Shown here: positions 1-64,000 of the stretch, one piece after another
How positions within the stretch are numbered: position 1 is the first letter of the stretch
How the letters are laid out: each line of letters begins with the position of its first letter
DNA from: Candidatus Saccharimonadota bacterium
GTDB taxonomy: Bacteria; Patescibacteriota; Saccharimonadia; Saccharimonadales; Saccharimonadaceae
DNA length: 64,000 nt
Reading direction: 5' to 3'
NCBI GenBank assembly: GCA_009783305.1
Contig: WRHJ01000001.1
Coordinates: 124,001-188,000 of the forward strand
Made by a program: the position numbers and the translations under genes
The notes under the pieces: model-generated
Told to the model about the DNA's origin: nothing
What the model saw: only the letters and a program-made list of their open reading frames with translations
The model's database searches: none

Positions 1-55
1 CAATGATGCCTATGTTCCTGAATTTTGATAGGTCTGTGACTTCTTGCGCAGACAT
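1..55 (-). CDS. N-terminus of a translational GTPase, probably elongation factor G (runs off window)
   Basis: Reverse strand from 55 reads MSAQEVTDLSKFRNIGII..., resembling the start of EF-G/TypA/LepA G domains; SD-like AAAGGAGC upstream. Confidence 0.6.
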   Translation of the reverse strand, partial: MSAQEVTDLSKFRNIGII

Positions 56-180
56 AATGGTTATGCTCCTTTTTGGTAGTTTTTTGACAATAAAAATATC
101 GCTGTCGTGATTTTAACATAGGTGTGGGTTTTGTGCAAAGGAAACTGGAGGAAACATGAGGATTTTATGGTATTATTGGA

Positions 181-699
181 GTGATGACGGAAATGGAAAG
201 TGGCTTTGAACAAGATTTCATGTCGCAGGTGCGTGGCAATGAAACATCCGAGAAAAACAATGTGCGCACTAATTCGGTCGAAAAGAAATTTATTGATAAA
301 CGGTGGTTTATAATTGGGGGTTTAATTGTGGTCTTGGTGGTAGTGCTGGTTTTACTGATTATCATTGGACAGAGCAGCGACGATGCGGAAAATCCAGAAT
401 TATATCAAGGCAACATTACAGGATTTTGGGCTTGTAATGATGGTTTGGAGATGGAATATAGGGATGATGCAACCTATGTTTGGCTGCCCGATACGGAGGC
501 GAGAGTGATAGAGGGGGGAACGTTTGAAAATCGAAGTGGGATATTGGTGATAACCCAAACCTCATTGTCAATCAATGACGAATCGATGGATTCGGATGCA
601 GTGAAATCTGTATTTGAATTGCGTCGTGATGGTGACATATTATTCTTTCGTAATGGAGAAAATAACGCAATACGTGCTTGCGTGGAGATTATAAAATGA
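181..699 (+). CDS. single-TM hypothetical protein
   Basis: ORF; TM segment WFIIGGLIVVLVVVLVLLIII; ATGA overlap with the next gene. Confidence 0.6.
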   Translation: MMTEMESGFEQDFMSQVRGNETSEKNNVRTNSVEKKFIDKRWFIIGGLIVVLVVVLVLLIIIGQSSDDAENPELYQGNITGFWACNDGLEMEYRDDATYVWLPDTEARVIEGGTFENRSGILVITQTSLSINDESMDSDAVKSVFELRRDGDILFFRNGENNAIRACVEIIK

Positions 700-1814
700 A
701 AAAGCGGTTTTGGGCTTACCTGGTGGTTGTGATTGGGGCGGCTTTGATGGTGAGTATACCGGTATCTGCAGCGTGTGCGCCAGCGGTGAAGCCGGAAGAA
801 TGTGCGTCTATTTTACCTGGTACTTGGTGCCGCGGCGAAGGATTGTGGGGCATATTAGGAATAATATTGGATATTATGACTATGGGGGTGGGGGTATTGG
901 CAACGATTGGGATCGTGATTAGCGGGATACAGTGGTTGACTTCCCGAGATAACGAATCGCAGGTCGCAAAGGCAAAGAGTCGTATATTCAATATCGTAAT
1001 TGGCATTTTATTCTGGGCTTTGCTGTGGCTGCTTTTAGGGTGGCTGTTGCCGGGAGTGATAAGTTTTGAAGACCCAACTGGAGGAACACCTGCGGGGGAT
1101 TGTCCCCCTGGAGAGTGGGAGTCATTGCAACCAAAACCACCGAGTCCGGGTCCAAGCCCAACTCCGCCTGGGGACGGAGGAACGTTGCCTCCTGGTTCAG
1201 AAACGAGTTTACCGATTGGAAATCCTAAAGCTGATTCTAGCAATATAGCTTGCGATCCACGAACAGTTGACTTAGGTGTGCATGATGGTTGGAACAACGG
1301 TGTAAGAACTTTTTACCGCATGTGTTCTATACCTAACTTATCTTCTACAACTACTGCCGGCTATATGGCGGTTTTACAAAAGGCTGGAAAAACTAATCTA
1401 TCGGGCAAGGCCGTATTGAATTCGCGCGTGGCGGGAGCGGTCTATTCTATGGCGGCAGCAGCAAAGGCCGATGGTATTACTTTGACAGCGGGCAGTACTT
1501 TTCGTTCATTTGAGTGGCAGAGAGATAACTGCAATTTAAGCAGCAGCCAAAAAGATAGATTAAACGCTCAACGATTGACTGGAAAAGTGGATCGGATATG
1601 CAACAAAGATTCTAAAATGATGGCGCCTCCTGGTTATTCTAATCACCAATCTGGCACTGCTATTGATTTTACGAGATCTTGCAATAATGGCCCCGCGAAA
1701 GGTCCGTGCAATACCGCTATGTATAGGTGGTTAAAAGCTAATTCGACAAGATTTGGATTTTCTCAGTATGTTAATGAATATTGGCATTACGACACTCGAA
1801 ATTTCAAACCTTGA
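696..1814 (+). CDS. T4SS-pilin-like two-TM module fused to M15B (VanY-like) D-Ala-D-Ala carboxypeptidase
   Basis: N-terminal signal plus GVLATIGIVISGIQWLTSRDNESQVAKAKSRIFNIVIGILFWALLWLLLG; C-terminal SNHQSGTAIDF...EYWHYDTRNF matches the M15 metal-site pattern. Confidence 0.75.
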   Translation: MKKRFWAYLVVVIGAALMVSIPVSAACAPAVKPEECASILPGTWCRGEGLWGILGIILDIMTMGVGVLATIGIVISGIQWLTSRDNESQVAKAKSRIFNIVIGILFWALLWLLLGWLLPGVISFEDPTGGTPAGDCPPGEWESLQPKPPSPGPSPTPPGDGGTLPPGSETSLPIGNPKADSSNIACDPRTVDLGVHDGWNNGVRTFYRMCSIPNLSSTTTAGYMAVLQKAGKTNLSGKAVLNSRVAGAVYSMAAAAKADGITLTAGSTFRSFEWQRDNCNLSSSQKDRLNAQRLTGKVDRICNKDSKMMAPPGYSNHQSGTAIDFTRSCNNGPAKGPCNTAMYRWLKANSTRFGFSQYVNEYWHYDTRNFKP

Positions 1815-1820
1815 TTGACT

Positions 1821-3242
1821 TTACGATGATAGGATAATATTACCGATGGAGTCCGTGAGGATGGATTTGGTTTTGGATGAAAAATCGAGGTGGATGCGAT
1901 AAGTTTGGTTGCCGTAGCGGCGTTCGAAATCGAAGATACCAGATTTGGTGATTTTTTTGACTTTAAGTTTTCCATGGTTGATGACTGGATCGGTGCGCCA
2001 AAGCTCGGTGATGGCTTTATAAAAGTTGAGAACAGATTTTGGGTCGCTGGTTTGCGAGACATATGCCTTCCAGTCGAGTGGTTGACGAGCGTTATCGCGT
2101 GAAACTTGTTGGATGACCTGCATGGCAGCTTTTTCAGTTTTGCCGTCGTTGAGGAGTTGGCGATAGATCGAACGGGACTGGACACCAGGATAATCTTCAA
2201 TTTTATCGCCTAGCTTGGGGTTAGGAGTGCCGATTTCTTGTCCTTGATAGACGCAGGGGTAGTTACTGGGCAGGAGGAACTGCAACATAGCTAGGACTTT
2301 GGGGTCGGCCTTGAAGCGAGATGGGGCACGCGGGGTGTCGTGGGATTCGAGAGCAAAAGAAAGTTTGGGTTCAGGAGTCCAAGTGGCGAGTTTTTTGAAC
2401 CATCTTTTGTAGTCGAGGGGGAGAGGATGGCTCTTGTCCGAAAAACGAGTATCGGCAGCATCAAGGATACCAATGTTAAATGAGGCGTCAAAGGCGCGGC
2501 AGGTGAGCTGTTGGAATTTGCGACGGCTGAGGAAATCGCCGCCAACTGGTTCGGCAAGGTTGAATAGGTGCATCTTGCCGGAGAAGAGTTGATTGAGAAC
2601 TTTGACGGTGCTTTGAGTTTGGAAATAATTGAAAAAGCCAGGTACGCGGGGGAGATAACCGCGGACAAATTTGGATTCGGAAAGGACATTAGCCGAGTCG
2701 ACGCGGAAGCCGGCGACGCCTAGATCGGCCCAGAATTTGATGATTTTTTGAAATTCTTTGATGACACGAGGATTGCTGAAGTTGAGGTCGGGCTGGGATT
2801 TATGGAAGAGGTGGAGGTAGTACTGGCCACGAATCTGGTCATATTTGAAGGCGGGGCCGCCGAAGAAGGATTGCCAGTTAAGTTGTTTGTCTAGCCAAAC
2901 ATAGTAATCAGAATACCAAGGATCGCGATAGCGAGATTTCTGGAACCACTCGTGCTGGTCGGAAGTATGATTGAGGACGAGGTCGAGAAGAATTTTAATT
3001 TTGTATTGTTTGGCTACTTTGAGAAGCGCTTTAAAATCAGTCATGGTGCCGAAGCGAGGGTCGATGGCTTCGTAATCGGCAACGTCGTACCCGCCTTCCC
3101 ACCAAGGACTTTTGAAAAATGGATTGAGCCAGATATAGTCCGGCCCGATATTTTCGGCAATTTCGGGGATTTTGCTGGCGATGAATTTGAGGTCACCAAA
3201 AGACGCTGGGTAGATTTGATAAATCAGAGCGCGTTTAGCCAT
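1821..3242 (-). CDS. GH13 alpha-amylase family glycosidase
   Basis: YQIYPASFGD, DLVLNHTSDQHEWF, VAGFRVDSANVL, ESHDTPR motifs. Confidence 0.85.
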   Translation of the reverse strand: MAKRALIYQIYPASFGDLKFIASKIPEIAENIGPDYIWLNPFFKSPWWEGGYDVADYEAIDPRFGTMTDFKALLKVAKQYKIKILLDLVLNHTSDQHEWFQKSRYRDPWYSDYYVWLDKQLNWQSFFGGPAFKYDQIRGQYYLHLFHKSQPDLNFSNPRVIKEFQKIIKFWADLGVAGFRVDSANVLSESKFVRGYLPRVPGFFNYFQTQSTVKVLNQLFSGKMHLFNLAEPVGGDFLSRRKFQQLTCRAFDASFNIGILDAADTRFSDKSHPLPLDYKRWFKKLATWTPEPKLSFALESHDTPRAPSRFKADPKVLAMLQFLLPSNYPCVYQGQEIGTPNPKLGDKIEDYPGVQSRSIYRQLLNDGKTEKAAMQVIQQVSRDNARQPLDWKAYVSQTSDPKSVLNFYKAITELWRTDPVINHGKLKVKKITKSGIFDFERRYGNQTYRIHLDFSSKTKSILTDSIGNIILSS

Positions 3243-4593
3243 TTAGCAGCTTCTCGATAGTGTGGTATTCGTCATTGGAAGTATGGTTGTATTTGCCAAT
3301 CATGGCGCGATCGAGCGCGCCTTCTAGATCGTCGGCGTGGCCGGAGAAATATTTCATGTTGTCGACTAGTCCTTCGTAGTAGATTTGAAGTTTGGAGTAG
3401 ATGATGCCCTGCATGTACATATCGGTGCCGCGGAAGGCATTTTCGATGTGGTTGTAGGTTCTGGTGCGGGCAGTTTCTCTGATTTTGTCAGTGATTTCAC
3501 CACCTTTGGCGAGGCGCTGGGCAATAATCGGCCAGCTGATTTCGAAAGTATTGCGAGCATCGCGGGGAGTTTTGCCGTCGGCACCTAAAGCAAATCCGGC
3601 TACAATATATCTTTCTTCAGCACGATCAATGGAGGCATTATCAAAATTTCCAGCCACGGCACATTCCATGATGACGCCCAGTCCTTCTTCGGCGTCGGCA
3701 TAATTGGCTGTGCCGAATTCTAGTATCTTTTGTCCAGTTTCAAGTCCGTTTTCGGCCCGAATCGCGTGTGTGCCAATTTCGTGCACCATCAATCGTTTCA
3801 GCTCCGACGCATTGCGCCGAGTGTTACGAGGCAAGTACAATTTTTTATCTACCTTGTTGACGGCGACAATGGTTTTAGTGGGGTGAATCTCGGCGGTCCA
3901 ACCTTTTTCGGCGAGACCGTCGGCTTGGAAAGCTTGGTTCATAGTGTCGGCGACTTGCTGGGCGTCATAATAGACATCGTCTGTAGTGTCTGGTACAGTA
4001 GAGAGCTCCGCCCGGTATCTTTCCTTAACAATGTCGCCTAGATTGCCGATCATTTCTGAGTCGAAAATTCTTGTGTTGGTGCCGTCCAAGATGTCCCTGA
4101 AATATTCGGGATTAAAGGCACCGAACAACCGCTGGTTGGTTTCCATGAATTTGGTGCGATTTTCAGTACTATTGTTCATTCTTAGTTTTTCGGCTTCCTC
4201 TACTAACAAAATCTGCATATACCGGCGTTCTTGGAAGTCGGCGTATAGTTTATACTCGGCGCTATTGATATCTTCATTTTCGGCGGCAATCTCCAACTCT
4301 TGAACTGCTTTGTAGATTTGCCCCTTCATATTCAGTAAATTCTCATATTCTTTTTCGTGAGTCATAGGACGCATATTGCCAGTCATAAAACCATCATAAA
4401 GTCGACTGAGACGCGGATAATCGTAATTCGGCAGGTAACTTTTGCCTTCTAGAAAGTCTTCTTTTTCGGCTTCGCGTTTTTTGAGGCTATCGTCAAAATA
4501 ATTGAACTCTTCAAGTTCGCTTGGTATGTTTTCGTACTTTAATAGTTCTTCCCTGCTGGGGTTGGTAGCATGTAGATCAAGTTTTTCTCCCAT
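3235..4593 (-). CDS. DUF1704 / tyrosine-carboxypeptidase-like metallopeptidase
   Basis: VHEIGTHAIRAENG (HExxTHxxR) typical of the DUF1704 (MATCAP-related) family. Confidence 0.65.
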   Translation of the reverse strand: MGEKLDLHATNPSREELLKYENIPSELEEFNYFDDSLKKREAEKEDFLEGKSYLPNYDYPRLSRLYDGFMTGNMRPMTHEKEYENLLNMKGQIYKAVQELEIAAENEDINSAEYKLYADFQERRYMQILLVEEAEKLRMNNSTENRTKFMETNQRLFGAFNPEYFRDILDGTNTRIFDSEMIGNLGDIVKERYRAELSTVPDTTDDVYYDAQQVADTMNQAFQADGLAEKGWTAEIHPTKTIVAVNKVDKKLYLPRNTRRNASELKRLMVHEIGTHAIRAENGLETGQKILEFGTANYADAEEGLGVIMECAVAGNFDNASIDRAEERYIVAGFALGADGKTPRDARNTFEISWPIIAQRLAKGGEITDKIRETARTRTYNHIENAFRGTDMYMQGIIYSKLQIYYEGLVDNMKYFSGHADDLEGALDRAMIGKYNHTSNDEYHTIEKLLNG

Positions 4594-4613
4594 ATGCTTA
4601 TATTATAGCAGAA

Positions 4614-4638
4614 AAAAGCGGAGCTTTTCGCTCCGCCG
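4614..4638 (-). terminator. intrinsic terminator after the 4640 gene
   Basis: GCGGAGCGAAAAGCTCCGC followed by TTTTTT on the minus strand. Confidence 0.7.
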
Positions 4639-4639
4639 T

Positions 4640-5188
4640 TTATCCTTTTCTCTTCAGCGTTAGCATGGTGACATCCCTAATTGGGGATTTGCGATTGAAG
4701 CGCCAATGCCATTTTGACGGCGGGTCGTCTCCAAAATAGAAGGCTGGAGTGTCGTATTCACCCCCGCGAATCTCGCCAAGTCTGGCTTTTATGGTGATGG
4801 GGCAAACTTCGTAATCGGTGGTTTTCAGCCGTTGATTAATCGCGCCGGTGAGCTGTTCGATAATCGAATCTTGGGAGAAGATGCCAATGTGGGCGGCTTT
4901 GGGCTGAGGGAAGTGATATTGGCTTTGCTGATTACACACTCTGGAATTTCGGATGGCGTGATAACTATAGGCCATGGGGTGATCGCTCATATAAACCTCC
5001 AGGGGGCCGAAAATCCACTCTGACGGCTTGCGATAGTTGGGCAGGTTATTCCTCAACCAGCCGTAAAGGTCGACATAGATCTCTTGTGCTACGGCTGCGA
5101 GCTTCTCGACATCATGTTGGTCGGGCGTCTTACGGTCATACTCATTTAACAGTTCTACTACAGTAACATTTTTTTCCTTCGCGTTCAT
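4640..5188 (-). CDS. hypothetical protein
   Basis: ORF with own terminator; no recognised family. Confidence 0.6.
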   Translation of the reverse strand: MNAKEKNVTVVELLNEYDRKTPDQHDVEKLAAVAQEIYVDLYGWLRNNLPNYRKPSEWIFGPLEVYMSDHPMAYSYHAIRNSRVCNQQSQYHFPQPKAAHIGIFSQDSIIEQLTGAINQRLKTTDYEVCPITIKARLGEIRGGEYDTPAFYFGDDPPSKWHWRFNRKSPIRDVTMLTLKRKG

Positions 5189-5287
5189 ATTAACGCCCCC
5201 TTCTCTTGTATACGCTGATTTTAAAGGTACTGTCTTCTTATTGTATCATAGATTGTCTAAAATGTCAATAGGTAATTTATTGGGGGC

Positions 5288-5320
5288 AAAAAAATACCCC
5301 GTTGCTGAGGTATTTTTTGT
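5288..5320 (-). terminator. terminator-like hairpin after rpsG
   Basis: AAAAAATACC...GGTATTTTTT, nested in a 9-bp outer inverted repeat GTCTAAAAT/ATTTTAGAC (5255-5333). Confidence 0.6.
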
Positions 5321-5327
5321 AGATATT

Positions 5328-5807
5328 TTAGACGCGAGCGAAGTGGGCGAAAGCGCGGTTGGCTTCAGCCATGCGGTGGGTATCTTCCTTTTTCTTGAAG
5401 GCGGCACCGGTTTCGTTGTAAGCGTCGATAATTTCAAGCTCTAGGCGCTTAGTGTAGGGCATGCCTTTGCGATCACGGGCAGCTTGGACCAGCCAGCTGA
5501 AAGCGAAGTGCAGTTGGCGATGACCGCTGATCGGAAACGGAATCTGATAGTTGGCGCCACCGACACGACGAGATTTGACCTCGAAGTTGGGGCTGATGTT
5601 TTTGAGAGCTTTTTCGAAAACTTCTACTGGGTTTTCGCTGTCAAGTTTCTTGGCAGCACCTTCGACGGCAGAGTAAACGGCGCGTTCGGCGACCAGTTTT
5701 TTGCCGCTAAGCATGGATTTGTTGATGAGGCGCTGGATAAGAACACTCTGATATTTGCGGTCAGGATTAACCTTGCGCTGGAGTGATACGGTAACTTTGC
5801 GTGGCAT
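5328..5807 (-). CDS. rpsG: 30S ribosomal protein S7
   Basis: MPRKVTVSLQRKVNPDRKYQSVLIQRLINKSM...RRVGGANYQIP. Confidence 0.95.
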   Translation of the reverse strand: MPRKVTVSLQRKVNPDRKYQSVLIQRLINKSMLSGKKLVAERAVYSAVEGAAKKLDSENPVEVFEKALKNISPNFEVKSRRVGGANYQIPFPISGHRQLHFAFSWLVQAARDRKGMPYTKRLELEIIDAYNETGAAFKKKEDTHRMAEANRAFAHFARV

Positions 5808-5809
5808 GA

Positions 5810-6223
5810 TTATTTCCCTTCCTTTTTGGTGCCGTATTTACTGCGGCCCTGTTTGCGACCTTGAACACCCTGTAGATCGAGGGTACCGCGGACAATGTGG
5901 TAGCGGACACCCGGAAGATCCGGAACGCGGCCACCGCGAACTAATACAACGGCATGCTCTTGGAGGTTGTGGCCTTCGCCACCAATATAGGCCCAGACTT
6001 CTTGGCCGTTAGTGAGGCGAACGCGGGCGACCTTGCGGAGAGCCGAGTTTGGCTTCTTTGGGGTCTTGGTGGTAACTTTGACGCAAACGCCGCGCTTTAG
6101 AGGAGCGGCCTGGTCATAATACCGAGTCTTTAATGTGTTTTGGATAGTGCCAAGCGCAGGGGCTTTGGACTTTTTGGGCGCAGACTTACGAGGCTTGCGC
6201 ACCAATTGATTGATTGTGGGCAT
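5810..6223 (-). CDS. rpsL: 30S ribosomal protein S12
   Basis: [13 protein letters not shown]...[18 protein letters not shown]...[12 protein letters not shown]. Confidence 0.97.
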
Positions 6224-6350
6224 ATGTAATACCTGATTAAAACTTTAATAAATTGTGGTTCTATAGCGGTGTTTTTCAGCATGATCAACACTGCCTGCTA
6301 AACTCTTTGTGAGTATTATAAATGATAGTGCATAAAAATGCAAGAGATCT

Positions 6351-8357
6351 CTAGAAACGGCTTTGGATGACGCGCCAGGCGTTTTGATAGTTGCCGTCTC
6401 CTCCTGCGCCACCGTTTCTAGCATCATAAGCAAAAGCTCCATAATAAGGGATGGTCGGGTGCGAAGATGATCCGCCACGATTGAACCATGCGGTAGAAGA
6501 TGTTACGAAAGTGGCGCCATAGCCAGCATAGCCTCCGTCCCAGCCGCTGGTCTCAAATAGAGCGTGCCCGCCACAGATTGCAAATGTACAATTGGCTAGG
6601 GTATCATAGCCGAGATCCAAATAGCGTAATCCTGGATTGGTTGCTGGAAAACTAGTGAATCCGCTGGTATTTACTGTTCCGCCAGAACCATAATTGCCCA
6701 TTACCCAGTCGTAACATCGCCCACTAAGTCCATAAACACCATACATGTTGCCGGTAGAACTTTCGGCGACGGTTGCAATTGGACTGGTTACCGGAGAGGT
6801 GCCACAGTTTCCAGGTGTTATTCTGGCCCCAAGGCCATAGCTGCTTCTGGACAGGTAGGCAACTGCACCCCAATCAGCATTGCGGGCGCCGCGGACGTCG
6901 CTAGATCCAGCGAAACCATGCTGGGTTTTGAGTGCATTTCTGGTAGCGCCCCAAAAAGTATTGATGCTTTGGTTTCCGATTATACCAGCATTGTTTTTAA
7001 CGGTTGGGTTGGCGAGCGAGCCAGTCATTTCGGTTTTTGCCATCCAGATGCCGTCAAGTTCAATATGATATTCTTCGTTGTCATCCATGAGGCAGAGCTC
7101 CGGGGCGTTATTTGGCCCTTCTTCGCAGTCACCGAGGGTGAAGGCGGGGTGGGTGTACCATCTTTCGTCTTGATTGGTGACGATGGATTGGTAAGGCTGA
7201 CCGTCAAGGGCGCCACTGACATATTCGGACGGAGTGTATTTGGGATCCTCTTTTTTCTGCCAACGGATAGTGAAATTTCGAGCCGAGACGGCAGCATTAA
7301 GTGGACTTTGGCGCATAACATCATAGCGATAGCGCGGAATATAGACCCATTGACCGATAATGGCGGAGTTAGGGATAATCTCGCCAACTAAGACGTTGTC
7401 TTGGACATCTTCCCAGTAGTTGGAAGCAACGGTGACGGCATTGGCCCACATTTTATCGGCAACAGGGCCGGTACCAAATGGTTCAGCATTATCCCAAGCG
7501 CCATAGTTGTACCAATCGTCTTTCATATAATCGGCTTTGAGGGCGTTGCCGGAACCGTCGTAGGTGACAGGTATCATAATGGGGTCCATATCGGTAACAC
7601 CGATGAGAGTGCGGGGGATGTCGGAAGGATCGTTGGGTACCGCAGTGTAGATGACGGTGCCCTCATAGGTGTCTAGGGGCGTATTGACATCAACGGCAAC
7701 GCCGAAGTAGACCGTCAGGACATCGTCTTGGATGGAGCGCTGGACGCGGCGGATGGGCGTAGCAGTATCCGGAATTGCAGCCCATTTGGTAACACTGTGA
7801 CCAATGGGGCGGCTGGTTTCTTGAGTATAGCTGAGGTTAAAACCATTGCCGATATATCCTCCAGTACGGCGATTGATGGCGAACCCCCACGTATCAGCAG
7901 CTAATAATTCTGGTGCAGCAATAGTTCCGGTTGTAGCAGAAATAATATTATTGCTATCGTTTAGACCGGTCAAATCCTCTGTACCTTCGATCATGAGGGT
8001 ATAACCATAGCGATTGGTAGTGGAAGTTGATACTTGCATATTGCGGTTGCTGACGGCTCCGCCCGGCATGGCAATCAATGGAATATTTAGCGTCTGATCA
8101 GAATCAAGATTAAAAAGAGCTAGAGAAATAAATACAGGCTCTGGTTCGACGACGATATGCTCGCCGACATTGACGCTGATATCGTAGCCGCCGGTGGCTT
8201 GATCGTCGGTATTGAGGTCTAGGGCGTTTCCGCCGCTCAGTAAGTGTCTACCAATAAAAAAGGCTCCCGTAAAGGCGACTGCAAAACAAAGAGTTGATAT
8301 GATTACATTTCTTTTACTGCCCTCCCTCCCTATCCATTTTCCTCCCATACTCCTCAT
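6351..8357 (-). CDS. secreted/anchored surface protein with C-type-lectin/FGE-like C-terminal region
   Basis: N-terminal TM; C-terminal WGAVAYLSRSSYG, GNMYGVYGLSGRCYDWVMGN, RGGSSS...AWRVIQSRF. Confidence 0.55.
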   Translation of the reverse strand: MRSMGGKWIGREGSKRNVIISTLCFAVAFTGAFFIGRHLLSGGNALDLNTDDQATGGYDISVNVGEHIVVEPEPVFISLALFNLDSDQTLNIPLIAMPGGAVSNRNMQVSTSTTNRYGYTLMIEGTEDLTGLNDSNNIISATTGTIAAPELLAADTWGFAINRRTGGYIGNGFNLSYTQETSRPIGHSVTKWAAIPDTATPIRRVQRSIQDDVLTVYFGVAVDVNTPLDTYEGTVIYTAVPNDPSDIPRTLIGVTDMDPIMIPVTYDGSGNALKADYMKDDWYNYGAWDNAEPFGTGPVADKMWANAVTVASNYWEDVQDNVLVGEIIPNSAIIGQWVYIPRYRYDVMRQSPLNAAVSARNFTIRWQKKEDPKYTPSEYVSGALDGQPYQSIVTNQDERWYTHPAFTLGDCEEGPNNAPELCLMDDNEEYHIELDGIWMAKTEMTGSLANPTVKNNAGIIGNQSINTFWGATRNALKTQHGFAGSSDVRGARNADWGAVAYLSRSSYGLGARITPGNCGTSPVTSPIATVAESSTGNMYGVYGLSGRCYDWVMGNYGSGGTVNTSGFTSFPATNPGLRYLDLGYDTLANCTFAICGGHALFETSGWDGGYAGYGATFVTSSTAWFNRGGSSSHPTIPYYGAFAYDARNGGAGGDGNYQNAWRVIQSRF

Positions 8358-8385
8358 GGGATTATTTTAGCATGGGCGGTTTATA

Positions 8386-8421
8386 AAATGCAAAAAAAGC
8401 CACCTGCGGGTGCAGATGGCT
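8386..8421 (-). terminator. intrinsic terminator after the activase gene
   Basis: Minus strand AAGCCATCTGC ACCC GCAGGTGGCTTTTTTT. Confidence 0.75.
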
Positions 8422-8426
8422 TAGAA

Positions 8427-11228
8427 TTAAAGGGCGTTGAGTTCGCGAAGCGCGAACAGGAGGGTGCGAGCACGGATGCGCGCGGGACGGCTATCACTCA
8501 TCTCATCGATTTTGAGCTGGGTGTAGATTTTGCCAGCGGCTTCCAGAATCTCTTGGACTTGGTCACTGGTGACAGCATCTAGGCCGCAACCAAATGATAC
8601 GAGCTGGATCAGGTCCAAATTGGCATGCTGGGCGACAAAACGAGCGGAGCGATATAATCTGGCGTGATAAACCCATTGATTGGAAACTCTGAGTTGGCCA
8701 TTTTCAGTCAAATGCGCGATGCTGTCTTCTGTCAATACAGCGACACCGAGACTGTTCAACATCTTGGGGATATCGTGGTTGACTTCGGGATCGATATGAT
8801 AGGGGTGTCCAGCCAAGACAATGCCGCGTACATCGTGTTCGGCCAAGTACTTGAGCGCGGTTTTACCCGCGTTGTGCATGGCTTGTTTGAACTGTCGGTC
8901 GGCAGCTTGGGCATTTTTGAATGCCCTGTTGATGCGCCAACGATCATGGTCGGCTACGAACGGCAATGCTATCAGGTGCTTGAGTAAGGCACGGGGCTTA
9001 TCATAAGGTAATGGATCGGTGAACATGGTGGCTCCAGATGCCTTGATAATCGGCATATTTTGCTTGACGGCGTGGGGGTAACCCATGACAACTGGGCAAT
9101 TGAAATGTTTCTTTTGATCTTTTTCGGCCAGCTCCCATTTGATCAGAGGCATCCAAATACGCTTGACGCCGCGGTCAATGAGATCGATGATGTGCCCGTG
9201 CAAGAGTTTTGCCGGATAGCAAACCATGCCGCTAAAAATGGTGTCGATGCCTTTTTGGTAAGTGGTCTTGTCACTGATTTGCGACGGTATGACTCGATAG
9301 CCTAGCGAGCTGAAGAAAGCATGCCAGAATGGGTAATTTTCGAACATATTGAGCGCCAAAGGGATACCGATGATGTTATGGGGCGCAAGGGGTTCATCGT
9401 GACTTGGCCAATAATCTTCTGAGTGACGATTCACGAGAAGATTGAGCTTGGTCTCATAGAGATTGGGTAATTCTTCGGTGTGGCTGACGATTTTGGGGAT
9501 GAGTTTGGGATTGTGTGCACGCTTATGAGCGAGCAGTGCGGCGCCAAAAGCTCCCATCAATCCAGCAATTTCAGGTCGGATGACAGTTGCGCCGACTTCC
9601 AGTTCGAAAGCGCGCAGGATGCTGTCATTTAGGAACGTGCCGCCTTGTACAACGATATTACGCCCAAGATCTTCGGCAGAATTAACACGGAAAACCTTAT
9701 AGAGTGCATTGTGGACGACTGAATAGGACAGCCCGGCAGCAATGTCGGAAAGCGGGATGCCCTCTTTTTGAGCTTGCTTGATGCCGCTGTTCATGAAGAC
9801 TGTGCAACGAGTACCCAATCCTACTGGTGAAGTGCTGCTGCAGGCCAGGTCATCGAATTGATCCATAGTGAGACCAAGTGGTTTAGCATAGGTTTCGATG
9901 AAAGAGCCGCAGCCGGAAGAACAAGCTTCGTTGAGTTGAACCTTGCTGACTACACCGTCTTTCACCCAAATGCCTTTCATGTCTTGACCGCCAATGTCGA
10001 GAATAAAATCGACTTTGGGATTCAAGAATTTAGCGGCAGTGAGGTGGGCGACGGTTTCAACTTCGCCGGAATTAGCGAGTCCGCTTTTGATGATGCGATC
10101 TTCGCCGTAGCCGACGGCGACGGAGTGGACAATATTGTAGCCAGTAAGCTGTCGTTTGGTACGCTCAATGCGCTCGTTGATATTGCCTCGATTAGAGTCG
10201 TAGTGTGACCAGACAATTTGTCTGTCTTCGTTGATGAGCGCCGCCTTGAAGGTGGTGCTACCAGCGTCGATGCCCAGGAACAATGGTTCCTGATTCGCGA
10301 CTTGTGCGTGGACGATTTTGGTTTTGTGGTTGCGTCGGAAATTTGCACGTTCTGATTCATCGGCAAAAAGACGTTTGAGGCGCGGCAAGCCAACCTTGAG
10401 AGCTGGTGCCTTCTCGATGCTTTCGAGAATTTTATGCAATGAGGTGGACGGTGCTTTTTCTGATGCTAAAGCGGCACCTAATGCGATGTAAAATTCGGCA
10501 TTTTCGGGGCAGACAACTTCGGCATCGGGCAGACGCTTTCTGAAGGCATGACGCAACTCGCTAGTAAAAGCTAGCGGGCCGCCCAGCAGGGTGACGTGAT
10601 GACAGCGGTCTTTTTTGCCTTTCATTAGGTTACCAATGACTTGGTTGGCAACAGCCAGGAAGATGCTGGCAGCAATCTCCGATTGCGGAACACTACTGTT
10701 GATCATGGGCTGAATGTCGGACTTGGCAAAAACGCCACAACGACTGGCAATACCGTGAGTTTTGGTGGCCAATTTGGCCAGGGCGTCGAGACCATCGGCA
10801 TCAGTGTCGAGCAAAGATGCCATTTGGTCAATGAAGGCGCCAGTACCACCGGCGCAAGTGTCGTTCATCTCGTAGCCAACTTTATCCGGGTAGATGAAGA
10901 TGGCCTTGGCGTCTTCGCCGCCGAGCTCAATCACTGTATCAGTCTCTGGACTAAAGCGGCGAATTGCTAGTTCGGACGCGTTGACCTCTTGGATGAAGTT
11001 AATACTGAGTGCTTCGCTAAGAGATAGGGCGCCGGAACCGGTCATACTGACGGTAATTTCTATACCGTCGAACAACTGCTCGGCCTCGGTAATGAGACGA
11101 TGCAGGGTGGCCCCCACATCGGCACCGTGACGCTCGTAACGTTTGTGCAGAATTTGATCTGCTGCGTCGAGTACCACGATTTTGATAGTAGTTGACCCGA
11201 TGTCGAGTCCAACCCTACAAGAGTTCAT
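8427..11228 (-). CDS. 2-hydroxyacyl-CoA dehydratase activase-related protein (tandem BcrAD/BadFG ATPase domains plus DUF2229-like region)
   Basis: Two ASKHA domains: GLDIGSTTIKIVVLD and GIDAGSTTFKAALIN; ACSSGCGSFIETYA, TCAGGTGAFIDQMA. Confidence 0.85.
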   Translation of the reverse strand: MNSCRVGLDIGSTTIKIVVLDAADQILHKRYERHGADVGATLHRLITEAEQLFDGIEITVSMTGSGALSLSEALSINFIQEVNASELAIRRFSPETDTVIELGGEDAKAIFIYPDKVGYEMNDTCAGGTGAFIDQMASLLDTDADGLDALAKLATKTHGIASRCGVFAKSDIQPMINSSVPQSEIAASIFLAVANQVIGNLMKGKKDRCHHVTLLGGPLAFTSELRHAFRKRLPDAEVVCPENAEFYIALGAALASEKAPSTSLHKILESIEKAPALKVGLPRLKRLFADESERANFRRNHKTKIVHAQVANQEPLFLGIDAGSTTFKAALINEDRQIVWSHYDSNRGNINERIERTKRQLTGYNIVHSVAVGYGEDRIIKSGLANSGEVETVAHLTAAKFLNPKVDFILDIGGQDMKGIWVKDGVVSKVQLNEACSSGCGSFIETYAKPLGLTMDQFDDLACSSTSPVGLGTRCTVFMNSGIKQAQKEGIPLSDIAAGLSYSVVHNALYKVFRVNSAEDLGRNIVVQGGTFLNDSILRAFELEVGATVIRPEIAGLMGAFGAALLAHKRAHNPKLIPKIVSHTEELPNLYETKLNLLVNRHSEDYWPSHDEPLAPHNIIGIPLALNMFENYPFWHAFFSSLGYRVIPSQISDKTTYQKGIDTIFSGMVCYPAKLLHGHIIDLIDRGVKRIWMPLIKWELAEKDQKKHFNCPVVMGYPHAVKQNMPIIKASGATMFTDPLPYDKPRALLKHLIALPFVADHDRWRINRAFKNAQAADRQFKQAMHNAGKTALKYLAEHDVRGIVLAGHPYHIDPEVNHDIPKMLNSLGVAVLTEDSIAHLTENGQLRVSNQWVYHARLYRSARFVAQHANLDLIQLVSFGCGLDAVTSDQVQEILEAAGKIYTQLKIDEMSDSRPARIRARTLLFALRELNAL

Positions 11229-11279
11229 GGATTTTCCCTCCTTTTTCAAATTTTTAAAGAACTGGGTTATATCATAAAA

Positions 11280-11312
11280 TAAACCCCCGATTTTTTCAAT
11301 AGTCGGGGGTTT
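11280..11312 (-). terminator. intrinsic terminator between the dehydratase and activase genes
   Basis: AAACCCCCGACTATTGAAAAAATCGGGGGTTTATTTT on the minus strand. Confidence 0.75.
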
Positions 11313-11314
11313 GT

Positions 11315-12595
11315 TTAGGGTGTTGCTCGATGTTTTTCATGATACTGCTTGGCGTCGTGAGCGAAAAGCTTGATGCGATTCAACTGATTAGTGGCACTAG
11401 CACCGGGGTCATAGTTGACGCTAAGAATCTGGGAATGCCAGTAGCGCTCTGTGATTGGTGCGCGCGTACCTTCGCCGGTGGCATGGTTGCCCAGACAAGC
11501 AAATGGCTGGGCGATAATAACATGCGGACAACCATGCTGGATCAGATCTACGATTTCAGCGGGCAGGAGCCAGCCTTCGCCCATGGAATTGGCGAGGGAG
11601 ATGATCTCGTCGGAATCATCATCAGCTGCAACCTTTCTACTCAGATCGTAGATGCTGGGCCAGTGAAAACCACAAATTTCGTTGATCATGGTTTTGCGTT
11701 TTTCGGCAAAGTCTACCAGAAATTTGGTAAGTATGGCCTGCCACGGAGGACGAGCCAGAAGCTTACGCTGGAAGATAGGACCGGATGAACAGTAGAGGAA
11801 AAAGTCGATGATCGGTGTAACTACGGCCTCACAATCTTCGCTTTCGATGATATCGACCAAATTATTGTTGGCGTCGGGATGATATTTGAGTAAAATTTCA
11901 CCGACGATGCCAATTTTGGGCTTGGGCGCAGCGTGAACTGCGACGAGCGAGAACTTGTCCGAGATGGTTTGAACGAGATCCATAAAGATATCGTCGTCCA
12001 TGTCGTTGAACCCGATATCGCAAAGCTGTCTGCTGATATTTTCTACTAAACCATCAGATTCGCCAGGATTAACCTCGTACGGTCTGGTTTGGTACAGGTA
12101 GGTCATCATGACATCACCAAGCAAGATTGCGTAAAGCGCATGTCTTAAATCGCGGACTTTTAGTCCTAACTGGTTCCACTTTTCATCACCGCCAGGCACA
12201 AAGGCCAGCGGCACAACTGGGATGTCGGTGCGGCCTTGCTTTTGGAGGGCGAGGCGGATGGCGCTGACATACTGCGAAGCGCGGCAACCGCCGCCAGTCT
12301 GCGTCATAATAATGGCGTAGTTTTGGTCGGGGTTATCAGCGTCGCGCCTGAGAGTTTCTTCAACTACAGATCCGGCAGTTAGAATTGCCGGATAACACAT
12401 GTCATTGTTGATGCAGCGCAGGCCACAATTAATGGCATCGGGAGTAACTTTTTTGATGATTTCGAACTTGAAGCCGATGTCTCTAAAAAGCTGTTCCAGT
12501 AGTCGAAAATGGATGGGCGACATCTGGGGAGCAATCAGCGTATGAGTTGACTTCATATCGCGATGCCATTTTACGTGACCGGACAATCCTATCAC
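11315..12595 (-). CDS. 2-hydroxyglutaryl-CoA dehydratase (D-component-like) protein
   Basis: NDMCYPAILTAGSVVEE, TGGGCRASQYVSAI, QPFACLGNHATGEG; companion of the 8427 gene. Confidence 0.75.
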   Translation of the reverse strand: MIGLSGHVKWHRDMKSTHTLIAPQMSPIHFRLLEQLFRDIGFKFEIIKKVTPDAINCGLRCINNDMCYPAILTAGSVVEETLRRDADNPDQNYAIIMTQTGGGCRASQYVSAIRLALQKQGRTDIPVVPLAFVPGGDEKWNQLGLKVRDLRHALYAILLGDVMMTYLYQTRPYEVNPGESDGLVENISRQLCDIGFNDMDDDIFMDLVQTISDKFSLVAVHAAPKPKIGIVGEILLKYHPDANNNLVDIIESEDCEAVVTPIIDFFLYCSSGPIFQRKLLARPPWQAILTKFLVDFAEKRKTMINEICGFHWPSIYDLSRKVAADDDSDEIISLANSMGEGWLLPAEIVDLIQHGCPHVIIAQPFACLGNHATGEGTRAPITERYWHSQILSVNYDPGASATNQLNRIKLFAHDAKQYHEKHRATP

Positions 12596-12664
12596 ATCCT
12601 TTCTGAAAAATTTTGGAGCAATCTTAAGGAACCACCCCCTTAGGTTCCGATTATTCTAACACAA

Positions 12665-13642
12665 TTAAAGGATTTTGGAAATAGTGATGTCTGGGAGATG
12701 ATACTCGAGAAGAACTATGCCATCGGGTTCAAGGCGAGTAGCTAGGTATTCGAGAGCGTCGAGCTGCGTGGCAAAAATTTTGAAAATAGGATCGGGCTGG
12801 GGCGGAGCTTTGGGGTCGATAATTATGACTTCAGAGATGAGATTCTTGTCTATAGTGATGGCTGGGTCAAATGGGCCGGTGATGAGGATGCGCGAAGGAG
12901 CGTCGAGCGCGTAGATGGTGCGTAGGGAAAGTTGCGTGGAGAGGACGGAAGTGTCGGCGCTATCGTCAATAATAATGGAGCCGTTGGTGCCGCGACCGAC
13001 GGACATATGCCCGGGAAGAGGATGGAGACTTTCGACACCGGCAATGATTTTTTCGGGCGGAACTTCGAAAAAGTGTGCAATGGCGACGGCCATGGCGACA
13101 GGACGAAGGTTATGGCCACCGAGTAAATTGACATGGACGTGGATGCGCTGGCCTTCCGGATTAACGAAATTACCGGTTTGGCCATGCAGGTTTTCGTCGA
13201 GATTTTCAAAATAGAAGTTAGCAGGGAGTTCGTCACCGTAGGTGGTGATGTTGGAATTGGTGAGGAATTTGACATATTCAGAAGGAACATCTTCACGATT
13301 AATCAGGACATGACGAGAGCGATTGGCGAGGTCAAAATAGGCTTTGGCTTCGGAGGTTTGACCTGCGCTTTGACTTTGCGCAACAGAGGTGATGACGGTG
13401 AAGTCGGGAGTAATATTGGGAAAATTGGATACAGAATTAAAGTCAAGTAAGACAATGTCGGGGATGTCGGGGATGTTGCGGTTAACACCCATTGTGACAG
13501 TATAAGCTTGGCCGAGAATTTGACCGAGAGCGCGAAAAGCGGAGGTACGGCCAAATGAGCCGGCGACAACGATAGTTTTGACGTTGGGGTGGCGAGAAAA
13601 ATACTTTTCAAGCTGGCGGGTAGGGTTACTGAGCAGGCCCAT
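12665..13642 (-). CDS. MurF-like Mur ligase paralog with degenerate P-loop
   Basis: VVAGSFGRTSAF in place of GxxGKT; HPLPGHMSVGRGTNGSIIIDDSADTS. Confidence 0.7.
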   Translation of the reverse strand: MGLLSNPTRQLEKYFSRHPNVKTIVVAGSFGRTSAFRALGQILGQAYTVTMGVNRNIPDIPDIVLLDFNSVSNFPNITPDFTVITSVAQSQSAGQTSEAKAYFDLANRSRHVLINREDVPSEYVKFLTNSNITTYGDELPANFYFENLDENLHGQTGNFVNPEGQRIHVHVNLLGGHNLRPVAMAVAIAHFFEVPPEKIIAGVESLHPLPGHMSVGRGTNGSIIIDDSADTSVLSTQLSLRTIYALDAPSRILITGPFDPAITIDKNLISEVIIIDPKAPPQPDPIFKIFATQLDALEYLATRLEPDGIVLLEYHLPDITISKIL

Positions 13643-14251
13643 TTATTTGGCTTTTTTTAGTTCGTCGCGAGAGTGGATAGCAAAGAAGACATTAGTGAGA
13701 CCAAGCACCATGAGGAAAGTACCGAAGATTTTGACGAAAGTAGTTTCACTGAGACCGGCGTCGGCAAAGATAATGAAAGCGATGATACAGCCGACCATAC
13801 CGCAGGCCACCCAAAAGAAGCGGTTGGTCATATTAGTGAAGCTGACAAAACCAATGAAGATAGAGGCGACACCGCGAACTAGGGTGTAACCGGCGAGGAG
13901 AGCGATATGGACAATGTGACTTTGATCACTGGCGAGAATCATGGTGGTACCAACGGCGGCTTCGAAGATGGCGACGGCGAGCGGGATACCCCAACCGTGC
14001 TGCCGGCGGCGGCGAATAATAATATTGAAAACCTCTATGATGGCTAGGCCGATCAGGACGGAACCGACGGTAATGACGAGGTGATTGACGCTACTGTTGT
14101 TGGTGAACATGAGGTAGGCGCCAGCAAGGAGAGCAATAATACCTTGAAGGGCGAAAATCACCCAGTGGCTTTCGACATATTTGCGCTTAGTTACAGTTTT
14201 TTTCTTTGACTTTGCTGATTTCTGCGGCTTCGCCGGTTGTTTTATCTTCAC
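13643..14251 (-). CDS. HdeD-like (DUF308) multi-TM membrane protein
   Basis: Six hydrophobic segments; GYTLVRGVASIFIGF. Confidence 0.55.
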   Translation of the reverse strand: MKIKQPAKPQKSAKSKKKTVTKRKYVESHWVIFALQGIIALLAGAYLMFTNNSSVNHLVITVGSVLIGLAIIEVFNIIIRRRRQHGWGIPLAVAIFEAAVGTTMILASDQSHIVHIALLAGYTLVRGVASIFIGFVSFTNMTNRFFWVACGMVGCIIAFIIFADAGLSETTFVKIFGTFLMVLGLTNVFFAIHSRDELKKAK

Positions 14252-14321
14252 AAGAATACCTCCAGTTTTTACTGCTTATGATTATATAGGGCGCTGTTGG
14301 GTTTTTCAATGGGTAATTTGG

Positions 14322-15338
14322 TTAGACGTGGCGGGTGCGGCGGCGGGCAGTTTCAATAAGATGATTAAGCTTGTAGGGGGCGGGCTTGAGGATAAGGTCG
14401 TGGGCGTGGAGATATTTGAGCTCGGTGATACCGAAGCCGCGTTTGAATTGGCTGACACCGTAGAAGCGATGCTTGATATCGTCTTCTGCCGTAATGCCCC
14501 AGAAGTTGTAGCGGATAATGCCCTGCTCACGGGCGTCGCGCATGGCTTGCATGTGCAGGAGTGGAGCGCCGGAGAGCTGGGTGCCAAGCTGCGTGGAGAC
14601 GCCGTAATGGTAAGAAGCTTCTGGGCCGTAGAAAATGATGAAATTTTGGGCGAGAATTTGATTTTCGTATCTGGCGGTATAAAGTTTGACCTGGCTGTTG
14701 GCGGCGAAAGCGGTAAACTGTTTGGTGAGAAAATCTTCTGAAAAGGAGACGAAGTCGTGGCGGCGGGCAGTTTCGAGTTGAATTTGATAAAATTCGTGGA
14801 TATCTTTGGGGTCAGTGCTGGTGGAAATGGTGATGTTGTTTTTTCCAGCTTTGCGGATGGCACGGCGAAGGCGCTGGGAAGCGTTAGCGAGAATTTCCTC
14901 TTCGGTTTTGTGCAGATCGAGCACGCCGGCGTATTCGACAGAAAGGTAAATGGGGGCGGGTTTGAGCCCAAGATCTTTAAAAAGCTGTTCGGATTTTTGA
15001 CTTTCTTCGAGCTGGGGGCGGATGCGGACAAAAACACAGTGGTTTGCCCCGCCCTGTTGAGCGATATCATCGAAGACGGTTTTGACGAGAGCTTGGTTGG
15101 TCCAATCGAGGATAGGACCGCCGGCAATAGCAAGATAACGGCCGCGTTTGGCGGTTTCGACCTGGCCGGTGTAAGCAGCTACGATTTGGTCGTTTTCAAT
15201 TGCAAGGCGGCGGACGATAGTTTTGCCACGCGAGAGGTGAAACTGCCCCCAAGCCCAGGAGTGGAGAAAATTAGATTCTGGATGACTAGTGATGAAATCA
15301 TCCCATTGTTTTTGGTTAGCGGCATCGATAATTTGCAT
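14322..15338 (-). CDS. FemAB/FemX-like peptidyltransferase (GNAT fold)
   Basis: SNFLHSWAWGQFHLSRGK, KRGRYLAIAGGPILDW, YHYGVSTQ, YNFWGI. Confidence 0.85.
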   Translation of the reverse strand: MQIIDAANQKQWDDFITSHPESNFLHSWAWGQFHLSRGKTIVRRLAIENDQIVAAYTGQVETAKRGRYLAIAGGPILDWTNQALVKTVFDDIAQQGGANHCVFVRIRPQLEESQKSEQLFKDLGLKPAPIYLSVEYAGVLDLHKTEEEILANASQRLRRAIRKAGKNNITISTSTDPKDIHEFYQIQLETARRHDFVSFSEDFLTKQFTAFAANSQVKLYTARYENQILAQNFIIFYGPEASYHYGVSTQLGTQLSGAPLLHMQAMRDAREQGIIRYNFWGITAEDDIKHRFYGVSQFKRGFGITELKYLHAHDLILKPAPYKLNHLIETARRRTRHV

Positions 15339-16360
15339 CAGAGGTTCCTCTTTTTTTTGCGCATAATTTCAATCATTTTGGTAATTTGATATTTGACGGG
15401 ATCGACAACGAGATCGTGGGCAGGTAGATAATTGACTTCTGTGCCGCCGAAGCCAGTCTTAAAAGTAGTAACGCCTGCATAGCGATGATGCGGTTGTCCG
15501 GGCGGAGCAATACCGAAAAGATTGTAGCGTTTGAGACCTAGGGATTTGGCATCTTGGATAACTTGCCACTGCAGAGCGTAAGCGCCGGGGAGATGTAAGC
15601 CTTCTGGGGTGGAAGCGGCTTCGTGGTAGATGGCTTCTGGTGCTTGGAGAAGGATTAGGCCATAGGCGAGGGCTTTGCCATCTAGTTCGGCCTTGTAGAT
15701 TTTGGCTTGATTTTGGAAGGCTTCGTGCTGAGCGATGATAAAAGCTTCAGATGAAGGGATGAAGTTTTGACGCTTAGCGGTGGCAAGTTGGACTTGGTAG
15801 AATTCTTTGAAAGCGGCGGTTTCAGATGAGCTGGTAACTTTGATGTTAAGTTTACTGGCGCGACGCACTTCGTAGCGGGTCTGACGGCGCATGTCAGCTA
15901 GGAGCTGGTCTTCGGGTCTAGTAAGATCAATAACGACGGTGTGCTGCGCATGAAGATGCATGGGGGATGGATGGAGATCATTTTGTTTGAGAATCTTTTG
16001 ATTTTCGGCAGTATCTGGAATATTGGGTCGGATACGAATAAAGACACAATTTTCTTTGGCAGCGAGCTGTTTGAGAGACTTAAAAGTGGCTTTGACTTGA
16101 CTAGAGCTCTCCCAGTCGATGAGGGGACCACCAGGAATTTCAAGATAACGTCCACGTTTAGCTGGTTTAACAATGGCGAGACAGACGCCAACCAATTTGT
16201 CGTTTTCGATCAGGCCGAGGTAATGGACTTGATCTCCGGTAAGTTCGTAAACTTTGCCCCAACTGCTGGATTGCAGGAAATTGGCTTCAGGGTGTTTGGC
16301 GATGATGAACTTATTGAGTTTTTCTGGGGTAATGGTTTCGAGAATCATGGGTGTTTTCAT
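15338..16360 (-). CDS. FemAB/FemX-like peptidyltransferase (second paralog)
   Basis: ANFLQSSSWGKVYELTGD, KRGRYLEIPGGPLIDW, YNLFGIAPP; start set at 16360 by ATGA overlap with the upstream gene. Confidence 0.85.
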   Translation of the reverse strand: MKTPMILETITPEKLNKFIIAKHPEANFLQSSSWGKVYELTGDQVHYLGLIENDKLVGVCLAIVKPAKRGRYLEIPGGPLIDWESSSQVKATFKSLKQLAAKENCVFIRIRPNIPDTAENQKILKQNDLHPSPMHLHAQHTVVIDLTRPEDQLLADMRRQTRYEVRRASKLNIKVTSSSETAAFKEFYQVQLATAKRQNFIPSSEAFIIAQHEAFQNQAKIYKAELDGKALAYGLILLQAPEAIYHEAASTPEGLHLPGAYALQWQVIQDAKSLGLKRYNLFGIAPPGQPHHRYAGVTTFKTGFGGTEVNYLPAHDLVVDPVKYQITKMIEIMRKKKRNL

Positions 16361-17592
16361 GTTAAGATCGCTTTCTGGATGATTTCGAGGGCGGGCTTGA
16401 GCTTGTTCTTCGGTAAGAGCGGCAGGTTGAGCATTTGGCTGGCAACGCGACTGGCAACTGGGCAAGATTTTTCGGGAAAATCTACTTTATGATAATAGCG
16501 TTTGGGTGAGACAGGGATGTCGTACCATGAATCGTTAAGGTGGATGCCGTGAGTTTGAAGGGTTTTTAGCAACACACTGCGTCCACTAACTAAAAATGGG
16601 ATGCGGATGATGGATGAGGTTTTGGGATAGCCGTATTGGGCGGCGAATTGGGCGCGGATTTTGGCAGTTTGGTTCAATTCTCTAAGTTGTCGCAGGGCGA
16701 GTTTGGCCTGCCAGTGAGCAGGACGGAGACGCGGGTTGACGTCGCCTTCGGCAGAACGAACGATAGCGCCGGTCTTGAAGGCGCAAGAAGCGATGGCTTT
16801 ACCGAGTCCGATGCCGTAAGTTTTGCGGATTAACCAACCGGTGATGGGATAAATGCGATCACGAGCGCGATCAGCGATTCGTGGTAAAACCTGCCTTCGC
16901 GAAGAACGGATGGGCGTTGGCCCGTCGTCACGGGCAACGGTCCCTCCTACTTCGCCTGTCGTCACAGGACGAAGACTCTTCGCTTTAGCAGGTTTTACCC
17001 CCAAAGCCGATGCTGTCTCACGTATAACAAGCGCACCGCCCTCGGTAGTGTCAATGGATTTGTTTTTGCCAAAAGATAAAGCGGCAACGGCACCAACGGT
17101 GCCCATTTCTCTGCCGTCGGCGTAGTGCGAGCCAGCACAGTGGGCGAGATCTTCGATGATGATGAGACCATATTTTTCGGCTAGTTTTTCGATAGATACG
17201 ATATCGGCTGCTAGACCAAGATGATTTTGGATGATGATAGCTTTGATTTTTGGATCCTCCGAGAGGGTGAGGCTGAGTTGGTTGATATCAAAATTGAAGT
17301 CTTGGCTATTGATGTCGACGTAGATGGGGTTGCAATCGGCAGCTTTGACAGCCTGATGAACAGCGTAGCAAGTTAGGCCGTTGACGACGATGTGACTACC
17401 TTTGGGCACGATAGCTTTGATGGCTTCGGACAAGGCAGTGCGGCCATTATGAAAAAGTTGGACATGGGTGCCTTGATAACGATTTTGCAGTTCTTCTTTA
17501 AGCTTGGCGGAGTGTTTCTTGGAGCCGATGGTAAGCAAGTGCCTAATGGCGCGAGAAAAGTTAAATTCTGGCGCAAAAGACAGGAAAATCAT
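16357..17592 (-). CDS. DegT/DnrJ/EryC1-family PLP aminotransferase with in-frame repeat insertion
   Basis: FHNGRTALSEAIKAI, IIEDLAHCAGSHY, SFGKNKSIDTTEGGALV. Confidence 0.8.
   Translation of the reverse strand: MIFLSFAPEFNFSRAIRHLLTIGSKKHSAKLKEELQNRYQGTHVQLFHNGRTALSEAIKAIVPKGSHIVVNGLTCYAVHQAVKAADCNPIYVDINSQDFNFDINQLSLTLSEDPKIKAIIIQNHLGLAADIVSIEKLAEKYGLIIIEDLAHCAGSHYADGREMGTVGAVAALSFGKNKSIDTTEGGALVIRETASALGVKPAKAKSLRPVTTGEVGGTVARDDGPTPIRSSRRQVLPRIADRARDRIYPITGWLIRKTYGIGLGKAIASCAFKTGAIVRSAEGDVNPRLRPAHWQAKLALRQLRELNQTAKIRAQFAAQYGYPKTSSIIRIPFLVSGRSVLLKTLQTHGIHLNDSWYDIPVSPKRYYHKVDFPEKSCPVASRVASQMLNLPLLPKNKLKPALEIIQKAILT
16883..16999. repeat. 117-bp inverted-repeat-bounded element inside the DegT CDS
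   Basis: Perfect 12-bp terminal inverted repeats GGTAAAACCTGC/GCAGGTTTTACC; two internal hairpins GCCCGT-CGTC-ACGGGC and CCTGT-CGTC-ACAGG; length divisible by 3. Confidence 0.75.
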
Positions 17593-18266
17593 GTGTTAAG
17601 TTCCTCGAAAGATTTTTTGATGACTTTAGCTAGCTCTTCTGGAGTTTTGAGATACGGAGAGTGCGGCCAATTTTGTTTAATGGTCAGTTTTGATCCCTTA
17701 ATTAGCCTATGTAGCTTCTCGCCTTGTCTGAGTGGGGTGATGGTGTCTGCTGCGCCCCAGATAATTTGGGTGGGCGTGGTAATTTTGGAAACATCGAGTT
17801 GCTTGTCCGATGTGATCATGTTATGGAGGGTTTTCTTCATATTTTTGGGAGCTTTGTCGTAATCGGAAGCGCCAATAAATTTATGGAATAATTTGCGCAG
17901 AGGCCCAATGTGCTTGAGCGGGGCGAAAATTTTGGCAACTACACGCAAAGTTGAGCGCTTGAAGGAACGCTCATAAACACCAGCAGAGTCTAACAGGATC
18001 ACGCCTTTAAGCTTGTCGGGATTGGCGCTGAGCAGGTTGAGTAAGATACGTCCGCCATTGCTGTGGCCGAGGGCGATGGCGCCATCCGGGATATTGTGAT
18101 TGGCCCAGCTAACATAATTTCTGATGGTCCAGACGCGGCTACTTGGTTCGGTGAGGCCAGGAACATATAGGAGTTCGGCAGTAATTCCCTGTTCTTTTAA
18201 TAATTTGACAAGCTTTTCCCATGGGGAGGCGTCATAAGTCCAGCCGTGCACGATATATAATTTCAT
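17589..18266 (-). CDS. alpha/beta hydrolase
   Basis: IVHGWTYDASPWEKL, ALGHSNGGRILL; ATGA overlap with the upstream MurF-like gene. Confidence 0.8.
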   Translation of the reverse strand: MKLYIVHGWTYDASPWEKLVKLLKEQGITAELLYVPGLTEPSSRVWTIRNYVSWANHNIPDGAIALGHSNGGRILLNLLSANPDKLKGVILLDSAGVYERSFKRSTLRVVAKIFAPLKHIGPLRKLFHKFIGASDYDKAPKNMKKTLHNMITSDKQLDVSKITTPTQIIWGAADTITPLRQGEKLHRLIKGSKLTIKQNWPHSPYLKTPEELAKVIKKSFEELNT

Positions 18267-19531
18267 ACTAACCCCCAATCTTTGCGACGACGACGATGGG
18301 CGGCGTCTTGACGCGCTAACAGTGCTGCGTCTGATGGGTCGTTGAGCAATTTTTCGATAATCCACTCCAGATATTGGCTGCCTTTGAAGATGACGGTCTC
18401 CTTGCCTGTAAGATGTTTTTGTAGATACTTGAGAGCTTCTTGAGGTTTTTGGAAGCTGACAACTGACATTTCATCTTTTAGAAGCGGGTAGGTATATTCA
18501 GCAGTACGACGGCCAACCAGAACAACTCGCTCCGGAGCCACGTCTTTGATGAGGCCGGCCAGTTTTTCGTGCTCGGCTTTTTCAAGCGTACCTTGGTCAA
18601 TAATGTCGCCAATGACTAACCATTTATGCTGGACCTTGAGACTGCTGGCCATGTCCAGAATTGATGCCATACTGACAAGGTGGGCGTTGTAGCTGCTATC
18701 GATAATGCGCAGACCATTTTTACCCTCTAACGGGTTGTTGCGACCGGGCGGCATGACGAAGTCAGATAGGTCGTAGTCAATGCGGAGTTTTAGATATCGC
18801 ATCAATTCAACCAACATAACTAACTGGATACCGACATCGCGGGGCATGGGATAAGCAAATTTGAAGATTTTTTTACCAATAGTAAATTCGGTGGAGGTGG
18901 GCGTAACGGAATACTTGGTAATGGCACTTTTATTGAGTTTTTTAACGACTGAGGAAACGTCCTTAGTGGTGTCACGCATGAGTTCGTTTTCGGCATCGAC
19001 TAGGGTTAGAGCTTGGGTGTATTTAGGAAGCATGGAGAATTCATGAGCAATGGCATCTTCGTAGGAAGCGAAGTGGCCCTTTTTGACTTCTTGTTCATAA
19101 AAAACAGCGTGCGTGAGGCCAAGACTGACCCAAATGGTGACTTCGGGTTTGAGCCATTTGGCAACAAATTCGGTTTCATGGGGACGCTCGCCATCAATTT
19201 CGACGATGTAAAACTTTTCGCGATGATGGTAATAAACGGCGCGCAGAGGTGCGGCGATAAATAGATAGATCCAATATAGTTTGGTGCCGGTAATACCTTT
19301 AAGTCCGAGGATATCGAAGGCGATACCATAGGCGCTGTTGGCATTGTGGGAGAAATGGGCTTTGGGGCCAAGCTGCGATTCGATGAGATTAAGCATGGTA
19401 GTTTTACCGACAGAACCGGTGACGGCAATGATGCGCGGGCGCCATTTGCGAAGCGAGATGTTGGCGAGGAATTTGAAATAATTAGCAAAGGCAAAATAGA
19501 AGCGTCTTTTGAATCTTGAGAAGAGCGTCAT
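18263..19531 (-). CDS. MurF-like UDP-MurNAc-tripeptide ligase
   Basis: IIAVTGSVGKTTMLNLIESQLG, ...GLRIIDSSYNAHLVSM, VIGDIIDQG. Confidence 0.8.
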   Translation of the reverse strand: MTLFSRFKRRFYFAFANYFKFLANISLRKWRPRIIAVTGSVGKTTMLNLIESQLGPKAHFSHNANSAYGIAFDILGLKGITGTKLYWIYLFIAAPLRAVYYHHREKFYIVEIDGERPHETEFVAKWLKPEVTIWVSLGLTHAVFYEQEVKKGHFASYEDAIAHEFSMLPKYTQALTLVDAENELMRDTTKDVSSVVKKLNKSAITKYSVTPTSTEFTIGKKIFKFAYPMPRDVGIQLVMLVELMRYLKLRIDYDLSDFVMPPGRNNPLEGKNGLRIIDSSYNAHLVSMASILDMASSLKVQHKWLVIGDIIDQGTLEKAEHEKLAGLIKDVAPERVVLVGRRTAEYTYPLLKDEMSVVSFQKPQEALKYLQKHLTGKETVIFKGSQYLEWIIEKLLNDPSDAALLARQDAAHRRRRKDWGLV

Positions 19532-19547
19532 GTTTAAACTATACCAT

Positions 19548-20822
19548 TTAAGCGTTAGCTTTGACCAGTGCGTCGAGGGTCTTTTCAACGCGAAGACGAT
19601 TCTTGATGTCAGATTCGACGCGAGGATCCTCTAGCTGCTTAAGGGCGTTGGGATCTTTTTGGTAAACATCTTTGAGCTGGGTGAGTTTTTGTTTGACTTC
19701 TTGGTCGGCGACTTCGATTTTTAGCTCGTCAGCTAAAGCTTGGAGGACCAACATGGCTTTGACGCGGTTGATGGCAATTTGATTGGCCTCGTCTTTCCAG
19801 CTATCTTCGGTTTTTTTGGAATCTTTTAAGAAATCTTCGAAAGTAGTGCCGCGAGATTGGAGGTTGCGTTCGAAATCTTCACGGATGAAGCGGACTTGGT
19901 CGGCGACGAGAGTTTCGGGGGCTTCTACTTGGCTACTGGCGGCTAACTCCAGCACGAGATCATCTTTATATTTTTCTTCGACACGTTGGTTATTTTGGGC
20001 AGCAAGATTCTTTTTAATATCAGCTTTGAATTCTGCGAGAGTTTTGAAGGTGCCGGCTTTTTTGGCTAATTCGTCGTCGATTTTGGGAATTTTAACCTCG
20101 TTGACTTGTTTGAGCAGGACTTCAAATACGGCTTTGGCGCCAGCCAGCTCTTCGTTGTGATAATCTTTGGGAAAAGTGAGTTTGACGTCAAATTTGTCGC
20201 CAGACTCATGGCCGACTACGCTTTCTTCAAAACCAGGGATGAACTGACCGGAACCGAGTTCTAATTTGAAATCTTTGGCGGTGCCGCCCTTGAAAGCAAT
20301 ACCGTCTTTTTTGCCAATAAAATCAATTACGACTTCGTCGGTAAGTTTAGCTTTGCGTTTGACGACATTTTTCTCGGCAAAACCTTTGGCGACGCGCTCG
20401 AGAATTTCATTGACGTCGGCGGTTTTAGTTTTAACTTCTGGTTTTTTGGCCTTTAGCTTTCGGTAATTGCCAAGTTTGATTTCTGGCATAATGTCAGACT
20501 TGACGATAAATTCGGCCAGCTCTCCAGGTACGTACTTGGTGATATCAACCTGCGGAACGGAAATAGGTTGAATTTTGTTGGACGAGAAAAGCTTGGGTAG
20601 AACCGTGCGAACGGCGATATCTAGGGTTTGACTAGCTAATTCGTTGGCATCGACGTGTTTTTCAACAACGTTAGCGGGAGCTTTGCCTTTACGAAAACCG
20701 GCTATTTTGAGATTACCGGCAAGACGAGCAAGGGCTTTTAAACGGGCAGATTCTAAATCGCTTTTGTTTAAAGTGACGGCGATTTCTGCTGATGTAGCGT
20801 GTTTAGTGAGTGTATTTTTCAT
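19548..20822 (-). CDS. tig: trigger factor
   Basis: RLKALARLAGNLKIAGFRKGKAPANVVEK; FKGGTAKDFKLELGSGQFIPGFEE. Confidence 0.93.
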   Translation of the reverse strand: MKNTLTKHATSAEIAVTLNKSDLESARLKALARLAGNLKIAGFRKGKAPANVVEKHVDANELASQTLDIAVRTVLPKLFSSNKIQPISVPQVDITKYVPGELAEFIVKSDIMPEIKLGNYRKLKAKKPEVKTKTADVNEILERVAKGFAEKNVVKRKAKLTDEVVIDFIGKKDGIAFKGGTAKDFKLELGSGQFIPGFEESVVGHESGDKFDVKLTFPKDYHNEELAGAKAVFEVLLKQVNEVKIPKIDDELAKKAGTFKTLAEFKADIKKNLAAQNNQRVEEKYKDDLVLELAASSQVEAPETLVADQVRFIREDFERNLQSRGTTFEDFLKDSKKTEDSWKDEANQIAINRVKAMLVLQALADELKIEVADQEVKQKLTQLKDVYQKDPNALKQLEDPRVESDIKNRLRVEKTLDALVKANA

Positions 20823-20843
20823 ACACTACACTATACCATAAAT

Positions 20844-22439
20844 TTACTCTTTGATGATACCTGGAGTGTATGAGGTGCGCATGGCGCGGACAACGGCGCG
20901 CAAGTTGGCGTTCTGTTTGATGTCGGGGTTAAGGATATGATTGGGGTCAAAAACGTCTTTGAACTCCTGATAAAGTTTCTTGAGTTCCGGGCTGAGATAA
21001 GTATTGGCAAAGACAGCTTTGAGGCGACCTTCGGCTGAACCGCCGGCGAGCGAGCCGTCGCAGGAAATGACTAATTCGTTGTACTCGCGCATGAAGGCGA
21101 GGGCGAACTGGCGGCCAGCAACTGAAGAAAGGTCAATTTCGGGGCGAACAGAATAATTGTTGGTTAAAACTGAGCCAAAGACAGGTAGGCTGATGTCATG
21201 TTTTTTCTCGAGCTCGGTAATACCTTCAAAGTATTTTTTGAGCTCTTTGGCTGGGATAAAGGCGTCATCAGTGATAGGAGTACGAACGGCGCGGGATGGG
21301 TTGTTGAGGTAGACGGACAAAACAGAATTTAACTCCATGAAGTCCGCGAAATTTTCGTCATTGCTAACTACGGCACGGGTAGTTTTATTGAGGAGGGCGG
21401 TCAATTTTTTGAGTTTTTTGGCACGGCGGCGGCGATTGGGGTCATCCACGGTAATACTGACGATAACGCCGTTCTCGGGTAAGGTTTTGAGCGGGCGGAA
21501 TTTTTTGCCAGAGTTTAGCGCTTCGTGAAAGAGAGTGGCATCATAGATATTGACTTCGCCGGGATGAAGACTAGCAGCGCGATCGATAAAACTAAGGGCA
21601 GTCCCGGCATTGGCGAAGGAAGTGACGAAGTATTGGGGAGCTCCGGAAGATAATTCGCAACTGAGAATAATTTCGGTAATGATACCAAGTGTGCCTTGCG
21701 AGCCAAAGAAGGCAGGTAAAAGATCAAGGGAGCCATTTTTGGCCTTGATTTGCGGGATGGTGGTGTAGCCAGCTCGGGTGTTTTTACTAATATTAGTGAA
21801 GGCATCGGCATTGTCAGAGAGGAAACTATCGAGTTGACGATAGAGCTCTCCTTCAAACCCAGATACGCCTTTCTTTTTATTGAGGCGCCGCGGTTTGAGG
21901 CGTTCAGTTTGAATAACATCGCCATTACTCAAAATTACTTCGGCTTGGATGACGTGGGAAGCGATAGTGCCGTGATTGCTGGCAAGCGTGCCGACGTAAT
22001 CATTGGCGAGCAGGCCGCCAATGGTTTGATTGGGATCGCCGGAAACTGGCAGGACGAGATTATGCAGAGAAAGAGCAGCGTTGAGTGTGCCTAAAGTGAC
22101 GCCAGTTTGAAGACGGACAAGACGTTGACGAGGATCAATTTCTTTGATGAGATTCATATCTTCCATGGAAATGATCATGCCCTGCCCAATAGCTGCGCCG
22201 GTTTTATCTAGGCCGCTGCCGCGCACAGTGACGGGGAGTTTGTAATTCTTGAGTGCAAGTTGATTGGCGAAGCGGACGAGCTTGCGGATGTCGCCGGTGG
22301 TTTTAGGAACAGTGACAACTTTGGGGCGAATTTTGAGAATCGAGCGATCGGTGGCATAGCCATCAAGCACCGGAAGTTCGCCATAGACGGCGCCGGCAAT
22401 ATGTTGATTGAGATGTTTGGCAATTTTATTCAATTCCAC
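20844..22439 (-). CDS. FAD-binding oxidase (glycolate oxidase/D-lactate dehydrogenase type)
   Basis: VTVRGSGLDKTGAAIG, GDPNQTIGGLLANDYVG, FGSQGTLGIITEIIL. Confidence 0.85.
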   Translation of the reverse strand: MELNKIAKHLNQHIAGAVYGELPVLDGYATDRSILKIRPKVVTVPKTTGDIRKLVRFANQLALKNYKLPVTVRGSGLDKTGAAIGQGMIISMEDMNLIKEIDPRQRLVRLQTGVTLGTLNAALSLHNLVLPVSGDPNQTIGGLLANDYVGTLASNHGTIASHVIQAEVILSNGDVIQTERLKPRRLNKKKGVSGFEGELYRQLDSFLSDNADAFTNISKNTRAGYTTIPQIKAKNGSLDLLPAFFGSQGTLGIITEIILSCELSSGAPQYFVTSFANAGTALSFIDRAASLHPGEVNIYDATLFHEALNSGKKFRPLKTLPENGVIVSITVDDPNRRRRAKKLKKLTALLNKTTRAVVSNDENFADFMELNSVLSVYLNNPSRAVRTPITDDAFIPAKELKKYFEGITELEKKHDISLPVFGSVLTNNYSVRPEIDLSSVAGRQFALAFMREYNELVISCDGSLAGGSAEGRLKAVFANTYLSPELKKLYQEFKDVFDPNHILNPDIKQNANLRAVVRAMRTSYTPGIIKE

Positions 22440-22510
22440 CCTCTTTTTTGCTTTGTATCTAGTTTAACATAACCGATTTTAAGTCCGCAAGACCATAAAA
22501 AAGGACGGTT

Positions 22511-24136
22511 TTAGCTGGTAGTGAGGTTACGGTTGCGCCAAGTAATGGTGCCAGTGATGATGGCTGCTATGGCGACAACTGAACAGACAATAAGCGGAGC
22601 GATGTTGAGATTATCGGCTGGAACGGCGGCAAAATGTTCCATGAGTGATATGCCCATGATCCATTGCGGCAGACCGATCATTGGTCCAACCCAAGTGGCA
22701 AAGGCCAAAAAGCCGTAGTAGACCCAAACGATGGTGGCAGCAGCGCGCGGGATTAGACCGAAAAGCAGGACATAGGCACCGGCGAAAACTAATACCATGG
22801 GGAAATAAGATAAGGCAGCAAGGACATAGTCTAAAACATTGATGTTGTATTCTGTGCCGATGTTGGCAGTGATGGACATGATGGCGCCGGACAATGCAAG
22901 CAGCAATGCGCCGCAGAAAAGGACAATGCCGACGTGGGTAAAGAGCCATTTGATACGGGAGAGATGGGTGGCAAGCACATTTTCAAGATAGCCGCTGGCC
23001 TCTTCGCTGCGAAGTTTGTTGAGGCCCTGAATTGTATAACCAGAGACGGCAATGACGGCGAGTGCCAGCATGGTGGAGAGGAAGGCTGGGATGAGGGCGC
23101 CGGTACCGCCAATGGATTCGATCAATTGCCGAACAGTTTCATTGGCGTCAAAAACACTGCTCATTTCGGATACGAGCGCACCGATCACGGCTATGAAGAC
23201 GCTTATGCCAACGAACCAACCAATAAAGGTTTTCTTTTGGATATACCAAGCTAGACCGACAGGTGTTTTGAGAAAATGGCTAGCACGACTGCGGCCTTTG
23301 CGAGAGGGGAAAATGCCAGCACCAACGTCGCGTTTGTGCATGAGGAAGAAAGCGACAGATGCGGCCACGATAATAAAAATAATAGGTATGAGAATAGGCA
23401 GCCAGTCGGGATGGGTGAGGGCGCGAGTAGATTGGGCCCAACCAAATGGAGTGAGATTACTGAACCATTTGGGCTGGATGATGCCGGCAGCATTGGGGCT
23501 GCCCATGAAGTCCCCGACACCGCGCAGGAGGAAAGCGAACCCTAGGATGCCAGCCATCATGCCGACAGCAGAACGAGCACTATCGACAAGCTGAACGATA
23601 ATAGCAGTGATGGCGGCCCAGACCATGCCAAACAGACCCATAGTAATGGCGTAGAGCCAGGCTTGTCCGGTGCTCCAGGAGTCGTAGTTGAGAATTGACA
23701 TGCCGATGCCGAGAGCAACGGTGATGATGAGATTAGTCAGAAAGGCGATGATGAGCACCGCAACTAAGCTGGTGCTGCGGCCCACGCGGCAAGACTGAAT
23801 CAGTTCTTGGGCGCCCATTTCTTCGTTTTGGCGGGTGTGGCGGACAATAAGCAAGATGTTGAGGAAGGCGATGGCGAGGCCCCACCAGAGTAGAGTCTCG
23901 ATGGTCATAAGGGCGCCAAAGGTGGGCGAGTCCATCACGCCGGTGAGAAAAATGCCGGCGGCGTTGGCAGAAAAGGTTTCGAACAGGGTGTTGAGACTGG
24001 CGGCATCGCCATACATTTCATGCAGGAGCGGCAGCATGAGAAGCAGGAAGGCGGTAAAACAGAAAATCCAGATGGGGAGCTTGACGCGGTCACGCCGAAG
24101 AATTAGTTTAATGAGTGGAAAAAGTCCGGTGAACAT
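22511..24136 (-). CDS. ABC transporter permease (polyketide-antibiotic exporter type)
   Basis: Approximately 12 TM segments; overlaps the ATPase gene stop. Confidence 0.75.
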   Translation of the reverse strand: MFTGLFPLIKLILRRDRVKLPIWIFCFTAFLLLMLPLLHEMYGDAASLNTLFETFSANAAGIFLTGVMDSPTFGALMTIETLLWWGLAIAFLNILLIVRHTRQNEEMGAQELIQSCRVGRSTSLVAVLIIAFLTNLIITVALGIGMSILNYDSWSTGQAWLYAITMGLFGMVWAAITAIIVQLVDSARSAVGMMAGILGFAFLLRGVGDFMGSPNAAGIIQPKWFSNLTPFGWAQSTRALTHPDWLPILIPIIFIIVAASVAFFLMHKRDVGAGIFPSRKGRSRASHFLKTPVGLAWYIQKKTFIGWFVGISVFIAVIGALVSEMSSVFDANETVRQLIESIGGTGALIPAFLSTMLALAVIAVSGYTIQGLNKLRSEEASGYLENVLATHLSRIKWLFTHVGIVLFCGALLLALSGAIMSITANIGTEYNINVLDYVLAALSYFPMVLVFAGAYVLLFGLIPRAAATIVWVYYGFLAFATWVGPMIGLPQWIMGISLMEHFAAVPADNLNIAPLIVCSVVAIAAIITGTITWRNRNLTTS

Positions 24137-24840
24137 TATTTTTCTCCGTACTCTTCGAGGAAGACTTTTTTGAGATTAGCGTGTTCTTTTTTGAGTTCGG
24201 CCAGAGTGTAGACGGCGGCAGTTTTACCGTCGCGGATGATGGTAACGCGGTCGCAGAGAGCTTCGACCTCTGACAAAATGTGGCTAGAGAGGAAAATAGT
24301 TTTGTCAGCTTTTTTAAGTTCGCGGATTTCTTCCTGGAAGGTGTTTTCCATCAATGGATCAAGGCCGCTGGTAGGTTCATCCATAATATAGAGTGGGACT
24401 TCGCTGGCCAAAGCGGCAATGAGAGCGACTTTTTGGCGATTACCCTTGCTGTAGGTGCGAAATTTTTTGGCAGGGTCAAGTTGGAAACGCCTGATCAGGT
24501 GTTTGCGGCGCTCTTCGTGCAGCCCGCCGCGTAACTCACCTAGAATATCGATGATCTCGCCGCCAGTGAGGTTGGGCCAGAAATTGACTTCGCCAGGGAC
24601 GTAAGCGAGCTTACGATGCAATTGCACGGGTTCGGACCAAGGGTCTTTATTGAACAGCTCGACGTTGCCGCTAGTTTTTTTGAGTAATCCTAGGAGGATG
24701 CGGATAGTGGTAGACTTACCAGCTCCGTTGGGTCCCAGAAAACCATGTATCTCCCCCTTATGGACGGTCAAATCGAGGCCGTTTAGGGCCGTGACTGAAC
24801 CGAATTTTTTGACTAAGTTGTTTGCTTCTATGACGTTCAT
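24136..24840 (-). CDS. ABC transporter ATP-binding protein
   Basis: [44 protein letters not shown]. Confidence 0.93.
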
Positions 24841-24926
24841 GCTTATAGTGTAACACATTGTGTTTTTGTACAATATACGCAAAATATGATATAATTAGAA
24901 CATCTTGACAACAAGGGGGTAGCACT

Positions 24927-25310
24927 TTGAGTATTTATGAGATCTATTCTGTTGGCGGCTATGAGGCCGCTAAAAGAGCTGTGGGCAGAGGTGATCCGTT
25001 TTGTGTCGGATACTTTTCGGTTCCGGCACCGCTGATTATTGCTGAGCAATTGGCGTTATTTCCGCCCGACACTCTCGGTATCTACAGTTGTTGGATGGCG
25101 TACGGCGCACAAATGAGCAGCCAATTTGTCCGGGTTGCTCGTGATGATTTGGTGATGGAGCCTGATGACAACATCATCAAATTTAAGGGCACTGCGTGCC
25201 AGGATCCCTACAGGAGCAGCGTTAGTCAGCTCGAAGACGGCACCATAGTGTCTGGATGGTTCTTTAATCACAATCAACGAGGTTATCTCACTGTTGAAAG
25301 TGGCGAGTAG
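24927..25310 (+). CDS. hypothetical protein
   Basis: ORF with TATAAT-like upstream element and downstream terminator. Confidence 0.55.
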   Translation: MSIYEIYSVGGYEAAKRAVGRGDPFCVGYFSVPAPLIIAEQLALFPPDTLGIYSCWMAYGAQMSSQFVRVARDDLVMEPDDNIIKFKGTACQDPYRSSVSQLEDGTIVSGWFFNHNQRGYLTVESGE

Positions 25311-25314
25311 GTAC

Positions 25315-25345
25315 AAAAAATCCCCTGTAACGGGGGATTTTAATT
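25315..25345 (+). terminator. intrinsic terminator
   Basis: AAAAAATCCCCTGTAACGGGGGATTTTAATTTT. Confidence 0.7.
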
Positions 25346-25376
25346 TTGGGCAGCTAAATGTGATTTGGTGCGCCTA

Positions 25377-26513
25377 TCAGTTTTGTTCTGAAAGCCAATC
25401 TTTAATAGCTTCTCTGTGCCTGTATGCTATTTGTTTGGGTAAATCATCAACGTGGAAATATTTACAACACCTTACTTCATCGTTAGGGGCAATTGTCCCG
25501 GTGACAATGGACCCAGAGTAAATAATATCTATATTAAAACCTCTTGGATCATTATCAATTGAATATACCCCCACTAAATGACCAGCTTCCGTATCGAGGC
25601 TCGTCTCTTCTTTGGTTTCGCGTATGGCAGTATCCTGTGGCTGTTCGCCATAACTGACGTATCCGCCAGGCAGACACCAATGTCCCAATAAGGGCGCTTG
25701 AGCGCGTTGCACCATCAGAATTTTTTTATCTCGTGCAATAAGCATACTGGCAACCGGCTTAGGATTGTTCCAAAAAACAAATGGGCATTTTGGACAGGAG
25801 CGCAGTGTTCGATTATCAATTTGTTTATTTATTAATCTATGGGCACATGATGGACAATATGTATATTCCTTTCCTCTAGGGTTATTTGCTAAAAAATAAT
25901 CTTTCAAACAGTCGTTTTTTATCTGTTCAAAAAGCGTTTCTGCGAGTGGAGTCTCCCAAAGTTTAACCCTAGTCTCGTCATTTAATTTACCTAACATAAA
26001 TATAATTTTATCTTTTAGTCTCTTTTCGCCTTCTACCTTGTACAGGGTTGGTGCGATTGTGGTAAAAAATGCAAATGTATCTGCTGCTATCAAGGCCTGC
26101 AACTCTTTGTCGTCACTCGTTATTGTGTTTTGCTGGTTATCATCGTGGTGCTCGATTAGGAACTGGACTCGCTGGATTAATGAAGGGTCCATTTTTCTAT
26201 TATTCAGAATTTTGCGTGCATACTCGGCGCTACGATGTGCATGTTGTTTTTTGTGCTGGAGGTATTCCTCACTTTTGCGGTCGCCGCTAAAACCCCCTCC
26301 GACTTTTGGAGTGACAATGCGATCGATGTCATGGAAAATTGCTGATAATGCTAGCGATGCTGGCAATGGACCATCGTAAAGTTTTTCTGCCCATTTTAAG
26401 ACCGCCAATGCATGTTTGTATTCGCCCTCAACACCTTGCATCACGTCTTCTTGGAGCGCAAAATCGTCACAGATTTTTCGCAATAGTTGTTTTCCAATTT
26501 CCAATTCGTCCAT
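25377..26513 (-). CDS. HD-domain + zinc ribbon + NUDIX fusion protein
   Basis: HD: EYKHALAVLKWA, AIFHDIDR, IEHHDD; ribbon: CPSCAHRL...CPKC; Nudix box: GGYVSYGEQPQDTAIRETKEET. Confidence 0.8.
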   Translation of the reverse strand: MDELEIGKQLLRKICDDFALQEDVMQGVEGEYKHALAVLKWAEKLYDGPLPASLALSAIFHDIDRIVTPKVGGGFSGDRKSEEYLQHKKQHAHRSAEYARKILNNRKMDPSLIQRVQFLIEHHDDNQQNTITSDDKELQALIAADTFAFFTTIAPTLYKVEGEKRLKDKIIFMLGKLNDETRVKLWETPLAETLFEQIKNDCLKDYFLANNPRGKEYTYCPSCAHRLINKQIDNRTLRSCPKCPFVFWNNPKPVASMLIARDKKILMVQRAQAPLLGHWCLPGGYVSYGEQPQDTAIRETKEETSLDTEAGHLVGVYSIDNDPRGFNIDIIYSGSIVTGTIAPNDEVRCCKYFHVDDLPKQIAYRHREAIKDWLSEQN

Positions 26514-26582
26514 CGTTTTTAACCCTTCTTATTTAAAATTATAGCATTGCGTAGTTCGACCATGGGGTTATTATGAGCATTG

Positions 26583-26634
26583 AAAATAGCAGGCGAATTA
26601 CACGTAAAGTGCACATAAATTTCCTGCTATTTTT
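26583..26634 (-). terminator. hairpin between tRNA-Leu and the HD-NUDIX gene (candidate terminator)
   Basis: 11-bp arms AAAATAGCAGG/CCTGCTATTTT. Confidence 0.4.
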
Positions 26635-26661
26635 TGTAAATTTTAGTAAACATAACCACGA

Positions 26662-26746
26662 TGGTGCGCGAGACTGGACTTGAACCAGCACGCCCGAAGG
26701 CATATGCTCCTAAGGCATACGTGTATACCAATTTCACCACTCGCGC
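26662..26746 (-). tRNA. tRNA-Leu (anticodon UAG), CCA encoded
   Basis: Minus strand GCGCGAGTGGTGAAATTGGTATACACGTATGCCTTAGGAGCATATGCCTTCGGGCGTGCTGGTTCAAGTCCAGTCTCGCGCACCA; class II variable arm, TTCAAGTCC T-loop. Confidence 0.95.
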
Positions 26747-26828
26747 ACGGATGAAACACGGATTAATTATAACAAAAAAGGCACCAAGTGCCTACTCTCC
26801 TCCATTATAGCACACTTTAGGTAAAAAG

Positions 26829-27371
26829 TCAATAGTGTTTGTAGATTTTGATGTTGGCGGCGGCGTAGGTTTTATCTGATATGAGCATGAGATTCTTGAA
26901 CTGAGGGGGTTGGACGTTTTTGTCGTGGGACAACACAAAAGTGCCGCCTGGATTGAGTTTTTTAAGGATGCGGGTGATGATGTCATATTGGGGATGGTCA
27001 TAGGGGGGATCGGCAATGATAAGGTCGAATTTATCGGTGAGGCCGGCGATGGTTTTGATGATTTTGACATGATCGGTGACTTTGAGCTTTAGGACATTTT
27101 CGGTGATGATGCGGGTGGCTTTGGGGTGATTTTCCAAGAAAGTGATATGTTTGGCGCCGCGTGATAGGGCTTCGAGTCCGATGGCGCCGGAACCGGCAAA
27201 AGCGTCGAGGACAGTAGTGGTGTCATTGATATCGTGCTGCAAAGCATTAAAGATGGCACCCCGTTCGCGATCACCCATGGGGTGAGTGATGTTAGTTTTG
27301 GGAGTTTTGATGAGGCGGCCGCCATAGATACCAGCAATAATCCGCAGTTGGTTCATTGGCTGGAAAGCCAA
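26829..27371 (-). CDS. rsmD: 16S rRNA (guanine966-N2)-methyltransferase
   Basis: RIIAGIYGGRLI, DAFAGSGAIGLEALSRGA, LIIADPPY. Confidence 0.9.
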   Translation of the reverse strand: MAFQPMNQLRIIAGIYGGRLIKTPKTNITHPMGDRERGAIFNALQHDINDTTTVLDAFAGSGAIGLEALSRGAKHITFLENHPKATRIITENVLKLKVTDHVKIIKTIAGLTDKFDLIIADPPYDHPQYDIITRILKKLNPGGTFVLSHDKNVQPPQFKNLMLISDKTYAAANIKIYKHY

Positions 27372-28150
27372 GCTAGGGTTATGACGCGGACGATTTCGGG
27401 GGCGAGAATACTACGGGCTTCGATGGCGAGCTGAGTAGTCCAACCCTCTTTTAGAAAACGGCCATACATGTCGAGGGCGGAAACTTTTTTGAGGGATTTT
27501 TCGAATTCTTTTTTGAGATTAATGCTGGCGGGATCGACTTTTGACAGTTTGGGGGTAAGAGATTTCAGCGGCAAGGCGGCGATGACATAGGCGACACCGA
27601 GTTCGAAAGCAATATGTTTGCTCATGACACCGCCGGCGCCCCAGTAGAGCCAGTTGTTGCGAGTGGCTTCAGCGAGATTGCGGCCGCGCATGATGCCTTT
27701 AATTTCAGCGCCAAAAACTTTTTTATATTCCATATCCACCATCAATTCGTCGATGATGGCATCGTAGGGATAGTGATGGGCTGGGGTGAGTCCGTCCGCA
27801 ATCGCGTGAGCCAGCCAAGCGGCTTCGAAAGCGGCGCGGACAGTATTTTCGTTTTTGAGAGCGACCCGCAAGTTGTGTTGATGGTCGAGGATGACGTGCA
27901 TCAGTTTGCCGTCATTTTTGTCGGGGTTAATGGCGTGCCAAGGTTCGTCTACGCCTGGGGACTTGCGTTTGACGCCATCCGGTCCGCGTGAGCCCTCGAA
28001 GTAGAGGATGTCTTGTTCGGAAGGAAATTTGATTTTTTTGGGAGCAACCCTAGTAAAAAGGCGACGAGAAGCTTTGCAGAGTTTCTGATGGGTGCCAATC
28101 AATTTGCCGGAACGGCGAGAATTTTTGACGAGATTTAATGATGAATACAT
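27353..28150 (-). CDS. hypothetical protein, possibly zinc-dependent phospholipase C/nuclease-like
   Basis: HVILDHQHNLRVAL...AWLAHAIADGLTPAHHYPYDA His/Asp-rich pattern. Confidence 0.5.
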   Translation of the reverse strand: MYSSLNLVKNSRRSGKLIGTHQKLCKASRRLFTRVAPKKIKFPSEQDILYFEGSRGPDGVKRKSPGVDEPWHAINPDKNDGKLMHVILDHQHNLRVALKNENTVRAAFEAAWLAHAIADGLTPAHHYPYDAIIDELMVDMEYKKVFGAEIKGIMRGRNLAEATRNNWLYWGAGGVMSKHIAFELGVAYVIAALPLKSLTPKLSKVDPASINLKKEFEKSLKKVSALDMYGRFLKEGWTTQLAIEARSILAPEIVRVITLAWLSSQ

Positions 28151-28157
28151 GTTGTAG

Positions 28158-30224
28158 TTAATTCAATGTTGTGAGTCGCTGATATTTCTGAACGCTGGCG
28201 GCTAACTCTTTATATTTTAGCATATTTGGTTTGGTTTTAGCAAACCGATTGACGGCCTGGCGGGCAGCGGCGATGAGTTTGGTATCAGTGATAGAAGCAA
28301 TGCGCAGGTCGAGGGCGCCATGTTGGAGCGAGCCATAGATTTCGCCGGGACCACGCAGTTTAAGGTCGACTTCGGCGAGATGGAAACCATCTTGGGAACG
28401 TTCGATTTCCTTGAGCCGGCGGGTGGGAGCGCTTGAGCTGGAATTGATAAGGTAACAGTATGATTCAGCGGTGCCGCGCCCGACTCTTCCTCGCAACTGA
28501 TGAAGTTGTGAAAGTCCGTAACGATCGGCGTCAGCTATGACCATGACGGTAGCGTTGGGGACGTTGACGCCGACTTCGATGACAGTGGTGGAGACGAGGA
28601 TATTGATTTTATTGGCGGTGAATTTGGCTATGATGTTGTCTTTTTCGGCGGATTTCATTTTGCCGTGGAGATATTCAACTTTGTAGTTGGGGAATTTTTT
28701 GGCGATGCTGGCGGCTTCTTTTTTGACGGACGATAACTCGGTACCGTCTTCGATCATCTTGCAGACATAATAGACCTGGCGTTTTTGTTTCAGCTCATTT
28801 TCGATCGCTTGCCACATTTGGTCGATAGAGTTGGGCGAGATGATTTTGGTGGTGATGGGTTGGCGACCCTTTGGCAATTCATCGATGATAGAAATGTCAA
28901 GATCGCCAAAGACGGTGAGCTGAAGACTCCGAGGTATAGGAGTAGCTGTCATAGACAGAAGATGAGGAATGGTGCCAAAAGAGGATTCTTCACAATAAGT
29001 ACATCGTGAAGAATCTCTTTTGGCACTTTCCTCAGTATCTGTCTTTGCTAGCAATGCCTGACGTTGTTTGACGCCGAAACGGTGCTGTTCGTCGATGATC
29101 GCCAGGCCCAATTTATGAAATATTGTGTCGTCAGTCAGCAAGGCGTGGGTGCCGATGACGAGATCAACTTGGCCGTCACGGATTTGTTTTTTGAGCGTGG
29201 ACTTGTTTTTGGTGGAGCCGGTAAGGAGAGCGATGTGCAGACCGCTGCTTCTTAGAAAACTATGAATAGTTTCGGCGTGCTGGGCGGCGAGAATTTCGGT
29301 GGGAGCCATCAAAGCAGTTTGGTAGCCAGATTTGGCAGCAATGAAGGCAGACAAAGTGGCGACAAGGGTTTTGCCACTGCCGACATCGCCTTGGAGGAGA
29401 CGGTTCATGGGTATAGGACTGTCGAGATTTTGGATAATTTCCCAGGTGGAACGGCGCTGGGCATTGGTAAGTTTGAAAGGAAGTTTGGCAATGATTTTTT
29501 TCAACTGGTCGAGCTGGTATTTGATGACGGGGCTGCGAAGTTTCTGGTTTTCTTCACGATTGAATTGCCCGGCAAGAAGGAGCGAGAAAAGTTCTTCAAA
29601 AGCGAGGTATGCCCTGCCCTGGTCGGCGTCGGCGGCAGATTTGGGAAAATGAACTTGAAAAAGTGCCTCAGATCGGAGGGTTTTGATGGTACCGGGCGGT
29701 AGTAAGTCCGGAATTTGGGCAAAAAATGGTTTGATGGTGTTAAAGAATTTGGTGAAGTTGGTGGACTTGAGTTTGCCGCAGGCGGGATAGACGGGCTGAT
29801 ATTTGTCGGCGGCACGGTCATAATCTGAGGCAAGGGTGGCGGATGGATTCATTAGTTGATAGCGGCCGTATGAAAATTCGAAATTGCCAGAGAAATAATA
29901 GGTTTTGTTGGGGTCAAATTGGTTAGTGCGATAGGGTTGATTAAACCAGATGGCGCGCACTGAGCCAGAATCGTCACTAAGTATGGCTTCGGTGATAGAA
30001 AGATTGCGACGTTTGCGATTGGTTTTGATACTGCTGACTTTGGCCTTGACAGTGACTTTACCTGGTCGCAGGTCGCTGATGCGGCCGGCGCCTTCGTAGG
30101 ATTCGTAAGTACGCGGCAAATGATAAAGCAGGTCGCGGACGGTAAAAAAACCGGCCCTGTTGAGCAGTTCGACGGTTTTTGGGCCGATACCTTTAATATT
30201 ACCGAGCGGCGAACTTAACTCCAT
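28158..30224 (-). CDS. recG: ATP-dependent DNA helicase RecG, with in-frame palindromic insertion
   Basis: IKGIGPKTVELLNRAGF, LLQGDVGSGKTLVA, IDEQHRFGVKQRQALL, MTATPIPRSL, QLRGRVGRG. Confidence 0.95.
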   Translation of the reverse strand: MELSSPLGNIKGIGPKTVELLNRAGFFTVRDLLYHLPRTYESYEGAGRISDLRPGKVTVKAKVSSIKTNRKRRNLSITEAILSDDSGSVRAIWFNQPYRTNQFDPNKTYYFSGNFEFSYGRYQLMNPSATLASDYDRAADKYQPVYPACGKLKSTNFTKFFNTIKPFFAQIPDLLPPGTIKTLRSEALFQVHFPKSAADADQGRAYLAFEELFSLLLAGQFNREENQKLRSPVIKYQLDQLKKIIAKLPFKLTNAQRRSTWEIIQNLDSPIPMNRLLQGDVGSGKTLVATLSAFIAAKSGYQTALMAPTEILAAQHAETIHSFLRSSGLHIALLTGSTKNKSTLKKQIRDGQVDLVIGTHALLTDDTIFHKLGLAIIDEQHRFGVKQRQALLAKTDTEESAKRDSSRCTYCEESSFGTIPHLLSMTATPIPRSLQLTVFGDLDISIIDELPKGRQPITTKIISPNSIDQMWQAIENELKQKRQVYYVCKMIEDGTELSSVKKEAASIAKKFPNYKVEYLHGKMKSAEKDNIIAKFTANKINILVSTTVIEVGVNVPNATVMVIADADRYGLSQLHQLRGRVGRGTAESYCYLINSSSSAPTRRLKEIERSQDGFHLAEVDLKLRGPGEIYGSLQHGALDLRIASITDTKLIAAARQAVNRFAKTKPNMLKYKELAASVQKYQRLTTLN
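28946..29051. repeat. in-frame palindromic element copy 1 (in recG)
   Basis: GTGCCAAAAGAGgATTCTTCAC-AATAAGTACATC-GTGAAGAATCTCTTTTGGCAC with the outer arms extending through TTCCTCA/TGAGGAA and TCTGTCT/AGACAGA. Confidence 0.85.
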
Positions 30225-30241
30225 GCAGTCTATTATACTGC

Positions 30242-30946
30242 CTAGGAGGTCTTGGGGGAATTTTGCTCGCGCCATTTGGCAATGGCACCGTGATTACCGG
30301 AGAGCAGGACGTCGGGGACTTTCATGTCTTTAAAGGTTTCGGGGCGGGTGTATTGGGGATATTCAAGATTATCTCCGTCCGAGAAAGATTCGATTTCGGC
30401 GCTGGTTTCGCCGCCGAGGACGCCGGGGATTAACCGGACTATGCTGTCAATGACGATCATGGCTGGCAGTTCCCCGCCGGTTAAAATATATTTGCCGATA
30501 GAAATCTGATGATCTACCAATGACAAGATCCTTTCGTCATAACCTTCATAGTGCGGACAGATTACGATGTAGGAAATTAGCGAAGAGGATTTTTCACAAT
30601 AAGTACATCGCGAAAAATCCTCTTCCGCTAATTCCTCTGTCGCAAACTTCCTGGCTAGTTCTTGAGACCATATGGTGCCTTTTGGAGTCATAAGGATCAC
30701 TTTGGCGTCTGGATTAGTTTTTTTGGCATGTTCAACGGCGGCGAAGATTGGTTCAGGTTTCATCAGCATGCCGTCGCCGCCACCGTAGGGCGTATCATCG
30801 ACTTGACGGCGGGGGCCAATGCCGAATTCGCGCAAGTTGATCAGTTCAAATTCTACTAGGTTTTTTTCTTGCGCTTTCCAGAGCATAGAAGTGTCAAGAA
30901 CTGGAGCAAACATTTCCGGAAATAGTGTGATAATTGAGAATTTCAT
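30242..30946 (-). CDS. trmD: tRNA (guanine37-N1)-methyltransferase, with in-frame palindromic insertion
   Basis: MKFSIITLFPEMFAPVLDTSMLWKA, PYGGGDGMLMKPEPI, PHYEGYDERIL, YILTGGELPAM. Confidence 0.95.
   Translation of the reverse strand: MKFSIITLFPEMFAPVLDTSMLWKAQEKNLVEFELINLREFGIGPRRQVDDTPYGGGDGMLMKPEPIFAAVEHAKKTNPDAKVILMTPKGTIWSQELARKFATEELAEEDFSRCTYCEKSSSLISYIVICPHYEGYDERILSLVDHQISIGKYILTGGELPAMIVIDSIVRLIPGVLGGETSAEIESFSDGDNLEYPQYTRPETFKDMKVPDVLLSGNHGAIAKWREQNSPKTS
30571..30645. repeat. in-frame palindromic element copy 2 (in trmD)
   Basis: AATTAGCGAAGAGGATTTTTCAC-AATAAGTACATC-GCGAAAAATCCTCTTCCGCTAATT; same 12-nt loop as copy 1. Confidence 0.85.
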
Positions 30947-31048
30947 TGTTTAATATTATATCACAATTATGGTTGTCCGTAAAAGTTGAAGCTAAAGGTT
31001 AAGATATGCTACAATGAAGTCTCAAGGAAAAATTTGAAGGAGGATGTG

Positions 31049-32071
31049 ATGGCGCAAGATCTTATCACGAATTTAGAGCCGTTCACGCGTGCAACCGAGT
31101 TTGCGGCGATTCTGTCGGCGATGTATCGCGGGCACGGGGACAAAAAAGCAGCCGATCGGGCAGCGGTTTATGCATTTAAATGTATCTTTAATGAAATTCC
31201 CATGCAGGGACGGATTGTGTCGACAGAGGGGTCGTTGGATAAATCTCATAGTTTGGAATATGGAGAGGTCGTGGGCTGTGATCCGAATGGTGAGCAGGTG
31301 GATATAGCAATTGATCCGCTGGAAAATACAGCGGCTTGCGCAGGTGGTTTAGCGGGCGCGGTAACGGTGTTGGCAGTAGCGCCGCGTGATGGTTTTTTGC
31401 GGGCGGAAGAAACTTATATGTGGAAATTGGCGGTGGGTCCGGAAGCTAGAGGCAAGGTGGATTTGAAGAAATCAGTGACTGAGAATATTTTGGCTACGGC
31501 AAAAGCATTGGACAAGAAACCTTCGCAGCTTTCGGTAGCGATTTTGGATCGTCCGCGACATAAAAAAATGATTGAAGAAATTCGTGCGACTGGCGCGATG
31601 ATCATGTTGCTGCCGGCTGGGGATTTAATGCCGGCGATTGCAACTTGTTTCCCGGATAGCGGTGTGGATATGGTAATGGGTGCGGGTGGCGGACCAGAGG
31701 GCGTACTGGCGGCGGCAGCGATTCAGGCGCTGGGCGGAGACTTCTATGGGCGACTAGATAAAGAATTGACCGAGAAAGAAACTGGCGAGAAATTGGCATT
31801 TAAGGTGCCGACACATATTATGAGTTTGAAGGAAATTGTGAAGAAGCCGGTCTATACGATTTCGATCACAGCAGTGACCGATTCGTATTTCTTGAAGGGT
31901 GTTTATTATGACAGAGGACGCGTGAATACGAATACCTTCGTGGTACGGGGCGAATCGACGACTTTTGGCGAAAATCACAACTCGCGTGATATTTTTAAAC
32001 ACAATTGGTTTGATTATATTAAGGGTGACCCAGAAATTCACAAGTTGTTTACTTCCAAAATTAACCGTTAG
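31049..32071 (+). CDS. glpX: class II fructose-1,6-bisphosphatase
   Basis: DIAIDPLENTAACAGGLAGAVTVLA, GAGGGPEGVLAAAAIQALGGDFYGRL; GAAGGAGG SD before ATG at 31049. Confidence 0.9.
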   Translation: MAQDLITNLEPFTRATEFAAILSAMYRGHGDKKAADRAAVYAFKCIFNEIPMQGRIVSTEGSLDKSHSLEYGEVVGCDPNGEQVDIAIDPLENTAACAGGLAGAVTVLAVAPRDGFLRAEETYMWKLAVGPEARGKVDLKKSVTENILATAKALDKKPSQLSVAILDRPRHKKMIEEIRATGAMIMLLPAGDLMPAIATCFPDSGVDMVMGAGGGPEGVLAAAAIQALGGDFYGRLDKELTEKETGEKLAFKVPTHIMSLKEIVKKPVYTISITAVTDSYFLKGVYYDRGRVNTNTFVVRGESTTFGENHNSRDIFKHNWFDYIKGDPEIHKLFTSKINR

Positions 32072-32078
32072 TTCGTGT

Positions 32079-32141
32079 TAAAATCTTTGAAAGATTTTAC
32101 TGCCTCGCTTGGCAAAAGTAAAACCTAGGTTTTACTTTTGC
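32079..32141. repeat. tandem intergenic palindromes, including a 30-bp perfect palindrome
   Basis: TAAAATCTTTGAAAGATTTTA (32079-32099) and GCAAAAGTAAAACCTAGGTTTTACTTTTGC (32112-32141). Confidence 0.85.
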
Positions 32142-32166
32142 GCTCGCTTCGTTGTAAAATAGCTAA

Positions 32167-32895
32167 ATGGAATTATTTATGATCATTTTGCTCCTCGTGA
32201 TTTTGGCGGAAACTACGTTGCTGAGCGTAAAAACTATCAAGAAAACAGATTTTGGCACAAAGAAACCCCGCCGTAAGGTTTTTGTGGATACGTCGGCGCT
32301 AATTGATGGGCGGATTTTAGCGGTGGCGCAAGCGGGATTTTTGGGTGACGAAATATTGATACCACGTTCTGTGATCCGTGAATTGCAGTTGTTGGCAGAT
32401 GGCAGCGATGCGGAAAAGCGGGCGCGGGCGCGGCATGGGATGGATGTGGCAAATGAGTTAGAGCGGGTGGTGTCGGCAGATGTGGAGATTTTTGATGATG
32501 AGCTAGACCGCACGAAGGTGGATGAACGTTTGATTGAGTTGGCGAAAGAATATAGGGGCGTGATTCTGACTAATGATTTTAATTTGGGCAAAGTTGCAGC
32601 AACGGAGCATATTGAAGTAATAAATGTAAATGATTTATCACAGGGGTTGCGTTCGGAATACTTGCCGGGCGAGAAGCTGCATCTTAAAATTACTGCGAAA
32701 GGCGCTAATGCACGACAAGGAGTGGGTTATCTGCCGGATGGCACGATGGTAGTGGTGGATGAGGCAGCAAGTTTAATTGGCAATGAAACTGAAGTGGAAT
32801 TTATCCGATTTTTGCAGACGGCGGCAGGCAAGATGATGTTTGCAAAGTTGACGATGAAGATGAAAGCCGCAAAATTTAATCGTAAACAGAAATAG
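32167..32895 (+). CDS. PIN-TRAM domain protein (YacL-like)
   Basis: RKVFVDTSALIDGRILAVAQAGF, VILTNDFNLGKVA, TRAM-like C-terminus. Confidence 0.85.
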   Translation: MELFMIILLLVILAETTLLSVKTIKKTDFGTKKPRRKVFVDTSALIDGRILAVAQAGFLGDEILIPRSVIRELQLLADGSDAEKRARARHGMDVANELERVVSADVEIFDDELDRTKVDERLIELAKEYRGVILTNDFNLGKVAATEHIEVINVNDLSQGLRSEYLPGEKLHLKITAKGANARQGVGYLPDGTMVVVDEAASLIGNETEVEFIRFLQTAAGKMMFAKLTMKMKAAKFNRKQK

Positions 32896-32898
32896 TGT

Positions 32899-35601
32899 TT
32901 AAGGTCTAGTCCAGGTTCTGGTGTCGGTGTAGCCGGCAGCGTCGGTGATGGTGGCGGTAATAGTGTTGGGTTCGTCACTGCTGATACAGCTTAAAAGCTC
33001 ACCTGGACTTGCCGTGCCGGTGCAAATGGCAATATTATTAACGGTGATAGAGTATTTGATGGGGGAATGCGTGACAGATGCGCTACTGAGGCGGACTCGG
33101 ACATCCCATGGGCTGCTGCCAACTATGCTGATGTTGCCAGTGAACTCAGGCTTGTTGTCGGTGCAGCTATGCAAGTCATCTTCAACGTTGGGGTTGTATG
33201 GTTCGGGGGCGACGAGCGATTCACGCTTGGTCATGGGGTCGATAACTCGATTGACCGTGATAGTAATACGAGTTTCGGGAGGCGTGCACCTGGTGGCTAG
33301 TTTATTCGTAATTCTATCAAACTCCATTTCTTCTTTCTTGGTGCCCGATTTAGTTTCGTTGTACCAGCTGGGCCAGATATCGGTGCGGCCATTGACAGTT
33401 AGGGTCTGGATGCCAGCGGGCTTTTCGATGGCTTGAGCGGAGTACCACTTGCCGTCTGGGCCGTAAACGTTTTTGTGAACATTTTCAACAAATGAGCCGA
33501 TGATGCGGCTAGTAACGGCGTAGCTGCTCATTTTCATGACAGCACCGTTGTGGTTGCCGTTCCAGACAACTGTGGACAGCACTGGGGAGTAACTAACAAA
33601 CCAGGAATCTTTGGCTTTGCCGGCGCCGTTTTCAGTGGTACCGGTTTTGATAGCAGTCCAGACGCCAGGTACGGCAAATCCGGTAGAGGTGGAGAGCGAG
33701 CCAAAGACGAAGCGGCGGGCGTTAACGTCGTGGAGGATGTCGCTAATCATGAAAGCGACTTGAGGATCAACAATTTGTTTGGCTTCGGTGTCCTCCCAAG
33801 CATCAATTACGTCGCCTGATGAATTCTTGACTTCTAGCCAGTAAGCGATATCTTTGTAGGCGCCGCCGCGAGCAATGGAGGCATAGGCGTTGGCGTGCTC
33901 GACTGGACGAACGGCGCAACCGCCGCCAATAGCCATAGACAGTCCGGCGTTTTCGCCTTGGGCGCAGTAAGAAACGTCGCCGAGTCCGTGTAAGATTTCT
34001 AGGCTATTTCTAATACCATTGATATAGAGGGCTTTGACGGCTGGGCGGTTAAGAGAACCGGCTAGGCCTTGGCGGATGGTAATTGGACCATAAGTGGCGC
34101 CGGAGGCGTTCTTGATGCTGCATCTGCCTACATAGCCGGCGCAATAAAGCGCGTTAATGTCTTCATCCGCTAAGATGGAGCCGGGACCCCAGTTTTGACC
34201 TTCGCGTTCAGTAAATAGCGGCGCGTAGTCAAGAAGCGGCTTGATGGATGAGGCGGGTTCAAGTAATGAGGTGGCGGCATTGACTTGGCCGTAGCCAGGT
34301 TTATTCCAATCGACGCTGCCGACCATAGCGATAATTTGGCTAGTTTCAACATCGATGGAGACGAGGGTGGCATTGTCTGTACCATTGATGTACATATATT
34401 GTTCACCTATACTGATAGCAGCTTCGGCGTACTGTTGGGCGCGATAATCAAGTGTAGTGGTAATAGTAAATCCGCCGGCGCGCATGGTGCGGATGCCATA
34501 TTTGGCTTCCAGCCTGGATTTGACCTCGAGGACAAACCATGGGGCCTTGATGTTCTCGTATTGGCTAGCTTCAGGTTGGATGGTCTCCATAATATCGACA
34601 GCTTTAGCTTCATCGCTTTGTTCTTTGGTGATGTAACCCATTTCAACCATGCCGTCGAGAACGTAGTGTTGCCGTCGGATGAGGGCTCTGTGCCCTGATG
34701 AGTTATAGGGATTAAGGTAAGCTGGGTTATTCGGGATGGCAGCAAGCAGCGCGGACTCGGCTAAAGTGAGGTCCTTAGCACTTTTGCCGAAATAGGTCCT
34801 GGCACCGCTTTCGACGCCGTTACGACGGCCACCGTATGGTGACTCGTTAAGATACATGGTGATAATTTGCTCTTTGTCATACATTTTCTCGACTTCGATG
34901 GCGAGAATAACTTCTTTGATCTTGCGGGGGATGCCGCTGGCGTCGCGATTGGCGGCTTCGTCAGAGAAGTAAACCTGTTTAATCAGCTGCTGCGTGAGAG
35001 TTGAACCGCCCTGGACGGCGCCACCAGTTAAGGTGACCCAAAGGGCGCGGACTAAGGCTGTGAAATCGACACCGATGTGGTTGTAGAAGTTTTTATCTTC
35101 AATTGCTACCGTAGCTTGGCGCATGTAGGTGGAAATTTCGCTGCCATCGACAACCAGGCGGTAATCGCCGTCGCCTTTATCTTCCCAGAGGACGACGCCG
35201 TTACGATCGAGATAAGTGTTAACCGTATCTGTCACGCGACCGGCTAGACCCTCCGGATCAATCTGAGCTAAATCTTTTTTGAAATATAAAAATAGGCCGC
35301 CGACGGCAATAACGACAATGAGAAAAAGGGCGGCAATGATTTTGAGAAAACGGAAAAGTCCATCGCGCGAAAACCAAAATTTGAAGACGCGATCAGGACG
35401 CAATTTGGCAAAAAAACGCGCAATTGGGTTTTTGGGTAATGCCGCAAGATCCTCGGCATGCTTGCGGGCACGCTGGTCGGCTTTGGTGCGGCGCTTATAG
35501 GCGAGATTGGAATAGACGTTCATGGACTTTTTATTCCTGGTGGAAGGCCTCTTTTTGGCGGCCTTAGAACTCTGATTACTCGCAGTTTTTTTAGTTCCCA
35601 T
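32899..35601 (-). CDS. class A penicillin-binding protein (transglycosylase/transpeptidase)
   Basis: ATVAIEDKNFYNHIGVDF, GGSTLTQQLIKQVYF, PASSIKPLLDYAPLF, IKTGTTENG. Confidence 0.93.
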   Translation of the reverse strand: MGTKKTASNQSSKAAKKRPSTRNKKSMNVYSNLAYKRRTKADQRARKHAEDLAALPKNPIARFFAKLRPDRVFKFWFSRDGLFRFLKIIAALFLIVVIAVGGLFLYFKKDLAQIDPEGLAGRVTDTVNTYLDRNGVVLWEDKGDGDYRLVVDGSEISTYMRQATVAIEDKNFYNHIGVDFTALVRALWVTLTGGAVQGGSTLTQQLIKQVYFSDEAANRDASGIPRKIKEVILAIEVEKMYDKEQIITMYLNESPYGGRRNGVESGARTYFGKSAKDLTLAESALLAAIPNNPAYLNPYNSSGHRALIRRQHYVLDGMVEMGYITKEQSDEAKAVDIMETIQPEASQYENIKAPWFVLEVKSRLEAKYGIRTMRAGGFTITTTLDYRAQQYAEAAISIGEQYMYINGTDNATLVSIDVETSQIIAMVGSVDWNKPGYGQVNAATSLLEPASSIKPLLDYAPLFTEREGQNWGPGSILADEDINALYCAGYVGRCSIKNASGATYGPITIRQGLAGSLNRPAVKALYINGIRNSLEILHGLGDVSYCAQGENAGLSMAIGGGCAVRPVEHANAYASIARGGAYKDIAYWLEVKNSSGDVIDAWEDTEAKQIVDPQVAFMISDILHDVNARRFVFGSLSTSTGFAVPGVWTAIKTGTTENGAGKAKDSWFVSYSPVLSTVVWNGNHNGAVMKMSSYAVTSRIIGSFVENVHKNVYGPDGKWYSAQAIEKPAGIQTLTVNGRTDIWPSWYNETKSGTKKEEMEFDRITNKLATRCTPPETRITITVNRVIDPMTKRESLVAPEPYNPNVEDDLHSCTDNKPEFTGNISIVGSSPWDVRVRLSSASVTHSPIKYSITVNNIAICTGTASPGELLSCISSDEPNTITATITDAAGYTDTRTWTRP

Positions 35602-35690
35602 ATCGGTGGATTATACACTACGCGGGCGGGTTTTTCAAGAAATAAACGTCAGCGATTTATTTCGCCCCCAGATTCTGGTATGATATTTTT

Positions 35691-38096
35691 ATGAGTAGAT
35701 ATGAACCGCTGAAAATTGAGGCGAAGTGGCAAGAGCGCTGGGAAACTGAGCAGTCATTTGTGGCTGTTGAGAAAGCTGGCGTGCCAAAAATGTATATTGC
35801 CGAGATGTTTCCTTATCCTTCAGGAGCAGGATTGCACGTGGGACATGTGCGTAACTTTTCGATTGTGGATTGTTTGGCGCGGTTTTATCGACAAAATGGG
35901 TTAAATGTGCTGAGGCCATTTGGATACGATACTTTTGGTTTACCGGCGGAAAATTATGCGATTAAGACTGGGGTCTCGCCGCAGGAAGCAACGGAAACGA
36001 ACATTGCAAGTTTTCGTAAACAGCTGAAGCGGTTGGGGTACGCAATTGATTGGTCGCGGGAGTTTTCGACCTCTGATCCGGAATATTATCGATGGACGCA
36101 GTGGTGTTTTTTGCAGTTGTATAAGAAGGGATTGGCGTATCAGGCAGAAAATTATCAGTGGTGGTGCCCGGTAGATCAGACAGTTTTGGCCAATGAACAG
36201 GTAGAAGGCGGGCGATGTTGGCGATGCGGTTCTGAGGTTGAAAAGAAAAAGATGAAGCAGTGGTTCTTCAAAATTACGGAATATGCGGATGAATTGTTAG
36301 ATGAAATAGATGCGTTGGACTGGCCAGAGAAGATTAAGACCATGCAGAAAAACTGGATTGGCCGGAGCGAGGGTGCGGAGATTGATTTTGCGGTGGACGG
36401 ATCGAAAGAAAAGATCAAAGTGTTCACGACGCGGCCAGACACATTGTTCGGGGCAACTTTCTTGGTGTTAGCGCCGGAGCATCCGGCGGTAGAGGGGTTA
36501 GCAAATGATGATACGAAGCAGAAAGTCGACCAATATCGCACGGAGGCGATGAAGAAAAGCGACATTGAACGCCAGGAAAATAAAGAGAAGACTGGTGTGT
36601 TTACGGGTGCACATGCGATCAATCCGGCGACAGGTGAGAAAATGCAAATTTGGGTGGCGGATTACGTACTGATGGGCTACGGTACTGGGGCGATTATGGC
36701 GGTGCCGGCACATGACGGCAGGGATTTTGAATTTGCGACTAAGTTTGAACTGCCGATTCGAAAGGTAGTGGAGAAGCCAGAAACACTGGTAGATGATGAG
36801 ATATGTTATACGGGCGAGGGCGAATTGGTGAATTCGGGCAATTTTGATGGCGAACAGTCGTCTGAAGCGCGCGAGCAAATTGTGGCCTGGTTGGAACAAC
36901 AAGAAGTGGGCAAGAAAAAAGTGATTTATCGGATGCGAGATTGGTTAATTTCACGGCAACGTTATTGGGGTGCACCGATTCCGATTGCTTATGATAAGGA
37001 CGGTAAGGCGCATGCTGTTCCAGAAGATCAATTGCCAGTGATATTGCCAAAGATTGATGATTATACGCCGGATAACTCTGGCCGCTCAGCGCTAGCGAAA
37101 CATCCGGAGTGGATGGAAGTGGAGATAGATGGTAAGAAGATGACGCGTGAAACTGATACGATGGATGGCTACGCTTGTTCGTCGTGGTATTTATGGAGAT
37201 ATTGCGATGCGCACAATAACAAGAAAGCGTGGAGTCCTGAGAAAGTAAATTATTGGGCGCCGACGGATGTTTATGTGGGTGGCGACCATGCTGTGGCACA
37301 TTTGTTGTATGTACGTTTTTGGTGCAAGTTTTTCGCGGATCAGGGTTTGTTGGATTTTCGCGAGCCGGTGAAGAAATTACTTTATAACGGCTATATCAAC
37401 GCCCCGGATGGCAAAAAGATGAGTAAGAGCAAGGGTAATGTAATTGACCCGCTGGATATCATTGATCAAGGTTATGGCGCTGATACGCTGCGGACTTATG
37501 AGCTGTTTATTGGGCCATATGATCTGGATGCGGCTTGGGACACGAAGGCAATTGGGGGAGTCTATCGATTCCTGAATCGTTGCTATAATTTGACCTTTGG
37601 CGAGGGCGAAAACTCAAAAGGTGAAGCGCAGGTCAAAGCTCCGCTAACAGAGGTGGCGCGACACCGAACGATTAAGAAAGTGACGGAGGATCTGCACCGC
37701 AATAGTTTCAATACGGCAGTGGCGGCTTTGATGGAATTTGTAAATGAATTATATAAAAATCCTCATACGAGCGAAGATTTGACGGTGTTGGCACGGTTGC
37801 TGAAACCATTTGCGCCGCATTTGGCGAGCGAAATGTTGGAGAAACTGGGAGCAGATGATGTCTGGCCAGAGTGGGATGAGAAATATTTGGTGAGCGATAC
37901 GGTAGAAATTGTGGTGCAGGTGAACGGAAAGTTGCGAGCACGCGTGATGGTAGCGAAAGAAGCGGCAGATGATGCAGCGCAATTGGAAGAAGCGGTACGA
38001 GCGGATGAGAAAGTTAAAGCACAACTAGAGGTTAAGCAAGTTATAAAAGTGATTGCCCTGCCCAAAAAACGATTGGTGAGTTTCGTAATCAAATAA
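35691..38096 (+). CDS. leuS: leucyl-tRNA synthetase
   Basis: MFPYPSGAGLHVGHVRNF, WCFLQLYKKGLAY, DGKKMSKSKGNVIDPL. Confidence 0.97.
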   Translation: MSRYEPLKIEAKWQERWETEQSFVAVEKAGVPKMYIAEMFPYPSGAGLHVGHVRNFSIVDCLARFYRQNGLNVLRPFGYDTFGLPAENYAIKTGVSPQEATETNIASFRKQLKRLGYAIDWSREFSTSDPEYYRWTQWCFLQLYKKGLAYQAENYQWWCPVDQTVLANEQVEGGRCWRCGSEVEKKKMKQWFFKITEYADELLDEIDALDWPEKIKTMQKNWIGRSEGAEIDFAVDGSKEKIKVFTTRPDTLFGATFLVLAPEHPAVEGLANDDTKQKVDQYRTEAMKKSDIERQENKEKTGVFTGAHAINPATGEKMQIWVADYVLMGYGTGAIMAVPAHDGRDFEFATKFELPIRKVVEKPETLVDDEICYTGEGELVNSGNFDGEQSSEAREQIVAWLEQQEVGKKKVIYRMRDWLISRQRYWGAPIPIAYDKDGKAHAVPEDQLPVILPKIDDYTPDNSGRSALAKHPEWMEVEIDGKKMTRETDTMDGYACSSWYLWRYCDAHNNKKAWSPEKVNYWAPTDVYVGGDHAVAHLLYVRFWCKFFADQGLLDFREPVKKLLYNGYINAPDGKKMSKSKGNVIDPLDIIDQGYGADTLRTYELFIGPYDLDAAWDTKAIGGVYRFLNRCYNLTFGEGENSKGEAQVKAPLTEVARHRTIKKVTEDLHRNSFNTAVAALMEFVNELYKNPHTSEDLTVLARLLKPFAPHLASEMLEKLGADDVWPEWDEKYLVSDTVEIVVQVNGKLRARVMVAKEAADDAAQLEEAVRADEKVKAQLEVKQVIKVIALPKKRLVSFVIK

Positions 38097-38103
38097 AATG
38101 AAA

Positions 38104-38127
38104 GACCCCGCTGTAAACAGCGGGGTC
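38104..38127 (-). terminator. intrinsic terminator oriented for a minus-strand transcript
   Basis: GACCCCGCTGTTTACAGCGGGGTC then TTTCATTTTATT on the minus strand; no T-run on the plus side. Confidence 0.65.
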
Positions 38128-38698
38128 AGTCGAATTGTCTTATTTACTTGTCAAGGAGCATCGGGCCGACGAAATAGCGGCCCAGGTGGTTGCGGCGAAG
38201 GCCCCGCGTCCCTTTTAAGTGAGAACCATATCGGTCTTCTTGCCTTTGTCAAACTATCCACGAATCATGCGGGATATACCCGACGGGCGCCCAATAGCGC
38301 TGCTTTTCTGGAGTTTTGATAGAAGGCTTTTCTATGGGAAGACGGATGGCAAAACCGGACTAGTTTTGCTGGCGGGACGCGGGGCGAGTAGTATCGCCGG
38401 GACCGTTTGACCTAAAGACCGTAGAGTCTTCGGCTACCCAAAGCGGGTGCCCCGGCGCGAAAACCGTTGTATTTACGGACATTCCGGGTTCTAAGCTGCG
38501 ACCAGTCCTTGAAAAGCTAATTGCCGATGGCGCAAAAACTATAGCAATGGCTGACTGCAATGCTCGCCTCCTCCTTTCCGAGAAGTAAATAAGATTGGAA
38601 ATGTACCGACGATTGCGGCGCCCGTTTTTGGGAGTACAACCGTCCAGTTCGTACTGAGGTTGTGACATCCGTCTTCGGGAGCGCAACTGCTCGGTACA
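38104..38698 (-). ncRNA. candidate unidentified large structured ncRNA (~600 nt)
   Basis: Promoter at 38704-38732 (TTGACA-N17-TATGCT), terminator at 38104-38127, closing stems ATGTACCGA/TCGGTACAT (38601-38609/38691-38699) and TCTTATTTACTT/AAGTAAATAAGA (38138-38149/38583-38594), many internal hairpins, no conserved ORF. Confidence 0.55.
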
Positions 38699-38703
38699 TC
38701 CGT

Positions 38704-38732
38704 AGCATAATTCATAGAAATAGCCGTGTCAA
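38704..38732 (-). promoter_or_regulatory. sigma70-like promoter for the candidate ncRNA
   Basis: TTGACA-N17-TATGCT on the minus strand. Confidence 0.65.
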
Positions 38733-38767
38733 GACTTTTTATAGGGGTAAGCATTTTGACCGAGGGC

Positions 38768-38796
38768 TTGAATTATTTTAGAAAAAGCGCTATACT
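38768..38796 (+). promoter_or_regulatory. sigma70-like promoter upstream of rpmF
   Basis: TTGAAT-N17-TATACT. Confidence 0.6.
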
Positions 38797-38832
38797 GCGG
38801 ACAAATAATCTATCAAAAAGGAGCATTTTTAC

Positions 38833-39024
38833 ATGCCTGAACCAAAAAAGCAGAGTAGTCCGCGCAAGACTGGCCTTCGCCGTAGTCATTTGCGTCTTAA
38901 ACTCGCTCGCACAGTTAATAAAAAGTCGCCGGTCAAAGCATTTGAAACCGCGAAAAAGACGCCAAATCTAAAACTAAAGGGGTGTAAGGCCTGCAAAGGC
39001 AAGCCTTGCAAGTGTAAGGAGTAG
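38833..39024 (+). CDS. rpmF: divergent 50S ribosomal protein L32
   Basis: MPEPKKQSSPRKTGLRRSHLRLK...CKACKGKPCKCKE; SD AAAGGAG. Confidence 0.65.
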   Translation: MPEPKKQSSPRKTGLRRSHLRLKLARTVNKKSPVKAFETAKKTPNLKLKGCKACKGKPCKCKE

Positions 39025-39027
39025 GCC

Positions 39028-39660
39028 ATGGCGTCAAATCGGCATTTAGGGAGAATTATATCGCTCCAGAGTTTGTATGAGTACGAATTTCGGAGTAAGG
39101 CGGGCGACCAGACGGCCGAAATTGACAGTATTGTCGCTAAAAACATTGAGCCGTATGCAAAGGCGCTAGGTGATACTGAATTTGTACGAGACTTAACGCG
39201 AGGAGTACTCGGTGAAGTTGAAAAACTGGATGAGGAGTTGCAGCCTTTGGCCCCAGAGTGGCCAATCAGCAGTATTGCAGCGATCGACCGCAATATTCTC
39301 CGCATTGGTTTATTCGAGTTGACGCGTCGATCTGACGTGGTGCCACCTAAGGTGGTGATCAATGAAGCAGTTGAACTAGCTAAGGCTTTCGGAGCAGATA
39401 ATTCATCAAAGTTTGTGAACGGCGTGCTGGGCACGGCGTTTCGTAATATGGGGGGAGAAGAAGATACTCATGCAGAATCAAAACAGCAAGAGTCCGAATC
39501 GAAACCAGAATCAGACAAGAAACCCGCAAAGCGGTCCAGGACAAAAAAGGCCGGTGATAAACCAGCCAAGCCAGAGTCAGACAGTGCGGGAAAGACAGAT
39601 TTACCGCAGTCCGCGGGGGAATCTGAAGATTCCGGAAGCGATTCCGACCAAACAGTATAA
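39028..39660 (+). CDS. nusB: transcription antitermination factor NusB with long disordered C-terminal tail
   Basis: MASNRHLGRIISLQSLYEYEF, DRNILRIGLFEL, VVINEAVELAKAFGADNSSKFVNGVLG. Confidence 0.88.
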   Translation: MASNRHLGRIISLQSLYEYEFRSKAGDQTAEIDSIVAKNIEPYAKALGDTEFVRDLTRGVLGEVEKLDEELQPLAPEWPISSIAAIDRNILRIGLFELTRRSDVVPPKVVINEAVELAKAFGADNSSKFVNGVLGTAFRNMGGEEDTHAESKQQESESKPESDKKPAKRSRTKKAGDKPAKPESDSAGKTDLPQSAGESEDSGSDSDQTV

Positions 39661-40153
39661 AGAATCCACTTTAGAGAAATTTAAACAGGTAGTCTTTAAG
39701 AAAAAGCCTGAAATTAAAGAGATTGTGCGCGAGCCGACCGCTGGCGGGATTGTATTTCGGATGACGGAAGACAATAAGGATATTGAGATTTTATTGATCC
39801 AGGATAGTAAAAATCGTTGGACGATTCCGAAGGGGCATATTGAACCTGGCGAGACCGCAAAGCAAACGGCGATTCGCGAAATCGGCGAGGAATCGGGATT
39901 AAAGAATATTGAGGTGCTGCTGTGGCTGGGCAAGATTAATTTCAAGTATCGCCGGCTGGATAAATTGGTGCTGATGACAACACAAATTTATCTGGTGCAT
40001 GCCTTGGACAGCCAGGAAAAACCGACGAAGGAAAAATGGATGAACGGGATCCGGTGGTTCAAGTTTGGTGAGGCGCTGGACGCGATTGAGTACGACGATA
40101 TTGAAAAATTGATGTTGATTGCAAAGAAAAAAATTCGCAGCGGCGAAGTTTAA
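39470..40153 (+). CDS. NUDIX hydrolase with disordered N-terminus overlapping nusB
   Basis: Nudix box GHIEPGETAKQTAIREIGEESG; only upstream ATG lies inside nusB in another frame. Confidence 0.8.
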   Translation: MQNQNSKSPNRNQNQTRNPQSGPGQKRPVINQPSQSQTVRERQIYRSPRGNLKIPEAIPTKQYKESTLEKFKQVVFKKKPEIKEIVREPTAGGIVFRMTEDNKDIEILLIQDSKNRWTIPKGHIEPGETAKQTAIREIGEESGLKNIEVLLWLGKINFKYRRLDKLVLMTTQIYLVHALDSQEKPTKEKWMNGIRWFKFGEALDAIEYDDIEKLMLIAKKKIRSGEV

Positions 40154-40176
40154 GCTTATGCTATAATGGAGCTTAA
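40150..40176 (+). promoter_or_regulatory. extended -10 promoter embedded in an inverted repeat
   Basis: TTAAGCT-TATGCTATAATGG-AGCTTAA, with TGCTATAAT between the arms. Confidence 0.5.
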
Positions 40177-40241
40177 GTGGGAGGTCTTAAGTTCTTTTAT
40201 AATTTACGCATGTGATTTTGACACGAAAGGGGGTTCTCAGG

Positions 40242-40793
40242 ATGGACAGAAAAGCCTTACGCAATGAAATCGATCATACGCCAGACCATTTCTGGCGACA
40301 TGACGAGTATCAAAATGGCGTGACCTACTGTGACATACCGCTTGACGGCCCTCGCTATGAAATAGTGAACAGTGTTGGCTACGGAGAAAATGGTCCTATT
40401 TTGGTGAGAGGAGAAGTCATATTCAGTGAAGGCGGTATGGGCGAGACTTTCAAGCGAAATTACCGAAAAGTTCTCTTGGAGGGCCAGAGCGGCGGCTGGG
40501 AATTGACTTCTGTTTCGGTAAATTTTGACTCGATCCTGTTTATGTTCAGGAATTGGGGAATACCAACAGAGTCTGGATGGCCAGTTTCGATTGGATGTAC
40601 TATGGGAATAACAAACGACACCAACATCTGCATAAACGACACTTATTTCATACGCGGCTACCAGGGGCGTCCTCACTTGACGGAACGATTGAGCGATCGG
40701 CGACGCAGGTTTATCAAAATGTCCGAGGGCTTGGATGGCCAATACTGGGCGAATATCACAGATTACTACGTCGAATCGCATGATTGTGCGTAA
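40242..40793 (+). CDS. hypothetical protein
   Basis: ORF, upstream promoter-like element, downstream terminator. Confidence 0.55.
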   Translation: MDRKALRNEIDHTPDHFWRHDEYQNGVTYCDIPLDGPRYEIVNSVGYGENGPILVRGEVIFSEGGMGETFKRNYRKVLLEGQSGGWELTSVSVNFDSILFMFRNWGIPTESGWPVSIGCTMGITNDTNICINDTYFIRGYQGRPHLTERLSDRRRRFIKMSEGLDGQYWANITDYYVESHDCA

Positions 40794-40799
40794 ATTAAA

Positions 40800-40832
40800 G
40801 AAGCCGCAGTGAAGACTGCGGCTTGCTTTTGT
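40800..40832 (+). terminator. intrinsic terminator
   Basis: AAGCCGCAGTGAAGACTGCGGCTTGCTTTT. Confidence 0.65.
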
Positions 40833-40866
40833 GCTAACGTAAGGTTTTTAATGGTAAAATGTAGTC

Positions 40867-41583
40867 ATGAATAAAGAGCAGTTAGATGAATATGTGAGTT
40901 TCGCTAAAGAGAAGTTGGGGTTTGATTTTAATGATATTCAATTGCTGGTGACGGCTTTGACGCACCGCAGTTATGTCAATGAACATAAAAAATCGGTAAC
41001 TGACCACAATGAGCGGTTGGAGTTTTTGGGCGATGCGGTACTGGAGTTGATTGTTTCGGACTTTTTGTATCGGAACTACAATGAACCGGAAGGGATTATG
41101 ACGAGTTGGCGGGCAGCTTTGGTGCGAACAGAGTCGATTGGCGAGGCTGGCGAGGCGTTGGGGTATGGGTCGCTAGTGAGGATGAGCAAGGGTGAAAAAC
41201 GGGGCTCGGAGCGGGCGCGGCAAGTGATTTTAGCAGATTGTTTTGAGGCGGTGATTGGGGCAATTTATTTAGACCAGGGATATAACGAGGCAGTAGAATT
41301 TGTGCGGAAAAATATTTTGGTCAAAATAGATGCTATTTTAGCTAGTGAATCATGGCGAGACCCAAAATCGTACTTGCAGGAATTGGCGCAACGTTCAGAA
41401 GGGTCAACGCCGGTGTACAAGGTGATGAAGGAGGATGGGCCGGATCATGATAAGCTATTCACTTTGGGAGTATTTGTAGGGAACAAGCTGAAGGGCGCCG
41501 GAACTGGCCATAGCAAGCAAGAGGCGCAAACGGCAGCCGCGGCGGAAGCGATAAAGAAATATCAGAGACAGAATAAACGTTAG
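40867..41583 (+). CDS. rnc: ribonuclease III
   Basis: NERLEFLGDAVLELIVSDFLY, DCFEAVIGAIYLDQGY, C-terminal dsRBD. Confidence 0.96.
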   Translation: MNKEQLDEYVSFAKEKLGFDFNDIQLLVTALTHRSYVNEHKKSVTDHNERLEFLGDAVLELIVSDFLYRNYNEPEGIMTSWRAALVRTESIGEAGEALGYGSLVRMSKGEKRGSERARQVILADCFEAVIGAIYLDQGYNEAVEFVRKNILVKIDAILASESWRDPKSYLQELAQRSEGSTPVYKVMKEDGPDHDKLFTLGVFVGNKLKGAGTGHSKQEAQTAAAAEAIKKYQRQNKR

Positions 41584-42248
41584 CTGAATTTGAAGGAATT
41601 CGAGAAGTAGTAGAACTCGGCTTGGTCGACGTTGATGGTCATAAGCATGTAGAGGTTGTTGTTTTTTAGGAAATAAAGACAACGCATGGTGGCGGTTTGG
41701 ACGCCGGAGGTGTTTTCAAGTACGGCAAAGGCGGCGGGGTTACCTAAAAATTCCCTGTCGTTGTCAAATGATTTTATGCGAGAACCACTATTTTGGGCCG
41801 AACCGTTAACGGAACCTTCTAATACGTCTCTGGGTTTTGCCATGATATCTACTTTGTCTTTGGGGTAGCTTGATACTGCGGCAACATAGGCTTTATTATT
41901 GTTTTCTATGGAATAAGTGGAGTAGGGGACAATGATATCGTCGACATCTAAGTTTTGGTGTTCGGGGATGGGAGAGCCTGGAAAATTGACGGTGAAACCG
42001 TATTCGGATGATTTATATGGTACCGCTCCCCAGTCTGACCAATCGGTTGCAATGTAGGTGGCATAATCTGGATCAACGTCGCTATCATCAATAACATCGT
42101 TGTGGCCGGGTGCTTCGGCCGGGTCGCTATTGATAACTATGATTGCGGTAGTGATAGCTGCGGCAATGACGAGAATAATAATAAAAATCAGTGGTTTGAG
42201 GTTGGATTTTTTGTCCTGCTTGGTAGGGGTTGATTTAGTTTTGTTCAT
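41580..42248 (-). CDS. single-TM anchored hypothetical protein
   Basis: TM LIFIIILVIAAAITTAIIVI then extracytoplasmic domain. Confidence 0.55.
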   Translation of the reverse strand: MNKTKSTPTKQDKKSNLKPLIFIIILVIAAAITTAIIVINSDPAEAPGHNDVIDDSDVDPDYATYIATDWSDWGAVPYKSSEYGFTVNFPGSPIPEHQNLDVDDIIVPYSTYSIENNNKAYVAAVSSYPKDKVDIMAKPRDVLEGSVNGSAQNSGSRIKSFDNDREFLGNPAAFAVLENTSGVQTATMRCLYFLKNNNLYMLMTINVDQAEFYYFSNSFKFS

Positions 42249-42336
42249 GTTTAATACTATAGCACACTGCTTCCCTGCTTGACTAAAAGGCAAAAAACCG
42301 GTAAAATGTGGAAATTAAATTAAACAAAGGAAATAC

Positions 42337-42756
42337 ATGCTAGCGATTCGCTTACAGCGTAATGGCCGAAAAGGGGCACCCCTTTATCGGATAGTCGTCC
42401 AAGAAGCGCAACGCCACCCGCTTTCGGGTCGGATTGTAGCTCAGGTCGGCAGTTACAACCCACACACTAAAGCCACGGTGCTCGATAAGGAAAAAGTGCA
42501 GAAGTATCTTGTTAATGGCGCTCAACCTTCGACTCGCATCGTGCGGATCTTGAAGGCAGAGGGCGTGAAGTTGCCAAAATGGGTAGATGCAATGCCAAGA
42601 AAAACGGCAAAGGCCAAGCATGCTGATAAACTGCGCAAAAATCAACCAAAAGAAGCAAAAGATGAAGCGCAGGTCAAACCTCCGGTAACAGAGGTGGAAG
42701 AAGCTGTGGTTGAGCCAGAAGTTGCTCCAACCGAAGAAACTCCGGCTGCCGAATAA
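42337..42756 (+). CDS. rpsP: 30S ribosomal protein S16
   Basis: MLAIRLQRNGRKGAPLYRIVVQEAQRHPLSGRIVAQVGSYNP. Confidence 0.95.
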   Translation: MLAIRLQRNGRKGAPLYRIVVQEAQRHPLSGRIVAQVGSYNPHTKATVLDKEKVQKYLVNGAQPSTRIVRILKAEGVKLPKWVDAMPRKTAKAKHADKLRKNQPKEAKDEAQVKPPVTEVEEAVVEPEVAPTEETPAAE

Positions 42757-42765
42757 TTGATATAA

Positions 42766-42800
42766 AACCCACCTGGCAACCGCTTATGGTGGGTTTTTTG
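42766..42800 (+). terminator. intrinsic terminator after rpsP
   Basis: AAAACCCACC...GGTGGGTTTTTTG. Confidence 0.65.
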
Positions 42801-42847
42801 ATGAGAACGTGGTATAATGAGTCCACTAACTAAAAGGAGAATCCGAA

Positions 42848-43309
42848 ATGGCAACCATAGATCAGCAGTTTGTAGAGTATATCGTGAAAACTCTCGTCAA
42901 CAACCCAGACAAAGTTAAAGTTGACCGCAGCGTAGATGAAAAAGGTGTTTTATTAAATCTTGAAGTGGATCCGGAAGATGTAGGTCGCATTATCGGCCGC
43001 CGTGGTGCTACCGCGCAAAGTATTCGTACTTTGCTCCGCGCCCTCGGTACCAAAAATGATGCACGTTACAATTTGAAGATCGCTAACAATGATGGTTACG
43101 TGCCGAAGCCACGCGATGAAAAGTTTGAACGTCCTGCTGCAGATGACAGCTTTGCTGAAGAATCTGAACCAGTAGTAGAAGAAAGTGAGCCGGCAGTTGA
43201 AGCTGAAGCGGAAACCGAAGAGGAATCCGAAGATGATGTGGATAACTCTAAAGCTTTGGCAGAAAAAACCAACGCAGAGCTTGCAGACCTAGACGACCTT
43301 GATATATAA
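42848..43309 (+). CDS. KH-domain RNA-binding protein (KhpA-like)
   Basis: DPEDVGRIIGRRGATAQSIRTLLRA; downstream of rpsP. Confidence 0.85.
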   Translation: MATIDQQFVEYIVKTLVNNPDKVKVDRSVDEKGVLLNLEVDPEDVGRIIGRRGATAQSIRTLLRALGTKNDARYNLKIANNDGYVPKPRDEKFERPAADDSFAEESEPVVEESEPAVEAEAETEEESEDDVDNSKALAEKTNAELADLDDLDI

Positions 43310-43384
43310 TAGGGGTAATGTTCGTAAAAGGGACATCGTGAGCTAACTGCGAGTTAACTTACAAAAGTTGAGAGCTTAATAAAT

Positions 43385-44554
43385 CTAGAAAACCGCCCGA
43401 AGTTGAAGAGGCGGTTTTTTAGTTTCTTGGTCAGACTTGTTGAATTTCTGATTAGCCTTCTTGGGTGGCCGTCCAGGCGCACTGCCGCAACGTGGGCAAA
43501 TACCGGGTGAACAAGGGTCGCCGTAAACTCCGGTGCCACAATACGGGCAAGTCATCCATTTGAGTCGTTCAAGACCCAATTCTTGCAGAGCCTCTTCATT
43601 GGTTTCGACCTCAATGGTCTCACAATAGCCAGAGAAATCGAGGCCCTCGGCCCGTGCCAGGTGGCCGGCCATTTCCATACCGATATCAAAGTTGCCGGCG
43701 CGGCGGGCTTCTATGGCGGCAGCGTAATTGTAACGCAAGGTCTCTTTTTCACGGGGCGTGGTGGCTTTTTTGAGTTTTTTCATGTGTTCATTAAGCAAAT
43801 CTAGCCAACGACTGACTAAGGTCAGTGCTGCCGCTTCGCTGACTTTCTCCATGCCATAATGCCATTTGCCGCCAAATTTTTGCTGCATGTTTTGATCGTA
43901 AGCTTTGATCATGGCGCCTGCTACATCCACGTTTGCCGGGAAATGCCAGCGTCCACGCAACCATTCTTCGCTACCCATATCGTCTGGCGGATCTTGCTCA
44001 AGCTGAGCTAAACCGGATACTAGGCCGTCTTTATTACCACCATTTAGCGAAACGTAGCGGCAGGCAAACTCGTTCCCTGCCCTTTTCCAGAGGCGCACCA
44101 TAATGGACTTCTTGGTGGTATTGTAGCCAATGCCAAGATCCCAATTGCCATCTATAACAGCGTCAGGCGTGGGCGACAGAACCAACATTTGCCCATCCGG
44201 CATCTCGAGGACTTGTTTAATTTCGTCATATTCGATACGGCGGCGCAGAGCTTCTACGGCCCAGCGCGGGTCCATTTTGGTGGCCTCAATGGCTACGCGC
44301 AAGGAACCTTCAGCAATTTCTAGCAATCCAGCGCCGCCATCGGCAGTATTGCATTGAAGGTCCCCATCTTCCAAGTCAAAAAACATCTGATGATCTAAGG
44401 GAGCACGGATGCGTTCGGCGCAGTCGGTTAACTCGTCGAATTCGTCTGGCGACCATTCTTGCTCATACCAGTCATCGATTTCCAAATCATCGAACTCGTC
44501 TCCCCATTCATCAGCAAAAATGGACTGACGTTCCCTTTCTTTTAGTGCCTCCAT
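43385..44554 (-). CDS. hypothetical protein with C-terminal zinc ribbon
   Basis: CPYCGTGVYGDPCSPGICPRCG. Confidence 0.6.
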   Translation of the reverse strand: MEALKERERQSIFADEWGDEFDDLEIDDWYEQEWSPDEFDELTDCAERIRAPLDHQMFFDLEDGDLQCNTADGGAGLLEIAEGSLRVAIEATKMDPRWAVEALRRRIEYDEIKQVLEMPDGQMLVLSPTPDAVIDGNWDLGIGYNTTKKSIMVRLWKRAGNEFACRYVSLNGGNKDGLVSGLAQLEQDPPDDMGSEEWLRGRWHFPANVDVAGAMIKAYDQNMQQKFGGKWHYGMEKVSEAAALTLVSRWLDLLNEHMKKLKKATTPREKETLRYNYAAAIEARRAGNFDIGMEMAGHLARAEGLDFSGYCETIEVETNEEALQELGLERLKWMTCPYCGTGVYGDPCSPGICPRCGSAPGRPPKKANQKFNKSDQETKKPPLQLRAVF

Positions 44555-44596
44555 AGCGTGTGCTCCTGCTCGGGATTACGAGTCGCGCTTGACTCG

Positions 44597-44666
44597 GATT
44601 TGGAGCGTATCGGACTTTTACCGTTGCGGCACAGTGCACGATTTTCACGCGCTTCCGCTCCAAATC
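44597..44666. repeat. inverted repeat in the divergent rpoB upstream region
   Basis: GATTTGGAGCG (44597-44607) / CGCTCCAAATC (44656-44666). Confidence 0.7.
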
Positions 44667-44834
44667 ATTTTGATTTAGTTTGAGTATTGCATAATTTTTA
44701 GAAAGCGTGTAGACTTGATTCCAAGAAGTAGTGTGCCGTGCCAAAAAAATCTGATCTGGCGCATCAGATGGGGCAGCCGGCTGTAATCTTCCGGCCAAAG
44801 ATATAAAACACTAATAATACAAGCGAGGAAATTC

Positions 44835-47800
44835 GTGGCAGTTAGTAAGAACACTGTAAAAAGTGGTAGCCGTGTGTTTTTCACCGAGGGCGACCAAGCA
44901 CTTCCGATACCGGATTTAACAGAACATCAAAAAAAATCTTGGGACGAGTTCATCAAGACGGGACTGGGCGAAGTCTTTAATGAATTGAACCCGATTGACG
45001 ATTACACTGGGCAGAAGCTCAGCCTAAAGTTCAAAGATTATTATTTTAAATCGCCAACGGAGGATGAGCGCAGCGCGAAAGCTAATTTGGCTACCTATGA
45101 TGCTCCTCTGCACGTCTTGGTGGAGTTGACCAATAAGGTCACGGGTGAGGTCAAGGAACAGGATACTTACTTTGGTGACTATCCTTGGATGACTGATCGA
45201 GCAAGTTTTATTATCAATGGTACGGAACGCGTGATTGTCTCGCAGTTGATTCGTTCGGCAGGCGTATTCTTTACTGCTGAAAATGTCGCTGGACACAATT
45301 ATTACGGTGCCAAAGTGATCCCTGGCCGGGGAGCTTGGTTGGAATTTGAAACTGATAACAAGGGTGTGATATCAGTGAAAATTGACCGCCGCCGCAAAGT
45401 ACCAGTAACGACTTTTTTGCGTGCACTAGGCATAGCGAAGAACTCTGAGATCAAAGAGAAGTTTGCTGATATTGATAATGGCGAGATTAAGTATATTGAA
45501 AATACCTTAGCAAAGGATCCGGCACGCGGGCAAAGCGAGGCTTTGATTGAGATTTACCGCCGGATGCGCCCGGGTGATTTGGCGACAGTGGAAAATGCCA
45601 AGAGTATGATTGAGCGGGTGTTCTGGGATTATCGACGCTATGATTATTCCCGAGTAGGTCGCTACAAAATTAACCAGCGTCTAGGTTTTGATACGCCAAA
45701 TGATAGTGCGCATCGCACCTTGCAGATGGAAGATTTGATCGCGATAATTGCTGAGATTATTCGCCTGAATAATACTCAAGAAGAGCCGGACGATATTGAT
45801 TCTCTAGCGAATCGCCGAGTGAAGTTAGTAGGAGAACTAGTGCAACGCCAGTTCCGCCTAGGCATGCTAAGGTTGCAGCGTAATATTCTGGATCGCATGT
45901 CGATGAGTGATATTGATACAGTTACGCCATCGCAATTGCTGAACTCCCGACCAGTTGTGGCGGCGGTAAAAGAATTCTTTGCTTCTTCCCAGCTGAGCCA
46001 GCTGATGGACGAAACGAATCCGTTTGCTGAACTTTCCCATAAGCGCCGCCTTTCTTCGATGGGCCCTGGTGGTTTGACGCGCGAGCGTGCAGGCTTTGAG
46101 GTGCGCGATACGCACCCGACGCATTACGGCAGGATTTGTACAGTGGAGACACCGGAAGGTGCGAACGTCGGCTTGGTGCTAAACCTCGCGACTTATGCAC
46201 GCATCAATGAATACGGTTTTATTGAAGCACCGTATTTGATGGTGAAAGATGGCAAGGTGACAAGTGAAGTCATCTACGCTGATGCAGCGGATGAAAATAA
46301 TATGATCATCGCGGATGCTTCGGTTAAATTGAATGCTGACGGTAGTTTTGCCGAAGAGTGGGTATCGGCCAGAAAAGGTTTGATGCCAACACAGGTGGAA
46401 GCACATGAGGTTACACATATTGATGCCGTGCATAAAGAGATTCTGGGTGTGGCAGCGAGCATGATCCCGTTTGTAGAAAAGAACCGCGTTGACCGTTCTT
46501 TGATGGCTTGCGCGATGCAGAAACAGGCAGTACCATTGCTGCGACCCGAATCGGCCCAGGTTTCAACTGGCATCGATGATGTGGTGGCACGCAATACTTC
46601 GCAATTGGTGGTAGCAGAGGCTGCTGGCATGGTAACGAAGGCAGACGGCGTAAGTGTAGATGTGGAATACAAGAGCGGTACAAAGAAATACCAGTTAATC
46701 CATTTTGCGAAGACTAATGATGACCGTTGTTATAACCAGCGAGTAGCTGTAAAGCGCGGCGACAAAGTGAAAAAGGGCGACGTTTTGATTGAGGGGGCTT
46801 CAATCAGCGAAGCTGAGTTGGCGCTAGGGAAAAATCTTTTGGTGGCCTTTATGCCTTGGCGCGGTTATAACATGGATGACGCAATTATCATTTCCAGCCG
46901 ATTGGTGGAAGACGATACGCTGACTTCTATCAATATTCGTGATTTTGATGTTGAAGTACGTGAAACCAAGCTTGGTCCAGAGCAAGTAACACGTGATATC
47001 CCGAACGTTTCTGAACATGTACTGCGCCACCTGGGCGAAGATGGTATTGTGACAATTGGCAGCGAAGTTAAAAATGGCGATGTCTTAGTTGGCAAAATTA
47101 CGCCGAAGGGAGAGCAGGAATTGAGTTCTGAGGAACGTTTGCTGCGAGCAATTTTCGGTGAAAAAGCGAAAGATGTACGTGATACTTCAGTACGTATGAA
47201 CGGCAGTGACGCTGGCAAGGTCGTGGAAGTAAAAATCTTTACTCGCGAACAAGGTCATGAGTTGAAGGCCGGGGTGTTGATGAAAATCAAGATCTTTGTG
47301 GCCGAAATGCGCAAAATTTCAGTTGGCGATAAGTTGGCAGGGAGACACGGTAACAAAGGTGTAATTGCGAAGATCCTGCCAATGGAAGATATGCCATTTA
47401 TGGAAGATGGAACACCAGTGGATGCGCTACTTAGCCCGATGGGTGTGCCGAGCCGTATGAATCTGGGACAGTTATATGAAACACATTTGGGTATGGCTGC
47501 ACGGGCTTTGGGATACAAGGTAGCCAGTCCGTCATTTAACTCAGTTTCGGATGAAAAAATTTCTGAAGAGTTAGAAAGAGCTGGTTTCCCGACGGATGGA
47601 CGCGTTCAGCTGTTTGACGGTTTGACTGGTGAACCCTTTGAAGAGCGCACGACCGTAGGGATTATGCATATTATCAAGCTGCACCACATGGTGGCAGACA
47701 AGATACATGCTCGTTCGACTGGTCCGTACACGATGGTGACGCAGCAACCGTTAGGCGGTAAGGCGCAAAATGGTGGCCAGCGCTTTGGAGAAATGGAGGT

Positions 47801-48248
47801 TTGGACACTGGAAGCTTATGGTGCAGCATCAACTTTGCAGGAAATGTTGACCATTAAGTCAGATGATGTGTTTGGCCGGGCTAAGGCATATGAGGCGATT
47901 ATCAAAAATGAAGCAATTCAAGGTCCGAAGCTGCCAGAAGGCTTTAATGTTTTAGTGAAGGAACTACAGGGTATCGGATTGAAAGTTGATTTGTTGGATA
48001 ACGGCGAAGCAACTGATGCTGGTGATGTGATTGAACAAACGACGCGAGCAGTGGAGAGAGACAAGGATGATCAAAGTATTTACGAGACGGTCGATACGCC
48101 TGATACCTTGGACACCGATATCATGACGGATGAAGAAATTGCTAGCGAGCTCGATGACGAGGGTATCAGTATTGTGGGACCCGATGGGGAGGAAGAGGCT
48201 ACAACGGATACTGGCGAAGAGGAGGGCTACAGCGATGAATTACTTTAA
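44835..48248 (+). CDS. rpoB: RNA polymerase beta subunit
   Basis: SQLSQLMDETNPFAELSHKRRLSSMGPGGLTRERAGFEVRD. Confidence 0.98.
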   Translation: MAVSKNTVKSGSRVFFTEGDQALPIPDLTEHQKKSWDEFIKTGLGEVFNELNPIDDYTGQKLSLKFKDYYFKSPTEDERSAKANLATYDAPLHVLVELTNKVTGEVKEQDTYFGDYPWMTDRASFIINGTERVIVSQLIRSAGVFFTAENVAGHNYYGAKVIPGRGAWLEFETDNKGVISVKIDRRRKVPVTTFLRALGIAKNSEIKEKFADIDNGEIKYIENTLAKDPARGQSEALIEIYRRMRPGDLATVENAKSMIERVFWDYRRYDYSRVGRYKINQRLGFDTPNDSAHRTLQMEDLIAIIAEIIRLNNTQEEPDDIDSLANRRVKLVGELVQRQFRLGMLRLQRNILDRMSMSDIDTVTPSQLLNSRPVVAAVKEFFASSQLSQLMDETNPFAELSHKRRLSSMGPGGLTRERAGFEVRDTHPTHYGRICTVETPEGANVGLVLNLATYARINEYGFIEAPYLMVKDGKVTSEVIYADAADENNMIIADASVKLNADGSFAEEWVSARKGLMPTQVEAHEVTHIDAVHKEILGVAASMIPFVEKNRVDRSLMACAMQKQAVPLLRPESAQVSTGIDDVVARNTSQLVVAEAAGMVTKADGVSVDVEYKSGTKKYQLIHFAKTNDDRCYNQRVAVKRGDKVKKGDVLIEGASISEAELALGKNLLVAFMPWRGYNMDDAIIISSRLVEDDTLTSINIRDFDVEVRETKLGPEQVTRDIPNVSEHVLRHLGEDGIVTIGSEVKNGDVLVGKITPKGEQELSSEERLLRAIFGEKAKDVRDTSVRMNGSDAGKVVEVKIFTREQGHELKAGVLMKIKIFVAEMRKISVGDKLAGRHGNKGVIAKILPMEDMPFMEDGTPVDALLSPMGVPSRMNLGQLYETHLGMAARALGYKVASPSFNSVSDEKISEELERAGFPTDGRVQLFDGLTGEPFEERTTVGIMHIIKLHHMVADKIHARSTGPYTMVTQQPLGGKAQNGGQRFGEMEVWTLEAYGAASTLQEMLTIKSDDVFGRAKAYEAIIKNEAIQGPKLPEGFNVLVKELQGIGLKVDLLDNGEATDAGDVIEQTTRAVERDKDDQSIYETVDTPDTLDTDIMTDEEIASELDDEGISIVGPDGEEEATTDTGEEEGYSDELL

Positions 48249-48281
48249 GATGAAAAATGTAAGTGAAGAAGGAGAAATCTA

Positions 48282-51200
48282 ATGGCTTGGCAAGATAATT
48301 TCATTAGTGCGAGCGACTTCGACTCAATTAGGCTGAGCATAGCCAGCGCCGAAGATGTCATGAACTGGAGCTATGGCGAAGTTCTGAAACCTGAAACAAT
48401 CAATTATCGCACCCAAAAACCGGAGCGTGACGGTTTGTTCTGTGAGCGGATTTTTGGACCAGTTAAAGATATTAACCCTAATGACAGCAAATTGAAGGGC
48501 GTACGCTCACGCGAAGCGGCGGTTGATAAGGATGGCAATTTGGTGACCAAGGCAATTTCCCGACGTGAACGCATGGGGCATATTACGCTCGCGGCGCCGG
48601 TAGTGCATATTTGGTTTATGCGCGGTACGCCGTCAGCATTAAGTTTGCTATTAAATTTGACAGTTAAAAATATTGAGAAAGTTGTCTACTTTGCTTCTTA
48701 CATTATTACTGATGTCAAGCAGGAAGAAATTGATGCCCGTTTGATTGACCTAGAAACTGTACATGAAGCAGCGCTGCAAGCAATCAAGTTGCGCTATGAG
48801 CAAGAAAGCAAGCAAGAAGGTGCGGACATAAAAGCTTTGGCTGAAGCACAAACCAAAGAGATTGATGAAGAAAATGAGAATTATCAATCGAGAAAAGCAG
48901 TTTTGACCGGATTTATAAAAGGTGCAATCATCAGCGAGATGGATTATCGTAATTTGGATGATGACTACGTCGACCTAATTACGGTCGGCATGGGCGCAAC
49001 TGCGATTAAGAAGATTTTGGATGAAATTGACCTGAAATCGCTAATTGAAAAATTGCGTGAAGATGTAATTAGTGCCAAAGGGCAAAAAGAAAAGAAACTG
49101 ATCAAGCAATTGAAGGTGTTTGAAGGTATGCAATCGGCTGGGATTAGGCCGTCCGATTTAGTATTGACTGTAGTACCAGTGATCCCGCCAGATCTACGCC
49201 CGATGATTTCATTGGCCGGCGGGCGCTTTGCAACGTCAGATCTAAATGATTTGTACCGTCGCGTGATCAATCGCAATAATCGTTTGAAGAAATTAATCGA
49301 CTTAAATGCGCCAGAAGTAATTTGCCGCAATGAAATGCGTATGCTGCAAGAAGCAGTGGATGCATTGATTGACAATAATGCTTCTCATGGCAGCCGAACG
49401 GCGAATTCGCAAAATGGTCGCCGCAAGTTAAAGAGTCTTTCTGATCTGTTAAAGGGTAAGCAGGGCCGCTTCCGTCAGAATTTGTTAGGTAAGCGCGTAG
49501 ATTACTCTGGGCGTTCAGTGATTGTGGTAGGGCCAGAACTAAGGATTAACGAATGTGGCCTGCCAAAATTAATGGCGCTTGAGTTGTTCAAGCCATTTGT
49601 GATTAGTTGGTTAATTACAAATGAACACGCTGCTAATATCCGCGTGGCAACACGTTTGATTGAGCAGGGAGAAACTGTAGTCTGGGATGCTTTGGATGAA
49701 GTAATTAAAGGTAAATATGTACTTTTGAATCGTGCTCCTTCCCTGCACCGTTTGTCAGTGCAAGCTTTCCAGCCGAAATTGATTGACGGCAAAGCGATTC
49801 AGCTGCATCCATTGGTAGCCAATGGCTTTAACGCCGACTATGATGGCGACCAAATGGCAGTCCATTTGCCGCTTTCGTCTGAGGCGCAACTTGAAGCCAA
49901 AGAATTAATGGCGGCGGGCAAGAATTTGCTAAAACCAGCTGATGGTTCGCCGGTTTTGTCGATTTCGCAGGATGTGGTCCTCGGTAATTACTATTTGACC
50001 TACGAAAAGCCTTCGGCTCAGGGTGAGCGTAAAGCTTATACCAATGTCTACGAAGCAGAATTGGCTTACGATGTAGGCCTAATTGAATTACAAACGCCAA
50101 TTCGCGTGCACACTAAGGGCGAAAAACGCGATACGACATTGGGGCGTGTGTTCTTTAATGAAGTATTGCCGAGAGAGTACCCTTATGATAATGAAGTGCA
50201 GAATAGCAAGCATTTAAAGAAGGTGATGGCGGATGTGATGCGCGACTTTGGCGCCGAAGTGGCTGTAAATACGGCTGATGCGATCAAGGACTTGGCGTTC
50301 GAATATGAAACCATTGCTAGCGTTAGCACTTCGAAAGATGATTATCCGTATTATCCGGAAATTGATGAGTTCTTGGCTGAGGGCGAAGGCATTTCAGCGC
50401 AAATTTCGCAACAATTTGAAGAAGGCTTGATTACGGAAGATGAACGTTATCGTTTGACGGTCAGTAACTGGCGCAATATCGATAATAAGATTTCAGACTT
50501 GATCAAGGCTAATTTGTCTGGATTGGATACGAATATTTCTATCATGGTTAACTCTGGTGCGCGTGGTTCAGTTTCGAATATCAAACTGGCTTCTGGTGCG
50601 ATTGGCATCATGGTGGATGTCTTTAACCGAGAAATTGAGTTGCCGGTAAAGTCCAGTTACAAGAAAGGTTTGAATACTTTGGAATCCTTTATCGCGACGC
50701 GAGGAGCACGTCAGGGTCAGGTCTCGACAGCTTTGCGTACGGCCGATTCAGGTTATCTAACGCGACGCTTAGTGGACGTATCTCAGGATGTGTTTACGGT
50801 TGCGGAAGAGGCAGCTGATCCGGGCTTTAGGGTATATAAGTCAGAGTCCGAATACACTGGGATTGACTTTGTGAATCGCATTGCTGGTCGTTTTGCGGCT
50901 GAAAATGTTGAGAAGTACGGTTTGAATATCGATGAATTGATCTCCCGTGATGCGGCTGAACAAGTTGCAGCCGACGAGACAATTGATAGCGTGAAAATTC
51001 AAAGTGTATTAACTACTGAGTGTACTAGCGGAATTCCGACAAAGGCTTACGGTATAGATATGGCGACTCGCAAAGTAGTCGCTCTGCATGAGCCAGTTGG
51101 CGTGATTGCGGCGCAGTCAGTGGGTGAGCCGGGTACGCAGTTGACGCTTGACACAAAGCACTCTTCTGGCGTGGCCGGATCTGGTGCGATTTCGCGTGGT

Positions 51201-52124
51201 TTGCCGCGTGTCGAAGAGTTATTAGAGGCCAGGACGCCGAAAGGCCAGGCTTACATTGCGACGATTGCTGGTGTAGTAAATGTTTGGGAAGAAGGCAGAT
51301 TTAGGATAGTACAAATTACACCGGAGGCTGGAAAATCCGAGAAGCTACCATTGGATGGGCGTAAGCCAAAAGCTAAAGATGGCGCTTCAGTGAAGGCTGG
51401 AGATGTAATCGCAAGCAAAAGCAAGGGCGTTGAACCAATTATGGCGCCGTTTGACGGCATTGTCGAGCTGCTCGAGAAAGAGATCATAATTGTGGCTGGA
51501 GCTGGTGGGCCAGTAAGAATAGAAGTGCCGGTTGATTATGCTCTCACTATTAAATCTGGCGATAGCGTTGAAGCGGGCGATAGGTTATCTGAAGGTTCAT
51601 TGAATTTGCAAGATTTGATGAAATATAAGGGAATCGAAGCGACCGAACGTTATATCATGAATGATATCTTGGCGATTTATGCTGCTCAGGGGCAAGAAAT
51701 TGCCGATAAGCATCTCGAGATCATTATTCATCAGATGTTCTCGCGCGTAATTGTTGAAGAGGCTGGAGATAGTCCATTTGTGATGGGCGATATCTTGAGC
51801 AAAGCTTTGGTGGCGGAGACGAATAAGAAATTAGTAGCTGATGGCAAGCAACCGGCAAAATTTGCCCAATTGCTGCTAGGTATTTCGAAGGTTGCAATCT
51901 ACTCTGATTCGTTCTTGTCGGCTGCGTCCTTCCAGGATACGACTCGCGTTCTGATTAACTCGTCGATTTCTGGACGCATTGATCATCTGAAGGGCCTGAA
52001 AGAGAACGTGATTATCGGACGCAAGATCCCGGTAGGAACTGGTATTACGCCGTTGACTCCAGAGATTGAAGAAGGTGAAGAATCTTTTGCGGAACCTTCT
52101 GAAGCCGAAGTAGCTAATCTGTAG
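48282..52124 (+). CDS. rpoC: RNA polymerase beta-prime subunit, lacking canonical zinc ligands
   Basis: [34 protein letters not shown]. Confidence 0.98.
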   Translation: [1280 protein letters not shown]

Positions 52125-52236
52125 AAGAATAAGTAATCCATTTTCTCGGTTCGGTGCTTCGCGCAAAGAAAACCTGCTTTCGGGCAGGGTTTTCTTTGGA
52201 GCGCAAAAATCTCGAAAATGGGATTACTTATCTACT
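52125..52236. repeat. large quasi-palindrome between convergent rpoC and ldh
   Basis: ATAAGTAATCCATTTTC...GAAAATGGGATTACTTAT outer arms; inner CAAAGAAAACCTGC-TTTCGG-GCAGGGTTTTCTTTG. Confidence 0.8.
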
Positions 52237-53135
52237 TCAGAAATGGCTTCCTTTATGACTTCGATGCTATGGTTAAGCTTTTCTTGCTCTTCTGTAGTTA
52301 ATTTGAGGCCGAGTCGACGTTTGACGCCATGGCGACCAAGCACGGCTGGGAAACCATTAAATATGCCGCTGTACTCGTCAAAGTTGCTGACTGGCAGGAC
52401 GCGATTTTCATCATTGAGTATGCAGTTGGTGATAGTAGCGAGACAAGCGCCAATGCCATAGTAGGTGGCGCCTTTCTTTTCGATGATGGCATAGGCCTCT
52501 TTGCGGGCGGAATCTTCAAGACGGGCCAGTTCTTCGGCGTCAAGCAAGTCAGCTATTTTTTGACCGCCAATATCGGCACTACTCCAGAGCGCGAATTCAC
52601 TATCGCCATGCTCACCTACTTGATAGGCATGGACACTTTTGGGGTGCACGCCGAGACGGCCAGCGATGTATTTGCGCAAACGTGCGCTGTCAAGCACGGT
52701 GCCCGAACCAATGACGCGCTCTTGCGGAAGATCAGAATATTGCCAAACTAGGTGAGTCATAACGTCCATCGGGTTACTGACGACAATGAAAATACCGTCA
52801 AATCCAGACGCCATGATCTGACCGATCATATCTTTGAAAATAGAGGCGTTCTTCTTGAGCAAGTCCATGCGACTTTCGCCGGGCTGTTGGGGCACACCCG
52901 CAGTGACGACTATAATGTCACAGTCGCCGGCATCGGCGTAGGTGCCGCTTTTAATTTTAAGATAGCTGGGTGACACAGCTAGGGCATCACGCAGGTCCAT
53001 GGCTTCGCCTTCAGCATCGTCTTGATTAATATCAACTAAAACTAGCTCATTAACTGCAGTGCGCTGGTTGACGAGCGCAAAGCCATAGCTCATGCCAACG
53101 TTTCCGGTCCCCACGATCATTACTTTATTAGACAT
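52224..53135 (-). CDS. ldh: L-lactate dehydrogenase
   Basis: VGTGNVGMSYGFALVNQ, GSGTVLDSARLRKYIA, GEHGDSEFALWS. Confidence 0.93.
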   Translation of the reverse strand: MSNKVMIVGTGNVGMSYGFALVNQRTAVNELVLVDINQDDAEGEAMDLRDALAVSPSYLKIKSGTYADAGDCDIIVVTAGVPQQPGESRMDLLKKNASIFKDMIGQIMASGFDGIFIVVSNPMDVMTHLVWQYSDLPQERVIGSGTVLDSARLRKYIAGRLGVHPKSVHAYQVGEHGDSEFALWSSADIGGQKIADLLDAEELARLEDSARKEAYAIIEKKGATYYGIGACLATITNCILNDENRVLPVSNFDEYSGIFNGFPAVLGRHGVKRRLGLKLTTEEQEKLNHSIEVIKEAISEVDK

Positions 53136-53182
53136 ATGATGCCCACCTTTCTTTCATGTTCATTTTAGCATAAACAATTATT

Positions 53183-54037
53183 TTATACTAACGCCCAATG
53201 GTTGGCACCAAGCGAGCGGATCATACCTTTAATTTCCATAAGAGTGATTGTTTGATTAAATTCACTGACAGGGAATTTGAGAGTTTCAATTATCTTGTCG
53301 CCATCACGCAAGCCGTTTTTGAGGGCATCGATGATTTTTTGTTCGTTTGCGGTATCGCCAAAAATCTCAAATTTGAGCTGTTTGGCATGACTGGGAAACA
53401 GTACACCTAGAATATCTTCGGCTTCCGTAAAAGGCATAGCTCCCTGTTTAATTAATCGATTACAACCGACACTAGTGGGTCGAGTAATGTCGCCTGGAAC
53501 AGCAAAAACATCTCTGCCCTGCTCTAGGGCGTGTGCAGCGGTAATTGACGTACCGCTGCGGGCAGCAGCTTCGACGATAACTACTGCATCAGCCAGACCA
53601 CTGACGATACGATTGCGCTCTACGAAACTCCACTCTCTGGTAGACTCGCCAATGCCATACTCGGAAATGATGGCGCCTCGTTCGAGGATCTTTTTGGCGA
53701 GGTTAAGATTACTTGCAGGATAAATATGGTCAATTGAGGTGCCAAGTACGGCGATAGTGATCCCGCCGCCGTCTAAGCAACCGCGATGGGCGCAAGAATC
53801 AATGCCGTAAGCGAGACCGCTGACAACGATGACCCCTCGTCTGGCTAGATCGTAAGCCAACTTATAGGCAACTTCTTCGCCATATTTGGTGTTTTTGCGA
53901 CTACCGACGATACTGACTACTTTTGGACGTTCGCCTGTTGGTAGTGCACCTTGCAGCCATAAAGTTTGAGGTGGAGCGGGAATCTCTTTGAGTGGCAATA
54001 AGAATTCGTGGCTTAAATCAGCTTTGTGGATTTTCAT
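53183..54037 (-). CDS. dprA: DNA processing protein DprA
   Basis: VSIVGSRKNTKYGEEVAYKLAYDLARRGVIVVSGLAYGIDSCAHRG. Confidence 0.93.
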   Translation of the reverse strand: MKIHKADLSHEFLLPLKEIPAPPQTLWLQGALPTGERPKVVSIVGSRKNTKYGEEVAYKLAYDLARRGVIVVSGLAYGIDSCAHRGCLDGGGITIAVLGTSIDHIYPASNLNLAKKILERGAIISEYGIGESTREWSFVERNRIVSGLADAVVIVEAAARSGTSITAAHALEQGRDVFAVPGDITRPTSVGCNRLIKQGAMPFTEAEDILGVLFPSHAKQLKFEIFGDTANEQKIIDALKNGLRDGDKIIETLKFPVSEFNQTITLMEIKGMIRSLGANHWALV

Positions 54038-54088
54038 GACGTCAAAATATCATGATGGCGAAAAGTGAGAAAGCATAAGTTTAATAAA

Positions 54089-55561
54089 TTATTGTTCAGA
54101 ATCTTTGCGCATGGGCGGGAACGGAACACCTTCGCGGGCAGACACGCCTTCAAGCAACCAGAAGTTGCGCTCAGAATTGCCCCAGCCACAGGTGGGCGGC
54201 ATACCATATTCAAGCATTTCGACAAAATCTTCGTCCATCATCTGAGCTTCAGCATCTCCAGCGTCGCGCAAAGCTTGTTGCTCCTGAAAGCGCTCTAACT
54301 GATCGAGCGGGTCATTAAGTTCGGAATAGCCATTGCCCATCTCGGTGCCAAAGATGATGGGGTGGAAGCGTTCGGTGACGCGCGGGTCATCGGCATATTT
54401 TTTGGCTAGTGGAGATATCTCAACTGGTTCATGAATCAGCCAGAAGGGACCGGCAGAACTGCGACGGATGATTTTCCAAACGTAATCGAGCAGCCGCGAA
54501 GCACTGGCATTGTCGTCAAACTTCATGTTATGTTCTCTGAGAATATTTTTCAATTGTTCGGCGTCAGGGTTAAAGACATCGATGTTGAATTTCTCTTTCA
54601 TGAGGTCAGCATAAGCGATGACGGGCCACTCGCAGTCGAGATCTACTTGCATATCGCCATTATTGAATTGCAGGGTGCCCCAAGTCTCTTTGGCGACATA
54701 TTTGATCATGGCTTCGTAAAGCTTCATACCGTCACGATAATCTTGGTAGGCAGCGTAAGATTCCATGGCAATATGTTCAGGAAGATGCTCCTCATCCATG
54801 CCCTCGTTGCGAAAACGCGGGCCAATGTCATAGACGCGCTCGTACCCTCCGCCAATTAAACGTTTGAGGGGGAGCTCTTGTGAAATGCGAAGATAGAAGT
54901 CCTGGTCTAAGGCTTCCATGCGGGTGACAAATGGATTGGCGTCCGCGCCGCCGGTGGTATGTTCTAAGACTGGAGTATTAATTTCGATGAAACCGTGCTG
55001 ATTAAGAAAATCGCGTGTAGCGGTCCAGAATTTACTACGGCGCAGGAAACGTTCGCGCACTTCAGGATTAACTGCCATATCGACGTAGCGGCGGCGGAGG
55101 CGTTCTTCTTTGTTGGTAAAACCGTCACGTCCCGGCAGAGGGCGGAGAGCTTTGGTAAGAATTCGTATGGATTCAGTGAAGACGGATATTTCGCCAGTTT
55201 TTGATTTGCCGACAGTTCCAGTGGCACCGATGAAGTCGCCGGTATCGAGTAGTTTGAGCTGCTCCATGCCAATATGACCTTTTTCGGTATTGAGCGGGCT
55301 TAATGTGTCGGACTTGATAAAAAGTTGGATTTGGGCGGTGGAATCATCAATCACAATGAAGGCGAGCTTGCCAAAACTGCGGATACTGACTACGCGGCCA
55401 ACGACGTTGACGCTTTTATCCTCCGCGCCAGCATAATCGTCGATAAGTTCTTTAATGCTGACCGTACGATAACTTTTGGCTGGGTAGGGGTCAATGCCGA
55501 TAGCCCGCAGCTCATTAAGTTTGCGAATACGTTCGTCTCTAAAATCTTTAAGTGTAGCCAT
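54089..55561 (-). CDS. lysS: lysyl-tRNA synthetase (class II)
   Basis: VVGRVVSIRSFGKLAFIVIDD, FIEINTPVLEHTTGGADANPFVT, RFRNEGMDEEH. Confidence 0.93.
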   Translation of the reverse strand: MATLKDFRDERIRKLNELRAIGIDPYPAKSYRTVSIKELIDDYAGAEDKSVNVVGRVVSIRSFGKLAFIVIDDSTAQIQLFIKSDTLSPLNTEKGHIGMEQLKLLDTGDFIGATGTVGKSKTGEISVFTESIRILTKALRPLPGRDGFTNKEERLRRRYVDMAVNPEVRERFLRRSKFWTATRDFLNQHGFIEINTPVLEHTTGGADANPFVTRMEALDQDFYLRISQELPLKRLIGGGYERVYDIGPRFRNEGMDEEHLPEHIAMESYAAYQDYRDGMKLYEAMIKYVAKETWGTLQFNNGDMQVDLDCEWPVIAYADLMKEKFNIDVFNPDAEQLKNILREHNMKFDDNASASRLLDYVWKIIRRSSAGPFWLIHEPVEISPLAKKYADDPRVTERFHPIIFGTEMGNGYSELNDPLDQLERFQEQQALRDAGDAEAQMMDEDFVEMLEYGMPPTCGWGNSERNFWLLEGVSAREGVPFPPMRKDSEQ

Positions 55562-55573
55562 TATATGAATATA

Positions 55574-56035
55574 TTAAGATAATTCGATTACTTTGTAAAC
55601 TTTACCGTTGGGGAGAGTGGCAGCATCGCCAACTTTTAGGCCCATAAGGGCTTGGCCAATGGGCGATTCATTGCTAATCCTGCCCTCTAGGGGATTGGCT
55701 TCTACAGCGCCAACGACCGTAAAGGTTTGTTGTTTATTGCCGGTCTTGACGACGACGGTAGCACCTAGAGCAACTTTTTCTTTTTTGCCGGTGCGGATAA
55801 TTTTAGCATTTTTAAGAATACCTTGAATTTCTAAAATTCTGCCTTCGAGGACCTTTTGTTCGCTGCGCGCGGAAGAATATTCTTCGTTTTCAGAAAGGTC
55901 GCCAAAAGCGCGGGCGGTAGCAATGCGCTCAGCGATAGCGGGGCGCTGGGCAATCAGTTGCTCAAGCTCTTTCTCTAATTCTTTACGGCCATCAGCAGTG
56001 ATACTAACAGGTTTCATAATAACTCTCCTACTCAA
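55574..56035 (-). CDS. greA: transcription elongation factor GreA
   Basis: ARAFGDLSENEEYSSARSEQ, SPIGQALMGLKVGD. Confidence 0.95.
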   Translation of the reverse strand: MSRRVIMKPVSITADGRKELEKELEQLIAQRPAIAERIATARAFGDLSENEEYSSARSEQKVLEGRILEIQGILKNAKIIRTGKKEKVALGATVVVKTGNKQQTFTVVGAVEANPLEGRISNESPIGQALMGLKVGDAATLPNGKVYKVIELS

Positions 56036-56050
56036 CTTATCTTTGTTGAT

Positions 56051-57286
56051 CTAGTATAGTTTATTGATGAAGTCGTTAAGTGTCAAGAGTTTTGTCTGCC
56101 CAGTTTTACGGTCTGTGATTTCAACTTGATCATTGGTCAGAGTTTTGTCGCTAATGACGACGCGATGAGGGATGCCCATGAGTTCGGCATCGGCAAATTT
56201 TTCACCAGCACGAGCTTCTGTACGATCATCCCAGAGGAATAGGTCCGAGTATTTTTCGTAGATTTCAGCGCATTTTTTGATACCGTTTTCACCTAGTCCG
56301 ATAAGGTAATATTTGAATGGAGTAATCGTTTCGGGCCAGACTAGACCTTTGTCGTCGGCAAATTTTTCAGCAATTACGCCCATGAGGCGGCTGATGCCGA
56401 TGCCGTAGCAGCCCATGTAGGCATAATGACGATTGCCATCTTTGTCGGTGAATTCGAGACCAAGCGGTTCGGAATATTTGTAGCCGAGCGAGAAGATGTT
56501 GCCAACTTCGGAAGCGGTGTAGGTAGTAAAGTCTGACTTTTTGGCGCCAAGATCAGCAAGAACTTCGTCATTAAACACTTCTTCATTGATACAGATAGAC
56601 TTGTCGGCGTTCATATAGATGGTGTCCTCGCCAACATCAAGTAGAGTTTGATATTCGTGACTGTATTTACTAAATACGCCGCCAGAGGCGAAAGTTTTAT
56701 ATGTAATGTCGCCGATACCGAGGCGATCATAGACTTTCGTATAAGCGGCGGCGGCACGCTCATAGAAAGCCTCGTGCTCTTCGCGGCTAGCGGAAAAATC
56801 ATACATGTCTTTCATCAGGAATTCGCGGCCGCGCATGATGCCGGATTTGGCGCGGAGTTCGTTGCGGAATTTGGTCTGAAATTGGTAAATATAAATAGGC
56901 AGATCTTTGTAACTGTTGATGTGTTGACGCAACATGTCGGTCAGAGGTTCTTCGTGAGTGGGGGCGAGGCCAACTTCGCCGCCAGCGGCAAGTTCAGTTT
57001 TAAACCAAATATCTACTTTGGCAGAATCCCACCGGTCGGTGATTTCCCAGATTTCACGGCGTTGTAGGGTGGTCATAAGCAGTTCTTGGCCGCCAATGGC
57101 GTTCATCTCTTCACGGACAACTTGTTTGATGTTTTCGATCACGCGTAAACCGAGCGGGAGATAATTATAGGCGCCAGCCATTTCTTTGCTAATATAGCCG
57201 GCACGGATGAGGAGTTGGGCGTTTTTGCTGACTTCGTCTGCGGGAGCAGATTTTGAAGTCTTAGTAAATAGTTCGGATCTTTTCAT
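56051..57286 (-). CDS. proS: prolyl-tRNA synthetase (short form)
   Basis: GAYNYLPLGLRVIENIKQVVREEMN, LAPTHEEPLTDM, ELRAKSGIMRGREFLMKDMYDF. Confidence 0.93.
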   Translation of the reverse strand: MKRSELFTKTSKSAPADEVSKNAQLLIRAGYISKEMAGAYNYLPLGLRVIENIKQVVREEMNAIGGQELLMTTLQRREIWEITDRWDSAKVDIWFKTELAAGGEVGLAPTHEEPLTDMLRQHINSYKDLPIYIYQFQTKFRNELRAKSGIMRGREFLMKDMYDFSASREEHEAFYERAAAAYTKVYDRLGIGDITYKTFASGGVFSKYSHEYQTLLDVGEDTIYMNADKSICINEEVFNDEVLADLGAKKSDFTTYTASEVGNIFSLGYKYSEPLGLEFTDKDGNRHYAYMGCYGIGISRLMGVIAEKFADDKGLVWPETITPFKYYLIGLGENGIKKCAEIYEKYSDLFLWDDRTEARAGEKFADAELMGIPHRVVISDKTLTNDQVEITDRKTGQTKLLTLNDFINKLY

Positions 57287-57309
57287 AGATTGATTATATC
57301 ATGGAAAGA

Positions 57310-59490
57310 TTATGCTCCAGGGTATTCATCCATAGACGAGATGAGCATATCGCGGGGACGATTACCGTTGGGGGGGGCTACGACGCCCATTTCTTCAAGT
57401 TCATCGATGATAGAGGCGGCTTTGCCGTAGCCGATTTTGAGGCGACGCTGCAAGAGTGAGGTAGACATTTTGCGAGCTTGAAGGCCGACCTCGGTGGCCT
57501 GGCGGGCAAGGTCACCATTGCCGGAAAGTTCGGTGTTGAGCTCAATGCCCGGCATACCTTTAATTTGAACGTGTTGAGAAACAACATCATCGTTGTAGTC
57601 TGGCGGACTTTGTTGGCGGAGAAAATCAGTAACACGACCAATTTCATCATCGGAGACAAAGGAACCCTGGACACGCTTAGGTTTGCCCATCATTTCAGTA
57701 GTCAGGAAAAGCATGTCGCCCATGCCTAGAAGCTTTTCGGCGCCGCCCATGTCGAGCATGACACGCGAATCGATATTGTTGTTAACAGCAAAGGCAATGC
57801 GGCCTGGTATGTTGGCCTTGATTAGACCAGTAATGACTTTAACTTCTGGCCGCTGGGTGGCGAGAACCAGATGGATGCCGCTGGCGCGGCCTTTGGCGGC
57901 GATGCGAACAATGAGCGCCTCAAGGTCTTTGCCGGCCATCATCATAAGGTCGGCCATTTCGTCGACCACGACAACGATATATGGCATTTTGCCGGCGTCA
58001 TGAGTCTGCGGGTTGCCGTCGGCGTCATTAACGGTGACTTTGCCGCCGTTTTTAGCCATTTTGGCGTTATAATCCGCAATGTTTTTAACCCGTTCTTCCG
58101 ACATTAGGCTGTAGCGGCGCTCCATTTCGTTAACGCTCCACTTAAGAGCAGAGACGGCTTTTTCGACACTAGTGATAACAGGGGCGAGAAGGTGCGGGAT
58201 GTCTTCGTATTGAACCATTTCAACTTGCTTGGGATCGATAATAACAAGTTTTAAGTCGGAAGGCGAGTTGCGATAAAGGAGTGAAATTAGCAGAGAATTC
58301 ATCATGACTGACTTGCCAGAACCAGTAGTGCCAGCAATGAGCAGGTGCGGCATTTTAACGAGACTGCCGATGACGGACTGACCGGAAATATCTTTGCCAA
58401 CACCAAAAGTGAGTGGGGCGGACGAGTCAGCCCAGTCGCTGCTTTCGATGATGCCGCGCAGGCCAACTTCTGCGGATTTAGTGTTGGGGATTTCGACGCC
58501 AACACTGCGTGAGTTGGGTATGGGGGCCTCGATGCGGATTTTATCTTTAGCCAGGTTGAGCGAAAGGTCACGATCAAGCGTGGTAATTTTGGTGAGTTTG
58601 ACCCCAGACGGCGGTTTCATAGTGTATTGTGTGACGCGCGGACCGATGTTGGCTCCTTCCATTTCGACATCTATGCCGAATTCGCTGAGGGTGTTTTTGA
58701 TAATAAGGGCATTTTGTTGGATATTGCCGGCATCGGCAGGAGATTGTTTTTTCTCGAGCAGATCAATTGGCGGGGTTTTCCAATTGGGATCGGAAATGGC
58801 GACGAGAGCGGTTTTTTTATCGTCAGTTTTAGCGGGGGCGGTAGACTTTTGGCCCTTTTTACTGCTGCCGTCCATGACTTCGACGCCGGGTTTAATTTTG
58901 AGATCAATTTCGCCTTCGGGAATTTCGGTGGTTTTGCGCATGACTTTGGCATTGTCGGCATCTTCTTTGGCTTTGTTGGTACGGAAGAGCCGCGCGATGG
59001 ATTTAAAGAGAGCTAGAGGGGTTTTGGCGAGCATAAATAGCACAGTAATCAGGATGAGGACTACGTAGATGAAGACAGCGACACCTGGTTCGGCGAATTT
59101 GGAAATGAAGCCATTTAAAAATTCGCCGACAATGCCACCGGTGGGATTCGGCTCGCCAATAGTGGGCACACCAAAGATACCAGAAAATAAGATGATGGCG
59201 AGCAAGGAGGTAAACCAGATGATCCCAGGGACTTTATTGTCATCACTTTTAAAGATGAGAACTGCGAGATAGGCGAGCAGAACCGGTAAAAGGTAAGATG
59301 CATAACCAATGAGGTAAATCCCACCATCACGAATATCGTTCAGGATGCTACCGCCACCGCCAAACCAAGTCAGAACTAAAAGGATAGCTATGGCGATCAT
59401 AAGGAGAGCTACAATTTGACGCCAAAAACCACCGGGTACTTCGTGAGTTTTGGGGGCCTCTTTGTTTTTCTTACCTCGCTTTTTAGCCAT
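57310..59490 (-). CDS. ftsK: DNA translocase FtsK
   Basis: LIAGTTGSGKSVMMNSLL, IDPKQVEMVQYEDIPHLL, LATQRPEVKVITGLIKANIPGRIAF. Confidence 0.95.
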   Translation of the reverse strand: MAKKRGKKNKEAPKTHEVPGGFWRQIVALLMIAIAILLVLTWFGGGGSILNDIRDGGIYLIGYASYLLPVLLAYLAVLIFKSDDNKVPGIIWFTSLLAIILFSGIFGVPTIGEPNPTGGIVGEFLNGFISKFAEPGVAVFIYVVLILITVLFMLAKTPLALFKSIARLFRTNKAKEDADNAKVMRKTTEIPEGEIDLKIKPGVEVMDGSSKKGQKSTAPAKTDDKKTALVAISDPNWKTPPIDLLEKKQSPADAGNIQQNALIIKNTLSEFGIDVEMEGANIGPRVTQYTMKPPSGVKLTKITTLDRDLSLNLAKDKIRIEAPIPNSRSVGVEIPNTKSAEVGLRGIIESSDWADSSAPLTFGVGKDISGQSVIGSLVKMPHLLIAGTTGSGKSVMMNSLLISLLYRNSPSDLKLVIIDPKQVEMVQYEDIPHLLAPVITSVEKAVSALKWSVNEMERRYSLMSEERVKNIADYNAKMAKNGGKVTVNDADGNPQTHDAGKMPYIVVVVDEMADLMMMAGKDLEALIVRIAAKGRASGIHLVLATQRPEVKVITGLIKANIPGRIAFAVNNNIDSRVMLDMGGAEKLLGMGDMLFLTTEMMGKPKRVQGSFVSDDEIGRVTDFLRQQSPPDYNDDVVSQHVQIKGMPGIELNTELSGNGDLARQATEVGLQARKMSTSLLQRRLKIGYGKAASIIDELEEMGVVAPPNGNRPRDMLISSMDEYPGA

Positions 59491-59512
59491 GAGGATATTG
59501 TAGCATAATCTG

Positions 59513-61699
59513 CTAGTTTTGCGGAACGTGTTTCATGCTGAGCGAGAGACGGCCTTTTTCGTCAATGGCATCGAGGCGAACTTTGACCTCTTGGCCCATG
59601 CTGAGGACTTCTTCGACTTTATTGAGGCGCTTTTCACTGATTTGAGAAATGTGGAGCATGCCGTCAATGCCGGGAAGAATATTGATGAAAGCGCCAAAAT
59701 CTTTGATGCTGACAACTTTTCCAGTATAAATTTTGCCGACTTCGGGCTCTTCGACGAGCGATTTGACCCAGTTGAGGGCTTTTTCGATACTCGCGCCATC
59801 GGAGCTGGCGATAGTAACTAGGCCACTGTCGTCAATGTCGATTTGCGCACCGGTTTCTTTGGTAATTTTATTGATAGTTTCGCCGCCCTTACCAATGATC
59901 GCGCCGATTTTGTCTGGGTTGACCATGAGTTTTTCGATGCGTGGAGCATAGGGCGAGAGTTCTTTACGAGGTTGCTCAATAATTGACATCATGTGCTTCA
60001 TGATAAACATGCGCCCGGCTTTGGCTTGATTTATAGCTTCAGCCAAGATTTTGACGGGAAGGCCGTGGACTTTCATATCCATCTGCAGTGCAGTAATGCC
60101 TTCGGTAGTGCCGGTAACTTTGAAGTCCATATCACCAGCAAAGTCTTCAACGTCCATAAGGTCGGTCAGGACATATGGCTTGTCGCCATCCATCATCAAT
60201 CCCATAGCAACACCAGCGACGGGCCGCTTAAGCGGGACGCCGGCGTCCATGAGAGCCAGACAGCTGGAACAGGTGGCGGCCATAGAAGTCGAACCGTTCT
60301 GGGACATAATTTCTGTGACGCTGCGAATAGCATAGGGAAAATCTTCTTCGGCAGGCAAGACTGGAATCAGAGCGCGTTCAGCAAGATAGCCGTGTCCGAT
60401 TTCGCGGCGGCCAGGGCTGCCCATGCGCTGACATTCGCCAACGGTGTAGCCTGGTGCGTTGTAATGATGCATGTAGCGGCGCTCGCCATCGGTAACTTCC
60501 ATAGTATCCACAATTTGGGCATAACTTAGAGGAGCAAGCGTGACAATATTCAAAGCTTGAGTAACGCCGCGAGTGAATAGTGATGAGCCGTGAGTACGCG
60601 GCAAAATGCCAACTTGGGAACTTAATGGTCGAACTTCGTCAAGTTTGCGACCGTCGGGGCGGACACCGTCCTTGATGACTCCGGCGCGGGCATCATGATG
60701 AACGGCTAACTCGAAGGCGCTGTTGTACTTATCGCGGAAATGTTCATCGTAATATTTGAATTTGGCAGAATGCGCTTCTTCGGGACTCATTTTGGCTGTG
60801 ACGCCAGCTTCTTCATCGCTGACAAGCTTTTCTGACAATTCATCATGCATGGCGTATTTGATTTCATCAATCAGTTGATTGCGCTCCATAGTGTTGGGGT
60901 ATCGAACGTTGGCGCCGAGCTTGCCATCGGTCCATTTGTCGACGACTGCCTGAATTTCTTCGTCGGGCAAAACTAAGGCATACTCCTTATCGGTTACGCC
61001 AACTTTCTCACGAAGTTCTTGCTGCAGCTTAATGGCTGGTTGAATCATTTTGAGGCCCCATTCTAGACCTTTGATGACAATGTCTTCTGGCGCTTCGTTA
61101 GCACCGGCTTCGACCATGACGATGCCGTCGCTCTTGCCTGCAACGACTAAATCTAGGTCAGAAGCAGCGCGTTGTTCCGGGTTTAAGAAGGCTTGATATT
61201 CGCCGTTGACACGACCAATTCGCAAACCAGCAATTGGCCCGTCAAAGGGCACACCAGCCAGATTTAGGGCAGAACTGGCAGCAATCATGGCGATAGAGTC
61301 CGGACGGAAGCTTGGATCCATCGATAAAACAGTGATGACAATTTGAACTTCTTCGCGATAGCCTTTGGGGAAAAGCGGGCGAATTGGGCGATCAATCAGA
61401 CGGCCAATCAAAACGGCCTCGTCTGAGGGCTTGCCTTCGCGTTTGATAAATTTGCTGCCGGAAATCTTGCCGGAGGCATAAAATTTTTCTTCATAGTCAA
61501 TAGAAAGTGGGAAGAAATCTTGGATTACCGGTTTGGTGCCAACGACCACGCTGCCGAGTATGACAGTGTCGCCGTAGCTAACGAGTACGCTTGAGGTGGA
61601 GCGAAAACCGACACGGTTGACCTCCAATGTGAGCGGTTTGCCGCAGAAATCAGTTGACACCTTAATAACATTTTTCCCACTTGGATTAATAATTTCCAT
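59513..61699 (-). CDS. pnp: polyribonucleotide nucleotidyltransferase
   Basis: RPIRPLFPKGYREEVQI, two RNase PH domains, KH GKGGETINKI, S1 IKDFGAFINILPGIDGMLHISQI. Confidence 0.97.
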   Translation of the reverse strand: MEIINPSGKNVIKVSTDFCGKPLTLEVNRVGFRSTSSVLVSYGDTVILGSVVVGTKPVIQDFFPLSIDYEEKFYASGKISGSKFIKREGKPSDEAVLIGRLIDRPIRPLFPKGYREEVQIVITVLSMDPSFRPDSIAMIAASSALNLAGVPFDGPIAGLRIGRVNGEYQAFLNPEQRAASDLDLVVAGKSDGIVMVEAGANEAPEDIVIKGLEWGLKMIQPAIKLQQELREKVGVTDKEYALVLPDEEIQAVVDKWTDGKLGANVRYPNTMERNQLIDEIKYAMHDELSEKLVSDEEAGVTAKMSPEEAHSAKFKYYDEHFRDKYNSAFELAVHHDARAGVIKDGVRPDGRKLDEVRPLSSQVGILPRTHGSSLFTRGVTQALNIVTLAPLSYAQIVDTMEVTDGERRYMHHYNAPGYTVGECQRMGSPGRREIGHGYLAERALIPVLPAEEDFPYAIRSVTEIMSQNGSTSMAATCSSCLALMDAGVPLKRPVAGVAMGLMMDGDKPYVLTDLMDVEDFAGDMDFKVTGTTEGITALQMDMKVHGLPVKILAEAINQAKAGRMFIMKHMMSIIEQPRKELSPYAPRIEKLMVNPDKIGAIIGKGGETINKITKETGAQIDIDDSGLVTIASSDGASIEKALNWVKSLVEEPEVGKIYTGKVVSIKDFGAFINILPGIDGMLHISQISEKRLNKVEEVLSMGQEVKVRLDAIDEKGRLSLSMKHVPQN

Positions 61700-61712
61700 T
61701 TGTCCCTTCCTT

Positions 61713-61758
61713 GGGAAAATAACAGGCGTCTGCCCCGTCAGATGTCTACTATTTTCCC
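61713..61758 (-). promoter_or_regulatory. pnp 5'-leader hairpin (20-bp imperfect stem)
   Basis: GGGAAAATAGTAGACATCTG-ACGGGG-CAGACGCCTGTTATTTTCCC starting 14 nt upstream of the pnp ATG. Confidence 0.75.
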
Positions 61759-61801
61759 ATAATTTAATTTTGCGCTTTCATTATACCACACTTCTCCATA
61801 C

Positions 61802-61830
61802 TTGACAAAATGCTTATATTTTGATACAAT
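61802..61830 (+). promoter_or_regulatory. sigma70-like promoter
   Basis: TTGACA-N17-TACAAT. Confidence 0.7.
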
Positions 61831-61920
61831 AGGAGTTGCTGAGCATGGTGTGGAAATTTTATCATCCACGCTTTACGGCTCAAGTATTGAACCATATATC
61901 TAGGGAGGTAGAGAACGCGC

Positions 61921-62439
61921 ATGGTTTTATTAAGAGAGGTTACAGACACGTTCGTAGTTGTATGTGGCAGATTCGATTGCCACAACAGGGTCATCAAAGA
62001 AGTCTGGATGCCAATTAAAAAGCAACTCATTAAAGAAGGGGTGGCGATGACGGCATCGTATGATGCGGAACAAAATATCACCACTTTCAGCTTTATGCCG
62101 AACGGCGCCATTTATGATGACGACGTGGTTGATGGCATCCGCGAACAGCTGCAGAAAGAACTGCAAAAAGCCAAAAAGAAGGGCTGCAATATCGACGCCA
62201 ACGTGGCGTTGAGGCTAATAGTCGGCAGAATGGCCGACTATATGATACTTGTTATCAATGGCCAAGAAATAAGCCTTACTGTCGATAAGGACCGTTTGAA
62301 CGAGCACCTGCTGGTTGAGGCTACAACGAGGTTTATCGATAAGCTGCAAGAGACGTTTGACGGGAATACGCCGGAAGAAATGGCAAGAGATTTCACGGAA
62401 AACCCTGTAAGCAGCTGCGACGAAGCCTGTTGCTTCTGA
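61921..62439 (+). CDS. hypothetical protein
   Basis: ORF with GGGAGG SD, upstream promoter and downstream terminator. Confidence 0.6.
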   Translation: MVLLREVTDTFVVVCGRFDCHNRVIKEVWMPIKKQLIKEGVAMTASYDAEQNITTFSFMPNGAIYDDDVVDGIREQLQKELQKAKKKGCNIDANVALRLIVGRMADYMILVINGQEISLTVDKDRLNEHLLVEATTRFIDKLQETFDGNTPEEMARDFTENPVSSCDEACCF

Positions 62440-62467
62440 ATGCTCTTTAATGGTGGAGTATCCACCA

Positions 62468-62498
62468 AAAAACCGCCCATTCATGGGCGGTTTTTAAT
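62468..62498. terminator. bidirectional terminator between convergent genes
   Basis: AAAAAACCGCCCATTCATGGGCGGTTTTT. Confidence 0.75.
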
Positions 62499-62507
62499 GT
62501 ACTAAAA

Positions 62508-62774
62508 TTATTTGCGGAGGCCAAGCTTGGCAACGGTAGATTTGTAGAGTTCAAAATCTGTCTTTTCGAGGTATTTGAGTAATTTTTTACGCTTGCCAAC
62601 CATCTGCAGTAGTCCGCGTTTGGCCATGAAATCATGTTTGTGAGTTTTGACGTGATCGGTGACTTCAGCGATGCGTTTGGTTAAAATTGAAATCTGGACC
62701 TCTGGGGAGCCAACATCCTTACCGTCGCGTGCGAGCGCAGCAATAGCCTCAGATTTATTATCTTTAGTAATCAT
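62508..62774 (-). CDS. rpsO: 30S ribosomal protein S15
   Basis: DVGSPEVQISILTKRIAEVTDHVKTHKHDFMAKRGLLQMVGKRKKLLKYL. Confidence 0.96.
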   Translation of the reverse strand: MITKDNKSEAIAALARDGKDVGSPEVQISILTKRIAEVTDHVKTHKHDFMAKRGLLQMVGKRKKLLKYLEKTDFELYKSTVAKLGLRK

Positions 62775-62817
62775 ATTGGGAAGATTTTATCACAGATTGG
62801 CTCTCTCTGCAAGGGAT

Positions 62818-64000
62818 TTATTTGAGATCGCGATAACGATATTCGGTGTGATAGGTGGTGGCATTGGCAATCTTTGCGGTGCCGTCGTATCCCCAACCGT
62901 CCTTGATAATATAGGCGTCGTACACATAGCTGCCGCAAGTAGTAGTGTCATACCCGTAGTAAAGCTGGCAGGTTAGCTGATAATTGAGTTGGATGTTATC
63001 CCAGTGCCCGCCGGCGCAGGAGGGATTCTCGAATCTGAGCCAGGCTGTTTCGTAGGTGTAATAATAGGTAGTGCCGTTGGCGTAAATTGTGATATAGGCT
63101 GGGCAATGGAGACGACTATATTTGTATTCGGTACGGTAGGTCGCGGGATTAGCGACTTGTTTAGTTTCGACTTGGCGAGTGGCGGAGGCAGTAGCTACTG
63201 TGGTGGACCAGCTGGACCAAGCGGACCAAGTTGGGGTGGGAGTTGGAGTGGGTTTAGATGGTGTGGGAGTGGGCTGGGGGGTAGGGGAAGGTGTAGCCGG
63301 AGTGGTGGGAGCGGGAGCCACATTAGTCATATCGCCTGGCTGAGAAAATTTGGCAATGAGAAAAGCTTCATTGCCACCAAGGTTTGAGGCATTTGAACGG
63401 ACGGGGCCAGTTGCGACGAAAGAATTCATATACCAAAAGGCCTTGGCGCCTTTAGAATAAATGTAGATTTTGCCTTGATAGCTGTAGATTTGGAATTTTT
63501 CCCAATCCTGCTCCTTTTCACCCATGACTTTTAGAGGACTACCGCCTTCATCTTTTCTGGCGGATATATACTTTGATGTCTCTTGATTTTGAAAAGTTAT
63601 CCATTTGCCATCACTGTCGGTGATTATATGGGTTTTGAATTTTTCCCAGCTACCGACATCTTTTAGCGAACTGATGCGGGCCTGAAGTGGCGCACCGGGG
63701 TCATGCAGCCAGCCGGAAAGATACTTGCCATTCCAGGTTGACTTGATGGTGACGACTTGATTTTTCCAGTCGGCGTGTTCGGTAATATTGGCTAGCCCGT
63801 AGGTACTGATAGATTCGGCGGTAAGAGGCAAGAGATCCACGTATTTGACAATTTTATTACCTCCGGGCAGAAAGTCTCGAGGGTTTTCGATATGGCCATC
63901 GCTTTGACGGCGCACTTCATAGTGGAGATGGTTAGCATCAGAGTTGCCAGTGTTGCCAATCCAGCCAAGCACGGTTTCGCCAGCTCTGACTTCGCCTTCT
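62818..64000 (-). CDS. M23-type peptidase with beta-trefoil-like region and Pro/Thr linker (N-terminus outside window)
   Basis: NTGNSDANHLHYEVRRQSDGHIENPRDFL; SAWSSWST; repeated NGKYLSG / TSKYISA pattern. Confidence 0.7.
   Translation of the reverse strand, partial: EGEVRAGETVLGWIGNTGNSDANHLHYEVRRQSDGHIENPRDFLPGGNKIVKYVDLLPLTAESISTYGLANITEHADWKNQVVTIKSTWNGKYLSGWLHDPGAPLQARISSLKDVGSWEKFKTHIITDSDGKWITFQNQETSKYISARKDEGGSPLKVMGEKEQDWEKFQIYSYQGKIYIYSKGAKAFWYMNSFVATGPVRSNASNLGGNEAFLIAKFSQPGDMTNVAPAPTTPATPSPTPQPTPTPSKPTPTPTPTWSAWSSWSTTVATASATRQVETKQVANPATYRTEYKYSRLHCPAYITIYANGTTYYYTYETAWLRFENPSCAGGHWDNIQLNYQLTCQLYYGYDTTTCGSYVYDAYIIKDGWGYDGTAKIANATTYHTEYRYRDLK

Follow-up and report, generated by a model that had tools for sequence, protein, structure and literature searches.

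Palindromic elements with conserved heads and mirrored, host-derived arms in the genes of a Saccharimonadota bacterium

The recG locus and its palindromic insertion

The window, a 64,000-nt stretch of the genome of a Candidatus Saccharimonadota bacterium, contains two neighboring genes with palindromic elements, recG (28158..30275, minus strand) and trmD (30242..30946, minus strand). The recG gene was assigned by NCBIfam RecG equivalogs above cut-off and by a search of the genus, and trmD by an NCBIfam TrmD match above cut-off. The listed start of recG overlaps trmD (30224-30275); since relatives align only from residue 17-18, the true start probably lies near 30224.

The palindrome that had originally been predicted within recG was found as quoted, on the minus strand. 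Folding gave a full paired footprint of 39 pairs (28953..29044, minus strand), in agreement with the earlier estimate of about 40 pairing positions out of 47. The predicted RNA hairpin has a folding energy of -62.2 kcal/mol, compared with -24.9 +/- 3.6 kcal/mol for shuffled sequences (z = -10.2), and none of 200 shuffles folded as well. The element, here called type A, carries a 14-nt head core (28993..29006, minus strand; sense CGATGTACTTATTG) that is identical in six genomic copies.

The insertion adds 21 residues (+63 nt) to RecG, and the codons confirmed that it is in frame and free of stops. Protein alignment placed it between LLAK(AH) and (T)MPHLLSMTATP, that is, between helicase motif II (DEQH) and motif III (TAT), so that the extra residues expected just before HLLSMTATPIP proved to be a clean insertion, absent from all 29 congeneric RecG proteins. 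The congeners read LLAKAH-TMPHLLSMTATP, or a near variant, at this site; the extra residues occur in this genome only, and the relatives have neither the residues nor the palindrome. In a RecG fold model of mediocre overall quality (mean pLDDT 65), residues 413-434 scored below 50, and the insert is probably a disordered loop.

The original prediction further held that the 3′ arm is native RecG sequence and the 5′ arm nearly its inverse. This was borne out for the outer arm and not for the inner one. The outer 3′ arm in the sense of the gene (28948..28969, minus strand) encodes I-P-H-L-L-S, conserved in the 29 relatives, and its native part, ATTCCTCATCTTCTGTC, is mirrored in about 14 of 17 bases by the 5′ arm, where the native K-A-H has become K-T-D. 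The inner part of both arms probably belongs to the element rather than to the host, because it is similar to the inner arms of other copies.

Copies of the element and their distribution

The 18-mer core CACAATAAGTACATCGTG matched twice in the window (0.02 expected). The second match lies 1.6 kb from the recG element, in a type A element in trmD (30573..30635, minus strand) that forms an 18-residue in-frame insertion absent in relatives; both inserts encode the peptide SRCTYCE. In the whole 788-kb genome the core occurs in six exact places, and a reversed control pattern in none. Three of the six sites are within genes (recG, trmD, and pheT), one follows rpmE, and two each separate a convergent gene pair. 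After rpmE (L004:1465-1516), a degenerate second core (CAATAAATACATTA) adjoins the intact one in a tandem-like arrangement.

Gapless alignment of the six type A copies showed that 14 head bases are invariant, and no variation was seen in the head's two G.U pairs. The arms are different in each copy and yet pair nearly perfectly: changes on both sides were seen in 20 of 29 pairs, a level reached by none of 500 shuffles, and sliding the partners by one column lowered pairing from 89% to 46-50%.

A palindrome scan of the whole genome revealed more long palindromes built around other repeated heads. Type B (CGACCGTACTTGTTG) is found at the ruvB 3′ end and in one intergenic copy; type C (AGCGTATCCC..GGCGATGGCT) in tatD and uvrC; and type D (GAACGTA..TGGTTC) in topA, after ftsA, and in one further copy. 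A covariance model of types C and D led to type E, with a long head of about 63 nt, GAACGTAGCGACTCCAGAGAAAACCCTGCCTGAAACAGGTTTTCTCTGCGACNAAGCTGGTTC. The topA type D element (NVASAGS) resembles type E (NVATPEKTLPEAGFPGDKAGS) with the tip deleted. A type E covariance model found 16 copies in the genome, in which covariation was observed in 23 of 44 arm pairs, compared with none of 500 shuffles reaching this level. The search of the genome with covariance models that the original prediction had proposed thus led from six exact cores to about 29 members with five head types, A-E. Inner arms like AAAGAGTATTTCT (about 12 bp) are common to A, C, and E copies. Types A-E are treated here as one superfamily, in which A and B are probably joined to C-E, as judged by inner-arm similarity and shared architecture; this dependence counts against the reading favored below.

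None of the elements had a covariance-model match in Rfam; only below-threshold microRNA and similar chance matches were returned. A likeness of the type D head to integron attC sites or to domain V of group II introns was considered and dropped; Rfam returned no match for it.

One of the 16 type E copies, a diverged one, lies in the window (52118..52241, minus strand; model R3 match at 52124-52236, E = 9.3e-9), supported by its fold and by arm alignment. It lies at the shared end of the convergent genes rpoC (48282-52124, plus strand) and ldh (52224-53135, minus strand), with the C-terminal codons and stop of ldh inside one of its arms. Elsewhere in the window, an AdoCbl-II (B12) riboswitch scored above the gathering threshold (44596-44667, minus strand), in what is a very small genome. 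Four of the type E copies, almost the same in sequence and accompanied by a CT microsatellite, are located at contig ends (L084:35, L100:15316, L094:35, and L080:16838), where a longer repeat holding the element probably broke the assembly.

At least ten elements lie in frame within housekeeping genes: recG, trmD, pheT, tatD, uvrC, topA, truB, an ExoI-like exonuclease gene, tsaD, and priA. Those in the ExoI-like gene and tsaD are type E, as is a further copy at the N-terminus of a lysozyme-like protein. Relative to related genes, the net insertions are +54 nt in trmD, +27 in pheT, +51 in topA, about +42 in tatD, and +33 in uvrC, the last with a loss of 21 nt nearby; those in truB and priA were absent in the one or two relatives compared. 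Every in-gene copy keeps the frame without a stop, and the inserts, with peptides such as SRCTYCE, NVATPEKTLPEAGF, and RIPNIGDG, are presumably translated into protein. Many of the host or neighboring genes act in DNA repair or replication (recG, ruvB, uvrC, topA, priA, the ExoI-like gene, tatD, rarA, and mutM).

The exact type A core was searched for in 44 congeners and, more widely, in the GTDB genome collection and in IMG/VR, with only non-palindromic chance matches, and the type A model R1, run over 295 sampled genomes of the order (this one included), detected the element in no other. Core variants in relatives (AATAATTACTTCG and others) were considered as lineage-specific heads and rejected, as no palindrome surrounds them. 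Type E was found elsewhere: of 247 genomes, searched with strict filters that may miss low-copy carriers, G025, the nearest relative by RecG, has two copies, and a genome from a different genus of the family has one. Patterns of the E head gave nothing real in viral contigs, phages, or plasmids.

One G025 copy occupies the same loop and frame of tsaD as the copy in this genome. The loop is short in the other 14 congeners displayed. The head peptides of the two copies are similar (TPKKTLPEAGFPGDQAG and SEKKLPVNSFFPATKS), but their arms are wholly different and near-perfect in both genomes, indicating either an ancestral insertion with rewritten arms or a site that was hit twice. The tsaD gene of this genome also carries another in-frame insertion, about 39 residues long (peptide EACGRDGRRPSISGP; L084:14108-14209), which belongs to a distinct, GC-rich family of repeats about 100 nt in length, also present at L095:17200, L094:2216, L064:6717, L072:9422, and L085:15426. 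This family gave eight matches of 80-89% identity in pieces of G025 and none in pieces of G035. Long palindromes with unrelated loops at L107:2259-2349 (G035) and L118:8941-9015 (G025) are possibly further head types.

Mirrored host arms and the origin of the elements

Inverted copying of flanking gene sequence, suggested from recG alone in the original prediction, seems to be a general property of the elements, and is clearest at uvrC, priA, and the 3′ ends of aspS, pth, ldh, and ruvB. The right flank of the uvrC copy, natively M-V-E-L with little variation among the relatives shown, now reads E-L-L-L, and the DNA for these four residues is an exact inverse complement of the codons for I-I-I-P in the native left flank. 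In priA, protein alignment and DNA showed that the right-hand native V-x-I is mirrored on the left. In copies at gene 3′ ends, the last codons and the stop form one arm, and an inverted copy forms the other; the mirrored ends, stop included, span 25 nt in aspS, 23 in pth, 23 in ruvB, and 18 in ldh, and the same pattern was seen by inspection at the ends of rpsT and of rpsP in G025. The C-termini of relatives align over or beside the mirrored residues in aspS, pth, and ldh, which identifies the coding arm as the native one and the opposite arm as its copy. One native arm opposite its inverted copy, as expected of a quasipalindrome template-switch product, was thus found at uvrC, aspS, pth, ldh, ruvB, and the recG outer arm. 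In pheT, the palindrome of about 67 nt exceeds the net insertion of +27 nt, which implies that native flank was overwritten. The left arms of trmD and tatD (EEDF/KEDF) were also considered as native sequence; this was weakened by the presence of the same AAGAGGATTT inner arm in other copies.

Template switching during replication near hairpins is known to copy sequence in inverted orientation, to perfect imperfect stems, and to produce multi-base compensatory changes (PMC8794818, PMC7202029, PMC8604942). The reading we favor, with a probability of roughly 0.7, is that the elements are small, non-autonomous, translation-compatible hairpins, similar to Rickettsia palindromic elements (RPEs), that expanded in this lineage, and whose outer arms consist of host flank and its inverted copy, most likely made by template switching. 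A copy would consist of a conserved head (short in A-D, about 63 nt in E) with inner arms of about 12 bp, and would spread by some copying process. The dispersed head and inner arms would act as a seed, from which template switching would extend the palindrome into the adjoining gene; switching across the hairpin (quasipalindrome conversion) would make the outer arms, rewrite them, and keep them perfect. Copies in frame and without a stop would survive within genes as tolerated protein loops, and others would persist at gene 3′ ends. The elements would thus be selfish rather than beneficial. In-frame insertion, recurrence, covariation, and host-derived mirrored arms are direct observations, whereas the mobility of the element and template switching as the agent are what we infer from them.

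An invariant head with varying arms needs recent spread, gene conversion, or selection. No match to the Y1 transposase (PF01797) was found in the genome, although control genomes were positive, and no reverse transcriptase was obvious by motif; these two classes therefore provided no mobilizing enzyme. Loss of the hairpin nuclease SbcD was considered and discarded as an explanation: the sbcD family scores below cut-off throughout the 45 genomes of the genus, and its lack therefore does not account for the peculiarity of this one.

All 11 in-gene copies scored for orientation relative to transcription are in the sense direction (2^-11 = 0.0005). Simple template switching does not predict this. 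Open frames in the in-gene type E copies are more numerous in antisense than in sense, and the bias may point to a step linked to RNA or transcription, or to selection acting on the peptide. A variant that we consider less probable makes the insertion itself the copying event: snap-back synthesis would copy the host flank inverted, so that only the head is inherited and each copy makes its own terminal repeats, preferentially in sense.

It is rather unlikely that the elements are conventional palindromic mobile elements, with arms that belong wholly to the element, were inserted complete, and diverged later by compensatory change, the host mirroring being secondary or coincidental. The shared AAAGAGTATTTCT-like inner arms, the strong covariation of the arms, and the precedent of the Rickettsia elements (PMC10969869) are consistent with such an origin, but it does not account for outer arms that hold native gene ends with their stop codons and conserved native residues, for net insertions shorter than the palindromes, or for tsaD copies of two species with unrelated yet perfect arms.

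Less likely still is an RNA element under selection, such as an mRNA terminator, 3′-end stabilizer, or processing site that is recognized by its head and whose covariation reflects structural selection. The precise coincidence of several copies with gene 3′ ends, in some cases where two genes converge, would suit such a role, as would the invariant G.U pairs of the type A head and the transcript-sense orientation of all 11 in-gene copies, although E heads are at least as open in antisense. However, about a dozen copies lie in the middle of coding sequences, where termination or cleavage would leave no intact message; the sites are not common to relatives, except tsaD in G025; and there is no Rfam family.

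Stable hairpins of such length within a coding sequence are reminiscent of known bypass elements, but it is very improbable that ribosome bypass or RNA removal yields proteins without the insert: all in-gene copies keep the frame without a stop, which skipping would not require, and host residues inside the footprint are altered, so that skipping would not restore the native protein. Finally, a fold-back chimera or adapter introduced during library preparation or assembly, as might be suspected from the contig-end type E copies and from a part of the type A head that may resemble a sequencing adapter, is hardly credible given several unrelated heads, short arms that run into intact host genes in frame, and the same architecture in the independent genomes G025 and G397, one of them at the same tsaD site.

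Comparison with known systems

Rickettsia is the main source of the protein-coding palindromic elements known in bacteria; the present elements add a different lineage, with about 29 copies. Their arms, in which host sequence faces its own inverse, record how they were made, and a simple comparison of strains would test whether hairpins are built and maintained by template switching. In nature, such elements would be one source of in-frame insertions in proteins; they also call for caution, as perfect stem covariation need not imply a selected RNA structure. In open-access full text, no paper was found that describes elements of this sort in such an organism, which is weak evidence of novelty.

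RPEs are short palindromic repeats that occur, inserted in frame, in numerous unrelated housekeeping genes and remain part of the protein, with several families per genome (PMC10969869, PMC6649704). As the original prediction anticipated, they are a conceptual precedent: both are palindromic repeats dispersed within one genome and in frame in unrelated genes. At the level of protein domains, no relation in sequence was detected: no RPE-type domain was present among the NCBIfam and Pfam matches of the host proteins. RPE families are defined by conservation along the entire element, arms included, whereas only the head and inner arms are conserved here; RPEs reportedly lose repeat identity and pairing with time (PMC6649704), whereas these elements keep their pairing.

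The coding palindromes of Nematomorpha mitochondria are perfect inverted repeats with both arms translated and kept perfect, and template switching has been proposed for them (PMC6649704). They share maintained perfection in coding genes, but are organellar and were described without a repeated dispersed head or in-frame insertion, whereas the present elements are bacterial and have both. Quasipalindrome template-switch mutation shares inverted copying from nearby, perfected stems, and block compensatory changes (PMC8794818, PMC7202029, PMC8604942); it is normally sporadic at existing imperfect repeats, whereas here it seems to be repeated around a dispersed head. REP sequences and MITEs are likewise short, palindromic, non-autonomous, and multi-copy (PMC3733652, PMC10969869). 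However, REPs are mostly extragenic and tied to Y1 (RAYT) transposases, whereas at least ten copies here lie in coding sequence and Y1 is absent, and MITEs have fixed terminal inverted repeats, whereas the outer arms here differ between copies and are host-derived. By analogy, the elements appear to be of a known kind, of which a conserved head with host-derived mirrored arms would be a new variation.

Follow-up and report, generated by a model that had tools for sequence, protein, structure and literature searches.

The window, by which we mean the whole 64-kb stretch of DNA analysed here, comes from a genome of 788 kb (G000) and contains the genes trmD and recG, each of which holds a palindromic element (Table 1). 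The two copies lie 1604 bp apart, and the hairpin sequence quoted for trmD in the preliminary description of this DNA was found on the minus strand within that gene. Six hairpins with stems of at least 12 bp were detected in the window, the one in trmD being the strongest; first-order Markov sequences used as a control gave 0 or 1 such hairpins, the longest of 13 bp. A 17-nt apex pattern, with up to 3 mismatches allowed, matched only the trmD and recG sites across the 64 kb, and two matches were obtained in 0 of 100 shuffles.

Table 1. Features of the window, with positions counted from its first nucleotide
Feature	Position	Strand	Details
trmD, tRNA (guanine37-N1)-methyltransferase	30242..30946	minus	~18-aa insert before strand YIVICPHYEG
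Palindromic element in trmD	30572..30635	minus	~25-bp arms and 14-nt apex
Covariance-model match, trmD element	30577..30630		70.8 bits
Invariant apex CGATGTACTTATTG, trmD copy	30597..30610	minus
recG, ATP-dependent DNA helicase	28158..30275	minus	~21-aa insert between LLAK and TIPHLLSMTATPIPR
Palindromic element in recG	28964..29033 (28950..29046 with imperfect outer complementarity)	minus	arms of ~26 bp, outer part imperfect
Covariance-model match, recG element	28973..29025		65.1 bits
Invariant apex CGATGTACTTATTG, recG copy	28993..29006	minus
Perfect 13-bp hairpin GCAAAAGTAAAACCTAGGTTTTACTTTTGC	32111..32142		gap downstream of a glpX-like gene; probably an ordinary terminator
AdoCbl-II (cobalamin) riboswitch match	44596..44667		48 bits (gathering score 36.5)

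Neither insert is found in the TrmD and RecG orthologues of the same genus, which align without them (for each protein about 28 were aligned, from searches of up to 44 genomes). When both proteins are aligned by phmmer with their homologues in the PDB, the alignments run on continuously except for gaps at the inserts. Both are a multiple of three in length and stop-free in the frame of the host gene, and TrmD and RecG with their inserts score above the NCBIfam equivalog cut-offs. PheT of the same genome carries about nine extra residues in a loop that varies among congeners; since these have a loop of their own at that place, this insert, which is likewise in frame, is less clean than those of TrmD and RecG.

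Searching G000 by the apex and then with a covariance model gave seven copies in total (family 1), so that the proposed second copy of the recG element in trmD was borne out as part of a larger set. The five further copies are one in pheT and four at gene 3' ends, namely in two convergent gaps (between the sortase and PEGA genes and between thyA and rarA), downstream of rpmE, where a degenerate second apex lies alongside, and at the 3' end of ruvB; the genes at the gap sites are what we take them to be from their translations. The 14-nt apex is unchanged in six of the seven copies, the ruvB copy having a diverged one. It contains no stop in any forward frame, and two of the three frames are used: the resulting peptide is SRCTYCE in TrmD and RecG and SRDVLIAR in PheT. 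The reading frame was thus rightly described as the same for recG and trmD, but this does not extend to pheT. Copies measure about 60-95 bp (about 64 bp in trmD and about 97 bp in recG, imperfect outer arms included), four of them have inner arms of the AAAGAGGATTTCTC type in common, and their outer ends are variable, with no clear target-site duplication on inspection.

An ungapped alignment of six family-1 copies has 93% of its cells paired. Both bases have changed in 17 of the 25 stem pairs and only one in none of them, a result reached by 0 of 500 shuffles, and when the registers were slid by 1-3 columns pairing fell to 45-53% and two-sided changes to 2-6. The same alignment confirms that the trmD stem is rewritten relative to that of recG and yet complementary, as had been noted at the outset, including an inner change from C:G in recG to T:A in trmD (column pair 17/38). 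The TTAGCGG/CGCTAA block of the trmD stem does pair, but with a one-base bulge.

Some of these arms extend into the host sequence. At ruvB, the final seven codons of the gene and its stop (HIRKQKD, stop) make up the left arm. This C-terminus is homologous to that of a congener (HLHKKP, stop), and the right arm is an inverted copy of the left. The outer left arm of the recG copy resembles the reverse complement of the native codons ATTCCTCATCTTCTGTCT, which encode IPHLLS and are kept in congeners, and the imperfect outer complementarity of this copy reaches into them. In the sortase gap, additional imperfect complementarity of some 40-60 nt runs into both neighbouring genes; for the recG and sortase flanks, complementarity beyond 26 bp has p values of 0.02 and below. 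Homology identifies the native arm clearly for ruvB only and partly for recG.

Outside G000, the family-1 covariance model found no copy in the 44 congeners and only weak matches to other hairpins in 392 genomes of the order, for each of which few candidates were scored. A match in one genome (L201 in G213) was considered as a family-1 copy and rejected as a different hairpin. The exact apex occurs 33 times in a collection of 84,980 species genomes, in which records of G000 itself may be absent; all of these matches are stem-less and their count is near chance expectation, so that no hairpin with this apex was found there outside G000, Rickettsia included. Exact matches in viral contigs (seven) and in relatives from the order (four) have no stems either and are about as numerous as expected by chance, and several stray matches seem to be no more than RCTYC codons in proteins of the radical-SAM type. 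BLAST of the element against phages and plasmids returned nothing meaningful, and no Rfam covariance model matched at its gathering score, the only matches being sub-threshold ones to microRNA precursors, which are typical of any long hairpin. The remark that no known family has a CTYC-encoding loop therefore holds for Rfam and for the phages, plasmids and genomes searched, but palindromic elements inserted in frame are, as a kind, known from Rickettsia and Wolbachia.

A second family, first seen through two weak matches in a sister genus, is unrelated to family 1 in sequence and equal to it in architecture. Its core, AAGACTTGGSCNAGCGSCCCGGAGCG, with a 26-nt apex, is joined by an inner stem, a step of tandem G-A and arms that are long and variable. 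Of 295 genomes searched by pattern in the taxonomic family, 35 contained it; they belong to five genera, one of which rests on a locus that proved stem-less (L275); reversed-pattern controls gave zero, and the apex was absent from viral contigs. We fetched 73 copies. Thirty of them occupy long ORFs, where they run in either orientation and use four or more frames. The host proteins, which we presume from a comparison of the residues flanking the inserts with known families, include LigA, LysS, LeuS, QueA, UvrB, UvrD, TsaD, TlyA, RecX and Tgt; LigA and LysS are supported by PDB alignments, and the alignment of RecX did not resolve whether its insertion site is empty elsewhere. Loci of this family are L202-L231 and L234-L273 (for example L204, L211, L219, L222 and L261), and in one frame the element encodes the peptide FEGPKTWPSGPERPE. 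Within one subtype (44 distinct copies) the apex is nearly invariant and the stem pairs covary, and the tandem G-A mismatch adjoining the core is kept in about half of the family-2 copies.

Young family-2 cores within one genome have inner arms of about 20 bp in common. In G272 and G307, near-identical cores carry outer arms of about 12-22 bp that are unrelated between copies yet locally complementary. Insertion sites in RecX, UvrB, QueA, TsaD and TlyA recur across species and, in recX, uvrB and tlyA, different species carry the element at the same site and with the apex pointing either way; in uvrB, L274 and L262 have identical cores that face opposite ways in the gene. These opposite orientations could stem from separate insertions into a hotspot, and template switching, too, has been reported to yield them (PMC8604942).

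Several family-2 loci depart from the basic architecture. In four from G285 (L252-L255) the apex is extended and contains an extra small hairpin segment, of the form GTGAGCGGAGCGAACC or close to it, which may be a nested insertion, and in the family-2-like loci L199/L215, L200/L217 and L231 a second perfect hairpin lies inside the core as a nested palindrome, with the apex CACAATTTATTGTG in L199 and L200. L218 and L256 show tandem partial duplications (left arm and half of the apex) beside a full copy, the sort of by-product to be expected when template switching or slippage goes wrong. The tsaD loci L234, L244 and L267 have the same-site insert at different stages; L234 has largely lost its right arm and is apparently a decaying copy. 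The uvrB locus L274 lies in G044 (contig C5), the only genome in the genus of G000 that has a family-2 copy, and it possibly belongs to a misbinned contig, since the contig is short and the genome shows some contamination.

Dispersal itself, either by mobility or by a copy mechanism, had been suggested from the trmD and recG copies, and it is well supported by the seven unrelated sites, the absence of the TrmD and RecG inserts from congeners and the existence of family 2. We consider it probable that these are mobile palindromic elements similar to those of Rickettsia, whose arms are made and kept near-perfect by DNA template switching and not by selection on RNA. The alternative of a functional RNA hairpin (a terminator, a stability element or a protein-binding site), in which compensatory mutations preserve pairing under selection, is in line with the strong stem covariation of both families, with the location of four of the seven family-1 copies at gene 3' ends, with the sense orientation of all four copies that have one clear transcript, with conserved G-U pairs in the apex, and with the conserved tandem G-A motif of family 2. 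However, a selected RNA hairpin should tolerate G-U but not A-C, and in the arms family 2 has 84 G-U and 68 A-C mismatches (p 0.22), family 1 having 7 and 11 respectively. This lack of a G-U excess favours a process at the DNA level and, together with the pairing into the ruvB codons and the recG flank, makes the selection for structure invoked in the preliminary description neither needed nor favoured. Moreover, the family-2 apex faces either way with respect to genes, even at one site, stable hairpins lie within essential ORFs without evident use, and Rfam offers no meaningful match, all of which leads us to regard an RNA function as unlikely. The tandem G-A motif is also a counterpoint to template switching, as unselected correction might have erased it.

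The elements could instead resemble MITEs, that is, non-autonomous transposons moved whole by a transposase, arms included, with the differences between arms reflecting age. The inner arms common to four family-1 copies, and those common to young family-2 cores of one genome, would fit such whole-element movement, but the outer ends have no constant terminal repeats, no target-site duplication is convincing, near-identical cores carry unrelated and locally complementary outer arms, G000 has no Y1 transposase, and age alone would not preserve the pairing of the arms, which makes this origin improbable. It is very doubtful that translation jumps over the hairpin (programmed bypassing of the byp type) or that splicing removes it from the mRNA: hairpins do interrupt conserved domains, and the palindromic elements (byp) of Magnusiomyces mitochondria have been described as transcribed and untranslated (PMC6649704), but bypassing would need neither the preserved frame nor the absence of stops that the inserts of TrmD and RecG show. 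Chimeras formed by multiple displacement amplification (MDA) are often inverted, the assemblies are drafts, and the UvrB copy of G044 lies on a short contig; nevertheless, an artefact of assembly or amplification, with inverted chimeras arising at the level of reads or MDA, can practically be dismissed: the apex is constant from one unrelated site to the next, copies within genes have lengths that keep the frame, family 2 includes 30 in-frame copies, and the orthologous insertion sites common to different species refute such an artefact in practice.

Under the template-switching model that we favour, a short core (the constant apex and the innermost stem) would be copied to new sites, and at each of them one arm would come mostly from local sequence or from the element, with the other as its inverted copy. 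Hairpin-primed copying from arm to arm, by a polymerase that switches template, would build and correct the arms, and both would change together because one is copied from the other. Within genes, only in-frame, stop-free insertions sited in loops would survive, and the added peptide would be translated as a surface loop; the absence of stops from all three forward frames of the apex would explain its tolerance in coding sequence. The elements themselves may be selfish or neutral. A point against the model is the conservation of the apex, which greatly exceeds that of the arms, so that something favours it, be it a protein or a recent spread. The search for a mobilising enzyme covered the Y1 transposase (PF01797), which is absent in G000, and yielded none. 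Somewhat doubtful is a stricter version in which only the apex is heritable and moves, and replication folds back there and builds host-derived arms from local DNA. If this were true, arms would differ everywhere and mimic RNA covariation without RNA function.

Loss of SbcD, a hairpin nuclease, may make palindromes tolerable. Neither G000 nor any other genome of the genus passed the SbcD cut-off (weak matches in 11), and this loss cannot explain the distribution, because the congeners also fail the cut-off and yet have no family-1 copies.

Small dispersed palindromic repeats are also known as REP/BIME sequences and MITEs. REPs lie outside genes, bear GTAG/CGTC tags and have Y1 (RAYT) transposases as partners, and MITEs have constant terminal repeats; here, in contrast, three of the seven family-1 copies are intragenic, RAYT/Y1 (PF01797) is absent from G000, and neither the tags nor constant terminal repeats were found. 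The closest likeness is to the Rickettsia palindromic elements (RPE; Ogata et al. 2000, 2002), which are 105-146 bp long, are intergenic as well as in frame in conserved genes, and have arms that reportedly grow less alike with age (PMC2229807, PMC6649704). Both are small dispersed palindromes, in frame in housekeeping genes of a reduced genome, whose enzymes tolerate the inserts. However, family 1 is shorter and belongs to another lineage, with a constant apex and arms that are rewritten in concert and stay matched. Set against these RPE descriptions, its lineage, its length, its constant apex with arms that stay matched and the signs of arms built from local DNA keep it from being filed as an RPE. 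Coding-compatible palindromic repeats, in this respect like family 1, have been described from Wolbachia (WPE) and Methanocaldococcus jannaschii (PMC2229807), again in different lineages.

Inverted repeats within protein genes whose arms are kept matched have a parallel in the mitochondria of Nematomorpha, where coding palindromes are perfect inverted repeats with actively maintained arm identity (PMC6649704). Those arms are host-coding and reach 142 bp, and a shared apex is not described in the passages on them, unlike the dispersed constant apex found here. Template switching at quasipalindromes has been reported to homogenise the arms of inverted repeats jointly and to invert spacers (PMC8604942), and has been proposed to create and maintain hairpins (PMC8794818). 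It resembles our case in arm homogenisation, multi-base paired changes and spacer inversion, but it is a mutational process and not an element, and its target in these genomes would be a dispersed apex. A survey of inverted repeats found them densest, among phyla, in two candidate-phylum lineages (PMC13155455).

Our literature search found no earlier report of palindromic elements in this lineage. The two unrelated families described here add a tiny-genome lineage to a list of in-frame palindromic elements known mainly from Rickettsiales, and the sites in RecX, UvrB, QueA, TsaD and TlyA indicate that essential genes can absorb palindromic insertions repeatedly. They also provide a natural case in which strong stem covariation may stem from DNA copying and not from RNA selection, which bears on the use of covariation as proof of RNA structure.

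Follow-up and report, generated by a model that had tools for sequence, protein, structure and literature searches.

The gap between leuS and rpmF probably holds a lineage-specific, independently transcribed and pseudoknotted structural RNA of ~595 nt. The RNA region is known from one sequence, a 64,000-nt stretch of DNA (the window) that lies on contig 1 of the genome (0.79 Mb, 98% complete) of a tiny, parasitic-type member of the Saccharibacteria, and the single-sequence evidence that it would be a real large structured RNA gene is strong. All sequence elements named in the original prediction, which had proposed a structured non-coding RNA on the minus strand, were found by sequence scans. 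A large unannotated structured RNA is still the best-supported reading, although no relative was found anywhere. The two strongest items, a 12-bp helix in the core and an 11-bp pseudoknot between the two domains, had been missed in that prediction.

Setting and transcription signals

The leuS stop lies at 38096 and the rpmF start at 38833, leaving a gap of 736 nt (originally given as 735 nt). Downstream of rpmF are nusB, a NUDIX-like gene and rnc; the names of all neighbouring genes were recognised from translations, with no family search behind them. The neighbours of the RNA region are core genes (leuS, rpmF-nusB), so placed in neither a prophage nor a tRNA island, and the sole tRNA of the window (26662-26746) is 11 kb away. 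Among named genomes, those nearest to the window genome are Candidatus Saccharibacteria MAGs, of which many come from animal guts. The closest relative (L070) is labelled Candidatus Nomurabacteria (isolate Po218_bin33); its leuS places it among the Saccharibacteria, and the record is probably mislabelled. The features of the region, in the direction of putative transcription, are as follows.

38704..38732, minus strand: promoter, -35 TTGACA, 17-nt spacer, -10 TATGCT (consensus scan, 10/12 matches)
38597..38703, minus strand: 5' domain, a rod of ~105 nt with its outer helix at 38699-38691/38609-38601
38666..38676, minus strand: predicted 5' strand of pseudoknot PK1, GAAGACGGATG, in an internal loop of the 5' domain
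38617..38625, minus strand: first strand of PK2, ACGGGCGCC, a 9-bp perfect complement to 38283-38291
38138..38594, minus strand: core domain, 457 nt, closed by TCTTATTTACTT/AAGTAAATAAGA and AAGGAG/CTCCTT
38395..38457, minus strand: core hairpin arm, CGCCGGGGC/GUCCCGGCG, a 9-bp stem with two sub-hairpins
38201..38385, minus strand: inner core arm, closed by the 12-bp GCCCCGCGTCCC/GGGACGCGGGGC
38338..38348, minus strand: predicted 3' strand of PK1, CATCCGTCTTC, in the core
38283..38291, minus strand: PK2 partner, GGCGCCCGT
38104..38127, minus strand: intrinsic terminator, a GC-rich 10-bp stem GACCCCGCTG-TTTA-CAGCGGGGTC with a TTTA loop, followed by the T-run TTTCATTTTATTT

The predicted TTGACA-N17-TATGCT promoter was present at 38732-38704 on the minus strand. 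The pattern TTGACA-17-TATNNT occurs 21 times in 1.58 Mb (both strands), corresponding to 0.02 expected per gap. Judged from promoter spacing, transcription may start close to G38697, at the base of the first helix. The GC-rich terminator was likewise confirmed at 38127-38104 (minus strand), with its T-run in the correct direction and found on the minus strand only; comparable terminators are expected 0.03 times per gap and strand. Promoter and terminator lie at opposite ends of the RNA region and point in the same direction. A free-standing bacterial ncRNA gene has a promoter and a terminator of its own, and both were found here, by consensus matches only. These signals alone suggest minus-strand transcription of the gap, and the direction assigned to the RNA depends on them because the excess folding energy was near equal on both strands. 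The region would be read away from rpmF and towards leuS, in convergent orientation, and it ends in a terminator of its own, so it is probably not a leader or attenuator of a neighbour.

Helices and predicted pseudoknots

We compared the region with dinucleotide shuffles and with the rest of the genome. Six perfect Watson-Crick stems of at least 9 bp were found in the region, against a mean of 0.53 (maximum 3) in shuffles, and three of at least 11 bp, against 0.03 (maximum 1). Three long-range stems of at least 11 bp occurred in this region only, among 7,839 tiles of 600 nt (~800 kb, covering nearly the whole genome with some sequence counted twice); the genome average for long-range stems of at least 9 bp was 0.34 per tile. 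Minimum energies of the whole region, the rod and the core were 4-7 standard deviations below those of shuffles. Fold z was -7.2 on the minus strand and -5.9 on the plus strand, and choosing the strand by folding energy was rejected on account of these similar values.

The helix predicted to close the 5' domain, ATGTACCGA/TCGGTACAT, was located at 38699-38691/38609-38601. Inside it the rod continues with stems at 38687-38682/38617-38612, 38679-38676/38624-38621 and 38663-38658/38641-38636, and pairing probabilities along the rod are 0.9-1.0. The 5' domain gave a fold z of -4.8 over 107 nt, with none of 160 shuffles as stable. The helix that had been proposed to close a ~440-nt domain was found at 38594-38583/38149-38138 as a perfect 12-bp pairing with arms 433 nt apart (probability 0.97), and its AAGGAG/CTCCTT extension at 38576-38571/38158-38153. 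Fold z of the core domain was -4.1. Within the core, the perfect, GC-rich 12-bp helix closing the inner arm (38385-38374/38212-38201) has 161 nt between its arms, an energy of -29 kcal/mol and a pairing probability of 1.0, while the stem of the hairpin arm reaches -18.7 kcal/mol and a probability of 0.58. The short perfect hairpins listed in the original prediction are real, but each is weak evidence by itself.

Two pairings would connect the rod with the core. The PK1 strands (38676-38666 and 38348-38338) form an 11-bp perfect complement from rod to core. It takes 9.5 kcal/mol to free both strands, whereas the helix gains ~18, and PK1 is therefore plausible alongside both domain-closing helices. 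For PK2, freeing the strands costs about 22 kcal/mol, so that its coexistence with the 5' rod in one state is unlikely. It may instead form in another state of the RNA or between two RNA molecules; for this contact, which contains the palindromic GGCGCC, an intermolecular kiss fits better than a monomer fold.

Homologues, known families and history of the locus

No Rfam family matched the RNA region at gathering score in the Infernal search (cmscan) that the original prediction had proposed; that prediction had found no match to tmRNA, RNase P, SRP RNA or 6S by their hallmark motifs. A relaxed scan of 4227 Rfam families (E up to 5) returned four weak matches around the terminator end, far below their cut-offs. 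These scans rule out every Rfam family at detectable similarity, tmRNA and RNase P included. Like the candidate, tmRNA and RNase P RNA are large structured RNAs, with housekeeping roles and one gene each per genome, and genuine copies of both lie elsewhere in the genome, outside the RNA region (C3:49299-49661 and C3:46178-46513, respectively). Two other RNA elements were noted. An AdoCbl-II (cobalamin) riboswitch lies at 44596-44667 of the window (minus strand, 48 bits), unusual in so reduced a genome. At L196:15900-16250, in an intergenic gap of ~500 nt, a ~150-nt rod is formed by a 19-bp inverted repeat with another inverted repeat inside it, possibly a 6S-like RNA.

Codon use in the region was non-coding in all six frames, with scores within the wrong-frame range. 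None of its ORFs gave a Pfam match or a convincing PHROG match, and tblastn against phages, viral contigs and related genomes found no protein relatives of them.

Similar sequence was absent from the 698-kb genome of the closest relative (blastn, nhmmer and covariance models). DNA searches of 61 relatives and of 392 genomes from the order found no second copy, and those of phages and plasmids found no relatives; in its own genome the region matches only itself beyond short chance hits, with no further copies. Exact patterns in viral contigs gave nothing beyond chance, nor did covariance models in the genus and 246 family genomes or covariance model R2 alone in 314 phylum genomes; with a single sequence behind them, these models can detect no more than fairly close relatives. 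As no relative was found anywhere, covariation and conservation could not be shown. Three candidates were rejected: recurrent short blastn matches to RNA positions 145-190, which were as numerous as expected by chance (392 genomes, E 0.05); a gap beside leuS in a goat MAG (L122), free of long ORFs, with z -1.8 and an unlike architecture; and an exact 19-mer match in IMG/VR (L174), a chance hit inside coding phage-like DNA.

We collected the homologous leuS-rpmF gaps, as had been proposed, and found no relative of the RNA in them. In most congeners the gap is filled by a minus-strand sortase-like gene (e.g. L083:5154-5975), whose protein (GTNINYP...TLSTCY) appears class B-like by inspection; in congener L051 the sortase-like protein at the same site has a different C-terminal half. 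Neither the window genome nor its closest relative (leuS 78% and rpmF 92% identical) has the gene, and in the latter the gap is 103 bp long and holds little besides the rpmF promoter. The content of the locus is not conserved, relatives having the sortase-like gene or nothing. Since both genomes are without the gene and the gap of the closest relative is empty, loss of the gene probably preceded the appearance of the RNA region, whether this evolved in place or came from elsewhere. No residual sortase similarity was detected in the region when a congener's protein was searched against the window genome (tblastn, E up to 10).

Palindromic repeats were also seen. A family of ~100 nt has at least seven copies in the window genome (L177:6704-6810, L186:17409-17512, L196:2204-2296, L198:15414-15520, L197:14114-14208, L197:18029-18137 and L211:17204-17290). 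The L177 copy is inside an open reading frame, like Rickettsia palindromic elements, and a related sequence is found within an ORF in L252 of the closest relative. The latter genome also has a strongly folding dispersed repeat (L244:6100-6640, G012:C7; z -6.1) with many copies, several of them at contig ends, which is absent from the window genome. The palindromic families of both genomes were rejected, being unrelated to the RNA region.

Competing explanations and a possible role

Absence at the closest relative's site, the lack of a homologue and the equal folding of both strands weigh against a structural RNA, and the first and last of these also fit the main rival, in which an inverted-repeat DNA insertion, mobile or without function (MITE-like or a degenerate palindromic element), would account for the helices as repeats of the DNA and not as an RNA fold under selection. 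A 12-bp inverted repeat bounds the 457-bp block with TTG on both sides (plus strand), formally a 3-bp target duplication, and the window genome, like its closest relative, is rich in palindromic repeats. The TTG flanks fit weakly; a 3-bp duplication has a 1 in 64 chance. MITEs are multi-copy, whereas its own genome has this region only once. Outside the block lie the rod, the promoter, the terminator and the PK1 partner, PK1 joins its inside to its outside, and there are several independent long-range helices rather than one terminal repeat. We regard an insertion as unlikely. We give still less credence to a degraded protein gene, be it a sortase remnant or something else, or to a small gene that escaped recognition in a structured mRNA. 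Relatives do have a minus-strand sortase-like gene at the site, the best ORF candidate (66 codons, minus strand, from TTG 38560) follows a good ribosome-binding-site-like motif, AAAGGAGGAGG, and a plus frame has one coding-like 40-codon stretch (0.22 bits per codon), another ORF candidate being the 74-codon plus-strand frame at 38364-38585. But sortase similarity was found nowhere in the region, no ORF has a family or homolog, codon scores do not leave the wrong-frame range, and long-range perfect helices would be unexpected of a pseudogene.

It is highly improbable that a known class of large RNA (ROOL, GOLLD, OLE, group I or II intron, 6S and others) includes the region as a highly divergent member. 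Its size, its pseudoknotting and its division into a 5' domain and a core are reminiscent of ROOL and GOLLD (PMC12286853), but Rfam offered only the weak terminator-end matches and the context is that of neither a prophage nor a tRNA island. ROOL RNA, 659 nt long for env-120 (PMC12286853), resembles the candidate in size, in being a free-standing ncRNA with multiple long-range helices and pseudoknots, and in having no associated protein gene; it is encoded by phages and prophages, frequently with a tRNA island nearby, whereas the candidate lies between core genes. It shares no sequence or covariance match with the candidate. GOLLD is likewise large, ornate and pseudoknotted with a two-region organisation, many members exceeding 800 nt and having a conserved 3' region, and OLE is a large structured bacterial RNA with no obvious catalytic role (PMC12286853); the candidate matches the covariance model of neither. 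A further mark of these large ornate RNAs is homo-oligomeric assembly from RNA alone. On the tests made, the candidate does not belong to ROOL, GOLLD or OLE.

For the favoured reading, a structural RNA gene, we infer transcription, exact fold, function and an origin by gain or evolution after loss of the sortase-like gene. A minus-strand unit would run from the promoter at 38732-38704, with a start near 38697, to the intrinsic terminator at 38127-38104, and its product would be a stable non-coding RNA of about 595 nt. This would fold into the 105-nt rod and the 457-nt core closed by its 12-bp helix, the two being docked via the 11-bp PK1. By analogy with ROOL, GOLLD and OLE a structural or scaffold function is most likely, and the RNA might act alone or with protein, like large bacterial RNAs whose shape is their function. 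More tentatively, and with the odds somewhat against it, the region may represent a class of large, free-standing and pseudoknotted RNAs that is new, having emerged or been gained in a single lineage of ultra-small Saccharibacteria where a sortase gene once stood, and that perhaps assembles into RNA-only multimeric particles.

Bacteria have few large structured RNAs, and several of the known ones have proved to be unusual machines or cages. If our reading is true, an RNA of this kind can arise within one lineage, and searches based on conservation miss it. A reduced genome of ~0.8 Mb would then carry a large RNA at the site of its relatives' surface-protein gene, and would offer a compact system for asking what large structured RNAs do.
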